A stretch of DNA of 64,000 bases. Source: a virus. A program made the position numbers and the translations under genes. Shown here in pieces: positions 1-64,000 of this stretch. The notes below the pieces were generated by a model. That model did not search any database. It was not told where the DNA came from and was given only the letters and a program-made list of their open reading frames with translations. Each line of letters begins with the position of its first letter. The stretch's first letter is position 1. The DNA lies in IMG/VR virus record IMGVR_UViG_3300022538_000472, positions 1 to 64,000 of that record. One strand, given 5' to 3'.

Positions 1-2
1 AG

Positions 3-1154
3 AAGTGCCGGGCCGCCGAGGCTGAACGTGACCAGATACGCAAAGAGGCGCAGGAGCAAAGCGACCTGGTACAGCGCGACTGGCCCTGCCCCGCGGAGGC
101 AGAGGGGCTGAGGCGGCAGTTGACGAAGGCAGAAGCACAGATAGCCGCCGCCAAGGAGACCGTGGAATTCTTGTATGATTTCTGGGACGGCAGTGCACTG
201 GTGGCGCGTTCTTCAGGCTACGAGGAGGAAATAAGCGCGGCCTGGAACAATCTTTTGGAGGCAAGCGGCGCTTTCGGCAAGCCACAGGAGCGAGATAATG
301 AGGCACAGTCCGATTGCCCCGTAGAAGAGGACAGGCGGCGGCAGCAAATGGATGAGGCATACGAACATGCCAGTCTCATGATGACTGAAGGAGTACATCT
401 CAAACAGCAGTTGGCGAAGACAGAGACGGAGCGCGACCATTGGCGCGAAGTGACGCGACAAGAACGCGCCTGGGTGCGCAAAGAACAAGGACGATCGGCG
501 AGGGCAGAGGCACAGATAGCCGCCATTGTTGAGGCGGCAGAGGCACTAATAGAACAATCGTATCCGGGGATTGAGCGAACAGACCGGGCGGCAGTGAAGA
601 TTAACATAGCCAGAGGCAATCTTCGAGAAGTGCTAGAGTACCGCAGCGACGCCGCCGCGAAACTACTGGAGCGGCTGGAGGAAGCTGAATCTACTGTGCG
701 CGTACATGAGCATGCACTGAATGAACGAGACAAGATACTGGCCACTGAGCGCCGGTTGCGACGGGAGGCAGAGCAGCTTGCTAAAGGTTTTCACTCTACG
801 CTATTGGAAGTACATGGGGCACTAGATGAATATGAACTAGGCGCTTATGATGAACCTACTGCGAATGCCAAAACTCGTATCCTTTGGCTGGGCCAATTAG
901 TTGATGAAGCTGAACAACGTGCCGAACGCGCCGAGGCCCTGGCCGCGCTGGCGACGCCAGAAATGGCGGATTTACTGGAATGGCTAGCAGAGGTCGCCGA
1001 CACCTGGGGCGACTGGGATGCCTATGGCGTGGAACTGGAAATCCGGCTTGGCAAGGCGGGCAAACAATTTCCGCAGACGGATATATCTATACAAGATGCC
1101 TCGGACATCCACGGGCAACTAAAAAAGGCCACTATGTCTTTGAGCACATTCTGA
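3..1154 (+). CDS. Coiled-coil protein, 5' end outside window
   Basis: The reading frame is open from the first bases, so the true start lies upstream. A TTG at 120 is the first possible start inside the window but is not convincing. The protein is rich in A, E, R, Q and L, with heptad-like spacing and repeated segments such as RAEAQIAA that suggest internal duplication. No enzyme motif is seen. The last 35 or so residues (after about 1040) are of a different character and overlap an HNH endonuclease in another frame, so the natural C-terminus may have been replaced. The function is unknown; a structural or scaffold-like phage protein is possible. Confidence 0.7.
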   Translation, partial: KCRAAEAERDQIRKEAQEQSDLVQRDWPCPAEAEGLRRQLTKAEAQIAAAKETVEFLYDFWDGSALVARSSGYEEEISAAWNNLLEASGAFGKPQERDNEAQSDCPVEEDRRRQQMDEAYEHASLMMTEGVHLKQQLAKTETERDHWREVTRQERAWVRKEQGRSARAEAQIAAIVEAAEALIEQSYPGIERTDRAAVKINIARGNLREVLEYRSDAAAKLLERLEEAESTVRVHEHALNERDKILATERRLRREAEQLAKGFHSTLLEVHGALDEYELGAYDEPTANAKTRILWLGQLVDEAEQRAERAEALAALATPEMADLLEWLAEVADTWGDWDAYGVELEIRLGKAGKQFPQTDISIQDASDIHGQLKKATMSLSTF

Positions 1155-1297
1155 TGATGGAAGAGCATCTAGGCCGCTTCCTAATAGAAGAAGAGGTTAT
1201 ACATCATATTAACGGCAAGACTACAGACAACCGACTAGAAAATCTGGAGCTTCTCACACGCTCAGAGCATGCCACGCTTCACCACAATACAAGATGA
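980..1297 (+). CDS. HNH homing endonuclease, short
   Basis: The frame encodes a compact HNH nuclease of the phage type. An N-terminal NPAWQGG and GYIYTRCLGHP stretch leads to the EHILMMEEHLGR helix, then HHINGKTTDNRLENLELL with the catalytic HH and N, and a final H-rich tail. Such proteins nick DNA and spread by homing. It overlaps the end of the coiled-coil gene in a different frame. The ATG at 980 lacks a good ribosome site, and the family signature only begins near 1037. It may therefore be expressed by coupling or frameshifting, or be a captured C-terminal fragment. Confidence 0.75.
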   Translation: MASRGRRHLGRLGCLWRGTGNPAWQGGQTISADGYIYTRCLGHPRATKKGHYVFEHILMMEEHLGRFLIEEEVIHHINGKTTDNRLENLELLTRSEHATLHHNTR

Positions 1298-1323
1298 AAT
1301 AACAAGAAGATAGGAGCAAATCA

Positions 1324-1635
1324 ATGAAAGTGGGACTTTTGATCTTTGACGACGACTCAAGGTACAACCTAGCCGAGAAGGTACGGCGAGCAGCACGACA
1401 GTACAAGCGGAAGTTCAGAGAGGCTCCCGACATCTGCCATGTGCACCCATCGGAATTCACGGCGGTTCCGCCTGGTGAGACAGTGGCTGCACAGGCACTC
1501 GTTGGAGGAGTGGAGGTAATCGCGTCCTCCACGACACTACGGCATCATTTTCTCATAGAACGCAAGGAAAACCAAGTCAATGATAATGCTAATCCAGTTG
1601 TCAACGGAGCACCGGCTGTGGCTCCTACGCCATAG
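1324..1635 (+). CDS. Conserved small phage protein
   Basis: A 103-residue protein starts at an ATG preceded by AGGAG. The N-terminal part has an alpha/beta look (VGLLIFDDD), followed by a basic helix. A stretch beginning ICHVHPSEF and the motif GGVEV belong to a type often met in phage and bacterial accessory regions: proteins that describe a locus and its Cys/His site without known function. The C-terminus is rich in N, P and A and is probably disordered. I do not assign a function. Confidence 0.65.
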   Translation: MKVGLLIFDDDSRYNLAEKVRRAARQYKRKFREAPDICHVHPSEFTAVPPGETVAAQALVGGVEVIASSTTLRHHFLIERKENQVNDNANPVVNGAPAVAPTP

Positions 1636-1645
1636 ATTGAACGAG

Positions 1646-1726
1646 ATGTTTGACCAGGTCTTTCCCCTTTTGCTCTTGGCATTGATTTGGTCGTCGACGC
1701 TTATCATATTACTCTCAGGGAGGTAA
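1646..1726 (+). CDS. Tiny single-pass membrane peptide (putative)
   Basis: The ATG at 1646 opens 26 codons: a short hydrophilic start, then a continuous hydrophobic segment of about 18 residues (FPLLLLALIWSSTLIILL), ending at TAA 1724-1726. The stop overlaps the ribosome site (GGGAGG) of the next gene, so translation could be coupled. No strong ribosome site is visible upstream. It is called because this genome has a series of similar mini membrane proteins. Confidence 0.35.
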   Translation: MFDQVFPLLLLALIWSSTLIILLSGR

Positions 1727-1730
1727 AACG

Positions 1731-2087
1731 ATGGAATTAGGAAGGACGAGCACATCCAAAATGGGATTGGGGCTTATTGCCCTCATAGTAGCTCTGGCCG
1801 CGCTGTGGCTGGCATTCTCGGCCTCCGGGCCAAAGGTGCCAGAGATTCCAGTGCCAGTGCCAAAGGTTCAACGAGCCACCGAGCAGGAAATGGAACAGGC
1901 ACGGGAGAACCTAGTAGACGCTATTTGGCGTCGAGATCAAGTAGAGGCATTGCGAATCGCAGAGTGGCTGGATGAGCAGCACGGCTTCGAGGCACACGTC
2001 ATCGTCATCACGAAGGTTGTCCGAGACTGGTGCGCACTCAATGGTCAGGAACTAGACTTTTGCAAGGAGGAAGACAGTGCCAAATAA
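1731..2087 (+). CDS. Membrane-anchored small protein
   Basis: Good GGGAGG ribosome site 8 bases before the ATG. Residues 11-30 form one hydrophobic membrane helix (GLGLIALIVALAALWLAFSA). A Pro/Val-rich linker and a charged amphipathic helical domain follow, which would face one side of the membrane. No recognised family. Confidence 0.6.
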   Translation: MELGRTSTSKMGLGLIALIVALAALWLAFSASGPKVPEIPVPVPKVQRATEQEMEQARENLVDAIWRRDQVEALRIAEWLDEQHGFEAHVIVITKVVRDWCALNGQELDFCKEEDSAK

Positions 2088-2244
2088 AGGGAACGATGAA
2101 AGAAACTGGAGCGAATGGGATTCCTGGTGTTACCTGCGGGCCAACAATCCAACGCACGGCGAGTGGCAGTTGGTGATAGTGGCAGGACTGACGCTGATTG
2201 GACTGATAGCAGCGGTAGTGAAGTGCTGGATGATGATGAGGTGA
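2077..2244 (+). CDS. Mini membrane protein, 55 aa
   Basis: A GTG start overlaps the end of the preceding gene and is preceded by a near-perfect AAGGAGG. The N-terminal half is polar and Trp-rich. The second half is one membrane helix (VIVAGLTLIGLIAAVV) followed by KCWMMMR. It has a strong ribosome site, so it is likely translated. Function unknown; part of a run of small membrane genes. Confidence 0.55.
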   Translation: MPNKGNDERNWSEWDSWCYLRANNPTHGEWQLVIVAGLTLIGLIAAVVKCWMMMR

Positions 2245-2245
2245 G

Positions 2246-2380
2246 ATGATGTCAAGGAATAAACAGGAAAAGGATGAACAAGAACTAATCGAAAAGTGGT
2301 GCCTAGCAGCAATGGTACTGGCACTGCTTGGCATATCATTGGCGTGCACAAGCCTCTGGCTCTGGGCCACCATGAGATAG
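2246..2380 (+). CDS. Mini membrane protein, 44 aa
   Basis: The start ATG lies one base after the stop of the previous mini-gene and is preceded by GAGGTGAG. A charged N-terminus (KQEKDEQELIEKW) is followed by a single hydrophobic helix (LAAMVLALLGISLACTSLWLW). It stops three bases before the ERCC4 nuclease start, so it probably sits in the same transcript. Confidence 0.5.
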   Translation: MMSRNKQEKDEQELIEKWCLAAMVLALLGISLACTSLWLWATMR

Positions 2381-2383
2381 CCA

Positions 2384-3319
2384 ATGCCAATCCTTGCCGA
2401 CAGTACAGAGCTTAGACAAGGCACACGCCTGCCACCCGCCGTCACTGCGCAGTGTACAGAGCTGCCAGGATTGGAAATGGTCACTGGTGCTGACCTCCTC
2501 ATAACAGTGGGGAAAGTGCCACCCGACGTGCGGTGTCTGAAAGGACTCAGCGCCGCCGACCTGGGGGACAGTCCTGGGGAGACTGTACAGAAATGTGGCC
2601 TGTCGCTGCCAGAAGCACTCATAGCGCACGCTTTCAAGAAGGCATGTGAGAACGGACTACTGGCGCAAAGGAAGACCGGCTATGATCTTGCTTCCTCTGT
2701 CCCTGAGTACTCCAGAATCCTTGCCAAGATGCTCAGATGGACAGACCGTCCTTGGCTCACGTTCATAGGAGACCTGAAAGCGGACAAGAATGGGATGGCA
2801 ATCATAGACGGTAATAGAGACCTCAAAGGATTCTCATATAACGCCGTACAAGGCGCACTGGAGGCTTGGCAGGATGAAGGTGGACGTGTCACATTCCTGA
2901 GCCGCGATTCGCTGTTTGCTCCCTGGATTGCACGCCAGCTGGACAAACTGCGTGCACCAAAGGCAGAAAAGATACTGCCACCACGTAGAATCACACGACC
3001 TATCATTGGGCCTGAGAGCAACGTCAAGCCTTGGCGCAGTACGTTGATGTCCTTTCCTGACATGGGATTAGAACTCGCGAATCGCATAGCGGAGGGAAAT
3101 GCGACACTGGTAAGTTGCCTAGAATGGATTACTTGTCCTGACTGGCTGAAGAAGGCGTCAACGAGTAGACCAAAAGGGATTGGCGTACCGACAGTCAGGA
3201 AATGGCGCAGATGGCTGGGATTGAACGAGGACTGCCTGCAAGTATTGGTGGCGGCTGTGCCAGAGGGGACTGAACCAAAAGTCGTGTTCGTGGAGGTAGA
3301 ATCTAATGAAATTGGATGA
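2384..3319 (+). CDS. ERCC4/XPF-type nuclease with HhH domain
   Basis: The N-terminus ILADSTELRQG fits the ERCC4 DxxE strand. The core LLAQRKTGYDLASS, around residues 92-105, matches the ERCC4 motif (V/I)ERKxxxDLxxS, except that the usual E is Q here. Segments after it (LTFIGDL, FSYNAVQGALEAWQ, VTFLSRDSLFAPWIARQL) match the rest of the nuclease fold. The C-terminal part, around 225-290, looks like a helix-hairpin-helix region. Such proteins cut branched or flap DNA in phage replication or recombination. The Glu to Gln change may reduce activity. Confidence 0.72.
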   Translation: MPILADSTELRQGTRLPPAVTAQCTELPGLEMVTGADLLITVGKVPPDVRCLKGLSAADLGDSPGETVQKCGLSLPEALIAHAFKKACENGLLAQRKTGYDLASSVPEYSRILAKMLRWTDRPWLTFIGDLKADKNGMAIIDGNRDLKGFSYNAVQGALEAWQDEGGRVTFLSRDSLFAPWIARQLDKLRAPKAEKILPPRRITRPIIGPESNVKPWRSTLMSFPDMGLELANRIAEGNATLVSCLEWITCPDWLKKASTSRPKGIGVPTVRKWRRWLGLNEDCLQVLVAAVPEGTEPKVVFVEVESNEIG

Positions 3320-3620
3320 ACGCATCCTGTATGACTTTGTACAGCAAGCCAGAGATGCACTCGCTTTAGAGAATAAGAGTATCTTGGCAATGCATGGTAG
3401 CTCAGAGTCCTTCGCCTGGAATTATATGATAAAGCCAGATGAAATGGACTGGTGGGAATTCGGCATTTACTCCTGGGCCGTTGGCGCAGAGTTAGTCGCA
3501 CAAAAAGTCCTGAAAATAGACAAGTGGAAGAAGCGCGGCCTGACTGGACATAATCCACTCAGGCTGCGATTGAGCAAAAAGTGGTACAATGAGAATAGGA
3601 AAAAGGAGGAAGCAAAGTGA
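3306..3620 (+). CDS. Hypothetical protein
   Basis: A 104-residue protein starts inside the end of the ERCC4 gene, behind GTGGAGGT. It is mixed helical, with a Trp-rich centre (MDWWEFGIYSWAVGAELVAQ) and a basic C-terminus. No motif is recognised. It overlaps the next gene by four bases, so the ERCC4 gene, this gene and the ATPase appear translationally coupled. Confidence 0.55.
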   Translation: MKLDERILYDFVQQARDALALENKSILAMHGSSESFAWNYMIKPDEMDWWEFGIYSWAVGAELVAQKVLKIDKWKKRGLTGHNPLRLRLSKKWYNENRKKEEAK

Positions 3621-4723
3621 CAAAGCGTATCTGGTTCATAACCGGTGGCAAGGGTGCAGGAAAATCTACAGCAGCCTGCCGATTCGCTCGACCATCTGAG
3701 ACAGACAAAATGGTCGTATTTGACACTGAGGACAGCCTATCCGACATCCTAGAACAGAATGAACATAACAAGGTTGCCTTCGGCGAGTACATCAGAGGTT
3801 ACGAACGTTTCAAATTCACGGACGACATGCTCGACGCTGTAGCGAGAGGCAAACTCCCCTGGGTCTCTGACAAAAAGAAGAAGTTTGCCCTGGTGGGATA
3901 CTGGGAATGGTTTGTCCGGATTCTCAGCGAGAAACTGAAACCAGAGCACCGTTTCCTGGTCATCGACACGATTCAACCCATCGAGGCGGCGGCGGCAGCC
4001 TGGGCAGAGGTCAACAAGAAGTTATCCGGTTGGACAGGCAAGACAGCCTACGGTGGTCTCGAAATCGAAGCGGTGCGTCCGCTTCTCGACAACACCTTTG
4101 AGGCAATCAGCAAGAGAGGCATCACTGATATCCTGATAACGGCCCACACAAAGACCCCCTGGGTCGAGTACGCACCACGGAAATCGAGACCAGTACCAGG
4201 GAAGGTCAAGCCTGGTAGTAGGCTTAAACTATGGTCTCCGCTCAGCACTGCAATGTTCTGGATGGTTCGTCCGCCCTATCCCATCAATCCACAAGGTATA
4301 CCATCAGCCATTGTTCTCAAGGCCAGAGCAGGAGACGCCAAGATAGACAAAGAAGCAGACGAATGGATTACATCATCGCCAATCCCCCCTAGAATACCGG
4401 CGTTCACCTGGCAGGCATGGCGGCAATACAGACAGTCAGGATGGAATCCAATGAACCCACAGCCCGGCGAGACATTACTGCCAGAGGAAGAGCGCATGAT
4501 GTCAGAGTTGCTTAGCGATGCAGAACACCAGTTGATGATACTAGGAGCGCAAATTGCGTTGAGGGAAGAGCAACAAGAACACGGTGCATTGTTTGTACAG
4601 CAGCCAGCTCCAGAGCCAGAAGTTGACATAATGGCACTGGCCGCTGAGGGTAAGTCGGCGGAAGAGATAGTGGCGATTGTTAATAAGCCGCTGCCAGTCG
4701 TGAAGGCAATGATGGGTCTATAG
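3617..4723 (+). CDS. RecA/Sak4-like P-loop ATPase
   Basis: Excellent ribosome site (AAGGAGG) before a GTG start. Walker A is GGKGAGKST at residues 9-17; a Walker B-like strand is FLVIDT near 113-118; ITAHTKTPWVEY near 175 fits a sensor/RecA-type strand. The arrangement resembles phage Sak4 and other single-domain RecA-like ATPases that act in single-strand annealing or recombination, though the protein is longer than usual. The last 30 residues form a separate helical motif (AEGKSAEEIVAIVNKPLP) repeated in two other genes here. Role in recombination or replication is inferred. Confidence 0.65.
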   Translation: MTKRIWFITGGKGAGKSTAACRFARPSETDKMVVFDTEDSLSDILEQNEHNKVAFGEYIRGYERFKFTDDMLDAVARGKLPWVSDKKKKFALVGYWEWFVRILSEKLKPEHRFLVIDTIQPIEAAAAAWAEVNKKLSGWTGKTAYGGLEIEAVRPLLDNTFEAISKRGITDILITAHTKTPWVEYAPRKSRPVPGKVKPGSRLKLWSPLSTAMFWMVRPPYPINPQGIPSAIVLKARAGDAKIDKEADEWITSSPIPPRIPAFTWQAWRQYRQSGWNPMNPQPGETLLPEEERMMSELLSDAEHQLMILGAQIALREEQQEHGALFVQQPAPEPEVDIMALAAEGKSAEEIVAIVNKPLPVVKAMMGL

Positions 4724-4732
4724 AGGTATCAC

Positions 4733-5012
4733 ATGAATACATTCGGCGGTTACACTTTCACCTGTCCTATCTGCAATCAACGTGACTGTGCCTGGTGGCG
4801 TTTGGCGTGCGACGAGGAAGGAAAGCCACTACGAAGTGAGTTGTTCTGTACCAAAACTGGTCAGACTCTCACAAATAAGAACATTCTGCAAGCCTTGCTG
4901 GAAGAGTGGGGAGATTCACTGCCCGACTCAATACGGATAACGTTGGGAGAAAAACCACCTGACCGTCAACAAGCCGCTGCCGGTCGTGAAGGCTATGATA
5001 GCAGGACAATGA
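4733..5012 (+). CDS. Zinc-ribbon-like protein with frameshifted C-terminus
   Basis: Translation starts at ATG 4733. The N-terminal part has CPICNQRDC and a later FCTKTG, suggesting a small metal-binding ribbon, followed by helical sequence. At about 4945-4965 the frame changes. The downstream frame encodes VNKPLPVVKAMIAGQ and stops at 5010-5012, repeating the C-terminus of the preceding ATPase with only silent differences over its core. The original frame instead runs into the next gene. So either a +1 shift occurs at the A5 run near 4950, or there is a mutation or sequence error. Confidence 0.5.
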
Positions 5013-5161
5013 CCTGGCCCGAACGCATAGACATTGCACTGAGCATCGCTGCTCATGTCCCCTGGCGCTGGTTTGCCATAGGTGCAATTTGTGGCATGGT
5101 TGTCAGTGCAATAGTGGTGGGAATAGCGGTCGTAGTCGTGGGACTGGAGCAAGACAGATAA
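5009..5161 (+). CDS. Mini membrane protein, 50 aa
   Basis: The ATG at 5009 overlaps the TGA of the shifted frame above as ATGA, the arrangement typical of coupled genes. The product has a short amphipathic start and one long hydrophobic helix (FAIGAICGMVVSAIVVGIAV). In the uncorrected frame it is fused to the zinc-ribbon gene; the ATGA junction argues for a separate start. Confidence 0.5.
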   Translation: MTWPERIDIALSIAAHVPWRWFAIGAICGMVVSAIVVGIAVVVVGLEQDR

Positions 5162-5172
5162 CGGGAGGAAAA

Positions 5173-5391
5173 ATGGACGTAGGAGATTGTATCATCTGCC
5201 CTGGGTGTGGCTGGACGGGCGAGAACGGCATTAGTGAACTAAAGCGAGGCACTTGCCCCAGGTGCGGCTATGAGAACGGTGTACCACCCAACCGCCTGCT
5301 CACATTGAGTGAGATGAGAAAGTGCGATATGGAATACAATGATGTCAGACTAGATTTGTTCTTGGAAGCGTATATCGCGCTGCTACAATGA
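5173..5391 (+). CDS. Small zinc-ribbon protein
   Basis: GGGAGG lies seven bases before the ATG. The 72-residue product has CPGCG and CPRCG knuckles about 20 residues apart, the pattern of a rubredoxin-like zinc ribbon. Its C-terminal half is helical. It may bind nucleic acid or a protein partner; nothing more specific can be said. Confidence 0.6.
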   Translation: MDVGDCIICPGCGWTGENGISELKRGTCPRCGYENGVPPNRLLTLSEMRKCDMEYNDVRLDLFLEAYIALLQ

Positions 5392-5411
5392 CGGAGAAAA
5401 GGAGATAGGAA

Positions 5412-6008
5412 ATGGAAAAGTATAAAGTGAAGTTGACGTTTACAGAGCCAATACTGGGGACAATTCCCAAAGACCCAGAGATATACGCTGGGTACATCGC
5501 CACCAAGGCTGCCTTGACAGATGAGCAGGTTGCTGAGGAGTTGGCAACGGTGGAGAAAGTGGAGGAGAAAGGCTGGACAGGCTTTCACATGCTGGACGGT
5601 AAGCCAGTGCTCTATGACTATGTGCTCAAAGGCTTCTTTAAGGGCGCTTGTGGTGCACTGAGGCGCGTCAGTGATACCAGATCGTACAAAATCAAGGCGT
5701 ACAAGAAGATCATCGACGGCCTGGTATTCATCACGCCCCGACGCATCCCGCTGATATTGCCAGAAGGTGAGGAACTAGGTGTGCTAGAGCGTCCGTTGCG
5801 GGCGCAAACAGCGCAAGGCGAGCGCGTGACACTGGCCCGTTCTGACACCTGCCCAGTGGGAACTACGCTGGAGTTCACTGTGACGATCTTGGGGCAGGTG
5901 AGCGAAGCACTGCTGAGAGAATGGCTGGACTATGGAGCACTGCTGGGATTGGGTCAATGGCGCTCAGCAGGTTGGGGCCGTTTCGAGTACACGATGGAAA
6001 AAGCATAG
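5412..6008 (+). CDS. Conserved phage protein, RAMP-like C-terminus
   Basis: A 198-residue protein with an AAAAGGAG ribosome site. It begins KVKLTFTEPILGTIPKDPEIY, a start I recognise from a conserved but uncharacterised phage protein family. The C-terminus LLGLGQWRSAGWGRFE resembles the glycine-rich loop of RAMP (Cas5/Cas7-like) folds, which bind RNA. No CRISPR array or cas gene is present in the window, so a CRISPR role is not supported. It is followed directly by the degenerate repeat tract at 6009, which may be linked to it. Confidence 0.6.
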   Translation: MEKYKVKLTFTEPILGTIPKDPEIYAGYIATKAALTDEQVAEELATVEKVEEKGWTGFHMLDGKPVLYDYVLKGFFKGACGALRRVSDTRSYKIKAYKKIIDGLVFITPRRIPLILPEGEELGVLERPLRAQTAQGERVTLARSDTCPVGTTLEFTVTILGQVSEALLREWLDYGALLGLGQWRSAGWGRFEYTMEKA

Positions 6009-6505
6009 CAATGGCACCGCGGGGCAATACTGGGCCCTGCCGCGCGGAGCAATAGCATGATGTCCTGCCTTGCATAGATAAGCACAGCAACAGCGCGGCG
6101 GCGGCACAGCAATGTGGAGCGGTATGGGGCGATGTGAGGCGACAAATAGCACAGCAACAGTTTGGCCCCGCGTGGCGATGCGAGGCAACAGCAATGCAGA
6201 GTCATGCACGGTGCCGCAAAGTAGGGCAACAGCGTTGCCAACCGGTGCGGAGCGCGGACATGACCAGCAATAGTATCGCGTAGCATGGTAATGCCGTGCG
6301 CAGCAGTAGATGGGCAGAGCCATGAGACGCAAGGCATAGCGACAGCACGGGTGGGCGGTGCAAAACAGCACGCAGCAATAGGCAAAGTATAGCTGGGCTA
6401 CGCACTGCAAAGCAAAGGAATTGCATAGCCACCCAATGTTTCGCTCAGCAACAGCGTGGCAGCGCAGTGCCCAACGCGGCCAACCGTAGCATAGCAAAGA
6501 AAAGG
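6009..6505 (+). repeat. Degenerate pentamer-periodic tract, non-coding
   Basis: About 500 bases without a credible gene. The sequence is made of short purine-rich units around GCAAC, GCATA, GCGGC, GCGAT and GGCAA, spaced at about five bases with drift, for example repeated gcacagcaacagc and ggcatagcgacagc. No unit is copied exactly for long, so this is not a simple microsatellite. Apparent long reading frames on the minus strand are an artefact of the repetition. It ends at a ribosome site for the next mini-gene. Function unknown; it follows the RAMP-like gene directly. Confidence 0.6.
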
Positions 6506-6513
6506 AGAGATAG

Positions 6514-6624
6514 ATGAGCAAGAAACAAATCAACATCGTCGCTGTACTGTTCTGCATAGACCTAGGGTTTGCACTTGGGTGGCTCGTAGTCGTCGCAGCG
6601 CAGGTACTCCTGCCTGCTAGATGA
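6514..6624 (+). CDS. Mini membrane protein, 36 aa
   Basis: AAAAGGAGAG lies just upstream of the ATG. The product has a basic start (MSKKQ) and a single long hydrophobic helix ending LLPAR. It closes the block before the GIY-YIG cassette. Confidence 0.5.
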   Translation: MSKKQINIVAVLFCIDLGFALGWLVVVAAQVLLPAR

Positions 6625-6632
6625 CCAGATGC

Positions 6633-6661
6633 TTGACAAAAGGCCCCAACCATGCTACAAT
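6633..6661 (+). promoter_or_regulatory. Sigma70 promoter of GIY-YIG cassette
   Basis: TTGACA at 6633-6638, a 17-base spacer and TACAAT at 6656-6661, with TG one base before the -10 (extended -10). This is close to consensus. The predicted transcript starts around 6668, within the first arm of the structured leader. Confidence 0.8.
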
Positions 6662-6663
6662 AT

Positions 6664-6807
6664 AGGTGTCAAGCCAACTCAGTAGGATGTTTTGTCTTAG
6701 GCCAGAACGTCTTAGTCGCAGATAAAGCACCCTCTGTCATAGGAGCGTTAAGCATCCTATCGGTTGGCTTGACACCTGGCCGAAACTATGATGGAGGGTG
6801 TTTTGTC
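6664..6807 (+). ncRNA. Pseudoknotted leader RNA, copy A
   Basis: Helix S1 pairs 6664-6678 with 6763-6777 (15 perfect base pairs), extended inside by 6683-6689 with 6753-6759. Helix S2 pairs 6728-6742 with 6786-6800 (15 pairs counting GU). The 5' arm of S2 lies in the S1 loop and its 3' arm lies outside, so the two interlock as a pseudoknot. GGCC at 6700-6703 can also pair with 6778-6781. The 3' arm of S2 contains GGAGGG (6793-6798), the ribosome site of the endonuclease, and is followed by TTTT. It looks like a leader that hides its ribosome site or ends transcription. Confidence 0.65.
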
Positions 6808-7791
6808 ATGCAAGAACGCATCTCAGGAATCTATATCATTGAGAACATCAGAGACGGAAAGATGTACATCGGATCAAGCAGCCACATTCCCCAGCGTATA
6901 TCGTCTCACAAAAGAAGCCTGCGCAGGGGAGACCACCAAAATAATCATCTCCAACGCGCATGGAATAAATATGGGAAGGAATCCTTTCGATTCAAGATAG
7001 TTGAGAGATGTCCAGTCGAAAAACTGATTGAGCAAGAACAATCTTGGCTAGACGCAGGAAATGGGAACCTCTATAACATAGCCATTGCTGCGGATGCACC
7101 GATGCGGGGACGCAAAATGCCAGAGGAAGGCAGAACAAGAATAAGTGAAGCCTTAACAGGCCACAAGCGGACTGAGAGAGAATGTCAGTTGATTAGAGAA
7201 CACGCTTCCAGAAACTATCCTGCTTTCATTCACAAATCAGGTGAAATAACTCCAGAAGGATGGAATCTTGAGAGGCTATGTAAAAGAAAAGGCTTGCATA
7301 CAGGCTCAATGTGGGATGTGGTACATGGTCATAATCATAAGACTCACAAAGGCTGGATGCTTTTCAAACAGGCAGTTAAGCAACCAGACGGAACTTGGGG
7401 AATCAAAAGAAAGATCCGTGCAGGTTCTTCCTATCCCTCATTCATTCATGTCTCAGGAGAAATTATCCCAGCAGGCAGCGACCTAGCCCAATTATGCCGC
7501 AAGATGAATCTAAGTCGGCCCCACATGATCTCAGTGAAAACCGGAAATCGCCCCCTCTGTCAAGGATGGATGCTGAAAAGCCAGGCAAAGCAATCAGCGG
7601 ATGGGACTTGGTTTGTAGAGCATGGCCTTGCTGGTCCCTACCCTAGTTTTGTCCACAAGGACGAAAGGATAATACCGGCAGGTATCAATATCTCCAGAAT
7701 GTGCCGTAAATATAACCTTAGTGTCGCACACATAATGCAGGTTGCAGGAGGAGAAAAGAAATCACACATGGGGTGGAGGTTGCTAGAATGA
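6808..7791 (+). CDS. GIY-YIG homing endonuclease
   Basis: The start at ATG 6808 gives an immediate GIY-YIG domain: GIYIIENIRDGKMYIGSS, then RISSHKRSLRRG, NNHLQRAWNKYGKESF and a conserved E in EQEQSWLDA. A NUMOD3-like segment (GRKMPEEGRTRISEALTGHK) follows. The C-terminal 190 residues hold three copies of a module of about 55 residues beginning YP(A/S)F(I/V)H and ending GW(M/R)L, probable DNA-reading units. It is a free-standing homing endonuclease with its own promoter and structured leader. It ends as ATGA with the next gene. Confidence 0.88.
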   Translation: MQERISGIYIIENIRDGKMYIGSSSHIPQRISSHKRSLRRGDHQNNHLQRAWNKYGKESFRFKIVERCPVEKLIEQEQSWLDAGNGNLYNIAIAADAPMRGRKMPEEGRTRISEALTGHKRTERECQLIREHASRNYPAFIHKSGEITPEGWNLERLCKRKGLHTGSMWDVVHGHNHKTHKGWMLFKQAVKQPDGTWGIKRKIRAGSSYPSFIHVSGEIIPAGSDLAQLCRKMNLSRPHMISVKTGNRPLCQGWMLKSQAKQSADGTWFVEHGLAGPYPSFVHKDERIIPAGINISRMCRKYNLSVAHIMQVAGGEKKSHMGWRLLE

Positions 7792-8528
7792 GTAGAAAAC
7801 TAACAAAAAGCAACTTCTATCTACCCGAACCACGGGCACCTGGTCGTGACGTTCGCGCCTGGATTCTAGTCTCCACCTCCTTTGTCATCGCGCTAGGCTT
7901 CTGTCTCTTTGCAGTACTCTCATATTCCTTTGAGGAAATGCAGAACATGCCAAGCCGCTTCCGCACTGACCTGGTTATCTACGGCGCATGGGCATTAGCA
8001 GTAGGCTGCGAATTCTCCACCCCTGTCGCCTGTTTTGAAATCTACCGTAAATTGGGAACCGAAGATCACTCACCGTGGGACTATGTCGCACTTAGCGCAA
8101 GTATCTTTTCAACACTAATGGTCTTATTCATTGCCACCTCCAATCTGTTAAATGTAGACGCAGAATGGCCTGAAATAGTCCGAACTTATGGACCAATTCT
8201 GCTAATCCTTGCCGCTGGAGCCGATGGGTACGCAACTTTTATCGAAACGGGTTTGTATTTGCGTCGATTTGACCGACGGTACAAGGAGTGGCAAGCAAAG
8301 TATAGAGAAGCAGCCACCTCTGCTGATTTGCTGGCGGCAGGTATCCCTGTACTGACACCAGTCCGTCCGTCCGCCAGCGATGAGGACACTCAAGAATTCT
8401 ACATCACGCGACCCCTCACCGACCTCGAACGGTTGCTTGCAGAAGGCAAGACACCAGAGCAGATCGCAGTGGCACTTGGGAAGCCACTACCAATAGTGCA
8501 TCAACTGATAACAGGAGAAGAGGAATGA
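7788..8528 (+). CDS. Four-helix membrane protein with C-terminal HTH-like motif
   Basis: The start ATG overlaps the endonuclease stop and has GGAGG nearby. About four hydrophobic segments are visible in residues 25-150 (WILVSTSFVIALGFCLFAVL, VIYGAWALAVG, VALSASIFSTLMVLFIA, ILLILAAGADGY). A cytoplasmic tail follows, ending in LLAEGKTPEQIAVALGKPLP, the same helical motif found at the end of the ATPase at 3617. The function of the membrane part is unknown; the shared tail may be a docking or DNA-binding module. Confidence 0.65.
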   Translation: MSRKLTKSNFYLPEPRAPGRDVRAWILVSTSFVIALGFCLFAVLSYSFEEMQNMPSRFRTDLVIYGAWALAVGCEFSTPVACFEIYRKLGTEDHSPWDYVALSASIFSTLMVLFIATSNLLNVDAEWPEIVRTYGPILLILAAGADGYATFIETGLYLRRFDRRYKEWQAKYREAATSADLLAAGIPVLTPVRPSASDEDTQEFYITRPLTDLERLLAEGKTPEQIAVALGKPLPIVHQLITGEEE

Positions 8529-8836
8529 ACCACATCAAAAGAGTGCAGGATTTAGGGACGCTAATCCTCGGCGCAGTGTTTGCGCCAGACTACGTGCGCT
8601 GCCAGGGGATAGCAGAATCCATAGCAGGTGAATATAAGTTCGCATGTGAAACACCGATGAAGTTGCGACGGTTCGCCATCGGCCTGCGGCGGTTGGCAGA
8701 TGCAGTGGATGAGCAGGCGGTACTGGTAGCAGAGGCACTGGCGGAGATTGAATGCGCTGAGCCAACGCCAGAGGAAGTGTTAGACCACAACAGGGTGCTC
8801 CTGCGCGGTGATGATGTGGACATAGAAGGATTTTAA
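8525..8836 (+). CDS. Hypothetical protein
   Basis: It begins at an ATGA overlap with the membrane protein. The product is 103 residues and mostly helical, with a basic centre (MKLRRFAIGLRRLADAVDEQ) and an acidic C-terminus. No recognised motif. The overlap places it in the same operon. Confidence 0.55.
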   Translation: MNHIKRVQDLGTLILGAVFAPDYVRCQGIAESIAGEYKFACETPMKLRRFAIGLRRLADAVDEQAVLVAEALAEIECAEPTPEEVLDHNRVLLRGDDVDIEGF

Positions 8837-8868
8837 GTCTCAGATAGTAATTTGACGGAGGAAGAAAA

Positions 8869-8982
8869 ATGGAAATGCTCGCCAAAGTGTTTGTGACAAC
8901 AGTTCTCGTAGTGTTGGGATATGTTCTGATCATGACTGTCGGATTGGCATTGATAGCAATGCTCATCAAAGTATTCGGCTGA
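8869..8982 (+). CDS. Mini membrane protein, 37 aa
   Basis: ACGGAGGAAG precedes the ATG at the right distance. The product is almost entirely hydrophobic (VFVTTVLVVLGYVLIMTVGL), one or two short membrane helices. Third in the series of tiny membrane genes of this operon. Confidence 0.5.
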   Translation: MEMLAKVFVTTVLVVLGYVLIMTVGLALIAMLIKVFG

Positions 8983-9003
8983 GAACATACACATGAGATA
9001 TTG

Positions 9004-9069
9004 ATGATAGTCATCGTCGCATTCGTGGCACTTTTTGCAGGTGGCGTTATCTGTGGCATTGTACACTAG
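9004..9069 (+). CDS. Tiny hydrophobic peptide (putative)
   Basis: ATG 9004 opens 21 codons of a single hydrophobic stretch (MIVIVAFVALFAGGVICGIV). There is no clear ribosome site. It lies between two better-supported mini membrane genes, the main reason for listing it. Confidence 0.25.
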   Translation: MIVIVAFVALFAGGVICGIVH

Positions 9070-9083
9070 ATAAGGAGGCAGAG

Positions 9084-9194
9084 ATGTTTGAATCACTGAT
9101 TCTAGCAGTGGCAATCCTGGTAGGCATAGCAGTGCTGGCGCGGATCTGGGTGCTGGTAGGACGCGATGACAACGAGTTGTTCGGGTCAGAATGA
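9084..9194 (+). CDS. Mini membrane protein, 36 aa
   Basis: TAAGGAGG lies seven bases before the ATG. A hydrophobic helix (LILAVAILVGIAVLARIWVLV) is followed by an acidic tail. Likely translated given the strong ribosome site; function unknown. Confidence 0.5.
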   Translation: MFESLILAVAILVGIAVLARIWVLVGRDDNELFGSE

Positions 9195-9221
9195 TGGGCA
9201 TTGCCAATTAAGGAGACAGAG

Positions 9222-9464
9222 ATGAGAGATATGGTAGAAAGACGCTACAAGGCAGATTGGACAAATACTGCCAATCGTAGACGGTACCGACAGGGCAGGC
9301 AGCGTATGCTGAGGAGGGGCTACCAGGCCATAAGTGCGGTGACTCATAGGCAACCACAGGACAGCTATCTGCGAACCATCCTTCGAATCATAACGTTTGG
9401 CCTCTTCACGCTGCTATGGCCGCCGAAGCCGGTGCTGGTGGTCACGTATAGGATGAGGGCTTGA
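9222..9464 (+). CDS. Small basic protein with C-terminal membrane helix
   Basis: The start at ATG 9222 is preferred because AAGGAGAC lies just upstream. The first 50 residues are very basic (RRRYRQGRQRMLRRG). A hydrophobic segment (ILRIITFGLFTLLW) follows. The TGA stop lies within the -35 hexamer of the next promoter, so its end may have been set by the insertion of that element. Confidence 0.55.
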   Translation: MRDMVERRYKADWTNTANRRRYRQGRQRMLRRGYQAISAVTHRQPQDSYLRTILRIITFGLFTLLWPPKPVLVVTYRMRA

Positions 9465-9488
9465 CTATTGAGTAAAGGATGGTATAAT
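9461..9488 (+). promoter_or_regulatory. Sigma70 promoter of primase leader
   Basis: TTGACT at 9461-9466, a 16-base spacer and a perfect TATAAT at 9483-9488 preceded by TGG (extended -10). It overlaps the end of the upstream gene and drives copy B of the structured leader. Confidence 0.8.
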
Positions 9489-9500
9489 GGCTTTGAATAC

Positions 9501-9671
9501 AAAACGGCCTTGGCAGGGCCAACGGTGGTAACAAAAGGAAGCACTGCTTATCGGTGCTTCTGGTCTAGCCCATGCCATCGGGATTCTGCCAGAAGAAGAC
9601 CAGGAGTACCGATAAGGAGTGCTTTTTTGTGTCTACATCAAAGCTACAGCGTCTTCAATGAGGCACCAACT
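9501..9671 (+). ncRNA. Pseudoknotted leader RNA, copy B
   Basis: S2 pairs 9539-9566 with 9597-9624: 28 positions with one mismatch and two GU pairs, followed by six T (9623-9628), an intrinsic-terminator shape. S1 pairs 9511-9519 with 9568-9577 (one bulge); its 3' arm lies in the S2 loop, giving the same pseudoknot order as copy A. AAGGAG at 9614-9619 lies in the S2 3' arm. It serves a GTG at 9629 that opens 10 codons (MSTSKLQRLQ), whose stop overlaps ATG 9658 (MRHQL), whose stop overlaps the primase ATG. This chain may couple translation into the primase. Confidence 0.65.
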
Positions 9672-11906
9672 ATGACAGAATTGCTTGATGCTGCTCTCTC
9701 CTATGCTCGTCGCGGATGGGCAGTGCTACCTGTACATACTCCTACTAAAGATGGTGGCTGTTCCTGTGGTAAGTCTACTTGCGATAGCCAGGGGAAACAT
9801 CCTAGAATAACAGAATGGCAAAAGCAGGCAACTACTGACGAAGCAACAATCCACAAGTGGTGGAAGCAATGGCCCAATGCCAATATCGGTATCAATCCTC
9901 GTAGTTCTAATCTCATTGTCATAGACATTGATCCTCGCAATGGCGGCGACGAAACTTGGCACAAACTCAAACAGCAGCACGGGTTAAACGACAATACCGT
10001 AATCAGTTTGACTGGCGGTGGTGGTATTCATCTATTGTACTCTGCCGATGGAATTGACCCAACGGGACTGAAGGTATCTTTGGGGCCAGGGGTTGACGTA
10101 CAACGGGGAGATAAACTCATTGTTGCTCCTCCCTCATTGCACAAAAGCAAGCATCGGTATGAGTGGGAGGTCTTAGGCCACCCCGATGATATGGAACCTC
10201 TTCGACTACATCCATCTCTCCTGAACCTACTCCTAAAGCCCAAGGGGCAGAAGCAAACAACAAAGCCTGTTGGAAGAGAAATACCAGAGGGAGATCGTGA
10301 TAATGAACTTGCTAGGCTTGCAGGGGGCATGCGCCGGAATGGGATGACTGAATCTGAACTACTGGTGGCATTATCGGAAGTCAACAAAAGATGCATCCCA
10401 CCTCTACCAGACAGTGATGTGAGACGAATTGCCCACAGCATAGCACGATATGACCCCGCTGAAAGCGCTGCGAGCGCCGATTCCAACTGTCCAGTACTAC
10501 CAGAATGTGCACATCTCACTCTGGCACAAGAGGCAGAGAGCCAAGAGGTTGGACACTGGCTCGACGAATATGTACAGTTTGCATCAGAAGCAAGTCCGAT
10601 GACTCCAGTATCTTTTCACATGGCGGCTGGGGTGTACGCTGGTGCATTGGCAATTGCCCGTCGCTTACATTTGTGCGTAAGTACTCGTATGAATACTATC
10701 TATCCTAATTTGTATTTGCTGTTTGTAGGACATTCAACCCGTCCCCGGAAGACAACCGCCCTGCGTGTACTACGTGGCGTTTTGCGCGAGGCTGACATGC
10801 GGCGATTCTTATTGGCCGACAGACAGACACCAGAGGCATTATCCTTGGACTTAACCACTGGAATACCTAGAACCCTCGACGAATGGACTCCAGAAATACA
10901 GTCCGAGTGGCTAGAGGAACGAGGCATCGCAGGTCAACGAGGATGGCTCCTAGAGGAAGCATCACACTTACTGGACAGTTTCAATCGAGACTACAGCAAG
11001 GGACTACTTCCACTTGTGCTTGACCTTTACGACTCCAGCGACATTGGCCCAACAGGTAACACTATCTCACGGGGACGTGAGGGGATAATGAAGCCTTACC
11101 TGACTGTCTTTGGGTGCACAACTTATGGCGCATTAGCAGAACATGCAGAGAAAACAGTGCACTGGCACAATGGTTTGTGGGCACGCTTCGCATTGATAGG
11201 AAGTGATGATACAGGGATATGGAAGTTCTGGCCACCCTCAATGAATTATCCTCCTGCTCTAATAAAACGCCTGCGGTTCCTTGCCTATGATCTCCTACCT
11301 ATGCCACAAGCGACAATTGAGACCAGCGAAGTGACAGACAACGATGGAGATTCGCGCACCTTGCGCGAAGTGATAGTTGATCCACCTTTAGTTAGTTCAG
11401 AAGTAGTCATCAGAAGAGCCGCCTGGGAGCAATGGGAGCAGTACTCGAAGGCTGTCGGATTCGATATGCTACCAGAAAAGAGTGGCGAGGTGTCAACTAG
11501 GCTCTATGCAAGTTATGGTCGTTTTGGCACAACACTAATCAAAGTCGCTATGATTCTGGCGGCTCTTGATGCCGACCGACTGCCAGTGACAGTAGAAGCA
11601 GCCCACACATATCGCGCCCAGGCCATTGTCGAGGGATGGCGTGCCAATCTTCACACTGTCCTAAGCAAGATGACCACAGTTAGCGCAGATGGAGTGGCCG
11701 AACATATTGTGGCAGTATTGGCACAAAAGGGGCGTGAGTGGACGATGAGGCGTGACCTGCTGCACGCAATTAGCAAGAGATGGTCAGATACAGAATCCAT
11801 CATAGATGACCTGGAGGCAGGAGGGGAAATAGAACGTAAAGAAAAGAAAGGTAAGCGAGGCCCTTCTACTGAGGAGTATAGATTGTGGGTGGAAGAATCA
11901 AAGTAA
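9672..11906 (+). CDS. Bifunctional primase-polymerase with helicase-like C-terminus
   Basis: ATG 9672 gives MTELLDAALSYARRGWAVLP, the classic prim-pol N-terminus. CSCG and C-containing segments (zinc site), GKHPRI, IGINPRSSNLIVIDIDPRNGG with the catalytic DxD, and GGGGIHLLY follow. A PriCT-1 segment lies near residues 210-260 (RDNELARLAGGMRRNGMTESEL). The C-terminal half resembles the DUF3987/YfjI helicase-like ATPases, with a poor Walker A (GHSTRPRKTT) and LLEEASHLLDSFNRDY. It should start phage DNA replication. Longer frames from 9468 run through the leader RNA and are not used. Confidence 0.85.
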   Translation: MTELLDAALSYARRGWAVLPVHTPTKDGGCSCGKSTCDSQGKHPRITEWQKQATTDEATIHKWWKQWPNANIGINPRSSNLIVIDIDPRNGGDETWHKLKQQHGLNDNTVISLTGGGGIHLLYSADGIDPTGLKVSLGPGVDVQRGDKLIVAPPSLHKSKHRYEWEVLGHPDDMEPLRLHPSLLNLLLKPKGQKQTTKPVGREIPEGDRDNELARLAGGMRRNGMTESELLVALSEVNKRCIPPLPDSDVRRIAHSIARYDPAESAASADSNCPVLPECAHLTLAQEAESQEVGHWLDEYVQFASEASPMTPVSFHMAAGVYAGALAIARRLHLCVSTRMNTIYPNLYLLFVGHSTRPRKTTALRVLRGVLREADMRRFLLADRQTPEALSLDLTTGIPRTLDEWTPEIQSEWLEERGIAGQRGWLLEEASHLLDSFNRDYSKGLLPLVLDLYDSSDIGPTGNTISRGREGIMKPYLTVFGCTTYGALAEHAEKTVHWHNGLWARFALIGSDDTGIWKFWPPSMNYPPALIKRLRFLAYDLLPMPQATIETSEVTDNDGDSRTLREVIVDPPLVSSEVVIRRAAWEQWEQYSKAVGFDMLPEKSGEVSTRLYASYGRFGTTLIKVAMILAALDADRLPVTVEAAHTYRAQAIVEGWRANLHTVLSKMTTVSADGVAEHIVAVLAQKGREWTMRRDLLHAISKRWSDTESIIDDLEAGGEIERKEKKGKRGPSTEEYRLWVEESK

Positions 11907-12115
11907 CTAAAAAACCGAATACTCATTACTTTGTCAAAAACACGTTTCCTATGTACTAATTATAAAAACTGTATACTTAATACTTATATAATAATATATA
12001 TTATATGTACTAGTTTATAACTAGTACGCCAAAACTGCCCCACAGGGATAGTAAAAGAGTATTTAGTTTTACAGGTTTCCAAGTGGTAAGAAGATGCAAC
12101 AAGGAACAACTTAAG
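11907..12115 (+). other. AT-rich intergenic region, possible replication origin
   Basis: No gene is visible. The stretch 11930-12020 is the most AT-rich seen in the window (runs such as atatataatatatattatat-like alternation). It contains a 9-base inverted repeat, GTACTAGTT at 12007-12015 and AACTAGTAC at 12019-12027. It lies just after the primase-polymerase. An AT-rich unwinding region with a palindrome next to replication genes is compatible with an origin; this is inference. Confidence 0.35.
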
Positions 12116-12187
12116 ATGACTTCAATTAAGGCAATCGAGACACACTATGATGGGGCTCTCTATCGCTCACGCACCCAGTGGATATGA
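12116..12187 (+). pseudogene. N-terminal remnant of an interrupted phage gene
   Basis: Twenty-three codons starting MTSIKAIETHYDGALYRSR match, in my recollection, the start of a widespread phage protein family (beginning like IKAIETxYxGxxFRSRxEARW). The frame is cut off at the operator/promoter of the following HNH cassette. The likely C-terminus of the same gene (AARQARFEHGQVG) is fused to the end of that endonuclease near 13090. The middle is missing. Confidence 0.5.
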
Positions 12188-12219
12188 CAAATGTCATATC
12201 AAATATATGACATTTGTCA
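12182..12219 (+). promoter_or_regulatory. Pair of palindromic operators
   Basis: Site 1 is ATATGACA-AA-TGTCATAT (12182-12199), perfect 8-base arms. Site 2 is ATATGACA-TT-TGTCA (12205-12219). Their centres are 23 bases apart, and they end directly before the putative -35 at 12221. This is the arrangement of a dimeric repressor or activator binding cooperatively. The XRE regulator at 13654 is one candidate binder. Confidence 0.6.
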
Positions 12220-12220
12220 C

Positions 12221-12249
12221 TTACAAAACTGCCCTCTCCATGATAAAAT
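12221..12249 (+). promoter_or_regulatory. Promoter of HNH cassette (extended -10)
   Basis: TGATAAAAT at 12241-12249 gives an extended -10 (TAAAAT). At 17 bases distance the -35 is poor (TTACAA at 12221-12226). The adjacent operators suggest that this weaker promoter is regulated. Confidence 0.5.
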
Positions 12250-12332
12250 GAGGCATCAAGGCCCGGCAAGGCTACGGGCGGGGACTTGTCCCCAATTCGC
12301 GCACCGAGTCGGGCTACCTTAAGGAGAGATAG
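12250..12332 (+). other. GC-rich structured leader
   Basis: It contains GGGGACTTGTCCCC (local hairpin), GCCCG/CGGGC pairs and an AAGG-CCCG segment that can pair with CGGGCTACCTT near the end, then AAGGAG as the ribosome site of the HNH gene. It is structured, but I cannot fit the S1/S2 pseudoknot of the other leaders. Confidence 0.4.
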
Positions 12333-13187
12333 ATGAATGTCATAGCACAGTACAAAAAAGATCACAACTTAACAATCAATGATATAGCCCAAACTATAGG
12401 TATATCATGTGCCACTGTAAAAAGTCATCTTTACGGTCATACAAGACCCAAGCCTAAAAACATTAAACGTTACTGCGAAAGTTTTGGTTTACGGCCTTAC
12501 GATGTATTTTCCATCTGTGACAAATCACACCCCCGTGATTTAATGGGACAACGTTTCAATAGACTGACTGTCATCGATTATCTAGGAAGCCAATACCAAA
12601 ATGGCCGATCTGGTACTTCCATCATGTGGCGCTGTCAATGCGACTGTGGCAATATAGTAGATATTCCCGCATCACATCTCATGACTGGTCACACTCAGAG
12701 TTGTGGATGTCTTGGGTTAAGCAAGTTGCTAGGTGGAGGACACAACAAACTTGATGAAGGACTAGCCGCTGCGCATGTACTTTTGTACAATTATCAGAAG
12801 TCAGCTCGGCAGCGAGGATACTCTTGGAAAATCGAGCCTCGACTATTCCTAGAACTTACGAGCAGCCATTGTCACTATTGCGGATGTGCACCCAGTCAAG
12901 TCCAAACTGCAAATGGAAAACGGAATTACAATGGGAATTATGTCTACAATGGCGTAGATCGAATAGACAACACCAAAGGCTACCAACCCGACAATGTAAG
13001 GCCCTGCTGTAAGCATTGCAATGTCGCCAAAGCCTCAATGACAGAGGATGATTTTTTTGATTGGATAAAGCGAGTATATTGTCACACCGCTGCCCGTCAA
13101 GCGCGTTTCGAGCACGGGCAGGTGGGAGCGCCAGGTGTGTGGAATCGAGTGGCGGAATCAAAGGAGGAATCGAATGACACAACTTGA
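12333..13187 (+). CDS. HNH homing endonuclease with HTH and zinc domains
   Basis: Ribosome site AAGGAGAG. An N-terminal helix-turn-helix (INDIAQTIGISCATVKSHL) is followed by an AP2-type linker (GQRFNRLTVIDYLG, WRCQCDCGN, TQSCGC). The HNH core is HCHYCGCAP ... GVDRIDNTKGYQPDNVRPCCKHCN. Base composition is lower in GC than the flanking genes. After residue 250 the sequence changes to HTAARQARFEHGQVG, which looks like the C-terminus of an unrelated phage protein, so the gene seems fused to a host remnant. Confidence 0.85.
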   Translation: MNVIAQYKKDHNLTINDIAQTIGISCATVKSHLYGHTRPKPKNIKRYCESFGLRPYDVFSICDKSHPRDLMGQRFNRLTVIDYLGSQYQNGRSGTSIMWRCQCDCGNIVDIPASHLMTGHTQSCGCLGLSKLLGGGHNKLDEGLAAAHVLLYNYQKSARQRGYSWKIEPRLFLELTSSHCHYCGCAPSQVQTANGKRNYNGNYVYNGVDRIDNTKGYQPDNVRPCCKHCNVAKASMTEDDFFDWIKRVYCHTAARQARFEHGQVGAPGVWNRVAESKEESNDTT

Positions 13188-13392
13188 CTTAGAAGCAATT
13201 GAGGCCCGCTGTGAGGCGGCGCGTCGGGAGGTTAACCGTTTGTGTCAGGGGGAAACATCGTGGACGATGAGTATACCGGTTCGAGAAGACGACACGGACA
13301 TCGTGTTGACGAACTCGTTTCGCGACATCCCCGCGCTGGTGATTGAGGTCGAGCAACTCAGGGAGCTCGTGAAGGAGAAGAAGAATGAGTGA
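13174..13392 (+). CDS. Small phage protein of EAD-like type
   Basis: The start is set at ATG 13174 because AAAGGAGG lies just upstream, inside the end of the HNH gene. The product (72 residues) has LDLEAIEARCEAA at the start and DIPALVIEVEQLRELVKE at the end, a pattern common in small phage ead/accessory proteins. It overlaps the next gene by eight bases. Confidence 0.6.
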   Translation: MTQLDLEAIEARCEAARREVNRLCQGETSWTMSIPVREDDTDIVLTNSFRDIPALVIEVEQLRELVKEKKNE

Positions 13393-13657
13393 GATCATAA
13401 TAATAGACTTGGATGAAGTCGAGTCTCTTTGCAGGCCAACCAGGGCTGAGCGGCTATCAACCGTAGTCCAGCGGCTACGAGAGGAACTGAGACAAATAAA
13501 AGCATCACTTGACCACGAGGTAGACAGCCGCGTGAGAGCGGAGCTTGAGGTCGAACAGCTGCAACGCGAACTTCACGACGAGCAAGTTCGGCGCGACGAA
13601 TGGGAGAAGATGTACGACCAGGCTTTGCTAGTCCACGGTGGCGATGAGGAGGCATGA
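13385..13657 (+). CDS. Coiled-coil hypothetical protein
   Basis: Ninety residues; the N-terminus IIIIDLDEVESL is followed by a continuous, charged helical region with leucine heptads (LREELRQIKASLDHEV). It overlaps both neighbours by a few bases, so it lies in one operon with the XRE regulator. Confidence 0.55.
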   Translation: MSEIIIIDLDEVESLCRPTRAERLSTVVQRLREELRQIKASLDHEVDSRVRAELEVEQLQRELHDEQVRRDEWEKMYDQALLVHGGDEEA

Positions 13658-14133
13658 CGGTGGACAGAATGAGTAACCTATTCGGCGATATAATCCGCAC
13701 ATACCGTGAACAACACGACCTGACACAACGACAGATAGCCGAGAGATTGCGATTGTCGCGTAATTACGTATCACAGATCGAACGCGGCCTGGCGGATAAT
13801 CTGTCGTTTGAGGTGGCATTGCGTATCTTGGGCCTGCCAGGAAAACCCCACGGCCAGATTTGGGTCACGTTGACGCGCCGCGTGATGGTAGACACCATGA
13901 TTGCTTCTGAGGTCGTGTGGCTGAACTCACAAGGCATTGTCACAGAAGGCTGTTGCGCCGGGCCACCGCCGACGGCGATGATCCTTCCGAGTAGTGTCAC
14001 GGCGGCCAGGCGATTGGGTTATGAACCCAAATATCTTGGACTTGGTTTATATGAGATAACGCTCAAATCTGAGGTGAAAGGAAATAGCGACAGAGGCAGA
14101 CTGGTTAAAGAATTGGCGGCGCTAGATGGGTGA
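13654..14133 (+). CDS. XRE-family regulator with C-terminal Cys domain
   Basis: Residues 10-62 form an XRE helix-turn-helix (IIRTYREQHDLTQRQIAERL, SRNYVSQIERG). The C-terminal part has VVWLNSQGIVTEGCCAGPPP and AARRLGY, similar to a small Cys-containing domain seen in other phage proteins. It may repress phage promoters; the palindromic operators at 12182 are possible targets. The start is an ATGA overlap with the previous gene. Confidence 0.75.
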   Translation: MTVDRMSNLFGDIIRTYREQHDLTQRQIAERLRLSRNYVSQIERGLADNLSFEVALRILGLPGKPHGQIWVTLTRRVMVDTMIASEVVWLNSQGIVTEGCCAGPPPTAMILPSSVTAARRLGYEPKYLGLGLYEITLKSEVKGNSDRGRLVKELAALDG

Positions 14134-16612
14134 AGTTTTAATAGACGCCTGGACGGGATGCTACCGCGAGGGGTGGGGCCGGAATCGATTACGGCCAGCA
14201 TCGTTTGCCCATCCTGCTAAAAACAGTTATGGCCTGTCCGTGCGCATCTACGAGCACGCGCTGGAGGAAGGGTGGATTGAGCCGGGGCAAACTTTGATTG
14301 ACATCTTTGCCGGAGTCGGCGGCTTCGCGCTAGAGGCAATGCGTCACGGCTTGCACTTCGTTGGCATAGAATTAGAGCAGCGTTTTGTCGATATGGGCCA
14401 GGGCTGCGACTGCACCGGCATCAACAAGGCGGACTGGGTGAGGTTCCAAGGTCGGTGGGACAAGATGCGCTATGAGGGCGGGCGCCACTGGTGTCCGCAG
14501 TGCCTGGCACGGGCGGGCGCAGTGACGGGTGAACGGGAATTCAAGCCGCTTCCGCTGCCGGGCACAGAGTGGGCCACTGTCGTCAGGACGCGCCAGGCGT
14601 CATCGTTCGACGCCGTGCCGTCGGCGTCCTACGTGCGCAACAGCGGCGAGATACCGTGCACTGGTGTGCATCACTACCGAGGGAACATAGAGACGTGGGA
14701 GCGGCAGGGCATGGCGGGCAGCGCGGTCATCGTGCAGGGCGACTCGCGGCGGCTGGGCGAGGTGCTGGCGCGGGCTAGTCTCTGCCTATCCAGTCCACCT
14801 TACGGCGGCAACGTTAAATCGGATAGGACGCATGAGCGGCGCGACAAGCGGCGACTGGGTGTTGATTTCACAGGCCGTGGGCGCGGCTGTTTTCGTGGTA
14901 GTGAGTGCTACGGCCAAACCGAAGGCAATCTCGGCAACCTGCCCGACACCGGCTTCGAGGCGGCGTTGGCAATGCCCAGCGTCATTGGTTTCAAAATTAG
15001 ACAGGTTGCAAATCACTACTCTAGAGCACAGGCAGCATGTGAGGCGTGGTTATCCGGCTCTCTGTGGGGAAATCCCATCATCTTTTCGCCTGGCAATATT
15101 CATGTCTATGGTGTGTGGATGCGTGATTGGTCACAATGCTTTGTTCAATTTATGGACAAGAGAATAGTTATTGTAAAGCCAGTCGTCAATTATACTGGTA
15201 GACAGGCGGTGCTGGCTATCTCCTCGCCTCCGTTCCGAGGCGTTGTGCTACACGATGGCGGCCCTGTCCAGCAACAAGGCGGTGAGTTGCACAGCGATTA
15301 TGGCTCCGAACCTGGTCAACTGGCGCAGATGCCAGAGGGCGAGCTGACAGAGGTTGTCAAGTATGGCGTTGGGCAGTATGGCGAGCGATGGCAGGATGTA
15401 CTCGCCGCCCTGCCCGAAGGCGACCATGCGGAGGCTTGCGAGCGGCCTGTTTGCGCGATTTCCTCGCCTCCGTGGCAAGGCGCAGATCAGCGCGGATGTC
15501 CAGAGAGTAAATGGCAGTTGATGCAAGCAGCAGCCCGCGATGGCAAGGGGCATTCATCTACTCACCTGCCACCATCTATGGGCATAGACTACGGCAATGA
15601 AGAAGGGCAACTCGGCGCGATGCCCCCCGGCGACCACGCGGCGGCGCTGGAAGCGGAGGAACCTAAACTTGTAACCCTGGGAAATTATGGTATAATGTCC
15701 AGTAAAATGGAGGTTATACAATGCCAAACTATTGCGAAGATTGCGGAAAATCAATATCGAGACGTGCCAGATGTTGCAAGCCATGTAGCAAAAAACATGT
15801 CAGCGAAACACTCAAAGGACGTAAAAAGCCAGAGGGATTTGGAGCCAAAATTGCGGCAGCCAGATTCAACACCCCAATGCCTAATTGCTGGGGAGAAACC
15901 CATCCTCATTGGAAAGGCGGAAGTGTTCGCTGGCGAGGATACGCTTGGCAAGTCAAGCGCCGTGCAGCCCTTAAGCGAGATGGGCACAAATGTATCAAGT
16001 GCGGTTCCACAAATTATCTCCAGGTTCACCACAAAAAAGGCAGATCAGAGACAGATGGAACCTGGGACAACGAACTTGACAACCTCGAAACCCTGTGTGC
16101 TACCTGTCACCTTGCCCTGCACCGCCCCTCCGACTTTAAGGCCACTTGCCCAGTATGTGGAAAAGAACACCGAGCAGGATCATGGAACGCTTGTTGCTCA
16201 GAAGAATGCAGAAGGAAATCTAAGTTGCGTGCCAAGCGGAAATTCGACGCAAAAGCAAAAAGAGACTCTCAGCACATTTTGGGCCGCCAGCAGGCAGCTA
16301 CTGGAGCAGGTCTACCAGGTGCTCGCGCCGGGAGGTCACGCGATTTTCGTCTGCAAACGATTTGTACGCAATAAGGAGATAGTTGACTTCCCGCTACAAT
16401 GGGCGCGTCTCTGTGAGGCCGTCGGGTTCACCTGGATTCACCACCATAAGGCGTGGCTGGTGGAGGACAGGGGGGCGCAGCATACGCTGGAGGGGGGACT
16501 GGAAAAACGAGTGGTCAAGAGGCTTTCCTTCTTCCGCCGCTTGCACTCGCAGAAGTATCCGCATCTAGAGATACTTTACGAGGATGTACTCTGTTTTGTC
16601 AAGGAGGCATGA
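14126..16612 (+). CDS. DNA methyltransferase carrying an endonuclease insertion
   Basis: Motif I is LIDIFAGVGGFALEAMRHGL near residue 53, and a catalytic motif SSPPYGG near 221. Two further SSPP-type motifs (SSPPFRG, SSPPWQG) lie near 370 and 448, as in some multi-motif phage N4/N6 methylases. The C-terminal Rossmann part includes VLAPGGHAIFVCKRF. Between about residues 515 and 720 the frame is open but its sequence is low in family character: this is where the HNH gene at 15721 lies in another frame. Whether the read-through protein is active is unknown. It should methylate DNA, protecting it from host restriction. Confidence 0.75.
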   Translation: MGEVLIDAWTGCYREGWGRNRLRPASFAHPAKNSYGLSVRIYEHALEEGWIEPGQTLIDIFAGVGGFALEAMRHGLHFVGIELEQRFVDMGQGCDCTGINKADWVRFQGRWDKMRYEGGRHWCPQCLARAGAVTGEREFKPLPLPGTEWATVVRTRQASSFDAVPSASYVRNSGEIPCTGVHHYRGNIETWERQGMAGSAVIVQGDSRRLGEVLARASLCLSSPPYGGNVKSDRTHERRDKRRLGVDFTGRGRGCFRGSECYGQTEGNLGNLPDTGFEAALAMPSVIGFKIRQVANHYSRAQAACEAWLSGSLWGNPIIFSPGNIHVYGVWMRDWSQCFVQFMDKRIVIVKPVVNYTGRQAVLAISSPPFRGVVLHDGGPVQQQGGELHSDYGSEPGQLAQMPEGELTEVVKYGVGQYGERWQDVLAALPEGDHAEACERPVCAISSPPWQGADQRGCPESKWQLMQAAARDGKGHSSTHLPPSMGIDYGNEEGQLGAMPPGDHAAALEAEEPKLVTLGNYGIMSSKMEVIQCQTIAKIAENQYRDVPDVASHVAKNMSAKHSKDVKSQRDLEPKLRQPDSTPQCLIAGEKPILIGKAEVFAGEDTLGKSSAVQPLSEMGTNVSSAVPQIISRFTTKKADQRQMEPGTTNLTTSKPCVLPVTLPCTAPPTLRPLAQYVEKNTEQDHGTLVAQKNAEGNLSCVPSGNSTQKQKETLSTFWAASRQLLEQVYQVLAPGGHAIFVCKRFVRNKEIVDFPLQWARLCEAVGFTWIHHHKAWLVEDRGAQHTLEGGLEKRVVKRLSFFRRLHSQKYPHLEILYEDVLCFVKEA
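15669..15696 (+). promoter_or_regulatory. Promoter of the nested HNH gene
   Basis: TTGTAA at 15669-15674, a 16-base spacer and TATAAT at 15691-15696 preceded by TGG (extended -10). ATGGAGG at 15707-15713 serves as the ribosome site. A promoter inside a methyltransferase reading frame supports independent expression of the endonuclease. Confidence 0.65.
15721..16374 (+). CDS. HNH homing endonuclease nested in the methyltransferase
   Basis: N-terminal Cys pairs (YCEDCGKSI, CCKPCSKKH), the NPHWKGG-like HPHWKGGS, and the HNH core RDGHKCIKCGSTNYLQVHHKK ... NLETLCATCHLALH. Another zinc knuckle (CPVCGKEH, CCSEECRR) follows. It is read in a different frame from the surrounding methyltransferase, with its own promoter and ribosome site. 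The last 30 residues are probably read from methyltransferase sequence. Confidence 0.85.
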   Translation: MPNYCEDCGKSISRRARCCKPCSKKHVSETLKGRKKPEGFGAKIAAARFNTPMPNCWGETHPHWKGGSVRWRGYAWQVKRRAALKRDGHKCIKCGSTNYLQVHHKKGRSETDGTWDNELDNLETLCATCHLALHRPSDFKATCPVCGKEHRAGSWNACCSEECRRKSKLRAKRKFDAKAKRDSQHILGRQQAATGAGLPGARAGRSRDFRLQTICTQ

Positions 16613-16974
16613 TGTACTACATTTTGGACGGCAAAGACCCGATAGAAGAGCCCGACGTTCTCACCTGGGCACGCTGGTTCGAGACGGCGGACAGGATAGT
16701 CGAGCAGACAAGCCTCAGTCAAGGAGTCAGAGTGTCGACCGTATTCCTTGGCCTCAATCACCGATTCGTCGGCGGAGGCCCCCCGCTGCTGTTTGAGACG
16801 ATGGTATTCGGCGGCGAGCGCGACGGCGCACAGTGGCGCTACTCAACATGGGACGAGGCGGTGATGGGACACGACGCAGCGGTGGGTGGATTGGACAGGT
16901 GGTCCTTGAGCCGCTTGCTCCGGTGGCTGCGCCGATCGTGGAGCGGCCTCAGGGGGCGTTTTGATGCCGCGTAG
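16609..16974 (+). CDS. Conserved phage protein (FLGLNH type)
   Basis: The start ATG overlaps the methyltransferase TGA and is preceded by AAGGAGG. The sequence VLTWARWFETADRIVEQT, VRVSTVFLGLNH and PLLFETMVFGG is a pattern I know from small conserved phage proteins found next to replication genes. Their function is not known. The basic C-terminus (LRRSWSGLRGRF) is more variable. Confidence 0.7.
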   Translation: MMYYILDGKDPIEEPDVLTWARWFETADRIVEQTSLSQGVRVSTVFLGLNHRFVGGGPPLLFETMVFGGERDGAQWRYSTWDEAVMGHDAAVGGLDRWSLSRLLRWLRRSWSGLRGRFDAA

Positions 16975-17092
16975 GTGCATCAAGACGCTGCTGGTCTGGA
17001 TGTTGTGCGCGATCATCAGCATCGCCATCGTCTGGTTTGTGCCGGTGCTGCTGTGCGACATCTGGCGGCTGGAGTGCGCAATCTGCCGCTGA
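16964..17092 (+). CDS. Mini membrane protein, 42 aa
   Basis: It starts within the end of the previous gene. The AGGGGG element at 16951-16956 is a possible ribosome site. A single hydrophobic helix (LLVWMLCAIISIAIVWFVPV) is followed by several cysteines (LLCDIW, CAICR). Function unknown. Confidence 0.45.
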   Translation: MPRRCIKTLLVWMLCAIISIAIVWFVPVLLCDIWRLECAICR

Positions 17093-17098
17093 CGCGAC

Positions 17099-17446
17099 GT
17101 GAATAACGCGATTCCCGACGCCGTGCGCAGCGAGATTCTGCGACTCGACATGCACGACGTGCCGGTCGAGGAGATAGTGCGGCGGACGGGCGTCAAGTGC
17201 TCCACGGTCTCTGCCATCATAAATCGCACGCGGGGCTGGCTAAAGGAGCAGTGGAGGGGGGACATCGTGCTGCTCTATGATCCAGCGGGGACATTCAAGC
17301 CCGGCGCGAGGTTTAACCATGACGATCTAAATGCGATGGCCAGACTCAGCGGCTTGCTCGACGGCACGCTGTTTGAGGTCGCGCGGCGCGACGGGAGCAC
17401 GTACCGCGCTGTGGTGAGAGGTGGAGAACTGGTGAGATGCCAATGA
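17099..17446 (+). CDS. HTH-containing hypothetical protein
   Basis: It begins at GTG 17099. Residues 15-45 (DVPVEEIVRRTGVKCSTVSA) look like a helix-turn-helix of the resolvase or sigma4 kind. The C-terminal half is beta-rich. It overlaps the next gene by ten bases. Possible DNA-binding regulator. Confidence 0.5.
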   Translation: MNNAIPDAVRSEILRLDMHDVPVEEIVRRTGVKCSTVSAIINRTRGWLKEQWRGDIVLLYDPAGTFKPGARFNHDDLNAMARLSGLLDGTLFEVARRDGSTYRAVVRGGELVRCQ

Positions 17447-17931
17447 TGCAACTACAACTAAAACAACCTAATGCAGAGGATGTCAACTACTGGAAAACAA
17501 GTAGGTCATCTCCAGATACGTGGATGGACAAGACGAAGCGCCAAATTGAGCATCTTGGCGGTCAGGTGCTGATGGAAGGTTTCGGCAGTGAGCCGATAAC
17601 TGGACGAGCGGCATTCATGCTGGCATTTAGGATAGGCACTGATCAATTCAAAGTTGTTTGGCCTGTGTTGTCAAGCAAAGGTGGCAATGAGAGAGCCGCA
17701 AGAGTTCAGGCGGCCACTATGTTATATCACGATGTCAAAGCCAAGTGCATCTCAGCCGCCGTGCTGGGCACACGCGCTGCCTTTTTCTCATTCCTGCTAC
17801 TGCCAGATGGTAGGACAACTGCTGAGGTGTCCACACCCGAATTGATACAGGTCATACCAGAATTGTTTGCGCCTGCAACACCACGGTTGAACACGGGGGA
17901 CATTCTGGAAGGTGAGTACAATGATAATTGA
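17437..17931 (+). CDS. Conserved phage protein of unknown function
   Basis: A 164-residue protein: an N-terminal helix with WMDKTKRQIEHLGGQVLMEG, then FMLAFRIGTDQFKVVWPVL and a helix with ERAARVQAATMLYHDVKAKC. This is a pattern of phage replication-cluster proteins without known activity. It sits upstream of the helicase region. Confidence 0.55.
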   Translation: MPMMQLQLKQPNAEDVNYWKTSRSSPDTWMDKTKRQIEHLGGQVLMEGFGSEPITGRAAFMLAFRIGTDQFKVVWPVLSSKGGNERAARVQAATMLYHDVKAKCISAAVLGTRAAFFSFLLLPDGRTTAEVSTPELIQVIPELFAPATPRLNTGDILEGEYNDN

Positions 17932-17952
17932 TCATCAGAAAATGGAGTGTCA

Positions 17953-18042
17953 ATGACACAAGTGAAGATTGCAGAAGCACCATGCATCTACAATGTACCA
18001 CACCTAACCTGGCGTTCTCACCAGTGGGAGATAATGCCATGA
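17953..18042 (+). pseudogene. Truncated copy of a helicase gene start
   Basis: ATG 17953 with GGAG upstream opens 29 codons: MTQVKIAEAPC, then VPHLTWRSHQWEIM, then stop. The first 33 bases recur at 18342-18374 with three changes, all at third codon positions. The second part resembles the start of the intact helicase at 19148 (LPHETFRKYQLETI). It therefore looks like the left-over 5' end of a duplicated helicase gene. Confidence 0.5.
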
Positions 18043-18086
18043 CATCTATCTCTAATACCGCCCATGCCGATAAAAAGAGGAGTCAA

Positions 18087-18329
18087 ATGGATGCCAATAA
18101 AATGAGAGCAAATCGAATGAATGAAAACGCACTTATTAAACTACGTGATTACATTGACGAGGCAATCAACTGTTCGCATGCTGTGCGTGGAATAGAAGCA
18201 GATGAACATTATGGCTCATCTGCTGAACAGAAAAAAGCAGAAATCCTACTGTACCAGAGAAAAGAGTACGCTTGGCGTGAATTTACTGAAGCCCTGGAAA
18301 GGGTCGGAGAATCATCTATTCAAGGATGA
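18087..18329 (+). CDS. Hypothetical helical protein
   Basis: The start at ATG 18087 is chosen because AGAGGAG lies just upstream; longer frames from 17928 run through the helicase remnant. The product (80 residues) is helical and charged (IKLRDYIDEAINCSHAV, LLYQRKEYAWREFTEAL). No family recognised. Confidence 0.5.
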   Translation: MDANKMRANRMNENALIKLRDYIDEAINCSHAVRGIEADEHYGSSAEQKKAEILLYQRKEYAWREFTEALERVGESSIQG

Positions 18330-18341
18330 AAGGTTGAAACG

Positions 18342-18461
18342 ATGACACAAGTAAAAATTGCAGAAGCACCCTGCTTGACTACAAGCCAATCCCATGGTAT
18401 CATGTCAGTTGCCTATGGCCCACCACAATCGGCTGGCGGCAGATTGGAGACTCCCTTTTGA
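18342..18461 (+). pseudogene. Helicase gene start cut by LAGLIDADG cassette
   Basis: The frame MTQVKIAEAPC repeats the start at 17953, then passes directly into the -35 hexamer at 18375 and the leader RNA, ending at TGA 18459-18461. The rest of the helicase resumes at 19148 after the endonuclease. This looks like the displaced first exon or 5' end of the helicase gene. Confidence 0.45.
18375..18403 (+). promoter_or_regulatory. Sigma70 promoter of LAGLIDADG cassette
   Basis: TTGACT at 18375-18380, a 17-base spacer and TATCAT at 18398-18403 preceded by TGG. The -35 begins exactly where similarity to the 17953 copy ends, so it marks the left edge of the cassette. Confidence 0.75.
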
Positions 18462-18531
18462 CGTAGTCTCCACGCCTGAGCCCGGCGGCTCGATTGTGGA
18501 GGCTGTGGAGATTACGTCAAAGGGGAGTTTT
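18423..18531 (+). ncRNA. Pseudoknotted leader RNA, copy C
   Basis: S1 pairs 18423-18431 with 18491-18499 (9 perfect). S2 pairs 18450-18477 with 18500-18528 (28 pairs including two GU, one bulge). The S1 3' arm lies in the S2 loop, the same interlocked order as copies A and B. AGGGGAG at 18521-18527, the ribosome site of the endonuclease, is inside the S2 3' arm and TTTT follows. A small hairpin GAGCC/GGCTC also fits in the loop. Confidence 0.65.
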
Positions 18532-19161
18532 GTGTTCCAGAAACGACTGGGATTTGATTTTCAGATAAACGACGATCTTGGACATTGGCTTGCTGGTTTT
18601 GTGGATGGTGAGGGAGCATTCATGATTCATCCTGTGATTAGGAAACGAGGCTATATTAGAAAGGATGGTAGCAGTCAAGAGTCCCATGAATGCGATGTAA
18701 AATTTCAGATCAAATTGCGCGTCGATGATATTCAAATCCTACAAGAGATTAAGAAACATCTAGCATGCGGCAAAGTCATAGTCTGTCAGAGAAGTAAATC
18801 AAAAGGTGGATTTGAGAACACGAAGCCTGTTGCCATATATCTTGTAACTGTTTACTCTGATCTCTATAACATCATAGTACCCCTGTTTGAGAAATATCCC
18901 CTGCGAGCAAAGAAAGCACAAGATTTTGAAATCTGGAAGGATGCCGTTGCAATTGCCTACCAAGCCAAACTTTCTTCTCGTTCCATGAAACTTAGACAAC
19001 GTGCATTATCTGATTCACAGTGGTCATCTTTTGTTGAGATTGCAGAAAGACTACGCAAGACTCGTGAGTTTGATGAATCACATTTAGAATCTTATCTTGA
19101 AACAGTACCTAAGTCCCAATGGGATCCCAGTTTAAGAGAGAGATACAATGATACCAAGTGA
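18532..19161 (+). CDS. LAGLIDADG homing endonuclease
   Basis: The GTG at 18532 after the leader is chosen; the frame is open further up but only through the leader. LGHWLAGFVDGEGAFMI is a clear LAGLIDADG helix with the catalytic D. FQIKLRVDDIQILQEIKKHL, VIVCQRSKSKG and YPLRAKKAQDFEIWKDAV are conserved beta-sheet and second-motif features of single-motif enzymes, which act as dimers. It overlaps the helicase start by 14 bases. Confidence 0.85.
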   Translation: MFQKRLGFDFQINDDLGHWLAGFVDGEGAFMIHPVIRKRGYIRKDGSSQESHECDVKFQIKLRVDDIQILQEIKKHLACGKVIVCQRSKSKGGFENTKPVAIYLVTVYSDLYNIIVPLFEKYPLRAKKAQDFEIWKDAVAIAYQAKLSSRSMKLRQRALSDSQWSSFVEIAERLRKTREFDESHLESYLETVPKSQWDPSLRERYNDTK

Positions 19162-20755
19162 TTTTGGACTACCTCACGAAACTTTCAGGAAGTACCAATT
19201 AGAGACCATACAGTGGGCTCTAGGAATCAAGACTGTTGGAGTTCTTGAAGCACCAACAGGATCAGGAAAGACGGCAACTGCCTGTGCTGCCTCCAGTCGC
19301 AAAAGCGTTATAGCCCTCTGTGAGACAAAATTCTTGCAGGAAAGCACATACTCCAACGACTATGGATTCGCGGCTATCTACGGTAGAGGTAACTACCTGT
19401 GTGCTCATCCCAAGGGACGCGGCCTGACCTGCGCTGAATGCCTCTTTGCTGATGAAGGTATGCGCAAATGTCCTTATGCTTGCCCCTATCTTGTAGCAAA
19501 GGCACGGGCCATAGCATCTCCAAAAGCATCATTGAACTACCCTTATTGGCTCACGTCGAAAGGCTGGCGCACAAATCATGCGCCTGCCATGTTGATTTTG
19601 GACGAAGCACACAGGGTTCCAGATATTATAACAGGATGGACAGGGGCATCCATCACCGACAAACACCGCCTTGACTGGCAACTGCCTACCTTCCCGCGCA
19701 TCACCGCTCAGGGCAAGGGCATGTTCGTCAACACTGACAATGACCCAGTGGCAGATGCTATAGGCTGGCTAGAGGCAGCACGTACTACACTAGGTCAGCA
19801 CTGCACTAGATTGAAACGGGAAGCCAAAGGTGATACTGAGTCTGCACGTAAGGCCCGCAAGAGACTTATGAAATGCGAGCGCCTGGGCCACAAACTACGA
19901 ACCACGCTCGACGCACTAAAGTCATCACCAGATGATTGGTTCATTCGCAGCGGTAGAGATGCATTGCAGTTTGGCAAAGACAAGCGCCCTGGATTCGTGG
20001 CAAAGCCGCTGACTGCCAGGCACCATTTTAAGGACTATTTCCTAGACGGCTATACGACGCTCATGATGAGCGCCACTATTGGAGACGCGGGAACGTTCGC
20101 AGCAGAGTGCGGAGTGAAGGAATATGATTCGCGAGTAGTGCCACATCGGTTCGCGCCAGAAGACCGCCTTGTACTTTCGTTGGATGTATCAGGGATGGGT
20201 CGCAAGGCCACAAATGCAGACTTTGAGCACCAGGCAGATGCAATAGCGCGTGCTGTGAAGTCGGTTGACTCTGCCTGGAGTGGATTGGTCCTCGTTTCTC
20301 GAAAACGCGAGGCACGACTACTGGCCGACCGTCTGGCGCACCGTGGCTTGCAGGATAGAATCTTTGTACCGCCAGGGTGGGGAAATGAGACAACGGCAAC
20401 TAATAAACAGTTGCAGGCATGGGAGAATCGCAAGCGACAGACGCCAAACTCACTTTGCGTGACATGGGCATTTTGGCAAGGCTTCGACGGTCGGGATGAA
20501 CGTATCTGCATAGTCGCTAAGGCCCCCTTCCCATTTATCGGCAGTGCCTTTGAGCGAGCACGGATGAAGTACAGCGGGAAGATGTTCTTGCAAAGAACCG
20601 CGTGGGGCTTGGAGCAAGGTTTGGGGCGTACACGGCGGGGTCGCGATGAGGACTACGGCCCTGGTACTGGCTTGGTGGCGATTGCAGATCGTAACTGGCG
20701 GCGCGTGCGGAAGTATCTGAGCCAAGCAACTAGAGATGCAATAGTGGAGGATTGA
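19148..20755 (+). CDS. DinG/XPD-type DNA helicase
   Basis: Q-motif-like FRKYQLETIQWAL; Walker A EAPTGSGKTAT; four Cys in the region YLCAHPKGRGLTCAEC ... MRKCPYACPY, suggesting an iron-sulfur cluster; Walker B ILDEAHRVPD. The C-terminal motifs include MSATI, VLVSRKREARLL, TWAFWQGFDGR and EQGLGRTRRG (arginine finger). These are features of 5'-3' superfamily 2 helicases of the DinG/Rad3 group, here for phage replication or repair. Its native 5' end appears displaced by the LAGLIDADG cassette. Confidence 0.85.
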   Translation: MIPSDFGLPHETFRKYQLETIQWALGIKTVGVLEAPTGSGKTATACAASSRKSVIALCETKFLQESTYSNDYGFAAIYGRGNYLCAHPKGRGLTCAECLFADEGMRKCPYACPYLVAKARAIASPKASLNYPYWLTSKGWRTNHAPAMLILDEAHRVPDIITGWTGASITDKHRLDWQLPTFPRITAQGKGMFVNTDNDPVADAIGWLEAARTTLGQHCTRLKREAKGDTESARKARKRLMKCERLGHKLRTTLDALKSSPDDWFIRSGRDALQFGKDKRPGFVAKPLTARHHFKDYFLDGYTTLMMSATIGDAGTFAAECGVKEYDSRVVPHRFAPEDRLVLSLDVSGMGRKATNADFEHQADAIARAVKSVDSAWSGLVLVSRKREARLLADRLAHRGLQDRIFVPPGWGNETTATNKQLQAWENRKRQTPNSLCVTWAFWQGFDGRDERICIVAKAPFPFIGSAFERARMKYSGKMFLQRTAWGLEQGLGRTRRGRDEDYGPGTGLVAIADRNWRRVRKYLSQATRDAIVED

Positions 20756-20756
20756 A

Positions 20757-21101
20757 GTGAAACCAAAGACCGAAACCCCTGAGCGAGTTCTGTTCATTGA
20801 GTTCGCGACCAGCGAGTACTATGAAGGACTCAAGCCCTTCGCCTTTGCAACTTCTGGCAACCGGCGCTACGATGTGGACTATGATCCAAGGAATGAGGTG
20901 CTGGTCTATCGCTGCTGTGCCTATGGTAGATTCTATCCGTTCTGTTATTTGGAGAATGCCAAACACCAGTATTGGGCAGACGAGGATATCATTATAGTTA
21001 CAAACAGTGGAAAAACAGCACCGCCAGAGAATAGGGTAGGATTGCCAGAAGAGTACAAAGGTAGATTTGACGAGTGGCCTGATATGGTTGAGGAAGTGTA
21101 A
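20757..21101 (+). CDS. Hypothetical protein
   Basis: It begins at GTG 20757, one base after the helicase stop. The 114-residue product is rich in aromatic residues (YDVDYDPRNEVLVYRCCAYG, FCYLENAKHQYW). No motif recognised. It overlaps the next short frame by one base. Confidence 0.55.
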   Translation: MKPKTETPERVLFIEFATSEYYEGLKPFAFATSGNRRYDVDYDPRNEVLVYRCCAYGRFYPFCYLENAKHQYWADEDIIIVTNSGKTAPPENRVGLPEEYKGRFDEWPDMVEEV

Positions 21102-21148
21102 TGAGTAATTGGCAGATCGAGTGCAAGGATGTGATGAAAAGTTATTAA
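21101..21148 (+). pseudogene. N-terminal remnant of a DNA methylase
   Basis: TAATG overlap with the preceding gene, then 15 codons MSNWQIECKDVMKSY. This resembles the start of N4/N6 DNA methylases (xIxCGDxLxxL). It stops at the edge of the convergent HNH cassette. A likely C-terminal remnant lies at 22003. Identification rests on few residues. Confidence 0.35.
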
Positions 21149-21846
21149 CATGATGCTACTATTTGAGACAATTTAAGTTCCCAGTAATTTCTATGATAAT
21201 TGGTTTTTCCATGGCAAGTGGTACAGAGAGTTATACAATTGTTTTCTACTGTGTGCTCTTTAATATAATCAATATGATGTACTTGGTTACCAAATTCACC
21301 ACACAGTGCACAAGTATAACCATCCCGTGTACGTATTTTCTCTTTAAAAGCGTTGTTAAAAGTCTCAGGATAAGGCTCAAAGGAAGTGCCACCATTCCAG
21401 GCTGGGTTTCTCTCACCTTGATGAGCAATGCCTCTACACTGGAGAGAACAATACTTCCCATATCCCTTTTCAAGAGCTTCTCGACTAATATGTCTTCTAA
21501 ATTCGCGCCCACAAATTTGGCATATCCACTTTGGTGGCCCCCCTTTCCATCGAGGATTGTTTATTCCACAAATATAATGCGAATGATACTTATCAGCACA
21601 TTCACGGGAACAAAACTGACATACTAGACGGATTTCTCGACCCAGTAGACGCCCGCAAAACTTACAGTTCCTTTTTGGTCTTGATTGCCAGTGAGGATTG
21701 CCCTTACCTTTAAAAAGCCTAGAACGGCGTTGCTTGTAGCATTTTTTTGAACAACACTTGTTGGGACTTTTTCTCAACTCAGAAGGATAAACATAAAACA
21801 GTTTTTGGCATTCGGGGCATTGTGTTAGTATCATCACTAATTTCAT
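21145..21846 (-). CDS. HNH homing endonuclease with zinc knuckles
   Basis: The start is taken at ATG 21846 (MKLVMILTQCPECQKLF); a longer frame reads into the leader. Four zinc-finger-like units (CPECQK, CKFCGR, CQFCSREC, CQICGREF) and two N-P-W-K/N-GG linkers (NNPRWKGGP, NPAWNGG) precede the HNH core RDGYTCALCGEFGNQVHHID ... NNCITLCTTCHGKTN. It is opposite to the surrounding early genes, with its own promoter and structured leader at 21856-22002. Confidence 0.88.
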   Translation of the reverse strand: MKLVMILTQCPECQKLFYVYPSELRKSPNKCCSKKCYKQRRSRLFKGKGNPHWQSRPKRNCKFCGRLLGREIRLVCQFCSRECADKYHSHYICGINNPRWKGGPPKWICQICGREFRRHISREALEKGYGKYCSLQCRGIAHQGERNPAWNGGTSFEPYPETFNNAFKEKIRTRDGYTCALCGEFGNQVHHIDYIKEHTVENNCITLCTTCHGKTNYHRNYWELKLSQIVASC

Positions 21847-21855
21847 CCTGGGAAA

Positions 21856-21966
21856 CAGGAGACCCCTAAACCCATGGCGGCTTCTGCTTAGGGAGCCAAC
21901 GGAGGGCATAGGGGTCATGGGAACGAAAAAATCCGCCTGTATCCGGTTACGTTATGCTCCCTAAGC
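21856..21966 (-). ncRNA. Pseudoknotted leader RNA, copy D
   Basis: Read on the minus strand. S1 pairs 21966-21956 with 21896-21886 (GCTTAGGGAGC with GCTCCCTAAGC, 11 perfect). S2 pairs 21916-21909 with 21868-21861 (GACCCCTA with TAGGGGTC). A GGCGG/CCGCC helix (21937-21933 with 21880-21876) is also possible. The S1 3' arm falls in the S2 loop, the same order as copies A-C, but S2 is shorter and the T-tract is poor. Confidence 0.5.
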
Positions 21967-21973
21967 GCCCTAC

Positions 21974-22002
21974 ATTTTATCACAGAGACTTAGAATTGTC
22001 AA
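21974..22002 (-). promoter_or_regulatory. Sigma70 promoter of minus-strand HNH cassette
   Basis: On the minus strand TTGACA (22002-21997), 17-base spacer, TAAAAT (21979-21974) with TGA before it (extended -10). The -35 directly abuts the ATG of the plus-strand frame at 22003, marking the cassette edge. Confidence 0.75.
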
Positions 22003-22161
22003 ATGACCAAGGAATACTGTACCATCGGCGAGGCGCGGCTAGAATTCTGGTCTCAATTCAACTCCTACGAAGCCGCTATGGAAGCCGCCCGAAACATCCA
22101 ACAGTCCCACCGTAAACAGGAAGCCCAAGTGCAAAGCGGCCAACTCAAATTATCCCTCTAA
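22003..22161 (+). CDS. Small protein, possible C-terminal remnant of a DNA methylase
   Basis: Fifty-two residues starting MTKEYCTIGEARLEFWSQF. The piece EYCTIGEARLEFW resembles the C-terminus of N4/N6 methylases (NPEYCEIARxRLxxW). No ribosome site is visible before the ATG, as expected for a fragment cut by the cassette. With the frame at 21101 it may represent both ends of a methylase whose middle was lost. It ends convergently with the tail gene at 22158, overlapping by four bases. Confidence 0.4.
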   Translation: MTKEYCTIGEARLEFWSQFNSYEAAMEAARNIQQSHRKQEAQVQSGQLKLSL

Positions 22162-23858
22162 AACCCCCTCGCTATAACCCCCGCAGCAATAGCATCTCGC
22201 TCCGCAACCTCCGCCCCCGTCAAGCTCTCAACATGCCTCGTCCCCATGCTACAGTCCACCACCAAGCCGGGCGCATACAAAAGTGGCAAAGTTGAAGTAG
22301 TCAAAGTACTGCTGCTGGTAGTGCTAACTGTGACAGTACTTGTAGTTGAAAGAGTCGTAGTCGAAACTGTAGCGGTGGTCGAAGCGCCGTAGTACTCATG
22401 CGCGCCTATGTCTGGCGCTGCTCCACAGAACGGATAGCCAAGGTCCACACCTTGGTCGATCGCTGGGCTTCCATTTTGCAGAGTAAAATCAGCAGCACCA
22501 GCATTGTTGAACAACGGATCGCTATTGATAACCGTGTTGGCTTCGTAGCCAGCATCGAGATAGTCCTGGAACGCCGTGTAACTGACACTGTTGATTCTGA
22601 TGCGCTGCTCATCATCGGCGAAGAGCAAGTTATAGTCGGCTACAAAAAAATTGGTGAGTGCATTGGCAGTAACGTGGTAGGCACGAGAGCGTGGTTGGTC
22701 AGTTACGTAGAAGATATTGTTCTTGACGTAGAGGAAAGGTGTCTGTGCCTCGTCGTAGTAGAAGTGGACATAGCCGTAACCGTCGCCGACCCACTCCGCA
22801 TCCCAAAGATTGCAGTTATAGCAGGTATTGTTATAGAAGTAGATTGGCCCATCGGCATCTGATGCGACGAAGAGGGCAGCCAGGCCGTGGTCGTAGATGT
22901 CATTGTGATGGATTTCGATGTTTTTGCAGTTGTCGCTTATGTAAATGGCGTTTTTGTTGTGCGTCGGGGGGTCGTCGGAGACCCATAAGCCGCTGTCGCG
23001 CAATATAGAATTCTTGATCTCCACGTCGTCCACGTAGATGTCCTGTGCGAAAGTACCCATACCAATGCTGTGAGAGGCCGTGTCGTGAATGAGGACATTA
23101 TCTACCGTGACGCCGTCGCACTGCTCGATTGCAATGCCAGAGTGCGAAGTCTTGCTGATCTCTGTGTTTTGAATAGTGATATCAACGCCAATGTTGGTGC
23201 CGGTGTCTCCGATTAGAATGCCCTCGCGGGCTCCATAGGTTGTAGACTCTGGCGACACTAGAGATCCGTTGACCATGATGTCGTGACAATAGCGGAGCCA
23301 CATCCCATGACCGTCAGCAGCGTCGTGAAGGTAAACATCGTTAAACTCCAGGTGGTGGCTGTTTCCAGTAATATAAATTTGAATGAAAGTGTAGTATCCA
23401 CCCGATTGAATCTTAATCCCATCGAGAGTAATGTAACTCACGCCGTCCATCGCGACAGAGCCAAACAACGGCCCGACAGTGTCTGTGCTGTTCTCCCAGA
23501 TCGCTAAGCGGCTACTGAACGCCTGGTGCGTGATGATATTGCCAGATGAACCGCTGTTCCACACCGTCTGGCCTGCGCCGATGTTGTAGGTGCCATTGCC
23601 GTAGATAACAGTATCGCCTCCTACTGCCGTTGTAGCTGCTTTATTGACCGTCGCCCAGGCATTGGTCCAGCTCAGACCGTCTAGGCTGTCGTTTCCAGCG
23701 ACTTTGACATAATACGTTGCCATTGTTTTTTGTCCTCCCCCCATTATGCTTGGTAGGAAGAGAGAATAGCCATATTCCCCCTGTCCCGATGCCGGAGCCA
23801 TCACATGACTGAAAACTGCAAGAGCAAGAAGTACTAGAAGCCAGCATCTACGGTTCAT
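22158..23858 (-). CDS. Beta-helix tail protein with Thr-rich C-terminus
   Basis: From ATG 23858 (ATGA overlap with the upstream gene) the protein begins with a signal-peptide-like segment (RRCWLLVLLALAVFSHVMA). A second start at ATG 23723 has a strong GGGGAGG and would remove it. The body repeats short beta rungs (IEIHHNDIYDHG, GVTVDNVLIHD, NNIFYV), a right-handed parallel beta-helix of the pectate-lyase type, and ends its repeat region with SPAIDQG and PDIGAHEY. A Thr/Ser linker (22290-22390) and a short terminal domain follow. Likely a tail fibre or spike, perhaps binding or cutting polysaccharide. Confidence 0.75.
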   Translation of the reverse strand: MNRRCWLLVLLALAVFSHVMAPASGQGEYGYSLFLPSIMGGGQKTMATYYVKVAGNDSLDGLSWTNAWATVNKAATTAVGGDTVIYGNGTYNIGAGQTVWNSGSSGNIITHQAFSSRLAIWENSTDTVGPLFGSVAMDGVSYITLDGIKIQSGGYYTFIQIYITGNSHHLEFNDVYLHDAADGHGMWLRYCHDIMVNGSLVSPESTTYGAREGILIGDTGTNIGVDITIQNTEISKTSHSGIAIEQCDGVTVDNVLIHDTASHSIGMGTFAQDIYVDDVEIKNSILRDSGLWVSDDPPTHNKNAIYISDNCKNIEIHHNDIYDHGLAALFVASDADGPIYFYNNTCYNCNLWDAEWVGDGYGYVHFYYDEAQTPFLYVKNNIFYVTDQPRSRAYHVTANALTNFFVADYNLLFADDEQRIRINSVSYTAFQDYLDAGYEANTVINSDPLFNNAGAADFTLQNGSPAIDQGVDLGYPFCGAAPDIGAHEYYGASTTATVSTTTLSTTSTVTVSTTSSSTLTTSTLPLLYAPGLVVDCSMGTRHVESLTGAEVAERDAIAAGVIARGF

Positions 23859-24439
23859 AATATTCCAAACAACTCAAATATGCATCTTGACATGAAGTTC
23901 GGTCCGACGCCAGGGAAGACCATAATATTAGTAATTGGCTCCAGAACTTCCCACAAGCCTCGGTTGAATGAGATTCGCAGGTCATCATCTGCGACAGGAA
24001 TGCCGATTCTGCCACCCTGGAGTAACACCATCCACTTCGTCCTGTCTGATCTCGCATAGCCTGGGAATCGAAGCAGAAACGGCGCATAGGTATCTGTTCT
24101 GCTATTGGACGCCTCGCACAATCCTGCTTGGAGCGACGTGCTTCCTTGATCACAGTCAGTGGAAATTGTATCAGTGCAATAGAGATCGGCCTGGACGTAG
24201 TTGTAGTCATTTCCACTGTCATCGTTGAACCTAACTCGTAGCACATCTTGCTCGGCGGCTCGGTCCGTCCTAATTTGTCCTGCTAACACCAGAGCGCGAA
24301 AGCCCTGGGGGATATTTTTGAACGTCACGAAGGAGTAAGTCTCGCCTGAGACCACCTGCTCGATTGGAATCCAGCAGTTGATGAAGTCCGCGCTGAGTAA
24401 GTCGACCAACTCGGCATTTCTGCGTTGTAGTTGTCCCAT
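23855..24439 (-). CDS. Distal tail-associated protein, beta-rich
   Basis: The start is set at ATG 24439, just after the stop of the upstream gene, rather than at 24580, because residues from MGQLQRRNAELVDLL on form a coherent fold. Content is beta-rich (YSFVTFKNIPQGFRALVLAG, VLRVRFNDDSGNDYNY) as in small phage receptor-binding or appendage proteins. Function inferred from context. Confidence 0.55.
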   Translation of the reverse strand: MGQLQRRNAELVDLLSADFINCWIPIEQVVSGETYSFVTFKNIPQGFRALVLAGQIRTDRAAEQDVLRVRFNDDSGNDYNYVQADLYCTDTISTDCDQGSTSLQAGLCEASNSRTDTYAPFLLRFPGYARSDRTKWMVLLQGGRIGIPVADDDLRISFNRGLWEVLEPITNIMVFPGVGPNFMSRCIFELFGIL

Positions 24440-24441
24440 CG

Positions 24442-26871
24442 CTACGTTCCTATCCCCGCCAAACCCATCTTGGCCAGTTTCTGTGGGATCGTGTCCAGCC
24501 GTCCTCCCTGTAGTTGCAGCGTATGGGGCAGTCTGAACGTGACTGATTCGATGAACATAAACCGTGGATCCTTGCGCCAATCATCCGAGAACGTCCGTCC
24601 TACCAGGAATGAAGGAAAGAACATCCAGCCGCCGGGCACAACGTTCCACGGCCAGACGTTGCCGCCTGTCTTTGATTCAATACGCCGTGCAGGATCCCCA
24701 GGGAAATATCTATAGGCAATCTCATCTTGATTGGTTGGCTGGTAGGTTACATATCTGTCAGCATAGACGCCAAAGGTATACCTTTTGTCAGCTTCATCCC
24801 CCAGCGCGACTAGCTCCTTGATCACATCCCACGCTGTGCGGCTCTTATTGTCGTAGGCCGGAACCTGCAGTGTATTTGGCATTAGACTGGAATTCGAGAC
24901 AGCAAAGAGGCTATTGGGATCAGCATCCAAGACCCGTCCTAATTTCACGTCCAGGTTGACCGTGCCTTCGACCCCGACTAGCGATATGAGATAGTTGAAC
25001 CAATGTACATAACCTAGACAGGAGACGGAGACATTGAGACCTCCACCAGAACCGAGTTTCTGAATCGTCTTAGGTTCTGAGTTCTCGACCATGTAAGAGT
25101 CTCTAGCTTGCTCAGCGTCCGTAAGAGTCATCCCGCCTGCGCTCAAGATTTGTTCTATGATACCATATTTACCCTGACTGTCCAGGTCGTTGACAGCGGC
25201 AGTCATGACACGGTTGCCTTGTACTGGTGGGTCGGTCTCTGTGTTGGTTCCGCTGTAGACTACGCGGACTCGATTGGCAACGTCCAGCAGCGGGCCACGT
25301 GTCGCGGTCAGGCCGCCAAGAGTTAGATCTACCTGATTGACGAATCCCTCCCAGATTTTGACCAGTGCATTATCGTACACCTCGATGTGCCGCCCCAGGC
25401 CATCGGTGAGCCAAGTTTCCATGTCCTCCTGTTTGTCCAGAATGGTGAACTTGGCAGACCAGTTGCCGCCGAATGCTTTGATAACGTGAGAGTAAGAGTT
25501 GACTTCTTGCTGTGGAGAAGTTATGTACGTCCCCCGTGGTTCATAAGTGCCAGTCGAGAAATCGGGCTTGAATACATTGAGGGTGAGACTGAGGGACTGC
25601 TCGTAGGTCGGCGTCGTGGGTGCAAGCACAGCGGGGACTGGGGGAAGGGTCGTCGTTGTCACCGTCACGGTGCTGGTCGTGCTGAGAGTTGAAGTTGAGG
25701 TTGTAGTCTCTGGGGGCAGAGTTGAAGTCGAGGTCGTAGTTTCTGGCGGGAGGGTCGTTGTCGAGGTGGTTGGCGCAAGCGTTGAGGTGCTGGTTGTGGG
25801 CGGCAGGGTCGAAGTGCTAGTGCTAGTGGTTGGCGCAAGCGTAGTTGTAGAAGTTGTAGGCGCAAGCGTTGAGGTTGAAGTTGAAGTTGTCGGAGCCAGC
25901 GTTGTAGTCGAGGTTGTGGGAGGAAGAGTTGAAGTGCTGGTCGTGGTTGGCGGCAGTGTGGACGTGCTTGTAGTCGTGGGCGGCAGAGTTGAGGTGCTCG
26001 TGGTTGTCGGCGGCAGAGTTGAGGTTGAGGTAGTCGTCGGCGGAAGCGTAGATGTTGAAGTCGTAGTCGGCGGCAGTGTAGAAGTTGAGGTTGTCGTTGG
26101 GGCAAGTGTTGTCGTGCTTGAAGTCGTGGGAGCCAGAGTTGATGTGCTGCTAGTCGTCGTGGGAGCCAGAGTAGTAGTCGAGGTCGTCGTTGTAGCGGCA
26201 GCAATGGCCTGCCCGATATGCTTTGCAGATGGATAAAGAACTGGCGGGTGAGACGCGATGCTCGGTGCATTGAACGCCGTCAGGTCATAGCCGCCGACCC
26301 TGTCCTGATCCTCGTCGCGGATTAGCGGCCAGTAGGCCACCAAGTTCTGCGGCCTGACGAACAGTGGCGAGTAGCCTTTCGCCAGGATGGCCACCTCGGC
26401 ATCGGTGAGGCCGACGTTCCAGATCGCCACTTCACCTGCGGCACCCGAAAAATAGTTACTTGGCGTAGAATCTCCACGCCGGCCGATAGCTATCCGGTCA
26501 GGCCCGACGGGAACCTGGACTTGTGCGTTAGTGCCTTTGTTGCCACCGTCTATGAACGCGGCGCGGCTATTGGAAGCATATTCGACACCGCAGATGTGAT
26601 GCCACGTGTTTTCCGAATATCCTGCAGTCGTGGTGGCTATTCTCCAACCGACATTCCTTGCCGCCCAGATTACTGACGCTCCCCCCCCCGTGAGCTGCAA
26701 CAACCATAGGTTGAGATCGTTGCTGTCCTTGTCCCCGAGGTAGACGACGGTCTGAGCGGCTGAGTCATCATCGCAGTAAACCCAGGCGGAGACGGTGAGA
26801 GGTGCAGCCGTGACGGGAGCTTCATCTCGCTCCAGGTATTCGCTTTGTGCATCGTCGAAGAGACGTGCCAA
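24442..26871 (-). CDS. Lectin-domain tail protein with long Thr/Ser/Pro linker
   Basis: Residues 1-210 are a LamG/concanavalin-like domain (AWVYCDDDSAAQTVVYLG, WHHICGVEY, IAIGRRGD). Residues about 225-420 are a low-complexity linker of TSTLPPTT/TSTLAPTT units, nearly pure T, S, P, A and L. The C-terminal 390 residues look like a siphovirus distal tail/hub protein (SLSLTLNVF, WSAKFTILDKQEDMETWL, GLGRHIEVYDNALVKIWEGF). The linker is a candidate O-glycosylation site, given the many glycosyltransferases nearby. Confidence 0.72.
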   Translation of the reverse strand: MARLFDDAQSEYLERDEAPVTAAPLTVSAWVYCDDDSAAQTVVYLGDKDSNDLNLWLLQLTGGGASVIWAARNVGWRIATTTAGYSENTWHHICGVEYASNSRAAFIDGGNKGTNAQVQVPVGPDRIAIGRRGDSTPSNYFSGAAGEVAIWNVGLTDAEVAILAKGYSPLFVRPQNLVAYWPLIRDEDQDRVGGYDLTAFNAPSIASHPPVLYPSAKHIGQAIAAATTTTSTTTLAPTTTSSTSTLAPTTSSTTTLAPTTTSTSTLPPTTTSTSTLPPTTTSTSTLPPTTTSTSTLPPTTTSTSTLPPTTTSTSTLPPTTSTTTLAPTTSTSTSTLAPTTSTTTLAPTTSTSTSTLPPTTSTSTLAPTTSTTTLPPETTTSTSTLPPETTTSTSTLSTTSTVTVTTTTLPPVPAVLAPTTPTYEQSLSLTLNVFKPDFSTGTYEPRGTYITSPQQEVNSYSHVIKAFGGNWSAKFTILDKQEDMETWLTDGLGRHIEVYDNALVKIWEGFVNQVDLTLGGLTATRGPLLDVANRVRVVYSGTNTETDPPVQGNRVMTAAVNDLDSQGKYGIIEQILSAGGMTLTDAEQARDSYMVENSEPKTIQKLGSGGGLNVSVSCLGYVHWFNYLISLVGVEGTVNLDVKLGRVLDADPNSLFAVSNSSLMPNTLQVPAYDNKSRTAWDVIKELVALGDEADKRYTFGVYADRYVTYQPTNQDEIAYRYFPGDPARRIESKTGGNVWPWNVVPGGWMFFPSFLVGRTFSDDWRKDPRFMFIESVTFRLPHTLQLQGGRLDTIPQKLAKMGLAGIGT

Positions 26872-26908
26872 CTAAGTCTCCTTGATCTCAAATATAGGCT
26901 AGACTGAA

Positions 26909-27406
26909 TCACGTCTCACGCAATTCACAAAAAACTAGCTCTCCATCTCCTGGCGCATCATCGCTGGCAGCATCCCGTGTAATCTTGAGCCGAAAGCCCT
27001 CGCCGACTGCAATCGAGTCCATCTGTGCACCGTTAGTGAACGCAATGCTCACAATGTCCACCAGGCCACTTGTGCCTGGCACTGTCGTATTGTCCACGCT
27101 CTGCACGGCCGCAAAGCCGTCGGCATCCAAGTCTTGCTGCTGGTCGCCGATGCGTTCGAAGGCCGCATCCCAGTCTATGGTGTCGGCCTCGGCGGATGAC
27201 ATTGCATAGTGGATGTATACTGTGACGCCACCGCCAGCATAGTGACGTGGCATGACGGCGGAGAAGATGGCAGACTCGTTCGTCGTAGCGTCGAAATCCA
27301 ACAGCGGATGAGGAGAGACTCCCCGCGTATCCAGTGTTGCAGGGTTGGATGCGGGCGGCTCGTTGTGAAGCGGAGTTAGGATGAGCAGCGTTTCCCCTGA
27401 AGCCAT
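26909..27406 (-). CDS. Conserved phage structural beta-sandwich protein
   Basis: It starts MASGETLLILTPLHNEPPAS and contains LDFDATTNESAIFSAVMPRHYAGGGVTVYIHYA. This is a pattern I recognise from phage proteins of the head-fibre or tail-appendage type (jelly-roll). It lies between tail genes and its start overlaps the stop of the upstream gene. Confidence 0.7.
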   Translation of the reverse strand: MASGETLLILTPLHNEPPASNPATLDTRGVSPHPLLDFDATTNESAIFSAVMPRHYAGGGVTVYIHYAMSSAEADTIDWDAAFERIGDQQQDLDADGFAAVQSVDNTTVPGTSGLVDIVSIAFTNGAQMDSIAVGEGFRLKITRDAASDDAPGDGELVFCELRET

Positions 27407-27669
27407 TACAGCACCTCCTTGCGCTTGCGCAAAACATCGAGCATCAGTCCACGGCCCAGCGCCGGATTAGCGATAAGCCACGTCTTGCCGTCGCCGGCCG
27501 GAAGCGCCTGGACGGTGCTAATTTCAGCACCTTCGAGTTGTTGGTCAATCAGCACCAGAAGCGCGCGCAGTTGCGTCTTGTTGATCGGAATGAGTGTCCA
27601 TAATGAACTGAACTCACTCATGATGCTAGACCAGACCTGGTCTATACTGTCACTTGGCAGTTGTGCCAT
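27406..27669 (-). CDS. Hypothetical small tail-region protein
   Basis: Eighty-seven residues starting MAQLPSDSIDQVWSSIMSEF, with a helix (LRALLVLIDQQLEGAE) and ending in a basic tail. Similar short proteins occur beside phage fibre genes. It overlaps the next gene by one base (TAATG-type). Confidence 0.5.
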   Translation of the reverse strand: MAQLPSDSIDQVWSSIMSEFSSLWTLIPINKTQLRALLVLIDQQLEGAEISTVQALPAGDGKTWLIANPALGRGLMLDVLRKRKEVL

Positions 27670-27701
27670 TTCATACCTCCTGATTACACACTAATTACAA
27701 C

Positions 27702-30700
27702 TTAACGATCCCCTCTCATGGACAAATATCTCTGCACGGCTTCTACTGAGAACCAGGTCAGTATCTCTGGCCTGCTTATGATAGTGTCCAGGTCCGTATC
27801 AATCAGTGACGCCAGTACCCATAGTCTCTGGTCAGCATTGGCTTGCAGGATTACAGGCCCGTTTGCTCGCTTGTCCCAGTGTCCCACTATGCGGTCACTA
27901 TTCCTACTCCAAAGGCTGGCGCGAAGTTGCTGCTTGGGATGCCTGACGCTCTCGAATTCCAAGAGCCGTCCAGGGCTCAGTCGGTTGGTAGAATTTACAC
28001 CTTGCTCCAAGTCAACGAATCTCCCAGCCCACTCGTCTATCGGAATCAGAATGAAGTCATAGAACACTACATCAGCCACTCCACTAACATCTACCACGAT
28101 TTTGTTCTCGTTGTACTCTTCGCCAGAGTCTAGGAGAGATGGTGGTGACAGTTCCAATCTACCGAGGTCAACTAACTCAAACTTCGCGTAGGGTGTGAAG
28201 TAGAGACCTGTCAATCTCTGCTGGACAACTTTGCCCGATCCCTGCTCAAACGAGACGTTGAACGTGGTGTCTTCCTTCGTTCCTGCGCCAGCGCGATAAC
28301 CACGCATATAGACGTGGTAAACTCCATAATACTGGGATGCTACGGAAGGCCCGAGTCTGATCTCAAACTTACCATCTGCACCCCCAGCGTACTGTATTGC
28401 ATATCTAGCAGGTGCTTCAGCCCAGGCGGCGATGGAGCAATTGCCAGAGGCTACTACAGTGATACCATCTGGGTTCTGATGACCACCACAGTTTAGGTAG
28501 GCACTGAAGTCTGCACCACGGGACAATGACCGGAGGCCAACAATCACGTCGTCGGCTTCCAGGCCAGCGGAGACCATTTCGTAGCGTGCCAGGGCCACGA
28601 TGTCACCGCCAATTTGTGCGCTGTCTATTTCCAAATAAGGCCACGTGACTGTGTACACATCGCGGTTCTGTTGACGCGGTGGCGTGGGAGCCACTCCCAC
28701 GCTAGTGACTTCTGCTTGTACCCAGGCACCAGTGATTCCATTGACCATAGTAGTTTTGAAATCATCGTCGAGTTCCCAGACTACCGAGTTAATACCCGTC
28801 TTGCCAAATGGTACATTGAACCAACTTTCTGTATTGTCTTTGGAGATCGTAATCGGCTCCCAGGAATCGCCATCCCAGAACTTCCATACTATTCCCGTTA
28901 TATTGGACTGTGCATTTTCCAAGTCGAAAACCAACGAAGAGAAATAACCCCAGTCTGGAGGAGTGTTCTGTATTCCGAAGTAGACCATATCCCCAACCGC
29001 TGGCACGGCAGGCAACAAGTCAAAAGGTACAGTACCAACCAGGTTCCCACTATAGCCAGCGGGGGCAGCATCGTAACGGAAGATATGCGTAATATTTGCT
29101 TTATTGTACTTATTACCTACATAGACGTGATCTGCAACTGGCTGGAGTGCCTGAGACAAATCTACATTGCCATAGCAGCGTTCACAGTCAACGTCAAAGA
29201 GGCAGTTTGTCTGAGCACCATCCCGTGCTGCTGTGCCCTCCTGATTATCTATAGTTGCGCCGGAATCCTCCAACCCAATCCACTGGCCGACAGTATTGGC
29301 ATCTATGATGGGCAATTTGCACCGTTCTAGTGGCGTAAAGGTGGCTGTATAGCGAACGATGTCAGAAACACGCACCCAGCCAATGCCACCATCGAAGGCG
29401 CGTCCTCCTGCATCACGATTCCCAATGTACAGAAAATATGCAGCATCCGAAAGAACAGCACCGTTTCTGTTAATGGTGGAGGAGTAACCTGGCTCGACTC
29501 CGTCTATCCACAACCGAGGATAGTTATAAGTAGCATCATCCCACGTCATTGCTACGTGGTGCCATTCCCCATCCGGGATAAAGTCATCGATTTCGCACCT
29601 CGACACCCCGGCTGCAGTAACACAGGAAATCCAGGCTTCAAGCCCAAACCCTGATTCGAGACGAAAATACCAATGACCTTTGTCCACAAGCATTGCCTGA
29701 TCATTTCCGCCCCAGCCATCAGCCCTAATCCATGCCTCGACAGTCATAGCTGCATCGGGGAGTTCATTGAGACCGGCAGAATTCCCACAGTTTACTCTGC
29801 TAGAGACACCATTGAATTCCAGATGATAGGGCCACTCATAACATTCCCTCGCCGACGCCAGCACTGATACACTACACTCTGGCGGTAGGCTCTGCCAGTG
29901 ACCGCGTTCCAATATCAGGCTTAGGTTACGTGCTGCTGTCCTGCCATAGTGCCGCTCCATGAACGGCTGTGAATAGGGATTAGGGTCTCGCAGTATCTTG
30001 CCCCGGTGCAAGATAGCATAGCGTGCATTGGTCTCGCAACTTGCCCGCGCCTCGATCCAGACAGGTTCATTCTGCCAATCGGCCCACCAGTAATTGGATG
30101 CCTTCTCCATTAGCCGCCGCAGGTCTTGACTCTCACGAATCAACGTCTCCAAGTTGTGGCCGCTCATAGAGAGCGTCATGGTCTCGGCGACATTGCCGAA
30201 TCTGCGCTGGGCGAGGCGTCTACCTTCGGCAATCGGTGAATCCTGCCAGATACCGCCACGCTTGTAATCCGCGATTCGTGGCGTCCAGTCACAGAGTCTA
30301 TAGCCGGATTGCTTCTTGCGTTTGAGGAGATTGACGATAGTATCGCGGTCACGAATGCGCAGAATGGGGCCAGTTCCAATTATCTCTGGTGCACAGAGAA
30401 GCGTCGTAGTTGTCAGCGTCGTGCTGAGGGTTGAGGTTGAGGTTGTGGAAAATGTCGAGGTCGAAGTCGTGGAAAGCGTTGAGGTTGTAGTTACGGAGGT
30501 TGTGGAAGTTGTCGTCGTGCTCGCATACGATGAGCCAACTTTCCAGGCAGCCCAATAGTAGGAATTATCTGGAAAGTTTACGTCGCTGTTTGTTCCAACC
30601 TGAAAAACATTTGCGGCAAATGCTTGGACTCTGTCTGGAGTTAGAGCAACAGGGTTAAACCGCCCCGACTGACCCAGGGGCATCGTATCAATACGCAGTA

Positions 30701-31394
30701 CACCACATCCATAATATTCCTCTTTCACGAACACTAAATCAGGTTCAAAACCAACGTTAATATTCCGATCGTCAATACCATTGCCAATATATACACCAAT
30801 TTCGACAAATCCTGCTACATCACGGAATGCAACGTAGTAATGCTTGATACCATCACTATTGACCCTCGGACTGCTTCCAACTTGAAAACCCAGTGGTCGA
30901 AATGACTGTATCCCGTTGCTTGAGACCGGAACACACCCAAAGTATATCGTTCTGTCACCCGCAATCTCACCCGTCCGCCAGCTTCCTGCATAACTTTGAT
31001 CCCCTTTGATCCACAGAATAGATGGTTGAAAGCCGACAATATCCAGATTGCGATCATCGAGTCCGTTGCCAGTGTAACTTCCAACGTCCATATCGCCCGC
31101 ACCATTGTCATAGAAAGCGGCCCAGTAGTAATTGACGCCATTTGCATTGACGGTGGAATGAGTGTTAATTTGAAAACCGTTCACAATAAATGCTGTTATA
31201 GCATTTGAAAAGAGTGATGCGGCAAGAGCAAACGCTGCCGTCTGAAACGCTGGCATAGCCGATGTGCGGAAGACGGCAGCTTGAGAGTCGTCTGCTTTGA
31301 TGATGACGACGTCAGGCGTGAAGAGAGGCTCCGTTGCCCAGGTTATGCCGTGCGGTATTCCAGTGCCGACGTATGAGCCTGTTTTACATTGCAT
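27702..31394 (-). CDS. Large multi-domain tail fibre, DUF7483-like and LamG domains
   Basis: 1,230 residues. The first 285 hold three repeats of an about 90-residue module (YxGNGxDDRxIxxVGFxPxxxxxK, FQVGxxxxVNxxGxxYYxxA), as in phage DUF7483 proteins. A Thr/Ser linker (30395-30530) follows. Next comes a domain with ILRIRDRDTIVNLLKRK and CDWTPRIADYK, then a LamG domain (YHLEFNGVSSRVNCGN, EWHHVAMTWDD, YLYIGNRDA-like), and long beta-rich C-terminal domains. Predicted receptor-binding/side-fibre protein. Confidence 0.68.
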   Translation of the reverse strand: MQCKTGSYVGTGIPHGITWATEPLFTPDVVIIKADDSQAAVFRTSAMPAFQTAAFALAASLFSNAITAFIVNGFQINTHSTVNANGVNYYWAAFYDNGAGDMDVGSYTGNGLDDRNLDIVGFQPSILWIKGDQSYAGSWRTGEIAGDRTIYFGCVPVSSNGIQSFRPLGFQVGSSPRVNSDGIKHYYVAFRDVAGFVEIGVYIGNGIDDRNINVGFEPDLVFVKEEYYGCGVLRIDTMPLGQSGRFNPVALTPDRVQAFAANVFQVGTNSDVNFPDNSYYWAAWKVGSSYASTTTTSTTSVTTTSTLSTTSTSTFSTTSTSTLSTTLTTTTLLCAPEIIGTGPILRIRDRDTIVNLLKRKKQSGYRLCDWTPRIADYKRGGIWQDSPIAEGRRLAQRRFGNVAETMTLSMSGHNLETLIRESQDLRRLMEKASNYWWADWQNEPVWIEARASCETNARYAILHRGKILRDPNPYSQPFMERHYGRTAARNLSLILERGHWQSLPPECSVSVLASARECYEWPYHLEFNGVSSRVNCGNSAGLNELPDAAMTVEAWIRADGWGGNDQAMLVDKGHWYFRLESGFGLEAWISCVTAAGVSRCEIDDFIPDGEWHHVAMTWDDATYNYPRLWIDGVEPGYSSTINRNGAVLSDAAYFLYIGNRDAGGRAFDGGIGWVRVSDIVRYTATFTPLERCKLPIIDANTVGQWIGLEDSGATIDNQEGTAARDGAQTNCLFDVDCERCYGNVDLSQALQPVADHVYVGNKYNKANITHIFRYDAAPAGYSGNLVGTVPFDLLPAVPAVGDMVYFGIQNTPPDWGYFSSLVFDLENAQSNITGIVWKFWDGDSWEPITISKDNTESWFNVPFGKTGINSVVWELDDDFKTTMVNGITGAWVQAEVTSVGVAPTPPRQQNRDVYTVTWPYLEIDSAQIGGDIVALARYEMVSAGLEADDVIVGLRSLSRGADFSAYLNCGGHQNPDGITVVASGNCSIAAWAEAPARYAIQYAGGADGKFEIRLGPSVASQYYGVYHVYMRGYRAGAGTKEDTTFNVSFEQGSGKVVQQRLTGLYFTPYAKFELVDLGRLELSPPSLLDSGEEYNENKIVVDVSGVADVVFYDFILIPIDEWAGRFVDLEQGVNSTNRLSPGRLLEFESVRHPKQQLRASLWSRNSDRIVGHWDKRANGPVILQANADQRLWVLASLIDTDLDTIISRPEILTWFSVEAVQRYLSMRGDR

Positions 31395-31395
31395 G

Positions 31396-32061
31396 TTACT
31401 TTATACTCCACTGTTCCTCGAATCGCGCTTTATTCCTGAAGAAGATTTCCTTCTGGTGAGGCATTTTACCCCAGGTAGCATTGCCGATATGATTGCACCA
31501 ACCAGTCTTGACCAGATCGTAGCCTGCCTTCTTTACAGCGCACCAGAATGCCTTATCTTCGTAGAAACCTATCCCATATCCCTCATCTAAATACCCCACC
31601 ACATCCAGCACGTCCCGCCGCGTCATCCACAGCGCGCCGAACATGTGACCCCAGGGGACAACTTGTCGTCCCACTTTATGCTGCGTATCGTGTGCGTGAA
31701 GATGCGAACTAATAACCCCAGTGCCGTCCTGCCAGGCTTCTATAGCATTCGCTGCCCAGTCGTGGATGAACTCTATGTCGTTATTTGACACGATGAGCCA
31801 ATCACCGCGCGCCACCTTGAGCCCCTGGTTGACCGCTGGCCCGAAGCCAAGATTGTGTGGATTGCGGATGTACACGTCGGCCACGCTGCGCAGATAGTCG
31901 CCGCCGACGGGGGAGCCATTGTCTACCATGATCAGTTCAAAACTGGCGCTGGTATGCCGCCGGATTGAGTCCACGCAATTCGTAACGAAGCGCAGGAGTT
32001 CGGCATTCTTGTCGGGGAGCAATAGATTGGGGATTATGATGCTCACATTTGCTCTGTTCAT
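31396..32061 (-). CDS. Family 2 glycosyltransferase
   Basis: The start is taken at ATG 32061, one base overlapping the upstream stop. GT-A fold: VSIIIPNLLLPDKNAELL, FELIMVDNGSP, NLGFGPAVNQGLKVARGDW and NNDIEF as the metal site, then GALWMTRRDVLDVVGYLDE and FYEDKAFWCAV. It transfers a sugar from a nucleotide donor. It sits between tail-tip genes and the tape-measure, so its target could be the virion. Confidence 0.85.
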   Translation of the reverse strand: MNRANVSIIIPNLLLPDKNAELLRFVTNCVDSIRRHTSASFELIMVDNGSPVGGDYLRSVADVYIRNPHNLGFGPAVNQGLKVARGDWLIVSNNDIEFIHDWAANAIEAWQDGTGVISSHLHAHDTQHKVGRQVVPWGHMFGALWMTRRDVLDVVGYLDEGYGIGFYEDKAFWCAVKKAGYDLVKTGWCNHIGNATWGKMPHQKEIFFRNKARFEEQWSIK

Positions 32062-32765
32062 TAGCATCTCCACCGCTCGGGCGGTTCCAAGGTCTTCCAG
32101 TTCACGGGCTCGATAGACTTTTTGCCTTTGTAGTAGCCGTCGGTGATGATTGAATTCTCGCCGATGTGGTAGCAGTAGGTGTGTGTCAAGTAGCCAACTC
32201 TGAACCCCGCTGCCCGTGTGTCATTGCATTTGCGCAGTGTTGGGGTAGAGCCGAAGTTGTTTCTGTAATGTGGCAATGGCTTTAACATGAGCAACTTGCG
32301 ACGCACGAACATGAAGGTGCCACCGACGAAGCGGCAGTAGGTTACCTCGCCTCTGACTTCCTGTGGCCTACGATTCGCGCCAGGATGATTGAGTGCCATT
32401 ACACCAAGTTCTGGATGGTTCGGCAATGCCGCTAGACCTCGCGCCAGCCAGTCGGGTTCAATGTCTGGACATAGCACGTCATCGTCTACGAACACTACCG
32501 GGTCTGAACACGCTAGCCAAGAGCCGACGTTGATGTTTGCCATCTGACCTGTGCGGTCGCCGCGCATTAGCAGGTTGGCTAGTTGACCCTGAGCATAGAG
32601 TCCGAGTAGATATTCCACTGTTTCTTCGTCATCGGAAGCATCATTGATGATATGAAGCGCAAAGGGAGACTTGGTACGCTCAAAGATATGCGCCACTGTG
32701 CGCCGTAGATAGTGGAGTCGGTTGCGGGTTGTCAGTACGATGTCAGTTATAACTTGTTTGCTCAC
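32061..32765 (-). CDS. Family 2 glycosyltransferase
   Basis: VLTTRNRLHYLRRTVAHI, LHIINDASDDEETVEYL, NINVGSWLACSDPVVFVDDDVLC (DDD metal site), and FVGGTFMFVRRKLL. It is clearly paralogous to the transferase at 55269 (same DDDVLCPD/DDDILCPD motif and the end KTLEPPERW/KTLRPPEEW), so one probably arose from the other. Confidence 0.83.
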   Translation of the reverse strand: MSKQVITDIVLTTRNRLHYLRRTVAHIFERTKSPFALHIINDASDDEETVEYLLGLYAQGQLANLLMRGDRTGQMANINVGSWLACSDPVVFVDDDVLCPDIEPDWLARGLAALPNHPELGVMALNHPGANRRPQEVRGEVTYCRFVGGTFMFVRRKLLMLKPLPHYRNNFGSTPTLRKCNDTRAAGFRVGYLTHTYCYHIGENSIITDGYYKGKKSIEPVNWKTLEPPERWRC

Positions 32766-32768
32766 TGC

Positions 32769-32957
32769 TCATCCCTTCTCAGGATTCAGACCTGGACCTC
32801 GAATTGTCCTCCTCCAAGTAACATACCATCCATCCGCTTCCTCAAATGACCGTACATCGACCGCAGCGAATGGAACTACTTCGTAACCTCCCTGCTCATC
32901 CTTGAATGGCCCTGCGGTTTGACGCTCAACCAGGTCCATATATTTCTCATCAATCAT
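32769..32957 (-). CDS. Small hypothetical protein
   Basis: Sixty-two residues, MIDEKYMDLVERQTAGPFKD at the start, with an Asp/Glu-rich middle and WYVTWRRTIRG near the end. No motif recognised. It lies between two glycosyltransferases. Confidence 0.45.
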   Translation of the reverse strand: MIDEKYMDLVERQTAGPFKDEQGGYEVVPFAAVDVRSFEEADGWYVTWRRTIRGPGLNPEKG

Positions 32958-32958
32958 T

Positions 32959-34233
32959 TCACATTCCCTCTATTGCCGCCCATAGTGTCGGCCATACTCC
33001 TTCCAGACTTCTGGTCTTGCGCGCCTCGGCGTGCAATCTCAGCACTGGATTGTGTTCCATCTGGTACGCTATCCCTGCCGCGACGTGTTTCATGTAGTCC
33101 TGGCGATTAGCATAAGTTGTCGTAGTGCTCCCAGGCATGCCAGTGTTCACGTCGATTGCAGATGAGAACTTATACAGTAGTGCCTTTCCATCATACTGCC
33201 TGAACACCGGCAAGTCAAAGTTAAGCACAAGTCCACATCGCTTCCACATCGCCTCTGGTAGGATGAGCGGGTCGCACTCTGATACCGAAGGATGTACTAT
33301 TACGTCAGCAACTTCCATCAAGTCCAGCACTGCTTTGTGCGGAATACAGTAGTTGTAGGGTGCGCCATCCCACCGGCCCTCCATGTCAGACGTGAAGAAA
33401 ACTGGTACGTCCAAGTCATCAGCCTGCTTCTTCATCTCATCTCGATATGTCAGTTTGTCGCCTGCAATGCTATGAAAGTCGGCAATGACTACCCTGGCAT
33501 TGAATCCCATCTTACATAGTTCGGCAAATATCTCAATTATGATGTGAGGTTGCTTGCCACGATCGAGGCGGCAGGGATAGAAGGCAATTACATCTGCTTT
33601 CATCAGATCTGCCCTTGCGACCATCTGTTTCGCGGCAGGGTCAAAACTCTCACAGAAGTCAATCGCGTTGGGAATAATTACAATCTCATCCAACTCATAA
33701 CCAAACAAGGCTCCCTTGCGCATCACTTCCTCAGTGTGCATTGCCACCAGTCGTGAGTTAGGGAATTGCCCCTGGACTTCCTTCTTGAATTGCCCCATCT
33801 TGTTGTGGACGCCCATCTTGGTGGCAGAATGCACCCAGTGAAGCCATTTTAGGTCAGGTCGTACAGCGGCAACCCTGCGGCCTGCGATTTCGTACTTGAA
33901 CATGTTGGGCTGATAAATCATGTCATGGCTCATGACCACGTCAAAGTCCTTCAATGCCCCCAGCATCTGCGCTGAAAGACGCCCAATTTCCTCACCAGTT
34001 TTGTCTGTGAGATTGACCACATTGCCGCCGATCTCACCGGGGTCAAGTTCTACGATCTCAGCGCCCTCGTAGTCTGCTGCGTGGCGGTCATACTGAAAGC
34101 CCTTGCGCACCAGAAGTCGTGGTTTGTAACCACCGCACGCCAACATCGTGATCTGGCTCTGCACAACCCTGCACAAGCTGTAGGCAGGATCATAGTTTGA
34201 GAAATCACTTAGTACACAAACTCTATTCATCAA
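32959..34233 (-). CDS. Family 4-like glycosyltransferase (GT-B fold)
   Basis: 424 residues. N-terminal Rossmann features (VCVLSDFSNYDPAYSL, VVMSHDMIYQPNMF) and a C-terminal domain with IAFYPCRLDRGKQPHIII, ADVIVHPSVSECDPLILPEAMWKRC (the E-x7-E region) and FLVFRQY-like end pieces. A retaining transferase that uses a nucleotide-sugar is likely. The start overlaps the tape-measure stop by four bases. Confidence 0.78.
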   Translation of the reverse strand: MMNRVCVLSDFSNYDPAYSLCRVVQSQITMLACGGYKPRLLVRKGFQYDRHAADYEGAEIVELDPGEIGGNVVNLTDKTGEEIGRLSAQMLGALKDFDVVMSHDMIYQPNMFKYEIAGRRVAAVRPDLKWLHWVHSATKMGVHNKMGQFKKEVQGQFPNSRLVAMHTEEVMRKGALFGYELDEIVIIPNAIDFCESFDPAAKQMVARADLMKADVIAFYPCRLDRGKQPHIIIEIFAELCKMGFNARVVIADFHSIAGDKLTYRDEMKKQADDLDVPVFFTSDMEGRWDGAPYNYCIPHKAVLDLMEVADVIVHPSVSECDPLILPEAMWKRCGLVLNFDLPVFRQYDGKALLYKFSSAIDVNTGMPGSTTTTYANRQDYMKHVAAGIAYQMEHNPVLRLHAEARKTRSLEGVWPTLWAAIEGM

Positions 34234-37200
34234 ATCGCCTCACTTACCGCTTGTCTGACTCTCACCTCAAACTCCGCCAAGTCCATCCCGTCGTTGATAT
34301 AGTTCGGCCCGATGGTTACCTCTGTGCTGCTATATACTGCTGCAGGAGCCATCATTGCAGGCGCAACCAGTCCTAGCGATGCTGAAAAGCCCGCTGCTGC
34401 CTGCATCATATCAGCCTCGATTCCACCCTGCATCGCAGCACTGAGTTGAACTGGCACTTGAAATCCTACATCACGCAGTGCTTTGCCTGTAGCATAATCT
34501 AGTGCATCTAGCAGTCTCACACCAGTCTGGGAGCGAATGGAATCTACCAATCCGTCTGTGATCTTGTCGCCCATCATGTCGCCGACTTCCTCGCCTGAGT
34601 GCCAGCGAAGCCAATCTAGAATCTCACCCCATAGCCAGCTCCAGAAGTCCGAGGCCCATGTCGTGACTGCCTTCACGCCCGCCATTATCTTAGTCAATAT
34701 CTTGCCTCCAATTTCCTTGATCTTCTCCCACCAAGTCCCCGCACCAATTGCACCTATTAGGCCCTCTAACTTGGTTCTTAGAGTACCAACGATGCCCGTC
34801 GCCGCACCCCAAAGAGTAGTGAGTCCAGACTTGATCATATTCACAATCTTCTCGCCCAGGTCTTGAACCTTCTGCCAAACTGTAAGAGCAAAAGTACCCA
34901 CTGCGCCCAAAGCCTCCAGTTTTGTTGCGATTGCACCAGTTACGTTAGTCCAGAGTGTAACGAGACCATCCCTGATCGAATTGGCAATGTTATAACCAAT
35001 GTTCATTATGTTATTGTAGAGAGTAGAACCAAAAGCGAGAATATCAGCAAGCGCCGAGAGCGCAGATTCCACTGCTGAACTCACCAATCCCATTGCCATA
35101 TTCACTATGCCCTCGAGCGCGTTGAACATCGTTTCAAACGCACTCCGTAGATTTCCAACCCAGGTATCCCACGTCGACTCAATCCTGCTACTGATAGTCT
35201 CAATAGCAGTTTCAATACTACCGAAAGTCGTGTTTACAAACGTCTCAATTGCACCCCAGGCAGTCTCCCAAACAGATTGAATTAGCCCGGTGAAAATGCC
35301 CCATGCCGTTTCAATTGAGCCACTTATAGTCCCAATTAGAGTCTCAATGCCGTTGAATGTAGTATCAACAAAAGTCTCAATAGCGGCCCAGACTGTCTCC
35401 CAAGTGGACTGTACAGAACTAGTGAAAGTCTCCCATGCTGTCTCAATATTGCCAGAGACTGTGCCAATGAAGGTCTCAATGTTGCCGAAAGTTGTGTCAA
35501 CGAAAGTTTCGATTGCGCCCCATACTGTCTCCCAGGCTTCTTGCACTGCCCCTGTAAATGTCTCCCAAGCCTCCTGAATGTTGCCAGATACAGTGTTAAT
35601 CAGAGTCTCAATATTGCTGAAAGTCGTATCCACGAAAGTTTCAATTGCACCCCAGACATTTTCCCAGACTTCCTCTAGAGCACCAGTGAAGGATACCCAC
35701 AGAGATTCAATATCACCTGCAATCCGGTCAATCAGTGCCTCAATTGCATTGAAAACTGTGTCCACAAAGTCCCGAATGTCGTCCCAGGTATCCTCCCAGA
35801 GTTCAAATAGCAGGTCAACAAAGTCCTCCCAGTCGCCACCGATTGCGGTCGTGATGGTATCGATTATCTTCTCAATTGCACTCATCACGCGGTCAACGAT
35901 GCGCTCTATGGACTCGAACACTTTCTCGGTCGTGTCAAGGATTTTCTCAAAAATCTTCTCCCAGATTTTCAGGATGACTTCTAGGACAACGACGATGACC
36001 TTCTCAATCTTGTCCATCATGTCGGGAATAATGGAGCCACCAACCAACTTCTTTTTGAGATCCTTGAAGAAGCCTAGGACACCCTTGACGAATCCCTCTA
36101 TGAGTTTATAGAGTCCCTCAAATGGCTTTGTGATGTATTTAATCATCAACTTGACTGTCTTTCTGAACATCACGCCCGCGTTCGTGAAGACCTTGCCGAA
36201 TCCCTTGATGACCTTCTGCCAGTCGCCCTCGAAGACGCCAGTGAAGATGTCCTTGAAGCCCTGGATTTGTTCCTTCCACGCTGCAATGTACTCACGGATA
36301 TCTCCGAGGACACTACCGAATGTCTCTGCAAAGAATTTGATTACGCTCGTTGCCGCTCCCAAGACACCAGAGATTACTGCTCCTAGTATCTCAATTGCGA
36401 CTACGATTATGCCCACGACGGTCTCGATGCCGCTACCAGATTCGTCAAACTCGACTCCAAACTCCTCTAAGATTCCTTTGACTGCCTCCCAGATTTCCCC
36501 AAAAGAGGCCCCTATGTCCTTGAAGGCTGGAATGACAGTGTCTTGGATAACCTTCCAGATTGAACCGAAGACTGCCTCAAAGACCTGGCCTATCTGACTT
36601 AGCGCAGACCGAATTGCGGGGCCATTGTCCACAAACCATTGCTGAATTTCACCAACTACTTCTATGACAGTTCCCACCGCCTCTATGATGGGATCTACAA
36701 AATTCACCATTATGTTTCTCGAGATTTCATCACCAAACAGGTTCTGGAGAGTATGACCGACACCTTCCATTAACCCCATGATGTCTCCACCTAAAGCGAA
36801 AACAATGGCATTGTAAAGCGGCTCGAATGCCTTGCCCAATTCGGTAACTGTCTTAATTATTGACTGAAACGCTCCCGGTAGATTAGCAAGAAAGTCATTG
36901 AGCGGGTCACCCTCCTCAAGGAGAACAATAAACCAGTTTACCAAGTCGCCCAGTACTGCTCCGATCTCCTCAAAGGCTGCTGAGACCATCGGACCATACT
37001 TTTCAACCAGTCCAGAGAATGCTGTAGTGATGCTAGTCAATGCTGGAAGCAGTGCCGTACCGATCCTAATCTTCAGCGTCTCCATGACGCCGTCTAGCGC
37101 TTCCTGTTGTGCCGCATAGGTTTCGGCCCTGGCTTCACCCTGCTCCATCATACTGGCCGCGCCCTCGATTGCCTCCTCCATCCCAACCCAGCCATCAATG

Positions 37201-38390
37201 CCCTCGCCCATCAGCACATTCATTGACCGCATGCCCTGAGCAGTAAAGATAGCCTGAAGAGCCGCGTCACGTTCGGCATCGGTCGCATCGCCCAGGGCGA
37301 TCTCGAACTGCCCGATTATGTCAACCAAGGGAAGCATTGCACCTTGTTCGTCATAGGTAACAATACCAAGTTCCTCCATCGCCGCTGTTGCCTTGGGAGT
37401 TGTCTTGCCAAGATCAAGAAGCATACGGTTGAGAGAAGTACCAGCCATAGACCCCTGTATGCCTCTGGTGCTCAGGAGCGCGAGGGCATTGTTCGTGTCT
37501 TGAATGCTAATGCTCATTGCACCCGCCGTCGGGCCGACCATCTTAAGTGCCTCAGCAAGTCCCTCAACCTCAGCAACGGATGCATCAGCCGCCCTGACCA
37601 AATTGTCCATCGCCACGACCACGAACTCGTCTGCGGTCATGCCCGCTTCCTCGGCCTGCCCGCCGAAAGTAGAGAGCGCGATGGCCGCCAGGTCAGACGC
37701 TTGCGCCATGTCGAGCGTCGTTGCCGCAGCGAGGTCTATCGAGGCGCGCAGCGCGCCACCGAGATCCGCTGTGCCTGCCATGTAGCCCTGGAGATCTCCG
37801 AAGACATCCTGGGCCGTGAGACCAGCCTTGAATAGCCCCGTTATGGCTTCCGCCGACCCGCTGGCCGAGACGCCAAGAAGCCGCGTGTCGCCGCCGACCG
37901 CGAGCGTGATCTCTGAGAGGTCTTCCATCCCAAATCCCAGATTCACCAATTCTTCTTCGACGCCGGATGCCGAGATTGTAAGCACGGCCATCGAGGACTC
38001 GAAGTCAGTGGCAAGTCCGATGCTGTCCTGGGCTAATCCAACGAGCGCCTGACCCATCTTTGCCACAGCCTGAATAGCAAACGTGGTCATAGCCGTAGCC
38101 ACGCCAGTGACAATGCTGCCAAGCATTGAAAACGACTGGCCGAATTTCCCTACTGCCCCTTCGGCCTGCCCCATCTGCCTACCAGCAACCTCTGCACTAT
38201 CTCCAGTCTTTACAAACTTACCACTGACATCACGCAACCGACCACTGGCGTCTCTGTACGTCCAATCAAGTTCCTTGGTAGACTTGACAAGTTCGTCCTG
38301 AGCTTCATCTGCCTTACCCAAGTCTCGGACAAAGCCATCTATATTCTCAGCGACAAAAGCCACGCCTGCCGGTTCAAGTCCACGCGCCAC
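34230..38390 (-). CDS. Tail tape-measure protein
   Basis: 1,386 residues. Residues 100-430 match the TP901-1 core (MTTFAIQAVAKMGQALVGLA, FESSMAVLTISASGVEEEL, LLALSTRGIQGSMAGTSLNR, QGMRSMNVLMGEG). Hydrophobic membrane-like segments lie in the middle (VGIIVVAIEILGAVISGVLG). Residues about 860-1,090 hold 5-6 tandem 44-residue repeats (VDTTFxxIETxIxTxSGxIE, AWETVWGAIETF; 35095-35765). At about 1.5 angstroms per residue the tail would be roughly 200 nm; this is an estimate from the general rule. Confidence 0.92.
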   Translation of the reverse strand: MARGLEPAGVAFVAENIDGFVRDLGKADEAQDELVKSTKELDWTYRDASGRLRDVSGKFVKTGDSAEVAGRQMGQAEGAVGKFGQSFSMLGSIVTGVATAMTTFAIQAVAKMGQALVGLAQDSIGLATDFESSMAVLTISASGVEEELVNLGFGMEDLSEITLAVGGDTRLLGVSASGSAEAITGLFKAGLTAQDVFGDLQGYMAGTADLGGALRASIDLAAATTLDMAQASDLAAIALSTFGGQAEEAGMTADEFVVVAMDNLVRAADASVAEVEGLAEALKMVGPTAGAMSISIQDTNNALALLSTRGIQGSMAGTSLNRMLLDLGKTTPKATAAMEELGIVTYDEQGAMLPLVDIIGQFEIALGDATDAERDAALQAIFTAQGMRSMNVLMGEGIDGWVGMEEAIEGAASMMEQGEARAETYAAQQEALDGVMETLKIRIGTALLPALTSITTAFSGLVEKYGPMVSAAFEEIGAVLGDLVNWFIVLLEEGDPLNDFLANLPGAFQSIIKTVTELGKAFEPLYNAIVFALGGDIMGLMEGVGHTLQNLFGDEISRNIMVNFVDPIIEAVGTVIEVVGEIQQWFVDNGPAIRSALSQIGQVFEAVFGSIWKVIQDTVIPAFKDIGASFGEIWEAVKGILEEFGVEFDESGSGIETVVGIIVVAIEILGAVISGVLGAATSVIKFFAETFGSVLGDIREYIAAWKEQIQGFKDIFTGVFEGDWQKVIKGFGKVFTNAGVMFRKTVKLMIKYITKPFEGLYKLIEGFVKGVLGFFKDLKKKLVGGSIIPDMMDKIEKVIVVVLEVILKIWEKIFEKILDTTEKVFESIERIVDRVMSAIEKIIDTITTAIGGDWEDFVDLLFELWEDTWDDIRDFVDTVFNAIEALIDRIAGDIESLWVSFTGALEEVWENVWGAIETFVDTTFSNIETLINTVSGNIQEAWETFTGAVQEAWETVWGAIETFVDTTFGNIETFIGTVSGNIETAWETFTSSVQSTWETVWAAIETFVDTTFNGIETLIGTISGSIETAWGIFTGLIQSVWETAWGAIETFVNTTFGSIETAIETISSRIESTWDTWVGNLRSAFETMFNALEGIVNMAMGLVSSAVESALSALADILAFGSTLYNNIMNIGYNIANSIRDGLVTLWTNVTGAIATKLEALGAVGTFALTVWQKVQDLGEKIVNMIKSGLTTLWGAATGIVGTLRTKLEGLIGAIGAGTWWEKIKEIGGKILTKIMAGVKAVTTWASDFWSWLWGEILDWLRWHSGEEVGDMMGDKITDGLVDSIRSQTGVRLLDALDYATGKALRDVGFQVPVQLSAAMQGGIEADMMQAAAGFSASLGLVAPAMMAPAAVYSSTEVTIGPNYINDGMDLAEFEVRVRQAVSEAI

Positions 38391-38629
38391 TACCTCTTAC
38401 CTCGCTTTGCCTTTCGCTTTGCAGCCCGTGCCACGGCATCCTCAGAATGGATTCTCACTAGATCTCTCGATTGCTTCCACGCCAGGAGTTTGACCAGGAA
38501 TCGCTTGGAGTACTTGCCGTCGTCCAGTCCACAGAGTTCATCCAACGTCGCACCTGCCGCAATAGCGGCCTCCCACATTGGGAATGACAGAGAACCATAC
38601 TCAATGCCAGTCGAGACCGCATCGCGCAA
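38390..38629 (-). CDS. Tail assembly chaperone, second part (possible frameshift product)
   Basis: It lies directly before the tape-measure gene. A TTG at 38629 is the only start in frame, but the frame is open and coding-like further up (FQITRDEFPIETVGLRDAV) until a stop near 38730. The overlap with the end of the previous gene suggests a +1 (or -2) ribosomal frameshift fusion, as with lambda G/GT chaperones. A candidate slip site is TTT C in AACTTTCC (about 38671-38678, minus strand). Confidence 0.6.
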   Translation of the reverse strand: MRDAVSTGIEYGSLSFPMWEAAIAAGATLDELCGLDDGKYSKRFLVKLLAWKQSRDLVRIHSEDAVARAAKRKAKRGKR

Positions 38630-38654
38630 CCCAACTGTTTCAATCGGAAATTCA

Positions 38655-39188
38655 TCACGCGTTATCTGGAAAGTTAGCGGCTGCCTCTGCCACCTCCGTT
38701 CGGCTGATTCCAGACAGGACGCCGAGCCTAATCAAATCGGCTGACGCAACGGCGATGAAGGACTTGTACAGAAACTCACGCTCAATTGGGTCGTCAAAGT
38801 CGAATTTACCCAAGTCCAGATAGCCCATCTTCTCCATTAGTTGCAGCCGCTTGACCCATTCGTTGTCTTCTGGCACACCATCCGTCAGTTCAACGCCAAA
38901 CATAATCATCACATCAAGGCCAGCACGAACGCGCTTTCGCTGTGCATCCTTGACCGCATCACAATAATCTGGGTCAAGTGGATTCTCTTCGTCCCGGCCT
39001 TTCTTCTCATTATAGGACACCGGCACTTGCGGATCACGAATTCGTGCCACAGCCTCATCGATCAACGACGCTGCAACTGGCACTATGCGTGCGCGAATGC
39101 CGGTGCTCAATACCTCAGTACCGTCCTCGTCCATGCCGCGTCTAGCCTTCGCCACTTCCACGGCTGGATTGAGTTTTTGCTCTGTCAT
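38655..39188 (-). CDS. Tail assembly chaperone, first part
   Basis: The start is set at ATG 39188 (MTEQKLNPAVEVAKARRGMD), since longer frames reach into the tail-tube gene. The protein is helical, with MEKMGYLDLGKFDFDDPIER and SADLIRLGVLSGI. Position between tube and tape-measure genes and a partner in another frame fit the G component of a chaperone pair. Sequence alone is not decisive. Confidence 0.6.
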   Translation of the reverse strand: MTEQKLNPAVEVAKARRGMDEDGTEVLSTGIRARIVPVAASLIDEAVARIRDPQVPVSYNEKKGRDEENPLDPDYCDAVKDAQRKRVRAGLDVMIMFGVELTDGVPEDNEWVKRLQLMEKMGYLDLGKFDFDDPIEREFLYKSFIAVASADLIRLGVLSGISRTEVAEAAANFPDNA

Positions 39189-39225
39189 TTGACCTCCCAG
39201 GTCCGAGAGTTGTTTGTTCGTCTGA

Positions 39226-40719
39226 TTAGTCTTCGCCGACCACCAGGATACCATCGTCGGCAACTGAACCTTCACCGACGAGGACATTAAAGTTCACATC
39301 ATCTTCGCAGGCTGCCAGCGCATTGAAATCTCGCGCCGTGGGCAGATTGCCGACGCCTTCTGGCAATGCCACGAGGGAATAACCACCGTCGTAACTGCGC
39401 CATGCCTTACCGACGTTGCCCAGGTGTCCGGCGACGTACATCACACTATCCGATGCGAACTGAACGTCGTGCAGGACTGTTGCCAGTCCAGGGAGTGCTT
39501 TCGCCGTCCAGGTCACGCCACCGTCCAAAGTGTAGTACAACAGGCCGGTATCTGTAGTGACCCACCACTCATTCTCATCTTTGATCCAGATGGCAGTGAG
39601 GTTCGCGCCAGTGCCAGTGTCGCCTTCGGCAACCTGCCAGCCGGTGCGGTTCTTCGTCCAGATGATGGTATCGTTGTCACCGACTGCGACTGCAAACTCA
39701 TCTGAGATTGCATGCACCGCGTTCAGATGATCGGTGTCGGCAACTCCAGCATCAAGCTCAGAGACACCAGCGGTTGGGTCTGTCGTCCAGTAGACATAAC
39801 CGCCGTCACCGACGATGAACGCGCCTGTGCCAACTGACCAGACGTCACTCGGTTCTTTGGTTGCGACGAAGCCAGTGTCGACCTCTGTCCAGCCCAGGGC
39901 TACACCTGCATCTACATCAGCACGCAGTTTCCAGTGCAGGCTACCAGAGTCATTGCTCACGACGAAGAGATAGTCACCTAAGCAGGCCAGGGCGTTTGCC
40001 GTCTCCAGCGCCACGAGAGTGTTGATCTCGTCCTCAGCCCAGGTTGAGCCCTTGTCGAGGCTATAGTAGATGTCTGGTGCTGTGCCTTCGGAGCCCAGAA
40101 TACCACCAGCGAGAGCGTAGATTTTCTCGCAGCCCCAGGATTCGTCTTCGCACTCACCGCAGGTTACCTGGTCGCAGATTACTACATCCACAACCTCGTT
40201 GAGCGCCACGTCTTTGCCACGCTCGGCAAATGTCAACTGGAGCACCTCGTAGATTGTACCAATGCTCAGGTCTACATTCTCATTGACGGTTGAATTCTCC
40301 CCGCTTTCCAATGCACCCAAGTCATCCACACTCCACGAGGGCAGGAAAACATTCTCCAGGATTACCGCCTTGGTGAAACTGTTGAAAGCTCTGGGATCGG
40401 TGCATTCACCGAAGTGGTACTGTACATCGGCGGCACAACGCCGCTTGGCAATTGCCAAAAGCAAACTGGCGAGATCAGCTGCATAGCGGCCTGTGAGCGA
40501 AGACGAAGCGCGGTCAACGCTGCCCTGGACCTGGCCTATCTCGACGAACTCTCCATATCGCGTGGGGTCAGGGCATTCGATCTTCTCAATATCCCCGAAC
40601 GACTGGTCTAGCGGGCCGGCCTTCATACAAGACTGAAAATCCGGCTCGTGATTGGGTCGTGCCCGACCGTCTATGAGAAACACTCTGCTGTAAGCAGTCT
40701 TGGCGGGATTGAACGACAT
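39226..40719 (-). CDS. Major tail (tube) protein fused to a beta-propeller-like domain
   Basis: Position just before the chaperones suggests the tube protein. The first about 195 residues start MSFNPAKTAYSRVFLIDGRA. The last about 290 contain repeated blades (DIYYSLDKGSTWAEDEIN, HLNAVHAISDEFAVAVGDND, LLYYTLDGGVTWTA, SDSVMYVAGHLGNVGKAW) with S-x-D-x-G-x-T/S-W Asp-boxes, as in YCF48/BNR propellers. A decoration domain on every tail subunit would be unusual and could bind sugars. Confidence 0.68.
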   Translation of the reverse strand: MSFNPAKTAYSRVFLIDGRARPNHEPDFQSCMKAGPLDQSFGDIEKIECPDPTRYGEFVEIGQVQGSVDRASSSLTGRYAADLASLLLAIAKRRCAADVQYHFGECTDPRAFNSFTKAVILENVFLPSWSVDDLGALESGENSTVNENVDLSIGTIYEVLQLTFAERGKDVALNEVVDVVICDQVTCGECEDESWGCEKIYALAGGILGSEGTAPDIYYSLDKGSTWAEDEINTLVALETANALACLGDYLFVVSNDSGSLHWKLRADVDAGVALGWTEVDTGFVATKEPSDVWSVGTGAFIVGDGGYVYWTTDPTAGVSELDAGVADTDHLNAVHAISDEFAVAVGDNDTIIWTKNRTGWQVAEGDTGTGANLTAIWIKDENEWWVTTDTGLLYYTLDGGVTWTAKALPGLATVLHDVQFASDSVMYVAGHLGNVGKAWRSYDGGYSLVALPEGVGNLPTARDFNALAACEDDVNFNVLVGEGSVADDGILVVGED

Positions 40720-40721
40720 AA

Positions 40722-41009
40722 CTAACCTCCATCTTTGGCACTGCGATAGAGAGCAATGACTCGCTGTCTAAGCGCAGTCGATATTGCGGCAGTGAGTCCA
40801 CTCTGTGACCCAGTGACGTCCTTCAGTGTGATCAACCGCCGCACGACTAACTCGTTGTGTAAGTTCCGCCTGACCGCTTCCCAGTCTATAGCTGAGAGAT
40901 CAGGTGGATCTTGTGGGAGTCCCTGCGGTGCGTCAGAGTTAGGGTCATCTCTGCGCAGCAGCGACAGGTGAAAGTATCCTCTGGCATCCTTCCATTGGAC
41001 AAGTTTCAT
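40722..41009 (-). CDS. Small head-tail region protein
   Basis: Ninety-five residues: MKLVQWKDARGYFHLSLLRR at the start and a helical C-terminus (SGLTAAISTALRQRVIALYR). Two bases from the tube gene. It may be a completion or neck protein; not recognised by sequence. Confidence 0.5.
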   Translation of the reverse strand: MKLVQWKDARGYFHLSLLRRDDPNSDAPQGLPQDPPDLSAIDWEAVRRNLHNELVVRRLITLKDVTGSQSGLTAAISTALRQRVIALYRSAKDGG

Positions 41010-41018
41010 AAGTACCTC

Positions 41019-42338
41019 CTAAGCTACACCACCGCCAGGTAGACGGTCTTTGGCACGTCGCACTCTGCGCCAGGCCATAACTTCACCCAGTCGGGAACCG
41101 AATGGATTACTTAGCACATCTGGTGCATTCTGGTAAGACTGCGCCTGCTGCTGAGTCGAACTGACGGCGGCGAGGTCATTCTGCCACTTTTGACTGAGTG
41201 CCAGCACGTTGCCACAGGAGCAAAACGGGCGCTCCAATCGCGCCGTTGCGAGCCAAGCTATGGCATTGGCCCATTCCTGCGGAAGTGGGTCAAGAGTGTG
41301 ACCTGCCAAGTATCCCTGGTCGAAGTCGCCAGAATAGTACCAGACTTTGACGAAGTCAGGATCACGACATTTGGTGAAGCAATCCCCTGTCCAGGCCCCT
41401 GTGTCCTCATCATAGGTTGCGGGTCGCGGTACTATAACGCCACGATTAGCATCGCGAACGTGTAGACAACCATCCTGAGTAGTGAGAGTACAAGCCTCGC
41501 ACCCTGCGCCGCCACAGAATCCACAGAGGCCATCTACGAGCGATTCACTTGGCGTTGGTTCCCAGTAGAATATTGTGGAGACTCCAGTGGTTGGAGTATA
41601 TTCCCTGTAGACCTCGACTGTTTGCACTAGATTGTTAAGATCAGTGAGGTCTATTGCCACTGGCCCATCCAGCGTGGCTGTGGTGGGATAGGTCTCCCAC
41701 AGGTCAGGGTCTACCATCTGCCAGACGTAAAAGCGAATCTCCACACTGCCACCACTGATTACTTTGTAGAATGGGTCGCGAATCTCCCAGGTTGGAGCAC
41801 CACCATAGCCAGTGATGAAGACCTTAATTTCACTTGCGTCTGTTAGAGTAGTAGGTAGCGTGACAGTTGCGCGTTCTGTGAAACCGTCGCCATCAGCGTC
41901 AGAGTAGACCAGCGTACTGCCTGCAACCGTGGCTGCTCCGACCAGGGTTACAGTACGTTGGCCCGCCTGGATGATCTTGCCATATTCAGCCACGATGCTA
42001 AGCATCTGACCTCTCACGTTTCGACCGCCAGAGCGGTACACATCACGCCGGTGATGGCGGGGATACTGTCTGATTTCCTGTACGGTCCAAGTAGGAGCAG
42101 GCCAGAAGCCAAGTCCGTTGGCTATGTCAAGTTCAGCATCACGGATGGCAAGGGCCAGGTCTTCACGGGATACCGCCGAAGCGAATTGCCAGCCATGCTG
42201 CAAAAAGATGTCTGAGCAGCGATTTCTTAATGGAAAGAACTCGCCTGCTGTCGCCCCCGCAAAATGAACTGGATTGATCCCAAGGATGCGAGAAAACCTA
42301 TCTAAGCTTAAAAGTGTATGGATACTTGCTCTAGCCAT
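41019..42338 (-). CDS. Head-tail connector/neck protein (putative)
   Basis: 439 residues. MARASIHTLLSLDRFSRILG and WQFASAVSREDLALAIRDAE at the start resemble phage adaptor/connector proteins. A beta-rich middle and a Cys-rich segment (LCGFCGGAGCEACTL) follow, then WANAIAWLATARLERPFCSCGN. Its start codon abuts the -35 of the HNH gene at 42376, so the native upstream region may be displaced. Confidence 0.5.
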   Translation of the reverse strand: MARASIHTLLSLDRFSRILGINPVHFAGATAGEFFPLRNRCSDIFLQHGWQFASAVSREDLALAIRDAELDIANGLGFWPAPTWTVQEIRQYPRHHRRDVYRSGGRNVRGQMLSIVAEYGKIIQAGQRTVTLVGAATVAGSTLVYSDADGDGFTERATVTLPTTLTDASEIKVFITGYGGAPTWEIRDPFYKVISGGSVEIRFYVWQMVDPDLWETYPTTATLDGPVAIDLTDLNNLVQTVEVYREYTPTTGVSTIFYWEPTPSESLVDGLCGFCGGAGCEACTLTTQDGCLHVRDANRGVIVPRPATYDEDTGAWTGDCFTKCRDPDFVKVWYYSGDFDQGYLAGHTLDPLPQEWANAIAWLATARLERPFCSCGNVLALSQKWQNDLAAVSSTQQQAQSYQNAPDVLSNPFGSRLGEVMAWRRVRRAKDRLPGGGVA

Positions 42339-42366
42339 GGACAGAATCCCCTATCCGTGGTAGAAT
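42338..42366 (+). promoter_or_regulatory. Sigma70 promoter of HNH gene, near leaderless
   Basis: TGGACA at 42338-42343, a 17-base spacer and TAGAAT at 42361-42366 preceded by TGG. The ATG follows at 42376, so the transcript would have a leader of a few bases at most. The -35 overlaps the start codon of the divergent neck gene. Confidence 0.65.
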
Positions 42367-42375
42367 ACAGATACT

Positions 42376-43275
42376 ATGAGCAAAAGGAAAAATACACACA
42401 CCTCTAAAACCTGTCGCGCGTGCCATAAGCCAAAACCAGAGACATCGGGTGGAAATACGAGGGAAAATCACCTCTGCGAGACATGCTATAACATAACTAG
42501 CACATGCGCTTGCGGCTGCGGTGAGACCTTTCCCTTGTTTCAAAGCACGGGAAAAAAGCGGAAGTATGTATCCCAAGAACATTGGTGGAGAGTGCCTGAG
42601 AATAGAAAAAAACGAAGCAAAATGGTTAGCAAGCAAATAACCGAACGATGGAGGAGACCAGGATACAAAGAGACTCATAAACCGCCAGGTGGCAGAAAGC
42701 CAACCTGCTTGGCGTGTGGTAAGCGAGTAGAGAAACGCAATCCAAGAATGGCTGACAGAAGCAGAGAAAACAGCCTGTGTGACGACTGTTATAATGTAGT
42801 TGGCATCTGTGCTTGTGGCTGCGGAAGAACATTTCCTCTCTTTAGCAGTCGAGGCAAGCGCAGAAAATACTTTTCGAGTGCCTGCTATTGGAGAGTTCCT
42901 GAGCACCGAGAATCGCTCCGTGAGGAAAAGAGCAAAGGAATGAAAGAAGTTTGGAAGAGACCTGAATACCGGGATTCCCGCACTGGCTCCAATCATCACA
43001 GTTGGAAAGGTGGCGTATCGTACTACTATTCTTGCGGCTTCACAGATGAGATTAAACAGCAAGTCAAAGAACGCGACATTTTTGAATGCCAAAATCCAAA
43101 CTGTCCGAACAAAGGCAATGACGAAGTTCTCCTGCATGTTCATCACATTGATGGCAATAAACATAACAATGACCTCTCTAATCTCATAACTTTATGCGCC
43201 AACTGTCACCACGCGATGCACCCACATAAATCGGGGCCACCTCTACCTATTGAAACACTCCAAGAATCCAAGTAA
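42376..43275 (+). CDS. HNH homing endonuclease with two zinc modules
   Basis: Two tandem Cys modules (CRACHKPKPET ... CETCYNITSTCACGCG; CLACGKRVEKRN ... CDDCYNVVGICACGCG) are followed by the HNH core: FECQNPNCPNKG, LLHVHHIDGNKHNNDLSNLI, TLCANCHHAMH. It is inserted in the minus-strand structural operon in the opposite direction. No ribosome site is visible, in line with a near-leaderless message. Confidence 0.87.
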   Translation: MSKRKNTHTSKTCRACHKPKPETSGGNTRENHLCETCYNITSTCACGCGETFPLFQSTGKKRKYVSQEHWWRVPENRKKRSKMVSKQITERWRRPGYKETHKPPGGRKPTCLACGKRVEKRNPRMADRSRENSLCDDCYNVVGICACGCGRTFPLFSSRGKRRKYFSSACYWRVPEHRESLREEKSKGMKEVWKRPEYRDSRTGSNHHSWKGGVSYYYSCGFTDEIKQQVKERDIFECQNPNCPNKGNDEVLLHVHHIDGNKHNNDLSNLITLCANCHHAMHPHKSGPPLPIETLQESK

Positions 43276-43282
43276 ACTTTCA

Positions 43283-43615
43283 TCAACCCATTCTCTTGCG
43301 GTGTCTAACACCCCGCGCATTGACGGCTATTGCCACTGTCCCCATTGCGAACGGCAACGCGCACCAGAACGTCACCTGTGGGGCCAACAGCCAGAACACA
43401 ACCCATGCTGCGCCAATCCAGCCAGAGATACACCAGATGCACACAAGGCGGTTAGCAAACTCATTCTTACCATAAGCATAGCCCTCTGAGTCATAGCGCA
43501 CTCCCAATTTGTGACGGGCCAGGTCGAGCAGTCCCCAAGGACCTTCCTCCTCCGCCATCAGAGAGGAGATCCGCCACGTTGCCAGTGCCAACACTACAAA
43601 TTCGAGAATAGTCAT
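43283..43615 (-). CDS. DUF1360-like membrane protein
   Basis: The start at ATG 43615 gives MTILEFVVLALATWRISSLM, then LLDLARHKLG, FANRLVCIWCISGWIGAAWV and FWLLAPQVTFW: three membrane helices and a CxxC in the second. This matches the DUF1360 type often found in phages and near lysis or accessory genes. Function unknown. Confidence 0.7.
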   Translation of the reverse strand: MTILEFVVLALATWRISSLMAEEEGPWGLLDLARHKLGVRYDSEGYAYGKNEFANRLVCIWCISGWIGAAWVVFWLLAPQVTFWCALPFAMGTVAIAVNARGVRHRKRMG

Positions 43616-43624
43616 AGAACACAC

Positions 43625-43654
43625 AAAACCGCACCTGGCTTCCACCAGGTGCGG
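43625..43654 (-). terminator. Intrinsic terminator before the DUF1360 gene
   Basis: On the minus strand CCGCACCTGG, a 6-base loop and CCAGGTGCGG (10 perfect pairs), then TTTTGTGTG. It can end transcription from the glycosyltransferase block or attenuate the DUF1360 gene ten bases further on. Confidence 0.7.
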
Positions 43655-43727
43655 TGAATTCTGAACGGTTATTCAGTTCAGCAATCAGTTAGTTGTAAGT
43701 CTAGATACTATAGCTTAAAGATTTTAA

Positions 43728-43910
43728 TCATTGAATTCCATTCTTATCGTTCCTACGCTGAAGGTCTAACACTTTTCCGTCCTTGAACAAACCATGCCGC
43801 CTAAGCATATCAACTGTCAAGTCAGCACAGACGAGGAATCCAACTACCAATCCTACAAGAAAGACTAAAATCATTATATCTATACCCACCTTTATATCTA
43901 TACACTCCAT
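43728..43910 (-). CDS. Small membrane protein, 60 aa
   Basis: GAGGAAG precedes ATG 43910. One hydrophobic helix (IMILVFLVGLVVGFLVCADL) and a basic tail with LKDG-type polar residues. Alternative start at residue 13. Confidence 0.5.
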   Translation of the reverse strand: MECIDIKVGIDIMILVFLVGLVVGFLVCADLTVDMLRRHGLFKDGKVLDLQRRNDKNGIQ

Positions 43911-43951
43911 TATGATACTTCCTCAGTGTTTTGGATTTATAGATTCAAATC

Positions 43952-46288
43952 TTACGCCTCTGCCTCCATTGCCTCCATCTCAGTGACGGCTGCTATAATG
44001 ATCTCAGCCTTAGTCTGTCCTACACCTCGGTAGACAGTGAGGCCCTCGACGCCTTTTGCCAGCACGTCTTGGGCGGACTGAATATTGTCAGCTCTCATTT
44101 GTTCTGCAATCTTGGGTGTTACACCAGGGAGTAACTGAGGGTCGAACGGCGGAGGGGTGAATTCCGTTGCATCCTCTATGAGACTATCTGTGAGACCAGG
44201 GACTACGAGACCAGGGACTACGAGACCAGGAACATCATGCCTCGGCTGTCTATTCACTGTCGGCACTGCCACCGACTCAACCACCCTGGGCGGTGGCGGC
44301 GGCGCTTCCCGCTGTGGCAACGGCGCAATCACACGCGCTACCTGTTGCGCTGTTTTAATCGGCCTGAACAGATTCGGCGCAAGCTCAACATCGCGTTTAT
44401 GGACGAGGAACCTATCCCCACCTTTCCCGCGCCCACCGCCTGTGCCATAGCGGAACATCCATCCACCACTGGCTGATCGGCGAACCATATTGGGCGCAAT
44501 GCGTTGAGCAAACTCTGCTACACCGATGATGGCATGCTCGCCCTTATTCCTGCTCATGTACTCCACCATTATGAAGTCACTGTCGTTCATCTCTCCCTCC
44601 CTCTCCAATTCTTGTGCTGTATTTGACAATACTGGCAGAACAGACCGCCTGCGCTGTCCACATCCTTTGCATGGCACTTTGGCAACTCCCTTGTACTTCT
44701 CCTGTAGATAGTATAGCAGATTTTCCCTGTTTTGTCCAGCCCATTCGCGGCGCTTTCCTCGGAGGAAGCCATAGACCAACAGTGGCTCTTCGAGATGTAC
44801 AAAGCACTTGCCAAGATGAGAGAGTCGCAAATAATAGTCCCAATCTTCCAACGCCTCCATGCTTTCGTCAAAGCCGCCAATCTCATGATGCCAGGAGGTC
44901 GGCATTAGCATAGTGATGTTGCACCAATTGTAGGGACGCGCAGGATCAGGCTGGCGTGCTGCGAGTGTCCAGTCATAGTCGGCAGCACGCATGTAAAGAA
45001 CCGCATCGCCGGTCTCGGGATTGTAGTCAAGGAGCCGGTCACGGTACTGGGTCTGTCTTGCGAGTTCTTTGTCTATGTTAGTGATGTTGACGTAATCAGA
45101 GTAGACGCCCACTGGCTGATCTTCCTCGCTGTAGGCAACAAGCATCTTTTCCATCGCTTTGGGATAGAGCCAGTCGTCGGCGTCAAGGAATAGGAGGAAG
45201 GGAGCACGGGCTAGTTCTACACCACGATTGCGGGCATAACCAGCACCTTCCTTGCCTCTCGTTCCCGTGAATTGGACAAAGGGATATGCTTTGGTGAGAT
45301 CTAGCATATCATAAGTGATTGAAACAGGCCAACCATTATCAACCCAGGCACTCGTTCCGCCAGTATCATCAATCACAATCGCTTCCCAATTTCTGAACGT
45401 TTGTGCCTCTAGCGAATCGAGCGCATTGATTATATCCTTCTCATGTCCTGGCCCCACTGGAATGACTACACTTACCAGCGGTTCATCGTAAGCCCTCACA
45501 GGATGGCTCAGGAACTTCGGCGTCGCAATGGACGCGAATGGATGCTGATTATCCTGACAGTAGGGATGCCAGTCCGTAAACTGAACTTCTTGGAAACCCC
45601 TCTCGCGATTCGTGCGACCTCCAAGATAGTAGCGGAACAATGGTTCATTAGTGACTTGTCGAATACCCCATCCTGCCGCCCCAATGCGCAGCCAGAACTC
45701 GGCATCCTCGGTTCCACAGCCCTTCGGTGCGAATCGTTGACGGTAACCTCCCAGTCGTTGCCATGCCTCACGGCGGAAGACATTGCAGGTGGGAACTTGG
45801 TTATTGTGGATGCCCTTGAGTTGCTGGTCGAAGTTGCACTCGCCGGGCCACCCACCCTGCCTGCCCTTTTTGCGGCCCATCAGCAGCAGGCCACTATAGA
45901 CCAGCCCGAGACTCCTGTCGGCCTCCAGCGATGGCACCAGGGTCTCTAGGAAACTGGGCTCAATCCGGTCGTCGGCGTCCAAACAACAGATGTAAGGTGC
46001 AGAACCCAAAGAAATGCCAAGATTTCTTGCTTCCGCCACACCCCGATTTGAAGTATGGACATACATGAATCTGCGATCATTGGCGATTGCCTCTAAGATA
46101 GCCTCTCTGGAATTGTCTGTGCTTCCATCATCCACTACAATACATTCCAGATTGTTAGCACTTTGTTGCATAACACTTGAGATTGCGGCTCCTACCTTGT
46201 CATCATAGCAGTAGCATGGTATCACGACCGTCACAAGAGGTGAAGGGAGATTTTTACGGCGATCTAATTCAATTTGACATTTCTGCAT
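43952..46288 (-). CDS. Double family 2 glycosyltransferase with HhH tail
   Basis: Two GT2 domains: residues 16-240 (VTVVIPCYCYDDKVGAAISS, CIVVDDGSTDNS, CCLDADDRIEP) and 270-520 (VSVVIPVGPGHEKDIINAL, IVIDDTGG, LLFLDADDWLYP, ALEDWDYYLRLSHLG). A Cys pair (CKGCGQRR) and a module with NDSDFIMVEYMSRNKGEH and GGDRFLVHKRDVELAPNLF follow. The C-terminus has a PGLVV repeat and a helix-hairpin-helix (LLPGVTPKIAEQMR). The last parts resemble separate small phage proteins, so this looks like a gene fusion. Confidence 0.83.
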   Translation of the reverse strand: MQKCQIELDRRKNLPSPLVTVVIPCYCYDDKVGAAISSVMQQSANNLECIVVDDGSTDNSREAILEAIANDRRFMYVHTSNRGVAEARNLGISLGSAPYICCLDADDRIEPSFLETLVPSLEADRSLGLVYSGLLLMGRKKGRQGGWPGECNFDQQLKGIHNNQVPTCNVFRREAWQRLGGYRQRFAPKGCGTEDAEFWLRIGAAGWGIRQVTNEPLFRYYLGGRTNRERGFQEVQFTDWHPYCQDNQHPFASIATPKFLSHPVRAYDEPLVSVVIPVGPGHEKDIINALDSLEAQTFRNWEAIVIDDTGGTSAWVDNGWPVSITYDMLDLTKAYPFVQFTGTRGKEGAGYARNRGVELARAPFLLFLDADDWLYPKAMEKMLVAYSEEDQPVGVYSDYVNITNIDKELARQTQYRDRLLDYNPETGDAVLYMRAADYDWTLAARQPDPARPYNWCNITMLMPTSWHHEIGGFDESMEALEDWDYYLRLSHLGKCFVHLEEPLLVYGFLRGKRREWAGQNRENLLYYLQEKYKGVAKVPCKGCGQRRRSVLPVLSNTAQELEREGEMNDSDFIMVEYMSRNKGEHAIIGVAEFAQRIAPNMVRRSASGGWMFRYGTGGGRGKGGDRFLVHKRDVELAPNLFRPIKTAQQVARVIAPLPQREAPPPPPRVVESVAVPTVNRQPRHDVPGLVVPGLVVPGLTDSLIEDATEFTPPPFDPQLLPGVTPKIAEQMRADNIQSAQDVLAKGVEGLTVYRGVGQTKAEIIIAAVTEMEAMEAEA

Positions 46289-46302
46289 AGTTGTAGTACA
46301 CT
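46274..46302 (+). promoter_or_regulatory. Sigma70 promoter of leaderless LAGLIDADG gene
   Basis: TTGACA at 46274-46279, a 17-base spacer and TACACT at 46297-46302. The ATG at 46309 is where transcription is expected to start, so the message would be leaderless. The start codon of the opposite glycosyltransferase lies in the spacer. Confidence 0.7.
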
Positions 46303-46308
46303 CCCTCT

Positions 46309-47121
46309 ATGACAAACCTGATCTATTCTGAAACCGAGATTGACAAAATCGTTGAACTTTATATGTCTGGTTTTGGTACTACAAGAATTGCCCGTCAGAT
46401 AGGGAAAGGCAAACGTCACCAAGTTGAATACGTCTTGAAGCTCAGACAAGTAGAAATGCGACCAGCAGGGCGTGGGAGACCGGTTAACTCTTTCCCTGGA
46501 GTGTCTGAGCTCAGGAACTTTATTGATGGCATCCTTCTTGGTGATGGATGCCTTTTTCCTGTCGCTGGCAAACATAAAAACTCCGGTCTTATTGTTAATC
46601 AGAAATCAGCTCACAAAGACTTTCTATCTTGGATTCAAGATGTCCTTATCAGTGAAGGCATACCGTCCAGAATCCATCCGATGTCAAAACGAGACGCTCA
46701 CTCGCTTTACACTCCTCGGTCAATTGAATTCACTGAACTTCGAGAACGCTGGTATCCAGACAGTAAGCAAGTTCCCAAGGATATTCATCTTACACCAAAG
46801 TCTTTCACTGCTTGGTACCTTGGAGATGGAACAAAGCATCCCAGTGATGCCATGACAATATACACAAACTCTTTCTCCTTTCTTAAGGTCGAGTTTCTCA
46901 CTAGTTGTATTTTACGTGATTTTGGTGTAAAGGCAACTGTGCACGAACATATTCCAGGGAAAAACTCTTGGGCGAAGCACCCCAATCGCGCCAGACCAAT
47001 TATATACATCAAGGCAAATCAGGCACGATGGCTATTTGGCCTATTAGGGCCATGCCCCGTTAAATCCCAGTCTTATAAATGGCCGGATCAATTCTCATTG
47101 GCCTTCCCTCTTCAACCATAG
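46309..47121 (+). CDS. LAGLIDADG homing endonuclease with N-terminal HTH
   Basis: Residues 8-40 form a helix-turn-helix (IDKIVELYMSGFGTTRIARQ). Two LAGLIDADG helices follow: LRNFIDGILLGDGCLFPV near 65 and KSFTAWYLGDGTKHP near 165. Between and after them are saddle strands (FLTSCILRDFGVKATVHEH). A two-motif enzyme acts as a monomer. Its last 20 codons overlap the 3' end of the opposite glycosyltransferase. Confidence 0.85.
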   Translation: MTNLIYSETEIDKIVELYMSGFGTTRIARQIGKGKRHQVEYVLKLRQVEMRPAGRGRPVNSFPGVSELRNFIDGILLGDGCLFPVAGKHKNSGLIVNQKSAHKDFLSWIQDVLISEGIPSRIHPMSKRDAHSLYTPRSIEFTELRERWYPDSKQVPKDIHLTPKSFTAWYLGDGTKHPSDAMTIYTNSFSFLKVEFLTSCILRDFGVKATVHEHIPGKNSWAKHPNRARPIIYIKANQARWLFGLLGPCPVKSQSYKWPDQFSLAFPLQP

Positions 47122-47998
47122 CCAGTCTATAGACTTCTGCCACGCGCTGGCAAGCGGACTCCCAAGTCCACCTCTTGGCGGCTTCTCTGGCATTTGCGCC
47201 AAGAGTGACACTATGCTTCTGGCAATAAGCGAGGCCCTCTGCCAAGTCCTCGGCGTCCCCTGGTCGTGCCAGGTAGCCAGCGATGCCATGTTCTACCAGG
47301 TCAAGAGCACCACCATAGCCATAAGCCAGCACTGGCGTACCAGCAGCCATTGCCTCCAAGATGCCAATGCCGAAAGTTTCCTGCGTCGCTGCTAGATAGA
47401 CTCCTGCTCGCTGTACAAGTTGCTTCATCTCGGCATGCGGCACTACGCCGGTGATGGTTACATTCTCACCTGCGCCATCCAGCGCAAAGGTGGAGACAAA
47501 GCGGACTAAGGGAAACTGCCGAGCCAGCACATTGACGGCTTCTGGTGAACACACATCGCCAGCGCGATTTTTGTTGAATAGCACAAATCCTTCGTGCTCA
47601 AAGTCGTGTTGCCATTCCTGCCATTCTATGCCGTGGGGAATGATGTGAGGTGTAAAATGCATATCACGCTGGAATGCCTTCGCAACCCAGGGGGAAGGAA
47701 CTGTCACTTCCTTAGCGTGGCGAATTGCCCCAATGACCTTTGCATTGACTTTGTACTGCCATTTGGAGCATGGATAATCTGAAGTCCAATGGAGCCCGTG
47801 GCAATGGCAAATGTCACAGTTTGCGCCAGTCGCTCCGGCGTGCGCTGTCAGGAGGTCATAGGAAGTAGCATCTCTGTCTACTAGTTCAACACCGAATGCT
47901 GGCAAGTAGTGGAAGTATGCTTCAATCACGCGCCTGATGCCACTTTCACCTTTAGTGCTGCTATAATCAGAGAGATGGGGGATCATCAAAACTTTCAT
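47060..47998 (-). CDS. Family 4 glycosyltransferase
   Basis: KVLMIPHLSDYSSTKGESGI at the start, DICHCHGLHW, VTVPSPWVAKAF, HIIPHGIEW, and the C-terminal ATQETFGIGILEAMAAGTPV with the E-x7-E motif and YGYGGALDLVEHGIAGYLA. A complete GT4 enzyme of the GT-B fold. It shares an ATGA overlap with the upstream sulfotransferase-like gene. Confidence 0.87.
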   Translation of the reverse strand: MKVLMIPHLSDYSSTKGESGIRRVIEAYFHYLPAFGVELVDRDATSYDLLTAHAGATGANCDICHCHGLHWTSDYPCSKWQYKVNAKVIGAIRHAKEVTVPSPWVAKAFQRDMHFTPHIIPHGIEWQEWQHDFEHEGFVLFNKNRAGDVCSPEAVNVLARQFPLVRFVSTFALDGAGENVTITGVVPHAEMKQLVQRAGVYLAATQETFGIGILEAMAAGTPVLAYGYGGALDLVEHGIAGYLARPGDAEDLAEGLAYCQKHSVTLGANAREAAKRWTWESACQRVAEVYRLAMVEEGRPMRIDPAIYKTGI

Positions 47999-48609
47999 AC
48001 TATGATAACCTCAATTGCCTTGTCAACCCCATCGGCACAGCCCACAAACTCAGCCAACCGTAGCGCCTCACTTCGCTTGGTTCTCAGTTTCTCAAAGTCC
48101 AGTCTCAGCGCAGAGACAACCACAAACTTCAGGAATGTCTCAATCCGTTCGTAGTAAGTTGCGGCTAGTAGTGCCCAGTATGCCTCGTCTTTTCCCGACG
48201 GCCCGCGTGACACGATGGATTGTACCACGCCCTTGATTTCCCGCTTGATGTAGATGTACTGTGGATCAGGAAGCCAGGGATGATAGAGTTCCACTGTCAA
48301 GGCAGTACGCGGGTCTTTGAATCCCCACAACTTGCTGTCACTTCGTTCTATTATGAGGTCCTTTATCTGTACCTTGAAGTCATATCGTACCGATTGGACA
48401 TCCGTTCGTGAAGGAGGATAATCCCACTTGCCCCCAGCCGCCGCCAGTATCTGCGCGTTGAGTGTGACGAACTTAGTGTCCTCGTAGTTCAGATAATGCT
48501 TGACTTTGGCCTCTGGGTTGTAGTGCATATTGACGCCAAGAGCATCGAGCATGCCCGCTACCAGGGATGTCCCTCCGCCATGCATTCCCATCACACAAAA
48601 GCAAGTCAT
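47995..48609 (-). CDS. Sulfotransferase-like protein
   Basis: P-loop-like CVMGMHGGGTSLVAGMLDAL near residue 8 (5'-PSB motif), then SKLWGFKDPRTALTVELYHP and YIYIKREIKG, the 3'-phosphate-binding region of sulfotransferases. It may move sulfate from PAPS onto a sugar. No PAPS synthesis gene is in the window, so the host would supply the donor. Confidence 0.75.
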   Translation of the reverse strand: MTCFCVMGMHGGGTSLVAGMLDALGVNMHYNPEAKVKHYLNYEDTKFVTLNAQILAAAGGKWDYPPSRTDVQSVRYDFKVQIKDLIIERSDSKLWGFKDPRTALTVELYHPWLPDPQYIYIKREIKGVVQSIVSRGPSGKDEAYWALLAATYYERIETFLKFVVVSALRLDFEKLRTKRSEALRLAEFVGCADGVDKAIEVIIV

Positions 48610-48902
48610 TCTATTGTTTCTCTTTTGCGTGACTGGCTATAATGAATGCGAGCACGGCGTAGACTCCGGCGCAGACCAGAGGCATAGTCACGCAAATTGC
48701 CCCAGATATTGGACCAGATAGCCGCTGGGATTGACATCGTAGGTTCAATTCTATACTCAGATGGTGGATGAGACTTAACACCAATTGACCAAGCATACCA
48801 GATGAACCAGTGCTTGTACACTGCGCCATACGTTGGATCAAAACCGGCTATAACGAAAGCGTGCTCAAACCAACGACGCAGTCTATCGGTTCTGCTCTTC
48901 AT
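48606..48902 (-). CDS. Hypothetical protein with weak membrane segment
   Basis: Ninety-eight residues; an aromatic stretch (AVYKHWFIWYAWSIGV) and a basic C-terminus (RRSLRRARIHYSQSRKR). Overlaps both neighbours by four bases. No family recognised. Confidence 0.5.
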   Translation of the reverse strand: MKSRTDRLRRWFEHAFVIAGFDPTYGAVYKHWFIWYAWSIGVKSHPPSEYRIEPTMSIPAAIWSNIWGNLRDYASGLRRSLRRARIHYSQSRKRETIE

Positions 48903-49759
48903 GTTCTCCTCCTACTCAACAGGCTATGCGCTGGCACAGGTAGCACTGGCTCTGGCACACGAGTCACAATAGTTACCTGCGGCGGCACGTATTTAGACCT
49001 TGGTGTACGCCTGGAAACTGGCATAGGCCTATCTATCTTTGGCGACTGCTTGATTGCCTCTCGTAACTTCACTTCTTTTACCTTCTTTGGTCTAGGTTCT
49101 ACCTTTGGCCTTCGCGGACTCGCATGAGGCAAGAGTCGCCAATCATTGGGAGCAATCTCTGCCAGTTCAAACTCCTGTGCCGCCTTTCGGAACCAATCCC
49201 TGCCACACTCCTCAAATAACCTACCACGACCCAACTGCTGCGTCTCTGCTACAATCTCGTCGAGCCACGCAAAAGACGCGCCGCTATCCCGCACTGCCTT
49301 CAGGAAGTGCCAGTCTCCAGCAGCAGACTCGCCAAATGCCTCTATGTGCTCTAGCCATACCTGGCGCTTCACGATATAGCATAGACAATTCGTGGAGGTC
49401 AGTGCCAGCCGCTCAGGGCAATTCCAGACGAATGGCTTGGGCAGGATGTGAGGCGAGAACTGAGGGCGTCGGGACTTGACCATAATCACGTCAGGGTCTG
49501 TCTCTGCACTGCATCTGATTTTAGCGACGAAGCCTTTGTCCTCCAGTCTAGTGTCGTCGTCCAGGATGTACACATAATCACCACTGACTCTATTCTTGTT
49601 CTGCGCAAGACTGGCATTGGCTCTTGGTACTCCAGCCTGGTCATAGTCTACGATGAATATTTGTTCTACATCCTGGTCAGTCTGGGATAGCACCGACTCA
49701 ATATTGGACGTGAGCATGCGGGGGCGCTTGCAGCAGCGAGTTACTATCGTGAGAAACAT
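48899..49759 (-). CDS. Family 2 glycosyltransferase
   Basis: The start at ATG 49759 gives MFLTIVTRCCKRPRMLTSNI; a longer frame overlaps the upstream gene. FIVDYDQAGV, YVYILDDDTRL (metal site), and a middle with LTSTNCLCYIVKRQVWLEHI. The C-terminal 70 residues are basic and Pro-rich (PRRPKVEPRPKKVKEVKL), probably flexible. Confidence 0.77.
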   Translation of the reverse strand: MFLTIVTRCCKRPRMLTSNIESVLSQTDQDVEQIFIVDYDQAGVPRANASLAQNKNRVSGDYVYILDDDTRLEDKGFVAKIRCSAETDPDVIMVKSRRPQFSPHILPKPFVWNCPERLALTSTNCLCYIVKRQVWLEHIEAFGESAAGDWHFLKAVRDSGASFAWLDEIVAETQQLGRGRLFEECGRDWFRKAAQEFELAEIAPNDWRLLPHASPRRPKVEPRPKKVKEVKLREAIKQSPKIDRPMPVSRRTPRSKYVPPQVTIVTRVPEPVLPVPAHSLLSRRRT

Positions 49760-50385
49760 TCTGGGTACTCCTTCAGGAACCTCTGAGCCACTACCCCTGT
49801 CGACCCACTCCACTTCTCACGAAATGCCAGCACGTCATGATTCTTCCACTTGCGAATGTTCGGCGATTTCCTGTGCTCAACCCAGACGTGCTGAGCGTAG
49901 ACTGGTCTAAAGCCAGCCTGAAGTGCCCGCAGGCAGTAGTCATTATCGCAGCCATAGTGGATGAATAGTTCATCCAGTAGACCAATCTTGTCCAGCAGTT
50001 CACGTCGGAATACTGCGCAGAACAGAGACAGATAGACAACTAGTCTCACACCATAAGGCATACCTGGCTTACCTCTACATTGAGGCGCAATCCCGCAGCC
50101 ACCGGAAGGCCCTACGACTCCATTGCGGGGGTCAAGTTTTAGAGCCTCTATGAGTTGCGCGAGCCAGTCTTTGTGAGGGAATGATACATCGTCGTTGATG
50201 TAGCAGACGAAGGGAGTGTCCACAGCAGCGGTCAATGCTCTATTGGCTGTCCTGACACCACCCTCGCGTTTGTGGTCAACAGCGACGAAGGTATGAACGG
50301 GAATGCCAGCAGTGGCGATGGCCTGCTCTATGGTTCGCTCGCCGACTGCGCGGTCAAGCGTTGGAGTTACTATCCAGCAATTCAT
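49744..50385 (-). CDS. Family 2 glycosyltransferase
   Basis: The start is set at ATG 50385 (MNCWIVTPTLDRAVGERTIE) because it has GGAAGG upstream. TFVAVDHKREGGVRTANRAL, FVCYINDDVSFPH (DD metal site) and LLDELFIHYGCDNDYCLRAL. It is paralogous to the enzyme at 59839 (same YINDDV and HYGCDND motifs). Confidence 0.8.
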   Translation of the reverse strand: MNCWIVTPTLDRAVGERTIEQAIATAGIPVHTFVAVDHKREGGVRTANRALTAAVDTPFVCYINDDVSFPHKDWLAQLIEALKLDPRNGVVGPSGGCGIAPQCRGKPGMPYGVRLVVYLSLFCAVFRRELLDKIGLLDELFIHYGCDNDYCLRALQAGFRPVYAQHVWVEHRKSPNIRKWKNHDVLAFREKWSGSTGVVAQRFLKEYPECFSR

Positions 50386-50641
50386 CCAGGTAGGTTCCTT
50401 CCACGAACTCAGAAGACAGAATATTAGCAAGTAACTTCTCTGCTGCTTCTGTGGCGGTGTCTGCGTAGACCTTGGCATGTCTTCCTGCTACCCCTTCGAC
50501 CGGCCCGTCAAGGAAAGCCCATGCCTCCCATCCATTCGCGTCATATCCAATGGCGGGGAATAAGCCAACTGCGCACAACTTCTCTAGTACTTCACCAACC
50601 TTCTGCCAGTTCTCTCCAGATTCCATCATTATCTCCTCCAA
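50354..50641 (-). CDS. Hypothetical protein
   Basis: Ninety-five residues, helical start (NWQKVGEVLEKLCAVGLFPA) and ATEAAEKLLANIL. No motif. It overlaps the next glycosyltransferase by 32 bases. Confidence 0.5.
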   Translation of the reverse strand: MEEIMMESGENWQKVGEVLEKLCAVGLFPAIGYDANGWEAWAFLDGPVEGVAGRHAKVYADTATEAAEKLLANILSSEFVEGTYLDELLDSNSNA

Positions 50642-50678
50642 TAGTCAAGCGTTGGGGCAACTATCCAGCAGGTTGGTC

Positions 50679-51230
50679 TCATTTTTGTGATTCCCACGTA
50701 TCTGTCAAGACGGCAACTCTAGTCACATTCCAAAATTGACCCTCCTTGAAAACATGGTCAACTAGATACCCTGCTCGATGAAAACCTAGAGATTCACAGA
50801 GGTCAAATGCCTCTGAGTTCCTGGTCAGTATCTCACCGTAGACCTTATGCAATCCCAACATAGTGAAAGCAAAGTTGAGCAACGTCAGGAGCGCATCCTT
50901 GCCGTAGCCTTTTCCTCTGTACTCCTCTGCGATTAGGAACCGGCCATACTCTGCGCGCCGGTGGCGGAAGTCTATGTTCTGGAGTCCTATCGTGCCAATG
51001 GGAGGAGGAAAGGAGCTATCTTGGTGTAGATGATATGTACCTCTGAATTCTATCACAAAGAACCTCTGACTTGCATCGTGGCTCACTCGCTCATACCAGT
51101 CCAGGTGACTCTCCAGCGACACTGGCTCATCACTGAAAAAGTATCGTAGGTTGTCATTGCGCCACTTGACCAATTGGAGATGGTCGCCTGGCTCTGGAAA
51201 GCGCAATCTGACCAATTTACCCTCAATCAT
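50679..51230 (-). CDS. GNAT N-acetyltransferase
   Basis: RimJ/PseH-like: GKLVRLRFPEPGDHLQLVKW at the start, IGTIGLQNIDFRHRRAEYG, FLIAEEYRGKGYGKDALLTL (acetyl-CoA loop R-G-x-G-x-G/A) and NSEAFDLCESLGFHRAGYL. Close to the sugar aminotransferase at 52717, so it may acetylate the new amino group. Confidence 0.85.
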   Translation of the reverse strand: MIEGKLVRLRFPEPGDHLQLVKWRNDNLRYFFSDEPVSLESHLDWYERVSHDASQRFFVIEFRGTYHLHQDSSFPPPIGTIGLQNIDFRHRRAEYGRFLIAEEYRGKGYGKDALLTLLNFAFTMLGLHKVYGEILTRNSEAFDLCESLGFHRAGYLVDHVFKEGQFWNVTRVAVLTDTWESQK

Positions 51231-51613
51231 AGTCCAAACTCCTTAACTACAGTCAGACAGGTGGACAGAAACAGAACCAATTGCCCACGATCAATCTCAT
51301 CCCACGAATCATAGCTGGTCAGGAAATACTCATTGACTAAATCGAGAGGCTTATCATAGCCGACGGCGTGCGTCTCTGCCCGTTTATAAGTTGCACGAAA
51401 CACAGCATCATTACATGGATACAGTTCTTCCAGTGCACCCTCAATCAACCAATCCCCTGACCGTCCCTGCGACCAACCCTCTAGTGTTTCAACCATAAAG
51501 GGAACATCCATTTGTGCGGCACTTACGACAACCGGGCACTTTCGATATTTATTCCACTCTAGTTCATCAGTAGGAATTACATCGTGCTCCAACGTCGTGA
51601 CATTTCTAGTCAT
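51227..51613 (-). CDS. PGDYG-like conserved phage protein
   Basis: The start at ATG 51613 (MTRNVTTLEHDVIPTDELEW) forms an ATGA overlap with the upstream gene. The middle KCPVVVSAAQMDVPFMVETL, GRSGDWLIEGALEELYPCND matches a small conserved phage/bacterial domain (xxPGDWLI...YPC). Function unknown. Confidence 0.65.
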   Translation of the reverse strand: MTRNVTTLEHDVIPTDELEWNKYRKCPVVVSAAQMDVPFMVETLEGWSQGRSGDWLIEGALEELYPCNDAVFRATYKRAETHAVGYDKPLDLVNEYFLTSYDSWDEIDRGQLVLFLSTCLTVVKEFGL

Positions 51614-51828
51614 TCCAAGTCCTCCTTCAATCTGTACCAGATCACAGACGGCCAGAACAAATACCAAAGAAATGATGCTGTCCAACACCAAAAATCGCTA
51701 TCAGCAACGACCAATATCCAGAACCTTGGAAAATGGGTGACTTTCTTTTTAAGCCACTGCCGAGTCAGCACAATTCCCCCAATGTAGATCAACCAACCTA
51801 GCAAGTCAAGCCACTGGAGAATTGTCAT
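51610..51828 (-). CDS. Small membrane protein
   Basis: ATG 51828 with GGGAG upstream. Two hydrophobic segments (WLDLLGWLIYIGGIVL, FWILVVADSDFWCWTASFLW). No family. Confidence 0.5.
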   Translation of the reverse strand: MTILQWLDLLGWLIYIGGIVLTRQWLKKKVTHFPRFWILVVADSDFWCWTASFLWYLFWPSVIWYRLKEDLE

Positions 51829-51847
51829 AGCGTTCTCCCAAACCCCC

Positions 51848-52129
51848 TCATGTCTGAAATTGTCGGCCTTCCTCAGAGTTACCTGTAATGAGATATGCCA
51901 AATAGTCACTTGGTGGACGGGATAGAGTCAGATCAGACTTGTACGTACTCCCTCTTGGCATCGTGATCGTCAATGACATCTCCCCATCCCGAAATTCGCG
52001 AGTACCAACCAAGACACTCAGAATGGCTTGTGGGTTCTCCGTCTTGGGACAAAAGATAATCTCCACCGTCTCCCCAAGTTCCAATTCTAGCCGTGTAATC
52101 TCACCTGTATTGATTTGCATCTTGCTCAA
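51848..52129 (-). CDS. Hypothetical beta-rich protein
   Basis: Ninety-three residues starting MSKMQINTGEITRLELELGE, mostly beta-strand (VEIIFCPKTENPQAILSVLV). No motif recognised. Preceded by AAAAGGAGG. Confidence 0.5.
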   Translation of the reverse strand: MSKMQINTGEITRLELELGETVEIIFCPKTENPQAILSVLVGTREFRDGEMSLTITMPRGSTYKSDLTLSRPPSDYLAYLITGNSEEGRQFQT

Positions 52130-52146
52130 TCCTCCTTTTCAGAAAA

Positions 52147-52386
52147 CTACAAAGTCCTCTCAAACTCCCTCACATTCTCATCATAGAAACTTGGATCCTC
52201 CCCATTCTCCTGGTCAAGATACTTCTTGGCAAACGCAAGAAGAACCCGTCCAAGAATTCTTTCATCCATCGTAAAAACAGATGTCACTATCTCCCGACCC
52301 TGATGAAGGAAATATTGACGGAGTATTTGTAACCGGGATTCCAGATACTTCAGTTCAGACAATTCCAAACTTACTAATGCTTCCAC
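52147..52386 (-). CDS. Small helical protein, paralogue of 59143
   Basis: MEALVSLELSELKYLESRLQ ... ILGRVLLAFAKKYLDQE. Nearly the same as the gene at 59143 (MEALVSLKLSELKWLESRMR ... ILGEVLLAFFKKYLDWE). The preserved paralogues imply function, but none is known. Confidence 0.55.
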   Translation of the reverse strand: MEALVSLELSELKYLESRLQILRQYFLHQGREIVTSVFTMDERILGRVLLAFAKKYLDQENGEDPSFYDENVREFERTL

Positions 52387-52400
52387 TCTATCCTCCCAAG

Positions 52401-52691
52401 CTACAGCCAGTCCCCAAACTTTCTCACATTCTCTATATCATATCTTTCCAAGATGTCGGCCAAAATGCTCCCAATTTCTCTGCCCTGACTAGCCAAACGC
52501 CCAAAAACTTCCAAGATTGCTCGTGCTTCTCGTGGAGCAAGAGGAGACTGTATTATAGGCTTTGTTACCCAAGCCATCCACTTATCAGCATCAGTCTCAA
52601 CAGGAAGTGAATAAGGAAAACGCGCCAAAGCAACCCAAAAAACAGACCAATAGTCTAAAAGAACTCCACCAGGTGGTTCTTTCTCTTCCAT
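52401..52691 (-). CDS. Hypothetical protein
   Basis: Ninety-six residues, Trp-rich start (LLDYWSVFWVALARF) and helical C-terminus (ILEVFGRLASQGREIGSILA). No motif recognised. Confidence 0.5.
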   Translation of the reverse strand: MEEKEPPGGVLLDYWSVFWVALARFPYSLPVETDADKWMAWVTKPIIQSPLAPREARAILEVFGRLASQGREIGSILADILERYDIENVRKFGDWL

Positions 52692-52716
52692 TTATTCTTC
52701 TCCCTCTGTTGTAATC

Positions 52717-53880
52717 TCAGAGAGTCTTCCCAAACTCCCTCACACCCTCCACGACTTGCCCTATCTCATCCGTCGTCAGTCCAGGATACAATGGCAGTGT
52801 CAATATACGCTGCCATACATCCTCGGCAACCGGTAGACTTGGCTGGCCCTGGTCACGGTAGTAAGGCTGTAAGTGAATAGGCATATAGTGAACGCCTGTG
52901 GCAATGTCTCTGTCACGCAGGAACAGGTTAAGCCTATCTCTATACTCTGGCTTCTCCAATTTAATGTGGTACAGATGCCAGGAACTCTTGCAGTAGTCCC
53001 TCTTGACTGGCCGCTCTAGCCATCCCAGGTCAGCAAAGGCATCCTGGTAGAAGTCAACTATTGACCGCCTCATAATGTTAGAGACTTCTAACTTCTCCAA
53101 TTGAACTAGGCCAATGGCAGCGTTGAGGTCGCTCATGTGACACTTGTACCCTAGTCTGTCAATCTCGTAGTACCAGCCATACTTACCATACTGCCCGCGC
53201 GTGCCAGCCTTAACTTCCTCAGTACGCCCCCAGGTGGATTTGTCTATGCCGCACCAGCGGAGGCGGCAGAGGCTTTCGGCAATGGCAGCGTCAGAGGTAG
53301 TGACCATGCCACCTTCGCCACAGGTTAGATTCTTGACCGCGTGATGTGAGAAACACACTAGTGGAGAGAATAGATTAGAACCAATGCGCGTGCCACAATA
53401 TTCAGCGCCACAAGCGTGTGCAGCATCCTCAACAACAGCAACTGGAATCTGCCTGCTAAGGACACCTTCAAGCATCAAGAGGTCACAGGGATGTCCAGCA
53501 TAGTGGACTGGCAACACTGCTTTCGTCTTGTTAGTAACCTTCCAGTTGGCATCCGCATAATCCATGCAGAGAGTATCAGCGAACACATCCACGAACACCG
53601 GCTTAGCGCCGCAATACTCCACCGCGTGCGCCGTGGACACGAATGTGATGGTAGGCACTAGCACCTCATCCCCAGGCCCAATGCCAAGCACCAACAGAGC
53701 CAAATGTAGCGCCGCTGTGCCACTGTTCACAGCAACTGCGTGCTCAGCGCCGACGTACTCGGCAAACTTCTGCTCAAACTCCGCCACCTTTGGCCCCAGG
53801 CCAAGCCAGCCGGATTCGAGCACCTTGGTTACGGCTTTGATTTCGCGTTCATCTATCCACGGTTTGAACACTTGTATCAT
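52717..53880 (-). CDS. DegT/DnrJ/EryC1-type sugar aminotransferase
   Basis: MIQVFKPWIDEREIKAVTKV, NSGTAALHLALLVLGIGPGD, DEVLVPTITFVSTAHAVEYC, VVEDAAHACGAEY and the PLP lysine in FSHHAVKNLTCGEGGMVTT. C-terminal HLYHIKLE ... VHYMPIHLQPYY. PLP-dependent transfer of an amino group to a nucleotide keto-sugar. With the GNAT at 50679 it could make an N-acetylated amino-sugar for the transferases of this block. Confidence 0.9.
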   Translation of the reverse strand: MIQVFKPWIDEREIKAVTKVLESGWLGLGPKVAEFEQKFAEYVGAEHAVAVNSGTAALHLALLVLGIGPGDEVLVPTITFVSTAHAVEYCGAKPVFVDVFADTLCMDYADANWKVTNKTKAVLPVHYAGHPCDLLMLEGVLSRQIPVAVVEDAAHACGAEYCGTRIGSNLFSPLVCFSHHAVKNLTCGEGGMVTTSDAAIAESLCRLRWCGIDKSTWGRTEEVKAGTRGQYGKYGWYYEIDRLGYKCHMSDLNAAIGLVQLEKLEVSNIMRRSIVDFYQDAFADLGWLERPVKRDYCKSSWHLYHIKLEKPEYRDRLNLFLRDRDIATGVHYMPIHLQPYYRDQGQPSLPVAEDVWQRILTLPLYPGLTTDEIGQVVEGVREFGKTL

Positions 53881-53891
53881 GGCAAATCACC

Positions 53892-54230
53892 TCACTCGCC
53901 TTGTATCGTGCCTACAATCTCGAACTCCCCAACATGTGAATGTGGCTCAGTTCTACCGATTGCTTGGCACTCTTCACACCACTTGTATCCCAGGTGTGTC
54001 TCACCACAGATTTTACCACCGAAGGATTTGCCACATCCGTGTATTGAGATAGGAAAATCAAGCCAAGACTGTTCCTCTAGGTGTTCTTTAGTGCAATCAC
54101 AGCAGTACCAAAAGCCCAAATCTCGCGGGCAGGCTCTCTTTGGCGCTCTGATATGTGTGACGTCTGGGAAAGTCTCTGTGACTACTTCCTCTTCACGTTC
54201 GTCAATCCACGGTCCGAATACTTGTATCAT
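53892..54230 (-). CDS. Chimeric Cys-rich protein with aminotransferase start
   Basis: From ATG 54230 the first 15 residues (MIQVFGPWIDEREEEVV) repeat the start of the aminotransferase (MIQVFKPWIDEREIKAV). The rest is different: a Cys/His-rich, probably zinc-binding part (CCDCTKEHLEE, GCGKSFGGKICGE, WCEECQ). The gene seems to have acquired its 5' end by duplication. Confidence 0.6.
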   Translation of the reverse strand: MIQVFGPWIDEREEEVVTETFPDVTHIRAPKRACPRDLGFWYCCDCTKEHLEEQSWLDFPISIHGCGKSFGGKICGETHLGYKWCEECQAIGRTEPHSHVGEFEIVGTIQGE

Positions 54231-54441
54231 CTTCATCTTCCTCACTTCTCAGAATTGCAAAGGTAGTATACTCACTATCATTCCAAGCAAGCATCTTGCC
54301 ACTGTAAAGTGCCTCAATATGTTCATGCGTCAGTTGCACGACATCTGACCCACATCTATGTCCATACTTGTCAGCGGCTTCCTTAGTTGCCTCGATCACC
54401 TTGACACTATCGTTCGGGTCTGTCCAGAATGGAATCTTCAT
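54202..54441 (-). CDS. Hypothetical protein
   Basis: Seventy-nine residues, MKIPFWTDPNDSVKVIEATK at the start, HEHIEALYSGKMLAWNDSEY in the middle and an acidic C-terminus. It overlaps the previous gene. No motif recognised. Confidence 0.5.
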   Translation of the reverse strand: MKIPFWTDPNDSVKVIEATKEAADKYGHRCGSDVVQLTHEHIEALYSGKMLAWNDSEYTTFAILRSEEDEDDTSIRTVD

Positions 54442-54444
54442 ACC

Positions 54445-55275
54445 TCATCTCCCTATCAGATAATAATGCGCCCTCAGATGCTTTACACGCCATTTAGTCC
54501 AGTCACGGTCGTATCTTCGCGCAAACTCATCGAAGTAGGCAATGTTATCAATACCTAGCATGCTCCGATGGTACGCCAAGAGAAACGTTGGGAATTCTGC
54601 CACTAGTCGTTCAATCTCCCTTCTCAAAGGCATGTCAACTTCACACAGTGACCAAATGGCAATGAACAATGATTCGCGTGGGACTTGCTCCAGGAGAACT
54701 TTCAATGAGGGAATATCTGTAGCCAATTTGACAGCGCCTAGTCCCACAGTCCCAAGGTAGTACTCCTGTAAAAGCGAGAGAACTGGTAAGTCATAGATAA
54801 CATACTGCCCCTGAAAACCCAGTTCGTGAGCAATCCGACATAGACACCCATACCCGCCGCCGAACTCAAAGATGAACTGGAGGTCATGTATCCGTTTCCT
54901 GGTGACCAATTCAAATTGCAGCAGATGGTACGCCTGGTGGATTGCGTTTGGACTGGTCTCTCCATGGTGGACGTAGGGTACTGGCTTCCCAACTGGGACT
55001 TCATGAATCGCAGGACGCCAGCGGGATTGCCAGTCGGAGCGCTCTTGTAGTGCGGTGAATTCATGATGGAACCGTGGCGCATTTCGTGGGGCCATCGTGC
55101 CCTCAATTCTAGTGCCTTGCAGAAACTCATCCAGGTTACAATCCAAGAGTTCTTGACGGATTTGATTCTGGTAATGATACCAGTATGCTGCCTCATCTGA
55201 GAGACCGTCTAGGTCAGAATGAGGGAGCCGCCTCAGTGCCTCCAGAGTTGTTTCACGGAAGTCGCCTTTCACCAT
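54445..55275 (-). CDS. Putative sugar O-methyltransferase
   Basis: FEFGGGYGCLCRIAHELGFQ is a SAM-binding motif I; YVIYDLPVLSLLQEYYLG is the following acidic strand. These match putative sugar O-methyltransferases of polysaccharide clusters. The start at ATG 55275 has GAGGAG upstream and overlaps the neighbour's end by seven bases. Confidence 0.7.
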   Translation of the reverse strand: MVKGDFRETTLEALRRLPHSDLDGLSDEAAYWYHYQNQIRQELLDCNLDEFLQGTRIEGTMAPRNAPRFHHEFTALQERSDWQSRWRPAIHEVPVGKPVPYVHHGETSPNAIHQAYHLLQFELVTRKRIHDLQFIFEFGGGYGCLCRIAHELGFQGQYVIYDLPVLSLLQEYYLGTVGLGAVKLATDIPSLKVLLEQVPRESLFIAIWSLCEVDMPLRREIERLVAEFPTFLLAYHRSMLGIDNIAYFDEFARRYDRDWTKWRVKHLRAHYYLIGR

Positions 55276-56018
55276 GCCCACTCCTCTGGCGGTCTAAGTG
55301 TCTTCCAATCCACCGGCATCAAAATCGTCTCCGTTGGTTTATCTGCTCTCACTGGCACGTCGCCACAGTGGAAGCAGAACGTATCAGTCAGGTAACCGAT
55401 CTTGAGTCCCACTTCACGCGCCCGTCCGCATCGCTGCGAGTCAGGGAAATAACCACCACCTCTGATGTTCTGCCCCTTGTGCGTTTTATGCTGCCAGCCT
55501 GTCAATACGCGGCGCTGTACACACTGAAAGTGACCTGGCAATGCCTTGCACTCTGTGATCGGCCCGACCCTGCGAATTGCACCCCGCGCCCCGCCTTGGT
55601 CTACCCGCTCATAATTCTTGCCAGGGCTGTTGAGCGCCACGATGCCAAATTCTCTGTGGCTGCGCATTGCGTCAAGAAGCCGCCGTAGCCAGTCGGGGTT
55701 TACATCAGGACACAATATGTCGTCGTCGGTAAACACGATTGGATCAGAACGCGACATCTCAAAGCCAAGATTGAGATTCGCTCGCTGGCCCCAGCGTTCA
55801 TTTCTGAAGACAAGTTTGTGGATTTTACCACTTGCCTCGAGTCCTTGCAGAAGTCCACGCACACCAGTTCCTGGCTCTGAGGCATCGTCAATCACAATTA
55901 AGTGATATGGCGTGCGGGTGCGCTCGTTTAGGAACTTGATGCATTTCTCTACATAGTCACGCCGCACCTGGCGGTCTCTGGTCGTGCGAGTGGTCACGAT
56001 GATGTCAATCGGTCTCAC
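55269..56018 (-). CDS. Family 2 glycosyltransferase
   Basis: IDIIVTTRTTRDRQVRRDYV, LIVIDDASEPGTGVRGLL, NLGFEMSRSDPIVFTDDDIL (DDD), FQCVQRRVLTGWQ. Paralogue of the enzyme at 32061. GTGA overlap at its start with the upstream gene. Confidence 0.85.
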   Translation of the reverse strand: MRPIDIIVTTRTTRDRQVRRDYVEKCIKFLNERTRTPYHLIVIDDASEPGTGVRGLLQGLEASGKIHKLVFRNERWGQRANLNLGFEMSRSDPIVFTDDDILCPDVNPDWLRRLLDAMRSHREFGIVALNSPGKNYERVDQGGARGAIRRVGPITECKALPGHFQCVQRRVLTGWQHKTHKGQNIRGGGYFPDSQRCGRAREVGLKIGYLTDTFCFHCGDVPVRADKPTETILMPVDWKTLRPPEEWAW

Positions 56019-57058
56019 TGTCCCGCCTCTCTGAGACTCAGAATCTCAGACACCCGCACATCCCAGGTGTGCTTTTGTCTTACGATCTCTGAGCCACGTT
56101 GAGCAATCTCATTCCTCTGATCCTCATTTTCCAGATAATATCGCACTTTCTCGACCGCTTCACTCCTAGTCGTGAACCACTGTAGGTGCTCACACCGGGT
56201 AAAGACAGTTTCAAGACCAGGGAAATAGCGTATCAACAGGAATGCGCCACTCGCCATCGTGTTGAATATGCGCCGCCAGGAGGCATACATCCTGACATTT
56301 GCATTCAGGCTGAGTGCAATCTTAGCGCGTGAACAGGCCCAGGCAAGACCGTCGCCATCGGTGAATCTGTGAAAATGCACTTGCTTCAATCCACGCATCT
56401 TTGTCCAGTTTCCACCGAAGACATGGACGTTCAGGTCAATTTGAGCGAGAGTACTGAGCAATTCCGCCCGCTCGCAGCCTCCCTCTCGGATGGGACGACC
56501 CATGAAGACTATGTCAAAGTCTCGCTTTTCAACCTTGCGTGGATAGTACACTGAAGGATCAGTCCCAGTCCACCAGAAGCCAACACGCTGACAGCCTGCC
56601 TCTTTGTGCATCGTTACTATGTCGAGGTCTTGGTGACATAGCAGTGTCCAGTCTGCTATCCCGCCAATATCCACAACCCAGGGCTTAGGTTTGCGTGAGA
56701 AGTCGCCATAGTAATGCACGACAAATGCGTCAGTCTTTGCCTTGATGCGCTTCACTGTTTCGCCATCCAGATACTCACACTTGCCAAGATGTACTAAGTC
56801 AGGCTTGTACCAAGCCGCAACCTTCACCAAGTCGTCGCGCATGGATTGTAAGCCACACGCGACCAGTTCCTTCCATTCTGGACACTCCCAGATTTCGGGC
56901 CTCGACCAGGGCGCTTTAGTCTCGTGCGTCTTGGCACGGTAGTCATAAGTGTACAACTCACCGGCGCGGCGATAGGCGGCTGCCAGGCCCTGGGTATTGG
57001 CCCAGGCTGCTAGGGTGGAGAAGGCATCCACATAAAGAATTCTAAGAGAATCCGGCAT
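56015..57058 (-). CDS. CgeB-like glycosyltransferase
   Basis: GT-B fold: LRILYVDAFSTLAAWANTQG, LVHLGKCEYLDGETV, YYGDFSRKPKPWVVDIGGIA, FWWTGTDPSVYYP, FDIVFMGRP and the C-terminal ASWRRIFNTMASGAFLLIRY as in CgeB/DUF3880 enzymes. Tandem paralogue of the next gene. Confidence 0.75.
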   Translation of the reverse strand: MPDSLRILYVDAFSTLAAWANTQGLAAAYRRAGELYTYDYRAKTHETKAPWSRPEIWECPEWKELVACGLQSMRDDLVKVAAWYKPDLVHLGKCEYLDGETVKRIKAKTDAFVVHYYGDFSRKPKPWVVDIGGIADWTLLCHQDLDIVTMHKEAGCQRVGFWWTGTDPSVYYPRKVEKRDFDIVFMGRPIREGGCERAELLSTLAQIDLNVHVFGGNWTKMRGLKQVHFHRFTDGDGLAWACSRAKIALSLNANVRMYASWRRIFNTMASGAFLLIRYFPGLETVFTRCEHLQWFTTRSEAVEKVRYYLENEDQRNEIAQRGSEIVRQKHTWDVRVSEILSLREAGQ

Positions 57059-58019
57059 ATTCCAGCATCTTCCTTATTCTGCAATCCCAGGTGTGATTCC
57101 TGAGCACTTCCTCACGTCCCTGTCTACCAATCTTATCTCGTTCACCAGGATGGTTCTGATAGTAGTGCACCTTGTCCACTGCCTCTGGAATGGACTTAAA
57201 CCAATCCAAGTGAACACCTCGCTTGAATATCTTCTCTAATCCAGTGAAGTACCGTGTCAGAAAAAAGACACCACATACCATAGAGTTGAGCATGCGGGGC
57301 CAGGAGGTGTAACCTGGCACATTATGCGCACCATAACCCAGCGCAATCTCGGCACGGGAGCACGCCATTGAGAAACCCTCACTGCCAACATAGCGATGGT
57401 GAAAGACCCGTGCATGTTTGACCTTGTCCCAGCCTCTGCCAAAGACATTGACTCGATATCGCCTTGCTAATGCCTCCACCAACTCTTTGCGCCCAGCATA
57501 CCACTCAAATTGTGCCGGGTTTCCCAACGTGCCCATGAAGACTACTGACAGATCGCGGCTCTTGACTTTGTGTGACCTATAGATCTCGGAGTCGGTTCCG
57601 GCGGGCCAGTAGCCGATGCTTTTACAACCCGCTTTCTTGTAGGCTTTGACCAATGGCCCGCCGTCAATTTGCATCACAGTGCGATCACAGGCGCGGCCTA
57701 TATCCACGACCCAGGGGATGACATTGGGACGGTAGTCACCGAAGAAGTGAATGATCTTGACTTTAGGGACGGCATTCCTTATGCCTATAATTGACCACCC
57801 CTTGATACTCTCACACTTGCCAAGGTGAACAAAGTCGGGCTTGAACTCAGCAGCAGTCTGCATAAGACTGCGGTTCATTCGTTCACCACCATGCTGCTTT
57901 GCCAGGGTTCTGTAGTCGAAGGTGCGAACTTGGGCCACCTTGCTGTAGGCTTTTGTCATGCCTGCGACGTTGGCTATGGCGTTTGGTGCTTTGAGCGCGT
58001 CTACGTAGAGAACTTTCAC
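57042..58019 (-). CDS. CgeB-like glycosyltransferase
   Basis: VLYVDALKAPNAIANVAGMT, FVHLGKCESIKGWSI, FFGDYRPNVIPWVVDIGRAC, YWPAGTDSEIY, LSVVFMGTLG and TSWPRMLNSMVCGVFFLTRY. About half of the positions match the gene at 56015, so the pair arose by tandem duplication. Confidence 0.77.
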   Translation of the reverse strand: MKVLYVDALKAPNAIANVAGMTKAYSKVAQVRTFDYRTLAKQHGGERMNRSLMQTAAEFKPDFVHLGKCESIKGWSIIGIRNAVPKVKIIHFFGDYRPNVIPWVVDIGRACDRTVMQIDGGPLVKAYKKAGCKSIGYWPAGTDSEIYRSHKVKSRDLSVVFMGTLGNPAQFEWYAGRKELVEALARRYRVNVFGRGWDKVKHARVFHHRYVGSEGFSMACSRAEIALGYGAHNVPGYTSWPRMLNSMVCGVFFLTRYFTGLEKIFKRGVHLDWFKSIPEAVDKVHYYQNHPGERDKIGRQGREEVLRNHTWDCRIRKMLEYAGFS

Positions 58020-58546
58020 TTTTTCACTGCCTCACAGACGATATCACCGTTCGGTCTATACTCAATACCTTTATTCTGCCTGGTCTTGGTCACTTCACAC
58101 TGTACAATTCTAAACCCAAACCGAGGAAGGATGCGCCGAAGCCGTTCTACTGAAAAGCCAGTGCGGGTGAGGAAGCCGGGGCCACCAGTCTGGTGTCCGA
58201 AGATATTCAGCAGGCCCCAAGCGCCCTTACCGCTGCCGTCCTTGCCGTAGCGATAGTCGTCGCCACGCTCGACAAACTCACGGGCATAGATCTCGAAATT
58301 GGGACAGCGGATGACCAGCTTGCCGCCGGGCTTTAGGACTCTGTGCCATTCGCGCAGTGCTGCCTCAAACTCGTGTGGCGGAAGGTGCTCGACCATGTGG
58401 GAGGAGAATACTTCCTCTATGCTGTTATTGGCGTACATTGGGAGTTCGTGCGCCGCTGCTTTTACGTCAGCTTTTGATTCGTACTTATCCACTGAGACAT
58501 AGCCAGGCTTGCGAACTACGCCGCTTCCGATGTTGAGTTTGGTCAT
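58016..58546 (-). CDS. SAM-dependent methyltransferase
   Basis: KLNIGSGVVRKPGYVSVDKY carries motif I; SHMVEHLPPHEFEAALREWH and VLKPGGKLVIRCPNFEIYA are typical Methyltransf_11 motifs. A truncated copy of its first 25 codons lies at 59645. Confidence 0.82.
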   Translation of the reverse strand: MTKLNIGSGVVRKPGYVSVDKYESKADVKAAAHELPMYANNSIEEVFSSHMVEHLPPHEFEAALREWHRVLKPGGKLVIRCPNFEIYAREFVERGDDYRYGKDGSGKGAWGLLNIFGHQTGGPGFLTRTGFSVERLRRILPRFGFRIVQCEVTKTRQNKGIEYRPNGDIVCEAVKK

Positions 58547-58549
58547 TGT

Positions 58550-59149
58550 CTAACTCCATTGGTCCTCCACATACTTCCTGGCCTCCCTCCTCATGTGACC
58601 AGGAATTCTTACACCTGAAGCTATATATCCAATGAAGTTGGTGGCTTTCTCCGCTGGGTAAATGTTGACAGGTCCAGCAACGTAACCTAGAACAGATATA
58701 TTTCTGGCAGTTATTTCCTCGTCCCCATTCTCGTAAACACACACCAGACACACCTCGGTCAAGGCAAATGCCACAAGGGGTTCGACGCGAGCATATCTAC
58801 GATCATCTTCGTGATACTCGGCATATACAGACTGCCAACCACTGGCCGGAATCATACTCAGTGGCTTGTAGGTTCTGTCAAAACGACTTACCTTTGTGGG
58901 AATTCCCTTTCGTTCACTCTTGGCATAATCATCGTATACTCTTGCAGTGATATAATAATCCAAGATGTCCTTATTCATGTCAATATCTATTCGTAGCGGA
59001 AATCCAGCATCGAGACTAACTTCCTTAAAGACATAATAAGCTAGATCCGTAAAGAGTTTCGCGAAACTCTGCTCGAATCGCTGTCTGCCCTCATCTACAG
59101 AACAGGCAGTGTCAAAGTTCTCTTGACGTACAACTATGGGTTTCACCAT
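58550..59149 (-). CDS. Hypothetical protein
   Basis: 199 residues behind AGGAGG. Mixed alpha/beta (MNKDILDYYITARVYDDY, GPVNIYPAEKATNFIGYIAS). No family recognised. Its end is three bases from the methyltransferase start. Confidence 0.55.
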   Translation of the reverse strand: MVKPIVVRQENFDTACSVDEGRQRFEQSFAKLFTDLAYYVFKEVSLDAGFPLRIDIDMNKDILDYYITARVYDDYAKSERKGIPTKVSRFDRTYKPLSMIPASGWQSVYAEYHEDDRRYARVEPLVAFALTEVCLVCVYENGDEEITARNISVLGYVAGPVNIYPAEKATNFIGYIASGVRIPGHMRREARKYVEDQWS

Positions 59150-59385
59150 GGTGCCTCCTCATTGAACACTTCCTCATCCAGCGCCAAGAAACTTGGTTCT
59201 TTCTCTTTCTCCCAATCAAGATACTTTTTGAAGAATGCAAGGAGAACCTCTCCAAGAATCTCTTCCTCTATCGTAAAAGCAGGCGGAACCAATCTCTTAC
59301 AGTGGAGAAAGCTCTGACGAAGCGACCGCATCCGAGATTCTAGCCACTTCAGTTCGGACAATTTTAGACTTACTAATGCTTCCAC
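59143..59385 (-). CDS. Small helical protein, paralogue of 52147
   Basis: GTG 59385 with TAAGGAGG. MEALVSLKLSELKWLESRMR and EEEILGEVLLAFFKKYLDWE repeat the protein at 52147. Overlaps the next gene by seven bases. Confidence 0.55.
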   Translation of the reverse strand: MEALVSLKLSELKWLESRMRSLRQSFLHCKRLVPPAFTIEEEILGEVLLAFFKKYLDWEKEKEPSFLALDEEVFNEEAPW

Positions 59386-59462
59386 TTTACCTCCTTATAA
59401 TGGGCTTGAATTAACAAGCCTCCACCTACCACGGCTATCGAGTTACTTATGGCCAAGTTAAC

Positions 59463-59561
59463 GGCGCGGGGCTGGATTTGAACCAGCCTCTTTTACCCCA
59501 TACCTGGGAATCGAACCCAGTGGTAAATGAGCTCATCTACCAGTGCCCAGACGCCCGCGCC
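59463..59561 (-). tRNA. tRNA-like element, anticodon uncertain
   Basis: On the minus strand GGCGCGG and CCGCGCC form a perfect acceptor stem. GGTTCAAATCC is a standard T-arm (GCTGG/CCAGC stem), and CTGGTAGA fits a D-loop. However, the middle is too long: an extended arm (CTC, TTTACC / GGTAAA, GAG) is capped by a second T-arm-like hairpin CTGGG-TTCGATT-CCCAG. If that loop is the anticodon it would read CGA, but the spacing is not canonical. A degenerate or fused tRNA is likely. Confidence 0.4.
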
Positions 59562-59571
59562 ATGTTGGATA

Positions 59572-59645
59572 TTTGATTCGTACTTATCCACTGAGACGTA
59601 GCCGGGCTTGCGGACTATGCCGCTGCCGATGTTTAGTTTGGCCAT
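59572..59645 (-). pseudogene. 5' fragment of a methyltransferase gene
   Basis: MAKLNIGSGIVRKPGYVSVD and the next residues repeat the start of the methyltransferase at 58546; most base differences are in third positions. The similarity ends next to the tRNA-like element. The frame then reads into that RNA and ends at 59493. It is a truncated copy. Confidence 0.6.
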
Positions 59646-59842
59646 GTAATCTTTGCTCCATTGAGCTTCAAGAAGATTAGACACGAGCCCCAGCCCAACA
59701 ACATCGTGATTGCATTATGAACTACCCTAGTTCCTATGCTGCCAGATGTCTCAATCCCTAAAACACTGGCTGAGACTGCATAAACAATAGCAAAAATCAA
59801 CGCGGCAGCAACATAGACTATGACCTTGAGTAGCCGATTCAT
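59633..59842 (-). CDS. Small membrane protein
   Basis: The start at ATG 59842 has AGGGGAGGG upstream. Two hydrophobic helices (VIVYVAAALIFAIVYAVSAS, AITMLLGWGSCLIFLKL). Overlaps the neighbour's stop by four bases. Confidence 0.55.
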   Translation of the reverse strand: MNRLLKVIVYVAAALIFAIVYAVSASVLGIETSGSIGTRVVHNAITMLLGWGSCLIFLKLNGAKITWPN

Positions 59843-60456
59843 CGGTAGTATCCCTCCCCTAATCGTTTCTTGTACAGTGCCTGGTCGTGCTTCATCCAGT
59901 CTACCATTCTGCGCCCAGGATGGCAACCCCAGTGATTGATCCACACATCACGCACCCAGACCAATTTCCATCCCTTTTGTGCTGCTCTCAAATTCCAATC
60001 ATTATCACAGCCATAGTGGAAAAAGGCTTCGTCAAATATGCCAATGTCCAGCAGTGCCTCTCGTTTGTGCACAACGCAGAAATGCGAGAGATGTTTCACA
60101 ACTCGACGACCTCTTGGTGCTCCCTTGACTGCCTTATTCTGCGGAGCCGTCGCGCAGTGACCGCCAGGAGCAACGCAGCAATAGCGCGGGTCACTATCGA
60201 GTACCTCTATGAGCCGTTCAAGCCAGCCATGTTGCTCTATGTCCACGTCGTCGTTGATATAGCAGATATATGGTGTGTCCTGCGCCAGTGCCCAGCGCAG
60301 GCCAACGTTGGCTGAACGCGCACCACCGACCTTCTTCGTGTCATGTATCACTTTGTGGACACATTGAATCTTAGTATGTCTCATTGCCAATTGACAGGCG
60401 CGTTCAGCAACCTTCGGCTCTAGTGTGGGCGTTGTGAGAGCGACTTTTGGGGTCAT
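59839..60456 (-). CDS. Family 2 glycosyltransferase
   Basis: VALTTPTLEPKVAERACQLA, VGGARSANVGLRWAL, YICYINDDVDIEQHGWLE, GIFDEAFFHYGCDNDWNLRA. Paralogue of the transferase at 49744. ATGA overlap with the gene upstream. Confidence 0.8.
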   Translation of the reverse strand: MTPKVALTTPTLEPKVAERACQLAMRHTKIQCVHKVIHDTKKVGGARSANVGLRWALAQDTPYICYINDDVDIEQHGWLERLIEVLDSDPRYCCVAPGGHCATAPQNKAVKGAPRGRRVVKHLSHFCVVHKREALLDIGIFDEAFFHYGCDNDWNLRAAQKGWKLVWVRDVWINHWGCHPGRRMVDWMKHDQALYKKRLGEGYYR

Positions 60457-61187
60457 TGCTTCTCCTTCACTTCCTCGGCAATCTCGCTCAGGAACTTAAA
60501 CTCGACCTTCTCGAAAGACCTAACTGTTCTAACGATATTATCAAATGTGTCTTGTGTCAAGTTATTCCTGCACAGGCTGACCAGGTGTCCCCTGTGCAGA
60601 TAGTACCTCCGAGAGTCCAACAAGAGCCGCTTGAATGGCTTGACCAGATGATACTCCTCATTTTCTCTGATGTCGCTGTTCGGGAACAGTCTTGGAATCT
60701 CAATACCTCTATGCGCCTCGTAAAACTCTGGATTGTCTGAGAGATATAGGTAGTCTAGCTCTTCCAACGCTTGTGCAGTGCCTCGGCTCATCTCCCATCG
60801 TGGCGGGCGGAAGCCCTTCGTGCATCGAATCCCAGCTTTCCCAAACGCCTCTTCGCACTTCAGAAGCAACTCAATCGCTCCGCTCTGCGTCAGATGCTTG
60901 AACTCGGGCGTGCCTGCCGCATCGTCATGATGATGATAATATCCATGAACGGAGAACTCAAAATTCTCTGCTGGAAGTTGTGCAACTTCCTGGCACCACT
61001 CTGGATGGTCGAGAATGTTGTTTTTGCCCTCGCCCCGGTCCCTGCTGTCGACGGGCATAAACACCGTGATCCTAATCTCTGGGAGAATCTGAGTCAAATC
61101 CTCCAAAAGCGCAAAATCTCGATAGCACGGCAAGAGATCGTCAAGACTCAGGTTATAGCGGCGGATGGCTCCGCTCATAATGGACAT
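60453..61187 (-). CDS. Polysaccharide deacetylase-like protein
   Basis: The start is taken at ATG 61187. RITVFMPVDSRDRG, NFEFSVHGYYHHHDD (H-x-x-HH/D metal site), FRPPRWEMSRGTAQAL and LDYLYLSDNP resemble NodB/DUF2334 deacetylases. It may remove an acetyl group from an N-acetyl-sugar. Confidence 0.7.
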   Translation of the reverse strand: MSIMSGAIRRYNLSLDDLLPCYRDFALLEDLTQILPEIRITVFMPVDSRDRGEGKNNILDHPEWCQEVAQLPAENFEFSVHGYYHHHDDAAGTPEFKHLTQSGAIELLLKCEEAFGKAGIRCTKGFRPPRWEMSRGTAQALEELDYLYLSDNPEFYEAHRGIEIPRLFPNSDIRENEEYHLVKPFKRLLLDSRRYYLHRGHLVSLCRNNLTQDTFDNIVRTVRSFEKVEFKFLSEIAEEVKEKQ

Positions 61188-61749
61188 GCCCCCAACTCTG
61201 AGCCTTTGCGGAGGGAACTTCAATCCCTATCAGGTCTTGCTCTGTGAACAGCTCAGGCTTCCGAGCAACAAGGTAAACCAATGACCGCCCTGGCGAATCT
61301 GTATGCAGGGCTTCAATCTTGAAGTCAGAGAAAATGGTCGCCAGGTCCGCTTTCGTGTACCGCCAGTAGTCGCGATAGTTGTTGCCATAGGTTCGATACT
61401 GCCAACGTGCACTGGTAGTAATGAAGATGATTCCTCCGCGTTTGCACACACACTTCAAGTTTGAGATTGCCTGACGCCAGTCTCTGACGTGAGATAGAGT
61501 ACTGCAAGTGACAACAAAGTCAAAGGACTCTTCACCGTACTTCTGAACGAGTTCGCAGACATCACAGAGTTCGTCCACGCAAGGTCCCTGCCTGATGTCC
61601 ACTCCTGTATACTCCATTGGCCCCATTGGTTCAATCACATCACGGATCGTACCATTGATATTATAGGAACCAACCTCAAGGACACACTTGTCCCTGATGT
61701 CTGCACTATTGAGACATCTACGCGCAAAATCAAGGACATTCTGATTCAT
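61153..61749 (-). CDS. SAM-dependent methyltransferase
   Basis: KCVLEVGSYNINGTIRDVIE (motif I), YTGVDIRQGP, FDFVVTCSTLSHVRDWRQAI and VCKRGGIIFITTSA. A class I methyltransferase, possibly acting on sugars. ATGA overlap with the gene upstream. Confidence 0.78.
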   Translation of the reverse strand: MNQNVLDFARRCLNSADIRDKCVLEVGSYNINGTIRDVIEPMGPMEYTGVDIRQGPCVDELCDVCELVQKYGEESFDFVVTCSTLSHVRDWRQAISNLKCVCKRGGIIFITTSARWQYRTYGNNYRDYWRYTKADLATIFSDFKIEALHTDSPGRSLVYLVARKPELFTEQDLIGIEVPSAKAQSWGHVHYERSHPPL

Positions 61750-62447
61750 TTGTCATTGCCCCCCCAGACGAACTCTCCGACTAGTATTTCCAGGTCTAGT
61801 CCTTCACGCGAGACATACCTTTTGGCTGAACTAGTCCACCTGCGTTTAACAACCGGGCCTTGCATCCAGTCAAGTGTTCCAGTCTGCACGTATTGGAAAT
61901 GTCTGTTCTCCCTAACGCCAAGAAATCTATTGACCAACGCCTCGCTTCGTTTGCTACCGGCATTCTCAAACTGCCAACAGTTCTCGCCATTCCTGAGCAG
62001 GCTAACGAGTGTCTCCACATGCCAGAAACTTGCCTGCAATGCGGTGCGATATCTTGAGTCGTCTGCGAAGACATAGAGCCGGTCATCGCCAGTGAAAATG
62101 CCCTTGCTCGCCGTCGAGCCCACATTGAGCAGAATGTAGTCGGCTCCACCTCGCTGAATAATCGATGCAAATTCAATCAGCGCCGCAGTGTCGACTGGTC
62201 CCACGAGCCAATAGTCTTCCAGTAAAAAAAGGATGATCGGCGACTCTGTCTTCTCGAGACCCTTGCGGATAGTTTTCGTCCATCCCTCATCTTGGCCCAC
62301 CTTTATCGTTTTTCCACACGGCGCGTCGAGAGAGTTGGTCACGAATTGCAGTGGCCACGGGCAATCCGGCCAATATCGGGACATTCCATGGCAAAAAGGC
62401 ACCCAGACCTCGCTGTATCTGTCGCAAGAGGACACCAACACCGTCAC
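61746..62447 (-). CDS. Glycosyltransferase-like protein
   Basis: MTVLVSSCDRYSEVWVPFCH is a start I know from putative sugar transferases in phage and capsule clusters; later IILFLLEDYWLVGPVD and YRTALQASFWHVETLVSLLR. Assignment moderate. GTG start. Confidence 0.6.
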   Translation of the reverse strand: MTVLVSSCDRYSEVWVPFCHGMSRYWPDCPWPLQFVTNSLDAPCGKTIKVGQDEGWTKTIRKGLEKTESPIILFLLEDYWLVGPVDTAALIEFASIIQRGGADYILLNVGSTASKGIFTGDDRLYVFADDSRYRTALQASFWHVETLVSLLRNGENCWQFENAGSKRSEALVNRFLGVRENRHFQYVQTGTLDWMQGPVVKRRWTSSAKRYVSREGLDLEILVGEFVWGGNDK

Positions 62448-62448
62448 A

Positions 62449-63063
62449 TCAATCGTCCTTGATCTTCCAGCCCTCCCAGATGAATAGGAATCGAAAGATC
62501 AGATCGTGAGTCTTTTCCAGTCCCTGCTGAATTCTCGCCAGTTGCCACTCAGCATTTGGCATAAAGTCATGAAACTGAATCTGGATGTTCTTGATTCGTG
62601 GCATAAGTCCCGATTCAATCAGATGATCAAGAAGGTCATATTCACCGCCTTCGATGTTGATTCCTAATAGGTCTATCATCTCGATTTGGCTCTCAAGGAT
62701 AAAGTCAGACGCACACACCTCACGCGCATCCTTGGAGTCACCCGCCTTCCTGTAAAACGACGAACTATCCCGCATCACTGAGATTAGTCGCGTCTGGCTC
62801 ACACGCCCCAGCCCGAAACTGTGGACGTGAATCTTCTCAATCCCGGCAAACCTTTGCTTCATCTCATCCGCAAACTCTAGCACAGGTTCAAAGACATGAA
62901 TCGTACAGCCATATCGCGAAAAGATTCTGCCTGTCCACTTTCCCAGATAGCCGCCGATCTCAAAGACTATGGAGTCAGCACTGAGGTCGTGATTGACTCT
63001 GAGCGAATCATCACCTTTGATCTCAGACCAGCGTTTTGCTGCTTTCTCCTTTTGAGCAATCAT
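62449..63063 (-). CDS. FkbM-type methyltransferase
   Basis: SIVFEIGGYLGKWTGRIFSR (motif I), IHVFEPVLEFADEMKQRF, IDLLGINIEGGEYDLLDHLI and IQIQFHDF are FkbM hallmarks. O-methylation of a sugar is likely. Confidence 0.85.
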   Translation of the reverse strand: MIAQKEKAAKRWSEIKGDDSLRVNHDLSADSIVFEIGGYLGKWTGRIFSRYGCTIHVFEPVLEFADEMKQRFAGIEKIHVHSFGLGRVSQTRLISVMRDSSSFYRKAGDSKDAREVCASDFILESQIEMIDLLGINIEGGEYDLLDHLIESGLMPRIKNIQIQFHDFMPNAEWQLARIQQGLEKTHDLIFRFLFIWEGWKIKDD

Positions 63064-63091
63064 CGTTCTCTGGTCCGAAATTGACAGCCTC

Positions 63092-63871
63092 TCAGAGATA
63101 GCCCAAATGTCGCATCACCTCGCCGCAAATAGCCAGGAATGTCTCTCGTTGCTCCCGACTCCAACCTGCCAGCAATCGAATCGGCGTCCGATCTCCCATT
63201 ATATGACGATTCCAGTCTGTCCCTTGCCTGGTTCTAACCTCGCTGTATGGCAGTTCAAAGCCTAGCCAGTCTGTCAGTAGTGTAAGGATGTCACACGAAG
63301 TAGTCAAGTCCTCCAGTCGATGCACTCTAACGTCAAGACCTTGCCCTACCAGCCAGTGCGCCGTTGCAATGTTTGCAGCCCACCACCTGCACCAGTTTAA
63401 CCAGACACCTTCCTTCGGTAAATCAAAGCCAATCCTCTCGGCTTCTCGTTCTATCACACGATGGAACCAATTCTCAGGCTCGCCGTGATCAGTCTCGTAG
63501 AGTGAGTGCACATTCTGAATACCATTACGTACCAGGTGAATCACACCACTTACCCCGACTCGCTTGGCAACCTCTGGCACAGCGGAGGGAATCCAGGAGT
63601 GAGCATCGATAACGACCTCGTATTGATTCAACAGTTCGTCCAGTTTTGCAAAGTAACAGTCAAAGCGCTGGTCTATCTGGTCTATGCCGTGCTCCAGGTA
63701 GTACAGGGCGCTGTCCTTCCAAGAGCCCAACGACTGCCGACGTGGACACCACCATCTAATGCCCTCGTGGATTGCATAGACGCCGTGCTCTCGGTAGTCG
63801 AGTGCATTAGCGAGCCATTGGGTGCCACAGTGTCCTATACCGGTGACGAGATAGAGTTTGCCTTTGCTCAC
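63092..63871 (-). CDS. P-loop sulfotransferase-like protein
   Basis: The start at GTG 63871 overlaps the upstream stop as GTGA. LYLVTGIGHCGTQWLANALD contains a PAPS-binding-like loop, and VIHLVRNGIQNVHSLYET fits the conserved R/S region of sulfotransferases. A second sulfotransferase-like gene is at 47995. Confidence 0.65.
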   Translation of the reverse strand: MSKGKLYLVTGIGHCGTQWLANALDYREHGVYAIHEGIRWWCPRRQSLGSWKDSALYYLEHGIDQIDQRFDCYFAKLDELLNQYEVVIDAHSWIPSAVPEVAKRVGVSGVIHLVRNGIQNVHSLYETDHGEPENWFHRVIEREAERIGFDLPKEGVWLNWCRWWAANIATAHWLVGQGLDVRVHRLEDLTTSCDILTLLTDWLGFELPYSEVRTRQGTDWNRHIMGDRTPIRLLAGWSREQRETFLAICGEVMRHLGYL

Positions 63872-64000
63872 CGAAAGCAACTCCACTCCCAGTCCTCAGC
63901 AGTAATTCCCGGCCTAGAATGGCGGATGCGACAAAGCCCAAGACCCGGTATGACAATATTGTCCTCTTTAACGTTGTCTTCTGGTGTATACCTAAAATGT
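63868..64000 (-). CDS. 3' end of a gene entering from the right, partial
   Basis: The frame is open from the window edge and gives 43 residues ending ITAEDWEWSCFR before the TGA at 63870-63868, in GTGA overlap with the sulfotransferase-like gene. Too little to identify. Confidence 0.6.
   Translation of the reverse strand, partial: HFRYTPEDNVKEDNIVIPGLGLCRIRHSRPGITAEDWEWSCFR

What the first reader, a model, noticed from the sequence alone, without database searches (positions are those of the whole stretch)
6633..6808. Pseudoknotted, SD-occluding leader RNA with its own promoter (copy A)
A near-consensus promoter starts a roughly 140-nt leader in which S1 (15 perfect pairs) and S2 (15 pairs) interlock. 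The S2 3' arm holds GGAGGG, the ribosome site of the GIY-YIG gene, and TTTT follows. The same order (S1 5', S2 5', S1 3', S2 3' with SD, T-tract) recurs at 9.5, 18.4 and 21.9 kb with unrelated primary sequence. I know no described RNA family with this recurrence before homing endonucleases.
Basis: seen in the sequence. Interest (0 to 1): 0.85.

Follow-up and report, generated by a model that had tools for sequence, protein, structure and literature searches.

The report
Interlocked leader RNAs after phage promoters
A virus that probably infects Chloroflexota bacteria starts at least six of its transcripts with a similarly built RNA of 109-145 bases whose two long stems thread through each other; some of these cover the start signal of selfish DNA-cutting genes, and the type is not in the RNA family catalogue.

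Summary
At 6633-6808 an extended -10 promoter (TTGACA-17-TACAAT) starts a ~140-nt leader with two interlocked helices: S1 (17 bp plus an inner 10-11 bp) and S2 (22 bp). S2's 3' arm holds GGAGGG, then TTTT, then the ATG of a GIY-YIG gene. None of 1000 shuffles comes near it. Copies B and C (9.5, 18.4 kb) are equally clear; D (21.9 kb) is weaker. Scanning the rest of the 109.6-kb virus record found two more: E (67.2 kb) and F (94.0 kb). F aligns with A, with both-sided pair changes. A covariance model from A+F picked out E as its best forward-strand match beyond its training pair (marginal E 0.34).

The class is not tied to homing endonucleases: B precedes a primase, E an unknown gene, F small ORFs. 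In E and F the ribosome site lies outside S2. All six share promoter and interlocked S1/S2; in A, D, E, F S1 starts at predicted +1. RBS-hiding RNA before phage homing endonucleases is already known in T4. No Rfam family matches, and no relative was found beyond a 99.9% identical contig. Best reading: cis-acting leaders controlling independently transcribed phage genes. Mechanism is inferred, not shown.

The parts
6633..6661 (+). Copy A promoter TTGACA-17-TACAAT, extended -10 (TG)
6663..6679 (+). Copy A S1a 5' arm; predicted +1 is about 6668, inside this arm
6682..6692 (+). Copy A S1b 5' arm (inner continuation of S1)
6721..6742 (+). Copy A S2 5' arm
6750..6760 (+). Copy A S1b 3' arm
6762..6778 (+). 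Copy A S1a 3' arm, inside the loop of S2
6786..6807 (+). Copy A S2 3' arm with GGAGGG (6793-6798) and TTTT (6801-6804)
6808..7791 (+). GIY-YIG homing endonuclease gene
   Evidence: Pfam GIY-YIG 1.1e-12; phrog_314 homing endonuclease 6.8e-27
9461..9488 (+). Copy B promoter TTGACT-16-TATAAT, extended -10
9510..9592 (+). Copy B S1: 9510-9517/9585-9592 and 9523-9530/9573-9580
9535..9628 (+). Copy B S2: 9535-9545/9618-9628 and 9547-9566/9597-9616; AAGGAG 9614-9619; T6 9623-9628
9672..11906 (+). Prim-Pol / PriCT_1 / DUF3987 primase gene (likely start; not a homing endonuclease)
   Evidence: Pfam Prim-Pol 5.6e-37
18375..18403 (+). Copy C promoter TTGACT-17-TATCAT, extended -10
18423..18499 (+). Copy C S1: 18423-18432/18490-18499
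18447..18531 (+). Copy C S2: 18447-18474/18504-18531 (28 contiguous pairs); GGGGAG 18522-18527, TTTT 18528-18531
18532..19161 (+). LAGLIDADG endonuclease gene, GTG start
   Evidence: Pfam LAGLIDADG_1 2.9e-17
21974..22002 (-). Copy D promoter TTGACA-17-TAAAAT
21861..21966 (-). Copy D S1 21966-21956/21896-21886 and S2 21916-21909/21868-21861
21145..21846 (-). HNH endonuclease gene
   Evidence: phrog_1271 HNH 4.9e-20

Best explanation
A is one of at least six promoter-coupled leader RNAs of a phage whose terminase points to Chloroflexota hosts. Each transcript begins with S1, whose 5' strand starts at about +1 in four of the six, and folds into an H-type pseudoknot with unusually long helices: S1 about 10-28 bp, S2 about 8-30 bp, in the order S1 5', S2 5', S1 3', S2 3'. 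They act in cis on genes with their own promoters. In A and C the S2 3' arm contains the Shine-Dalgarno sequence, so the folded leader holds the endonuclease off. Because S1 can form before the S2 3' arm is made, I infer that the fresh transcript is briefly open and then locks, limiting endonuclease output to a short window. Supported here: helices, topology, recurrence, promoter coupling, A-F homology, probable E homology. Inferred: that both helices coexist in vivo, the repression, the time window, and how E and F, whose SD lies outside S2, are controlled (probably by the same fold acting on transcript stability or ribosome loading).
For: All six beat 1000/1000 shuffles on summed helix energy; the weaker helix beats 1000/1000 in A, E, F. 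5 of 19 strong promoters have the motif against 0.5% of random positions. S1 starts within about a base of predicted +1 in A, D, E, F. MAFFT alignment of A and F, made without structure, shows five both-sided pair changes; cells paired 86% vs 34-47% when partners are slid. The A+F model's best forward-strand match outside its training pair in 733 kb is E, aligned end to end, promoter included. In A a 3'-truncated transcript folds S1 with the SD region open; adding the S2 3' arm switches the nested optimum to S2. RBS sequestration of phage homing endonucleases is established in T4-like phages.
Against: No expression, probing or reporter data. No homologue outside this virus, so covariation rests on paralogues A, F and E. 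E's model score is marginal (21 bits, E 0.34 over 733 kb). SD occlusion does not hold for E and F and is unclear for B and D. With nested-only energies in A, S1-containing and S2-containing folds are close (-56.0 vs -60.8), so a two-state switch is possible. Pseudoknots of the strength of D, E and F occur elsewhere in the genome and in related contigs without promoters.
Confidence: 0.45

Rival explanations
1. Transcription attenuator. S2 is an intrinsic terminator (G-rich 3' arm, then U tract, A-tract before the 5' arm in A, B, F); capture of its loop by the RNA 5' end (S1) decides between stopping, giving a ~130-145-nt RNA, and reading through into the gene.
For: T4-T6 directly after the G-rich arm in A, B, C, F; S2 is a very strong hairpin in B and C; in F the first sizeable ORF starts about 155 bases further on.
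Against: E and D lack a proper U tract; S2 loops are about 30-50 nt, long for a terminator; in A and C the U tract sits inside the SD-start spacer; the terminator scan does not list A, B or C (its loop limit of 8 would exclude them anyway).
Confidence: 0.22
2. 5'-end armour. S1 pairs the first transcribed bases and the pseudoknot blocks 5'-dependent decay, so the leader stabilises mRNAs of isolated genes; SD overlap in A and C is incidental.
For: S1 starts within about a base of predicted +1 in A, D, E, F; the fold is kept although the position of the SD varies.
Against: B and C have about 12-20 unpaired 5' bases; a stabiliser needs no interlocked S2; nothing measured.
Confidence: 0.15
3. Processive antitermination or RNA-polymerase-modifying leader, working like HK022 put RNA, that lets transcription from these promoters pass later terminators.
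For: Position directly at +1 of several strong promoters; independent of the downstream gene type; the fold is kept more than the sequence.
Against: put sites are short hairpin pairs (own knowledge); D and E head short units; many other strong promoters lack the element.
Confidence: 0.08
4. Long inverted repeats generated by mutation or mobile-element insertion, with no RNA function; the interlocking is chance.
For: Interlocked helices of moderate strength also occur away from promoters in this and related genomes.
Against: Same order and similar spacing six times, coupled to promoters, shuffles, both-sided changes between A and F.
Confidence: 0.07

Closest known systems
RBS-sequestering RNA structures of T4-family homing endonucleases (I-TevI, II, III, segB, Aeh1 mobE)
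   Same: Phage homing endonuclease genes with the ribosome site buried in a stable leader structure and, for the T4 intron endonucleases and segB, a nearby promoter (PMC2988022, PMC3014915).
   Different: There a simple hairpin forms only on transcripts from upstream promoters and the near promoter escapes it (shown for I-TevI); here the gene's own promoter includes the whole structure, which is an interlocked pseudoknot, and the class also heads non-endonuclease genes.
T4 gene 32 mRNA 5' pseudoknot
   Same: Pseudoknot at the 5' end of a phage mRNA used in translational control (PMC3014915).
   Different: Small coaxial pseudoknot 67 nt upstream of the start codon, bound by gp32; here long helices overlap the ribosome site in A and C, and no protein partner is known.
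E. coli rpsO (S15) translational operator pseudoknot
   Same: Leader pseudoknot acting as a translational operator (PMC3014915; further detail own knowledge).
   Different: Single host gene with a protein ligand; far shorter helices (own knowledge).
Phage HK022 put RNAs (own knowledge)
   Same: Structured RNA right at +1 of phage promoters.
   Different: Hairpins, not pseudoknots; antitermination; not tested here.

Membership tests
T4-type RBS-sequestering homing endonuclease leader | Ribosome site base-paired in a stable RNA structure | tested here: met
   A: GGAGGG inside S2; C: GGGGAG inside S2; sequence and folding energy only
T4-type RBS-sequestering homing endonuclease leader | Structure excluded from transcripts of the gene's own near promoter | tested here: not met
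   Predicted +1 of A lies at the start of S1, so own-promoter transcripts carry the full structure
T4-type RBS-sequestering homing endonuclease leader | Downstream gene is a homing endonuclease | tested here: inconclusive
   Yes for A, C, D; no for B, E, F
Any Rfam 15 family | Covariance-model score at or above the gathering threshold | tested here: not met
   permissive search of 6600-6900 gave only chance matches
Intrinsic terminator / attenuator | GC-rich hairpin followed at once by a U tract | tested here: inconclusive
   U tract in A, B, C, F; not in D, E; terminator scan lists none of A, B, C, whose loops exceed its limit
Gene 32-type autoregulatory pseudoknot | Bound by the gene product it controls | not testable with these tools
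   No binding data
HK022 put-like antitermination RNA | Suppresses downstream terminators through RNA polymerase | not testable with these tools
   Needs transcription assays

The most novel reading that the evidence does not exclude
A new class of phage leader RNA: a long-helix interlocked pseudoknot starting at or near +1, fused to its own promoter and copied within one genome as a portable expression-control cassette in front of unrelated genes, keeping the fold while the sequence diverges and placing the ribosome site inside or outside S2 according to the gene.
Probability: 0.4. Interest if true: 0.75.

Novelty: new variant of a known kind. Interest (0 to 1): 0.55.

Why it matters
Phages must restrain homing endonucleases and other independently transcribed genes. 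A portable promoter-plus-pseudoknot leader kept in at least six places in one virus would be a reusable RNA control module, found so far in no catalogued family and in a phage group with almost no molecular biology. It is directly testable in E. coli, because the promoters look like ordinary sigma-70 sites.

Tried and rejected
Homologues of the GIY-YIG, primase, LAGLIDADG and E proteins in IMG/VR: none; capsid: none. Terminase relatives: 80 viral loci plus longer stretches of their contigs, scanned with the same promoter+pseudoknot search; apart from the 99.9% identical contig carrying F, only weak or unconvincing hits, mostly near shuffled background; the leads in L014 and L031 did not hold up on inspection. 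blastn of A in phages: only promoter-sized chance matches. A/F S1 pattern in IMG/VR: only the identical contig is real. A/E promoter pattern: 7 hits, none with the pseudoknot. Model R1 and patterns in Chloroflexota genomes: nothing, but no positive control there. Considered and dropped: group I intron or other ribozyme (no Rfam hit, helix lengths wrong), HEARO/IscB RNA (no such gene seen), bridge RNA of IS110 (an IS110-like gene lies after the E gene, but none was seen next to A-D), tRNA. A three-sequence MAFFT alignment with E was not used for pair counts because it does not follow the helices. Literature searches for a described class of this kind found none, within an open-access library only.

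Full report
What is there. The window is bases 1-64000 of a 109,607-base virus record. At 6633-6661 lies TTGACA-17-TACAAT with TG before the -10. The predicted transcript starts near 6668 and runs about 140 bases to the ATG at 6808 of a GIY-YIG endonuclease. In it, 6663-6679 pairs with 6762-6778 (17 contiguous pairs with G-U), continued inside by 6682-6692/6750-6760, and 6721-6742 pairs with 6786-6807 (22 contiguous pairs with G-U). The two helices interlock. GGAGGG at 6793-6798 is within the second helix, as is TTTT at 6801-6804.

Is it chance? In 1000 dinucleotide shuffles of the 160 bases after the -10, the best interlocked pair averaged -24 kcal/mol (stacking sum) and never passed -39.4; copy A has -69.1. 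The weaker of the two helices is -33.8 against a shuffled best of -16.8.

How many copies? The same scan over the rest of the record finds, besides B (9.5 kb), C (18.4 kb) and D (21.9 kb, minus strand), also E (67,176-67,298) and F (94,020-94,141). All beat 1000/1000 shuffles for the sum; the weaker helix gives 0/1000 in A, E, F and 14, 3 and 2/1000 in B, C, D. D is the least certain: its summed energy (-42.0) is close to interlocked pairs found elsewhere in the genome without a promoter. Of 19 non-redundant promoters scoring 11 or more, five carry the motif (four below -42, and D at -42.0), while 31 of 6000 random positions do. F's promoter is weaker (score 9). In A, D, E and F the S1 strand begins within about a base of the predicted +1. 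Many other strong promoters lack it, including that of the HNH gene at 15721.

Homology and covariation. A and F align over their whole length, promoter included. In that structure-blind alignment five pairs change on both sides and 86% of cells pair, against 34-47% when the partners are slid; 13 of 500 shuffles reach five both-sided changes, so with two sequences this is moderate evidence. A covariance model from A and F with S1 pairs only, searched over 733 kb, returned its training pair, their reverse strands (self-complementarity) and, as the only other match, E at 21 bits (E 0.34), aligned end to end from the -35 box to the Shine-Dalgarno sequence. A and F are therefore homologues and E probably is. 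C shares GGGGAGTTTTG with F; B and D share only the architecture.

What the class is not. It is not specific to homing endonucleases: B precedes a Prim-Pol primase, E a gene with no significant family match, and F a group of small ORFs, the first sizeable one about 155 bases beyond S2. SD occlusion is clear in A and C; B has AAGGAG in S2 but probably uses an ATG with GAGG further on; D is unclear; in E the SD (GGGAGG) lies after S2; in F only a five-codon ORF follows S2 closely. The U tract at or after the end of S2 is present in A, B, C, F only. No Rfam family matches.

Where else? IMG/VR holds no close relative of the GIY-YIG, primase, LAGLIDADG or E proteins. Terminase relatives (80 viral loci, and four loci in bacterial genomes, two at 54% in Chloroflexota MAGs) suggest Chloroflexota hosts. 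Scans of about 1.4 Mb of these contigs gave only weak or unconvincing hits, apart from a contig 99.9% identical to this virus that carries F. The model found nothing in 301 genomes of the Chloroflexota MAG's phylum, though without a positive control. The class is therefore known only from this virus.

How it may work. In A, a transcript truncated before the S2 3' arm folds S1 plus local stems and leaves the region before the start codon open; once that arm is present the nested optimum changes to S2. S1-containing and S2-containing nested folds are close in energy (-56.0 and -60.8), while the listed parts of both helices together sum to -63.4 before any pseudoknot cost and without other stems, so coexistence is plausible but not proven. 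The two helices use different strands, so they are not alternatives by sequence, and every copy interlocks them in the same order, mostly with short connectors, which argues for a pseudoknot. For A and C I infer translation that is open briefly and then locked. The T4 literature supplies the precedent for hiding the ribosome site of phage homing endonucleases (PMC2988022, PMC3014915), but for I-TevI the near promoter escapes the structure, whereas here it includes all of it. Attenuation at the U tracts and 5'-end protection remain live rivals; the latter in particular fits E and F better.

Verdict. Observation confirmed and extended from four to six copies; interpretation partly supported; a new variant of a known kind of phage leader control, with a modest chance of being a distinct class.

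Noticed in passing
genome 74144 downward, minus strand (L002, about 10900-11145): Promoter TTGACA-17-TATACT followed by a tRNA-like RNA (stack GGTCTGGCAGG/CCTGTCAGACC, arm GACGGGTTCAACTCCCGTC, a second TTCAACT arm) and a CCGGGAGC..GCTCCCGG terminator with T run; ARAGORN and Rfam call nothing.
   Followed up: partly
window 15669-16374 inside 14126-16612, + strand: HNH endonuclease with its own extended -10 promoter lies in a second frame inside a methyltransferase ORF that stays open through it: about 650 dual-coding bases.
   Followed up: no
genome 88592 and 88424, minus strand (L003): Two near-consensus promoters 168 bases apart, each followed by a structured leader without obvious ORF; possible small RNAs.
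   Followed up: no
L003 12900-13200 (genome 94900-95200): Long-range inverted repeat TCTTTGACAGATAGATGA/TCATCTATCTGTCAAAGA about 250 bases apart in an ORF-poor stretch downstream of copy F; possible large structured RNA.
   Followed up: no
L002 5554-6519 (genome 68554-69519): IS110/IS116-like transposase (phrog_4285 5e-32; Pfam match weak) downstream of the copy E gene.
   Followed up: no
window 6000-6480: Degenerate low-complexity stretch of GCA/CAGCAACAGC-like units just upstream of copy A.
   Followed up: no
L002 15810-19949, minus strand: Large ORF that looks like a portal gene with a LAGLIDADG-type intein-like insertion, judged by eye from the translation.
   Followed up: no
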